Shown: in pieces, positions 1-5,849 of the stretch
Layout: every line of letters begins with the position of its first letter
How positions within the stretch are numbered: the first letter of the stretch is position 1
NCBI GenBank assembly: GCA_014729315.1
Contig: WJKD01000536.1
Location: forward strand, 1 to 5,849
Source of the DNA: Promethearchaeota archaeon
GTDB lineage: Archaea > Asgardarchaeota > Lokiarchaeia > Sigynarchaeales > SOKP01
Length of the DNA stretch: 5,849 nt
Direction of reading: 5' to 3'
The notes under the pieces: generated by a model
What the model was told of the DNA's origin: nothing
The model's input: only the letters and a program-made list of their open reading frames with translations
The model's database searches: none
Position numbers and translations under genes: made by a program

Positions 1-26
1 ATATAGAGATAAATAACGCCATTCTT

Positions 27-31
27 GGAGG
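27..31 (+). promoter_or_regulatory. Shine-Dalgarno GGAGG deciding the GTPase start
   Basis: A perfect GGAGG lies 10 nt before the ATG at 42. The ATG at 91 has no comparable site at usable spacing, since the GGAG at 57-60 is 30 nt away. This supports 42 as the true initiator and therefore the need to splice. The A/T-rich stretch 1-16 could hold the TATA box, but the window edge prevents a firm call. Confidence 0.75.
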
Positions 32-41
32 CAGAATATAA

Positions 42-690
42 ATGCCTTCCCGCAGAGGAGACGGGACTTTAGTTTTTAAGATATGCTTCTATGGACCAAA
101 TAGTCTTCATTACGAAGGCTAGGTCAAGCCTTGGAGGCAAGACTACAGCACTTGAATGGGTTTATAACAAGGAAGGATTAGCTTCTGGTGATATGCAGCA
201 AATTCAAGACCCGACGGGAAGAACCTTATTCTTTGACAGAGTGGTCGCCCGAGTATCGAATGTAGTCTTCCAAGTATATACAGTTGCCGGACAACGGCGC
301 CACAAGTTCCAACGACAAACAGTCCTTAAGGGAACTGACGCAGTTATTTTTGTATGGGATTCGCTTATTGATCAATGGCAAGAAAACATTTGGTCGTTAA
401 AAGAGCTCTTGAAATTTTACGGAGACAAATTGATTCCTCCAAATCCCGACGATCCAACTCCTGAAGTTCCTCTGGTTGTTCTTGCGAATAAACGGGACTT
501 AGAGGATATTGTCGATGTATCCAAGATCCGACAAGTCTTAGATACCGCAAAGTTAAATCACACATTAATCTACGAGACGATTGCAATCACTGGAATAAAT
601 GTCAAGAGAGCGTTTGTGTACGCAGCCCGACAAGCAGTTCTGAATCATTATAAAAAGTTATCCGGGAAGTCGATGGAAGAAACTGCGTAA
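42..690 (+). CDS. MglA/Arf-like small GTPase, spliced gene: join(42..99,128..690)
   Basis: Ras-superfamily GTPase, probably a cytosolic molecular switch; its partner is unknown. Exon 1 (42-99, 58 nt) and exon 2 (128-690, 563 nt) total 621 nt, or 206 residues plus stop. Seen in the spliced product: beta-1 FKICFYG; P-loop G18-P-S-L-G-G-K24-T25; switch II TVAGQ (71-75), with Thr where classical Ras proteins have the DxxG Asp, as in bacterial MglA; the G4 base-recognition motif NKRD (140-143); and a G5-like AITG (172-175). There is no signal peptide, membrane segment or lipidation motif. The start at 42 is chosen because GGAGG lies 10 nt upstream and its frame supplies beta-1 and the first P-loop Gly-Pro. 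The ATG at 91 would give 199 residues without beta-1 and with Arg in place of the first P-loop Gly. Without splicing, the frame from 42 stops at TAG 120-122 after 26 residues. A frameshifted pseudogene is the alternative, but all downstream motifs are intact. Family call is firm; the spliced structure is inferred. Confidence 0.87.
86..136 (+). other. Bulge-helix-bulge fold around the GTPase intron
   Basis: Read as RNA: the central 4-bp helix is GACC (94-97) with GGTC (122-125). The first 3-nt bulge is AAA (98-100) and the second is AAG (126-128). The inner helix is eight consecutive pairs, 101-108 with 114-121 (seven Watson-Crick plus one U-G, U104-G118), closed by a 5-nt loop at 109-113. The outer helix is G93-C129, A91-U131, C89-G133, U88-G134, U87-A135 and C86-G136, broken by single pyrimidine mismatches 92/130 and 90/132. 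Two opposed 3-nt bulges separated by exactly 4 bp are what the archaeal tRNA-splicing endonuclease recognises. The outer helix is the weakest part. Confidence 0.85.
100..127 (+). other. 28-nt archaeal mRNA intron (BHB type) in the GTPase P-loop
   Basis: This segment interrupts the P-loop codons. Removing it joins GGA-CCA-A to GC-CTT-GGA, giving GPSLGGKTT and moving the frame by one, because 28 is not a multiple of 3. The exact edges can slide by up to three bases, since CAA occurs at both junctions (97-99 and 125-127); every choice yields the same mRNA. The position given assumes cleavage after the second base of each bulge, which is the usual archaeal pattern. The intron carries a stop (TAG 120-122) in the exon 1 frame. 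Known biology: archaeal splicing endonuclease cuts BHB motifs and RtcB-type ligase joins the exons. Such introns are usual in tRNA and rRNA but rare in protein genes, cbf5 of Thermoproteota being the classic case. A small insertion mutation is the alternative. Confidence 0.82.
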
Positions 691-717
691 GTTTATTTCT
701 CCTTTTTTCTCTATTTA
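691..717 (+). terminator. T-rich terminator after the GTPase gene
   Basis: Immediately after the TAA, the + strand is rich in T, including a run of six (703-708) and shorter runs on both sides. This is the usual archaeal termination signal, which needs no hairpin. The next gene is on the opposite strand, so termination is expected here. Confidence 0.5.
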
Positions 718-742
718 ATAGTCTTTCTATGTAAAGTTTTAA

Positions 743-787
743 AAATTGTTGTCAAAGTTAATTTAATATTAAAAAAGATAACAATTT
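743..787. repeat. Intergenic inverted repeat between convergent genes
   Basis: The arms at 743-753 and 777-787 pair over 11 positions (eight perfect outer pairs AAATTGTT/AACAATTT, then one G-T and two more pairs). They enclose a loop that contains a perfect 12-bp palindrome, TTTAATATTAAA (762-773). On the - strand, the A-run 771-776 reads as six T about 40 nt after the phosphoesterase stop, so the region may serve as a terminator for that gene. All of it is AT-rich, so chance pairing is possible. Confidence 0.4.
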
Positions 788-816
788 CAGTCAGAATTAA
801 TGTAATTCAAACTAAT

Positions 817-1365
817 TTAAAGCTGAATAATTTTGGGGTCAATTTTTTCTTTGGAAATTCGTAAATATCCGTAAGAATTTATATCTGTAAATTTTTTATC
901 TGTGGGCGTTCCAGGACAGAGGTAGAGTTTTCCATCCCTCCATAATTCGTTATAAGGACGGTGAACATGGCCAAAAATGATGATATCGTAAGGTTTCAAA
1001 TCGTGGTTTTTATTGAGTCGTTTTATAATTATGTTCGGTCCACCTGTTCCGTGCGTCATAAATATCTTATGACCGTAAAGTTCTAGTTCTATAGTCTCGG
1101 GTAACTCTTTCCTTAGTTTACGATCATCCATATTACCTTGAACAGCAATTACCTTTTCGTTGCCAAAAATATCCTTAAATTTCTGATAAACGTCGTGTTT
1201 ATCAAAATCTCCAAGATGGAAAAGATAATCAATATTGTTTTGTTTAAAATCGTCTATAATTTTCTTGGGAAGATCTGGTTCTCGAGAAGGAATATGCGTG
1301 TCCGATATTAATCCTATTAACAATTCGTCTTTATCGGGTGATATCAATTTTGATCTGAACTCCAT
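817..1365 (-). CDS. YfcE/MJ0936-family metallophosphoesterase
   Basis: A 182-residue calcineurin-like metallophosphoesterase of the small YfcE/MJ0936 group, expected to be a cytosolic two-metal phosphodiesterase; the natural substrate is not known from sequence. The full ordered set of metal ligands is visible: D22 and H24 (SDTH), D53 (LGD), N78 (GNMD), H105 (MTHG), and H133/H135 (GHVH). Length is normal for the family. It starts at ATG 1363-1365, the only early Met; the first family strand (LLIGLISDTH) begins near residue 15, so there is a short N-terminal extension. No clear Shine-Dalgarno precedes it. It lies 121 nt downstream of gyrA on the same strand, so it may be read through from gyrA or have its own promoter. 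It is convergent with the GTPase gene. Membership is certain; specificity is not. Confidence 0.92.
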   Translation of the reverse strand: MEFRSKLISPDKDELLIGLISDTHIPSREPDLPKKIIDDFKQNNIDYLFHLGDFDKHDVYQKFKDIFGNEKVIAVQGNMDDRKLRKELPETIELELYGHKIFMTHGTGGPNIIIKRLNKNHDLKPYDIIIFGHVHRPYNELWRDGKLYLCPGTPTDKKFTDINSYGYLRISKEKIDPKIIQL

Positions 1366-1416
1366 TATAGATTGAACATTCTACTTCGGACTTGCATTGG
1401 AAAAAGCATAAATAGA

Positions 1417-1424
1417 TTATAAAA
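1417..1424 (-). promoter_or_regulatory. Possible TATA box for the phosphoesterase gene
   Basis: On the - strand this reads TTTTATAA within an A/T-rich stretch, about 52 nt before the ATG. If used, transcription would start about 25 nt further on and leave a leader of roughly 25-30 nt. A second TATA-like stretch (TATTTATGC) lies slightly closer. The 121-nt gap 1366-1486 otherwise shows no gene or strong terminator. Such motifs occur by chance in AT-rich DNA. Confidence 0.25.
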
Positions 1425-1486
1425 TTTTTGATACTTTTCTGAGTCAGGAAAGAACAAGTTTTTAAGACCATTTTATAATTAGCAAG

Positions 1487-4400
1487 CTATTTTTCTGGTG
1501 AATTTACTTCTTCCTTATCAATTTCTTTAGAACATTTGCCAATTGCGGCAATGGAATCCTCCTCGTATAAATTGATCACTCTAACTCCCTTAGCTTTTCT
1601 ATGCGTAATTCGAATCGAATCCACGGGTACGCGTATTACTTGTCCTTTTTCAGTACCTATTAAGAGATCCTTCTCTTTAGCTATTCTGATTGCGATGACT
1701 TGATCGTTTTCATCATCGTTTAAGGATATATTTATTACTCCTTTAGCGGCTCTTCCAGTTTTTCGATATTCTTCTATTTTAGTTCTCTGTCCGTGTCCAT
1801 TCTTTGTTAAAGTGAGAATAATATCGTCATCTGTAACAAGGAGAGTATCAACAACCTTATCTCCTTCTCTTAAATCAACTGCTTTGACGCCCATCGAATT
1901 CCGTCCCAATTCTCTAAGTTCTGATTCGTCGAATCTTACAGCGTAGCCCATTTCGGTAGCAACAAATATTTCTTGGATTTCGTTAGAGAGTTTTTTAACG
2001 CTTACCAATTGATCGTCTTTACGTATCCTTTGAGCTCTGATACCTGTGGATTGTATTTTCGAGAATAATCTAAGAGGGGTTTTTTTGATGGTTCCATTTC
2101 TCGTGGTCATTACGAGCATTTCATTGGTGTTAAAGTTATTTATAGGTATCATTTCTGAAATAATCTCTCCATCGCGTAAAGGAATAAGATTTACAATAGG
2201 TTTCCCTTTTGCGTTTCTTTTTTGTAGAGGGATTTCGTAAGCTTTCATCGAATACACCCTTCCCTTAGAAGTGAAAAATAAAATTGTATCGTGCGTCGAG
2301 CATACAAAGAGATCAGTAATAAAATCCTCGTCGTCGACCGTCATCCCTCTTTTGCCACGACCTCCTCTCCTTTGTGTTCTATAGACTGCTAAAGACATCC
2401 GTTTAATATAATGATTTTTAGTCATTATAACGATTGTAGGAACATTTTTGATTAAATCCTGTCTCTCGATGTTTAATATATCCTCTTGGATAATAATCTC
2501 CGTTTTCCTCTCGTCGCCGTATTTTTTACTGAGTTCGGTTAATTCGTCTTTGATCATTTCTAACCGAATTTTTCGGCTTTCCAAAATTTTTTGGTATCCC
2601 TCAATTTCCTTTGTCAATGAGTCTTTTTCGTCGAATAACTTTTGTTGTTCTAAGTTGGTAAGTCGAGACAATGGCATGCCTAAAATTGCTTTAACTTGAA
2701 TTTCAGAAAGATTGTATGTTTTCATGAGCGAATCTTGCGCTTCGGTGGTATCTTTTGATGATTTGATAATACGCACTACATTGTCAATGTCATTTAAGGC
2801 GATAATCAATCCCTCAACTTTGTGCAACCGCTTTTGAGCTTTCTTAAGTTTGAATTCTGTTCTTCTATAAATAACGATTAACCGATGATCAACATATTCC
2901 GTAATCAGTTCTTTAAGATTTAAAATCTTAGGCTGCTTTCCGTCATTTATTAGAACTAAGTTGATAATGTTAACGTTCTTTAGAAGCCTCGTACGTTTAT
3001 ACAAAATGTTTTTGATAATTTGTGGTTGAGCTTTTTGCGTAATTTCCAAAACTATCCGCATTCCTTTTCTATCAGACTCGTCTCTTAAATCTTTAACATC
3101 TTTTAATTTTCCATCTTTAATGAGCTTCGCAATTGACTCAATCAATTTCTTTTTGTTTACCAAATAAGGAATTTCTGTTATGATAAGTTTTCTCTGATCC
3201 CCTTTTTCCTCTAATTCCGTTCTGCCCCTTAAAACAACTTTGCCTAGTCCGCTAGCGTAAGCGTTATATATTCCACTAAGATTAGTAATTACGCCTCCAG
3301 TAGGAAAGTCGGGACCCTTTATGATTTCCATGAGTTCCTCGATAGATATGTCGGGGTTATCGATGGTAGAGATAATCCCGGTGCATACTTCCATCAAATT
3401 ATGAGGAACCATAGAAGTTGCCATTCCAACAGCAATGCCCTTTGTTCCGTTGAGCAAAACATTGGGAAGTTTTGAGGGCATATATCGGGGTTCGACCTCA
3501 CTTCCGTCAAAATTTGGCTGAAAATCTACGGTTTCTTGGTTAATGTCTCCGATTATCTCTTCGGCGATTTGAGAAAGGCGTGCCTCTGTATTATGATTAA
3601 TAAAGCCGTTTGCTACGAAAGAATGACACTCAGAATCAACTCGAATCGAATAAACCCGTTCTTCAGGGAGTTTTTTAATTGATTGGATTTCTTGAAATAT
3701 ATAATTATCCTCAATAATTCCCTCCAGCAATGTATAATCTTTTTCTTCAACTAAAGTTCGAATATAATTAATCTTATTCCTAAGTGATGAATATCGATCG
3801 ATATTTTGTTTTTGAAAATATTCATTAAATCTATAATTATATTTCTTTTTAAAATAATTACCTAGATGAGGGATATAATCAGTCTTACTAAGTCTTGTCT
3901 TATCATTATTACAAATTTCTTCAAGTTTTTTATTTTTTCTGTCTGAAAAAAAACCAATTTGGTTAATAAAAGCTAATTTTGAATCCATCCCGAGTATAGT
4001 TATTCGAAAAGTATCACTCCTGGGATCTAAAATAAGATGACTTGTCAAAATTCCAAAATTGAGTAAAAGGATTTTCAATTGACTGAGCAATTTTACACTT
4101 TTTGACACATAGGTTAAGTTGGATGACTTGCCACCATGTCTTGAATCTGTGGCAATTTGGATCGATCCATCTCCCTCAAATAAACCACGTAAAAAGGACG
4201 ATACGACACTTTTACTTGATCTTAAAATCGAAAAAGGAATTTCTTTCTCATCCGATTTTACGGGAGTTAGTCCAATACTATATAAAAAATCGAGAGCATC
4301 TCTATAGTGTAATGAAAATTCTTTCCAACCCTTATATTCGTCCCTTTCATAGACAGAAATTCCTGGGAAAGACTTGAGCAATCCTTGCTTAACTTTTTCA

Positions 4401-5377
4401 TAATAATAATAATTCTTGTTATTAAAGGAGAGTCGTTGTTGCTGTGTGTCAGAAATACTCCCCTCAGCTACGAGTGCCCCCAATGTGAATGCTAAATCTT
4501 CAGTGATTTCGGTCGGAAAATCAATATCACTTCCATTTTCATTTACCTCTGGGATATGTCGCTCTGTAGAATAATTTTGTTTTGGAAATAATCCTTTTCG
4601 ATTAATAATTATAATGTCATTTTCTGAAAGTACTCCTAATGTTTTCCAAATTTTTTTCGGTTTACCATTATTATCTGTACTCCAACAAAGAACAGGATGA
4701 TTGGCTGATCCTTTAATTGTGTAACCTTGTTTAGTTTTTACTTGAATAATTTTATGAACTCCAGAATCAAAAAACATTGTAGCTTTTTTAGTGCTTCCTT
4801 CAAATGAGAGAATTTCAATATCAATATCGACCTCATATCCTTCAGAACGATAACTTAAAAGACTCTTATTAGTATCAAACTCTTGTGTTTGACCCCCATT
4901 TAGATGACATACAATTTTTTTTGAAATAGTTGAAGTATCATTTTTTATGTAATTAGAGAGTTCTGTAATAGGCATTAATCCCTCCTTTGTCAGTAGAAGA
5001 GTATCCCCAGTAACACAATATCGCATTGCTGCTGGCGGATCGCCGTCAACGGAACCGAAATTGCCTTGAGGATCGATCAATTGGTATCTCATCGAGAAGT
5101 CTTGAGCCATTCTGACTAAGCTATTATAAACTGCTTGGTCTCCGTGCGGATGGTACTTTCCAAGCACCTCTCCAACAATCCTAGCGCTCTTTACATGAGA
5201 ACGGTTATAATTATAATTATTGTCAGCCATTGCGTAAATAATTCTTCTATGAACGGGTTTAAGGCCGTCTCTCACGTCTGGAATCGCTCGCCCTACGACA
5301 ACAGACATTGCGTAATCGATGTAACTGCTCTTCATCTCGTCTTTCAGTAAAACTTCCCTAATCTCTTCTGTAGTCAA
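1487..5377 (-). CDS. gyrA: DNA gyrase subunit A precursor, intein-containing
   Basis: A 1296-residue precursor: N-extein 1-120, intein 121-596, C-extein 597-1296, giving an 820-residue GyrA after splicing, a normal length. GyrA is the DNA breakage-reunion subunit of the A2B2 gyrase, which introduces negative supercoils using ATP. Visible signatures are the N-terminal [31 protein letters not shown] (74-80), and AAMRY ending in catalytic R119-Y120. The C-extein resumes TEARL and continues through the tower, coiled-coil and C-gate regions to about 985. A C-terminal beta-pinwheel then carries the GyrA box QRRGGRG (1002-1008), which separates gyrase from topoisomerase IV. The start is TTG 5375-5377 with AAGGG 8 nt upstream; no ATG, GTG or other TTG exists between the gyrB stop and this codon, and the next Met (15) would cut conserved sequence. 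The gene lies 45 nt after gyrB, so the two are probably an operon. Bacterial-type gyrase in archaea is generally regarded as acquired by transfer. Confidence 0.97.
3590..5017 (-). mobile_element. GyrA intein with LAGLIDADG homing endonuclease
   Basis: A 476-residue in-frame intein (precursor residues 121-596) directly after catalytic Tyr120. Splicing blocks: N-terminal C121 in [13 protein letters not shown]; block [10 protein letters not shown] (223-231), with Ser where TxxH usually begins; block [18 protein letters not shown] (575-591); C-terminal H595-N596; and +1 nucleophile T597. The endonuclease domain lies between roughly 285 and 480, with two LAGLIDADG helices: [10 protein letters not shown] (acid E305) and [12 protein letters not shown] (acid D403). 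Both acids are present, so it may still cut. Family knowledge: the Mycobacterium GyrA inteins occupy the same site, begin with CITGD, have a TANH block B, and use a Thr +1 residue. The DNA has 28 CpG in about 1.42 kb by hand count, far below the flanking gene. Mature GyrA requires splicing, since the insert interrupts the active site. Intein identity and edges are firm; endonuclease activity is inferred. Confidence 0.96.
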
Positions 5378-5385
5378 ATAAAGAA

Positions 5386-5390
5386 CCCTT
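5386..5390 (-). promoter_or_regulatory. Ribosome binding site for gyrA
   Basis: On the - strand this reads AAGGG, 8 nt before the TTG start at 5375-5377. It is the only purine-rich site in the 45-nt gyrB-gyrA gap and supports use of the rare TTG initiator. Confidence 0.55.
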
Positions 5391-5422
5391 AAAAATTTTT
5401 TAAAATACTTTAAAATAAATAA

Positions 5423-5849
5423 TTAAATGTCTAAAACTTTTACATTCTTGTAATTGTTAATAATGAACTTTTTACGAGGTTTAACTTCTTTTCCCATTAA
5501 TTGAGTAAAAATAATGTCTGTTTCGAGAAAATCCTCGTAGACGACTCGCTTTAATATACGCGTTTCTCGATCCATTGTCGTATCAAAAAGATCTTCAGGA
5601 TCCATCTCTCCTAGACCTTTGAACATTTTCATCGTGATGGATTCGGTATTTTTGAGATTATATTTCTCTTTTATCTCTTCCACGATTTTATCTCGCTGAC
5701 CTTCTGAATATGCGTATTCTCTAGTTTTTCTGTATTTTATCTCGTATAGAGGAGGAACCGCAAGATATAAATGACCGTTATCAATCAATGGGCGTAAATA
5801 CCGAAAGAAAAAAGTTAATAACAATGTTTCGATGTGAGCACCATCTATA
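5423..5849 (-). CDS. gyrB: DNA gyrase subunit B, C-terminal part (5' end outside window)
   Basis: The last 141 codons of the ATPase subunit of gyrase; the start lies beyond the right edge. The first complete codons read IDGAHIETLLLTFFFRYL, the end of the TOPRIM metal-binding motif (DxDxDG), which binds the Mg ions used in DNA cleavage. Next come GHLYLAVPPLYEI, MFKGLGEMDPEDLFDTTMDRETR and LMGKEVKPRKKFI, all hallmarks of the GyrB C-terminal domain, ending in VKVLDI and TAA 5423-5425. The frame is open to the edge, so an internal TTG at 5822-5824 is not a start. The segment lacks the large C-terminal insertion found in proteobacterial GyrB. A Glu follows DGAHI where many gyrases have Arg (HIRTLL). 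GyrB rather than ParE is inferred mainly from the adjacent gyrA with its GyrA box. It precedes gyrA by 45 nt on the same strand. Confidence 0.95.
   Translation of the reverse strand, partial: IDGAHIETLLLTFFFRYLRPLIDNGHLYLAVPPLYEIKYRKTREYAYSEGQRDKIVEEIKEKYNLKNTESITMKMFKGLGEMDPEDLFDTTMDRETRILKRVVYEDFLETDIIFTQLMGKEVKPRKKFIINNYKNVKVLDI

What the first reader, a model, noticed from the sequence alone, without database searches (positions are those of the whole stretch)
86..136. Bulge-helix-bulge mini-intron inside a protein-coding GTPase gene
Three independent signals coincide. (1) A 28-nt insert breaks the frame inside the P-loop, and its removal restores GPSLGGKTT exactly. (2) The upstream frame from ATG 42, with a perfect Shine-Dalgarno, supplies the missing N-terminus (MPSRRGDGTLVFKICFYGP). 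(3) The junctions fold as a canonical BHB: a 4-bp central helix GACC/GGTC, 3-nt bulges AAA and AAG placed symmetrically at the two junctions, and an 8-bp inner stem with a 5-nt loop. Protein-gene introns of this class are rare in archaea (cbf5 is the classic case), and this one is near the minimum size imaginable. If real, routine gene callers would mis-start or discard such genes, so other cases may be hidden in related genomes.
Basis: partly seen in the sequence, partly recalled or inferred. Interest (0 to 1): 0.95.

Follow-up and report, generated by a model that had tools for sequence, protein, structure and literature searches.

The report
Archaeal mini-introns in conserved protein genes
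In DNA that looks like that of an Asgard archaeon, 28 letters interrupt the GTP-binding loop of a conserved switch-protein gene and are likely cut out of the messenger RNA by the enzyme that splices transfer RNAs; related archaea carry similar inserts of about 30 letters at the same and other places in this gene and in two more genes, which suggests that these relatives of eukaryotes splice some messages by a route of their own.

Summary
Removing window 100-127 (28 nt) restores a 206-aa MglA/Arf-like GTPase matching uninterrupted Lokiarchaeia orthologues. The junctions obey the bulge-helix-bulge (BHB) rule: 4-bp helix GACC/GGTC, 3-nt bulges, cuts after bulge base 2, 8-bp inner stem.

Seven of 41 GTPase loci from relatives hold 15 more inserts (29-33 nt, up to four per gene), some at exactly shared sites with different but re-paired sequences. 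Seven more lie in cdhA of four genomes and one in the P-loop of aIF5B/IF-2. Of 23 inserts tested, 17 have a perfect central helix at a coding-correct junction, against 1.7 expected.

Seven intron-bearing relatives encode EndA (two copies in six) and RtcB; two of them were checked for tRNAs and have many over-long ones. Bypassing, pseudogene and assembly error fit poorly. Splicing itself is not shown: I have no RNA data. The size is not exceptional (cbf5 introns are 16-44 bp, PMC2738675). Such introns are rare: among 293 orthologue-like ORFs in one genome only the GTPase showed them.

The parts
27..31 (+). Shine-Dalgarno-like GGAGG, 10 nt before ATG 42
   Evidence: sequence
42..99 (+). exon 1 of the MglA/Arf-like GTPase, ending inside the codon for Ser20 of the P-loop
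84..91 (+). outer helix, 5' arm (pairs with 132-139)
94..97 (+). central helix GACC, 5' arm in exon 1 (pairs with 122-125)
   Evidence: sequence
98..100 (+). 5' bulge AAA; predicted cut between 99 and 100
   Evidence: geometry plus coding frame
100..127 (+). 28-nt insert, predicted BHB intron
101..108 (+). inner stem, 5' arm (pairs with 114-121; loop 109-113 ATTAC)
114..121 (+). inner stem, 3' arm
122..125 (+). central helix GGTC, 3' arm in the intron
   Evidence: sequence
126..128 (+). 3' bulge AAG; predicted cut between 127 and 128
   Evidence: geometry plus coding frame
128..690 (+). exon 2 of the GTPase, stop codon included
132..139 (+). outer helix, 3' arm in exon 2

Best explanation
The 28 nt at window 100-127 interrupt the P-loop codons of an otherwise intact, highly conserved MglA/Arf-like GTPase gene, and they are likely a bulge-helix-bulge intron that the tRNA-splicing endonuclease EndA would cut out of the pre-mRNA, with RtcB predicted to rejoin the exons. 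Shown: the insert, the restored protein, BHB geometry at a coding-correct junction, and 23 further inserts of 29-34 nt in the same gene and in cdhA and aIF5B/IF-2 of related Lokiarchaeia, several at exactly shared sites with different but re-paired sequences. Shown in relatives only (the window's own genome is not held): EndA in 10 of 10 genomes tested, two copies in 8, RtcB in 10 of 10, and many tRNA genes with introns in three genomes. Inferred: EndA is the heterotetrameric (alpha-beta)2 type with relaxed specificity; unspliced message yields a short dead-end peptide in most cases; the introns persist in active-site codons because an imprecise deletion there would destroy the protein, while precise loss, gain or transfer is frequent.
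For: Spliced product matches uninterrupted orthologues, 89-94% identity for the 19 aligned, P-loop invariant. 16 GTPase inserts of 28-33 nt at eight sites, five sites shared by two to four lineages. Same site, different intron, re-paired: codon 20 GACC with GGTC (window) or GGTT (L030); codon 42 GGTG with TACC, CATT, CACT (4/4) and CACA (3/4); cdhA codon 70, three different introns, each 4/4 with inner stems of 7-10 bp. Perfect central helix at strictly coding-equivalent cuts: 17 of 23 against 1.7 expected, tail 1.9e-16; with looser cuts 17 against 4.4, tail 5e-9. First bulge base A in 20 of 23 (5') and 21 of 23 (3'). EndA and RtcB; one EndA copy of G006 keeps the catalytic-position His, the other has Ser there. 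RF00005 matches of 95 nt or more: 11 of 24 in G006, 14 of 28 in G007, 13 of 20 in G010 (my count).
Against: No RNA evidence. No uninterrupted protein over 95% identical to the spliced L038 product in the 120 hits listed. 6 of 23 inserts have only 3 of 4 central pairs; five of 16 GTPase inserts were equalled by 14-31% of shuffles (573-1226 of 4000) and a sixth by 3.4%. The aIF5B insert has a perfect central helix but only one contiguous inner pair. Two L041 inserts are in phase and stop-free and could be read through. EndA, RtcB and tRNA introns were not testable in the window's own genome. G010, whose GTPase is intronless, also has EndA, RtcB and tRNA introns, so the machinery does not predict the mRNA introns. 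A scan for BHB-joined split ORFs in G006 showed no excess (89 against 105 for a decoy rule).
Confidence: 0.92

Rival explanations
1. Translational bypassing: the ribosome would hop over the hairpin insert, as in phage T4 gene 60 or the byp elements of some yeast mitochondria (both recalled).
For: Short hairpin inserts inside coding genes; many have a stop near the start.
Against: Hopping needs matching take-off and landing codons (recalled rule); only 1 of 16 GTPase inserts has them. Inserts fall in all three codon phases. Exon-intron pairing at a fixed offset from both cuts is not expected from hopping.
Confidence: 0.03
2. The insert regulates: incomplete splicing would limit the GTPase level, as proposed for the cbf5 intron in PMC2738675. 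This adds to the intron reading rather than replacing it.
For: Inserts lie near the 5' end and in or near active-site codons, so an unspliced message gives no active protein in most cases.
Against: Presence is patchy between close relatives: L039 has three, while L002, L005 and L007, 97.5-99% identical in protein, have none; sisters L020 and L021 have one each at different sites.
Confidence: 0.1
3. Pseudogene or assembly error: the insert marks a dead or misassembled copy.
For: A frame break with a stop; source data are metagenome assemblies, and four assemblies break inside this gene.
Against: 28-34-nt inserts recur at shared sites in ten lineages and three genes. The flanking exons differ from intronless orthologues mostly by synonymous codons (window against L016: 98 synonymous, 20 not). 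Each intron-bearing genome has a single copy at E 1e-40. A truly decayed gene next to it in L039 looks different: only its last part remains.
Confidence: 0.03
4. Some inserts are read through as short peptide insertions rather than spliced.
For: Two of the three L041 inserts (codons 13 and 42) are 30 nt, in phase and stop-free.
Against: Both sites are shared with frame-shifting or stop-containing inserts in L039, L038 or L020, and the third L041 insert has a stop. 12 of 16 GTPase inserts hold an in-frame stop and two more shift the frame.
Confidence: 0.04

Closest known systems
cbf5 pre-mRNA introns of Desulfurococcales and Sulfolobales (PMC2738675: section 8 read in full, other parts as passages)
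   Same: Short (16-44 bp) introns in a protein gene; BHB, often relaxed; predicted cuts between bulge bases 2 and 3; link to heterotetrameric EndA; disrupts a catalytic-residue codon; patchy presence among relatives.
   Different: There one gene, with one intron site discussed. Here three genes, eight sites in one of them, up to four introns in a 612-nt coding sequence, in Lokiarchaeia, with turnover between close relatives. Splicing of cbf5 is supported by cDNA; here it is not tested.
Archaeal tRNA BHB introns
   Same: Same geometry; tRNA introns modelled in the same genomes are 18-44 nt, 12 of 23 of them 27-31 nt, and 20 of 23 have a 4/4 central helix, with a score that favours it.
   Different: They sit in tRNA, not mRNA, and do not compete with translating ribosomes.
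Putative 12-bp introns in an archaeal virus genome (Peng et al., as cited in PMC2738675)
   Same: Short inserts in protein genes, proposed as introns.
   Different: 12 bp; splicing not demonstrated; possibly tolerated in the protein (as told there).
Spliceosomal, group I and group II introns
   Same: Interrupt genes.
   Different: The inserts have no GT-AG borders, are far too short for a ribozyme, and no Rfam family reaches its threshold in the window.
Inteins
   Same: Sit in conserved active-site motifs (recalled); the window's gyrA carries one.
   Different: Removed from protein, far longer, no stop codons.

Membership tests
Archaeal BHB (EndA-spliced) intron | 4-bp helix flanked by two 3-nt bulges on opposite strands at the two junctions | tested here: met
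   window: sequence; 17 of 23 inserts 4/4, the other 6 of 23 have 3/4
Archaeal BHB (EndA-spliced) intron | cuts after base 2 of each bulge join the exons correctly | tested here: met
   prediction by frame and orthologue match only:
Archaeal BHB (EndA-spliced) intron | pairing kept while intron sequence changes | tested here: met
   five shared GTPase sites and two shared cdhA sites with different intron sequences
Archaeal BHB (EndA-spliced) intron | outer exon helix (hBHBh') | tested here: inconclusive
   8 bp 84-91/132-139 but an internal loop next to the bulge; weak in most others: relaxed motif
Archaeal BHB (EndA-spliced) intron | EndA and a ligase in the organism | tested here: inconclusive
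   present in 10 of 10 relatives tested; the window's genome is not held; G122 and G129 were not tested
Archaeal BHB (EndA-spliced) intron | spliced RNA in vivo, cleavage in vitro | not testable with these tools
   no RNA data
Heterotetrameric (alpha-beta)2 EndA | one catalytic and one catalytically inactive subunit | tested here: inconclusive
   G006: one copy aligns best to 3p1z chain B and keeps His where 3ajv has Ala; the other has Ser where 1a79 has His. Residue roles are recalled, assembly untested, only G006 read
Programmed translational bypassing | identical take-off and landing codons (recalled) | tested here: not met
   1 of 16 GTPase inserts
Spliceosomal intron | GT...AG borders | tested here: not met
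   borders of 23 inserts listed; none is GT...AG
Group I / group II intron | ribozyme core | tested here: not met
   28-34 nt long; no Rfam match at gathering threshold in the window (relatives not scanned)

The most novel reading that the evidence does not exclude
Lokiarchaeia, in the archaeal group closest to eukaryotes, keep a living population of ~30-nt tRNA-type introns in conserved, often active-site codons of protein genes (GTPase P-loop, aIF5B P-loop, CODH cysteine motif), several per message and clustered towards the 5' end, gained and lost fast enough to differ between sister species: a protein-enzyme route of multi-intron mRNA splicing independent of the spliceosome.
Probability: 0.55. 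Interest if true: 0.92.

Novelty: new variant of a known kind. Interest (0 to 1): 0.86.

Why it matters
The experimentally supported protein-gene introns of archaea in the papers I could read are those of cbf5 in some Crenarchaeota (PMC2738675, 2009; PMC4810243, 2016, passages, says 'confined'); PMC2738675 adds that putative introns in other genes had been predicted. Multi-intron messages in Asgard archaea would show that mRNA splicing by the tRNA endonuclease is not limited to one gene or to Crenarchaeota, and would offer a prokaryotic system for measuring intron gain and loss, 5' bias and conflict between splicing and translation. In practice gene callers would truncate or mis-start such genes: the longest ORF of the window's GTPase starts at ATG 91, with a wrong N-terminus and half a P-loop. 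More cases are probably hidden.

Tried and rejected
Whole-genome test in the window's own organism: not possible, no genome held. A scan for BHB motifs joining split ORFs in 331,679 nt of G006 gave 89 candidates against 105 for a decoy pairing rule, and 73 against 94 in intronless loci; it recovered 4 of 16 known GTPase introns, so it has little power; an earlier version was noisier. Homology screens replaced it. tRNA modelling by free folding failed for most genes; a template score worked but rewards a perfect central helix, so its 20 of 23 is biased upward; one 159-nt tRNA (L241) was left out, and L201, L148 and L244 are doubtful. A recurring loop of the form C-NNNNC-G in many inserts was seen but not tested. 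No relative in viral contigs; nothing in PADLOC for P0001. A break in the gene upstream of the GTPase in L039 is a decayed helicase remnant, not an intron. Stops flagged in 20 distant Asgard homologues do not interrupt the domain: each has one open frame from P-loop to C-terminus. Of the Arf-family matches listed, three carry internal stops: in G008:C184 the stops precede the start codon; G002:C28 and G003:C148 were not examined. The 24 Lokiarchaeial genomes without a GTPase hit at 1e-40 show no high-identity fragment, apart from a contig-end piece in G149. The shuffles keep base composition, not dinucleotides. The listings were cut. In one search, seven stop-bearing rows from distant genomes (48-54% identity) and two close rows that start at residues 17 (G004) and 22 (G112) were not examined; several truncated rows (such as G104, G145, G176) were not examined. 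Predicting the spliced structure was not attempted.

Full report
What is there. The window carries a GTPase gene (42-690), a YfcE-like phosphodiesterase, DNA gyrase A with an intein and the end of gyrase B. No genome is held for it. Its GTPase groups with Lokiarchaeia, but its place among them is weakly resolved, so the organism is inferred. The GTPase belongs to the Arf/Ras superfamily; the best matches among solved structures are bacterial MglA. The 120 listed relatives are 201-207 aa long. Nineteen aligned ones are 89-94% identical and share a nearly invariant start, MPSRRGDGTLVFKICFYGPSLGGKTT. In the window this stretch is broken by 28 nt with an in-frame stop.

The junction. Removing 100-127 restores the P-loop; three slid cuts give the same protein. 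Of these equivalent cuts the one at 100-127 is where a splicing endonuclease would cut a BHB: 4-bp helix GACC/GGTC, 3-nt bulges, cut after the second base of each. That structure is tied with the minimum free energy. An equal or better BHB arose in 1 of 4000 shuffles of the insert.

Relatives. A scan of one genome per species gave 41 GTPase loci, all titled Lokiarchaeota or Lokiarchaeia MAGs. Spliced alignment found 15 inserts in seven of them: L020 (1), L021 (1), L025 (2), L030 (1), L038 (4), L039 (3), L041 (3) (some cuts slid by a few bases within the coding-equivalent range). With the window that makes 16, of 28-33 nt, at eight sites: codons 13, 20, 35, 42, 69, 71, 103 and 106. Five sites are shared by two to four lineages, with conserved exon flanks and different intron sequences. 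At codon 20 the window pairs GACC with GGTC and L030 pairs GACC with GGTT; at codon 42 the exon GGTG meets TACC, CATT, CACT and, with one mismatch, CACA.

Chance. For each insert I listed the cuts giving the best protein and asked whether any has a perfect central helix: 17 of 23, against 1.7 expected from shuffled inserts, tail 1.9e-16; with looser cuts 17 against 4.4, tail 5e-9 (16 GTPase and 7 cdhA inserts; the aIF5B insert is not included). By gene: 12 of 16 against 1.4, and 5 of 7 against 0.3. The stems are uneven: five of 16 GTPase inserts were equalled by 14-31% of shuffles. The first bulge base is A in 20 of 23 (5') and 21 of 23 (3').

Other genes. I compared 1.116 Mb of G006 (L038's genome) with 1.2 Mb of the complete relative G010: 293 orthologue-like ORFs covering 92,609 aa. 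Four were flagged. Only the GTPase shows intron-like breaks; two others have a stop near the end of the match and one is a short ORF that I take to be spurious. ORFs matched over less than 60% of their length were not counted, so a heavily broken gene could be missed. The reverse comparison flagged three ORFs in G010. The neighbourhoods of the eight positive loci show no other intron-like break among genes with an orthologue in the intronless loci. In 95.5 kb of G008 (L041's genome) one more gene appeared: cdhA, the CODH/ACS alpha subunit (TIGR00314), with inserts of 29 and 31 nt beside the CTYGKC motif. A phylum search matched cdhA in 110 of 227 genomes. Four rows with internal stops or a start at residue 76 were examined (G008, G129, G122, G003) and hold seven inserts of 29-34 nt (positions in L311, L312 and L314 are on the reverse complement). 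Three genomes share the site after codon 69 and two share the site before codon 77, with perfect central helices; the two G122 inserts lie elsewhere and reach 3 of 4 central pairs. aIF5B/IF-2 matched in 206 of 227 genomes; G008's copy holds 30 nt in GHIDHG|KTT, again a P-loop, with a 4/4 central helix but a weak inner stem. The G004 and G112 rows start at residues 17 and 22 and could not be examined. An HdrA-like protein showed no stop-broken row among the close relatives listed; G008's copy is cut by a contig end. So these introns are rare but not confined to one gene.

Machinery. EndA (PF01974) is found in 10 of 10 genomes tested, twice in 8; of the seven with GTPase introns, six have two copies and G004 one. 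In G006 one copy keeps the histidine that is Ala in 3ajv, and the other has Ser where 1a79 has His, which suggests a catalytic and a structural subunit, the layout that PMC2738675 links to relaxed motifs in cbf5. RtcB is in 10 of 10 (in two contig-end pieces in G004). tRNA matches of 95 nt or more make up 11 of 24 in G006, 14 of 28 in G007 and 13 of 20 in G010 (my count). Introns modelled in 23 such genes are 18-44 nt, 12 of them 27-31 nt, with a 4/4 central helix in 20 (the score favours that). The protein-gene inserts thus resemble the tRNA introns of the same cells. G010, whose GTPase is intronless, has the same machinery.

Evolution. On a tree of 41 spliced genes the intron label needs six changes, at least three forced by well-supported branches. 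L039 has three introns; L002, L005 and L007, 97.5-99% identical in protein, have none. L020 and L021 are sisters with one intron each at different sites. Shared sites with patchy presence fit an intron-rich ancestor with repeated precise loss, or repeated gain or transfer at preferred sites; I cannot decide. The known sites lie towards the 5' end: within 315 of 612 nt in the GTPase (about 0.005 for eight independent sites), within 77 of 780 codons in cdhA (about 0.001) (tests chosen after the fact), and at codon 23/24 of 601 in aIF5B. Several lie in active-site motifs, as PMC2738675 reports for cbf5.

Rivals. Bypassing needs matching codons and finds them in 1 of 16. Pseudogenes are contradicted by mostly synonymous differences and single-copy status. 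Two L041 inserts could be read through, but share sites with stop-containing or frame-shifting ones elsewhere.

Literature. Eight searches of the open PMC library listed no title or abstract opening reporting introns in Asgard protein genes; subscription papers and preprints are not held. Read: section 8 and passages of PMC2738675; passages of PMC4810243, PMC12397907, PMC10933270 and PMC12918454; the rest only as listings.

Verdict. A real feature, most likely a BHB intron, part of a sparse but recurrent set in Lokiarchaeia. What is missing is RNA.

Noticed in passing
window 1487-5377 (-): DNA gyrase A interrupted by an intein with a LAGLIDADG domain; the gyrA ORF of relative G010 (L172) is 812 aa against 1296 here, so probably lacks it.
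   Followed up: no
L277:6612-6640 and 6661-6691; L311, L312, L314 (cdhA): Seven BHB-like inserts of 29-34 nt in cdhA of four Lokiarchaeia genomes.
   Followed up: yes
L317 (G008:C42), aIF5B/IF-2 codon 23/24: 30-nt BHB-like insert in the P-loop; rows for G004 and G112 start at residues 17 and 22 and may hide more.
   Followed up: partly
L320, L321, L322 (G008, HdrA-like paralogues): In-frame stops flagged as TGA stand next to or in place of a conserved Cys: possible selenocysteine codons.
   Followed up: no
L039:4200-4499: Decayed remnant of a DEAD-box-helicase-like gene beside the intron-bearing GTPase.
   Followed up: yes
GTPase inserts of the window, L021, L030, L038, L039, L041: Several inserts fold to a 5-nt loop ending in C (ATTAC, ATTTC, TAGTC, ATCCC, AGTTC, AATTC, TTTTC); significance not tested.
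   Followed up: no
tRNA genes of G006, G007 and G010 (L094, L201, L167, L148, L235-L254): Many tRNAs appear to hold introns, often outside the canonical anticodon-loop position.
   Followed up: partly
G139:C81, G122:C27, G127:C16, G149:C204: Contigs of four assemblies end inside the GTPase gene.
   Followed up: partly
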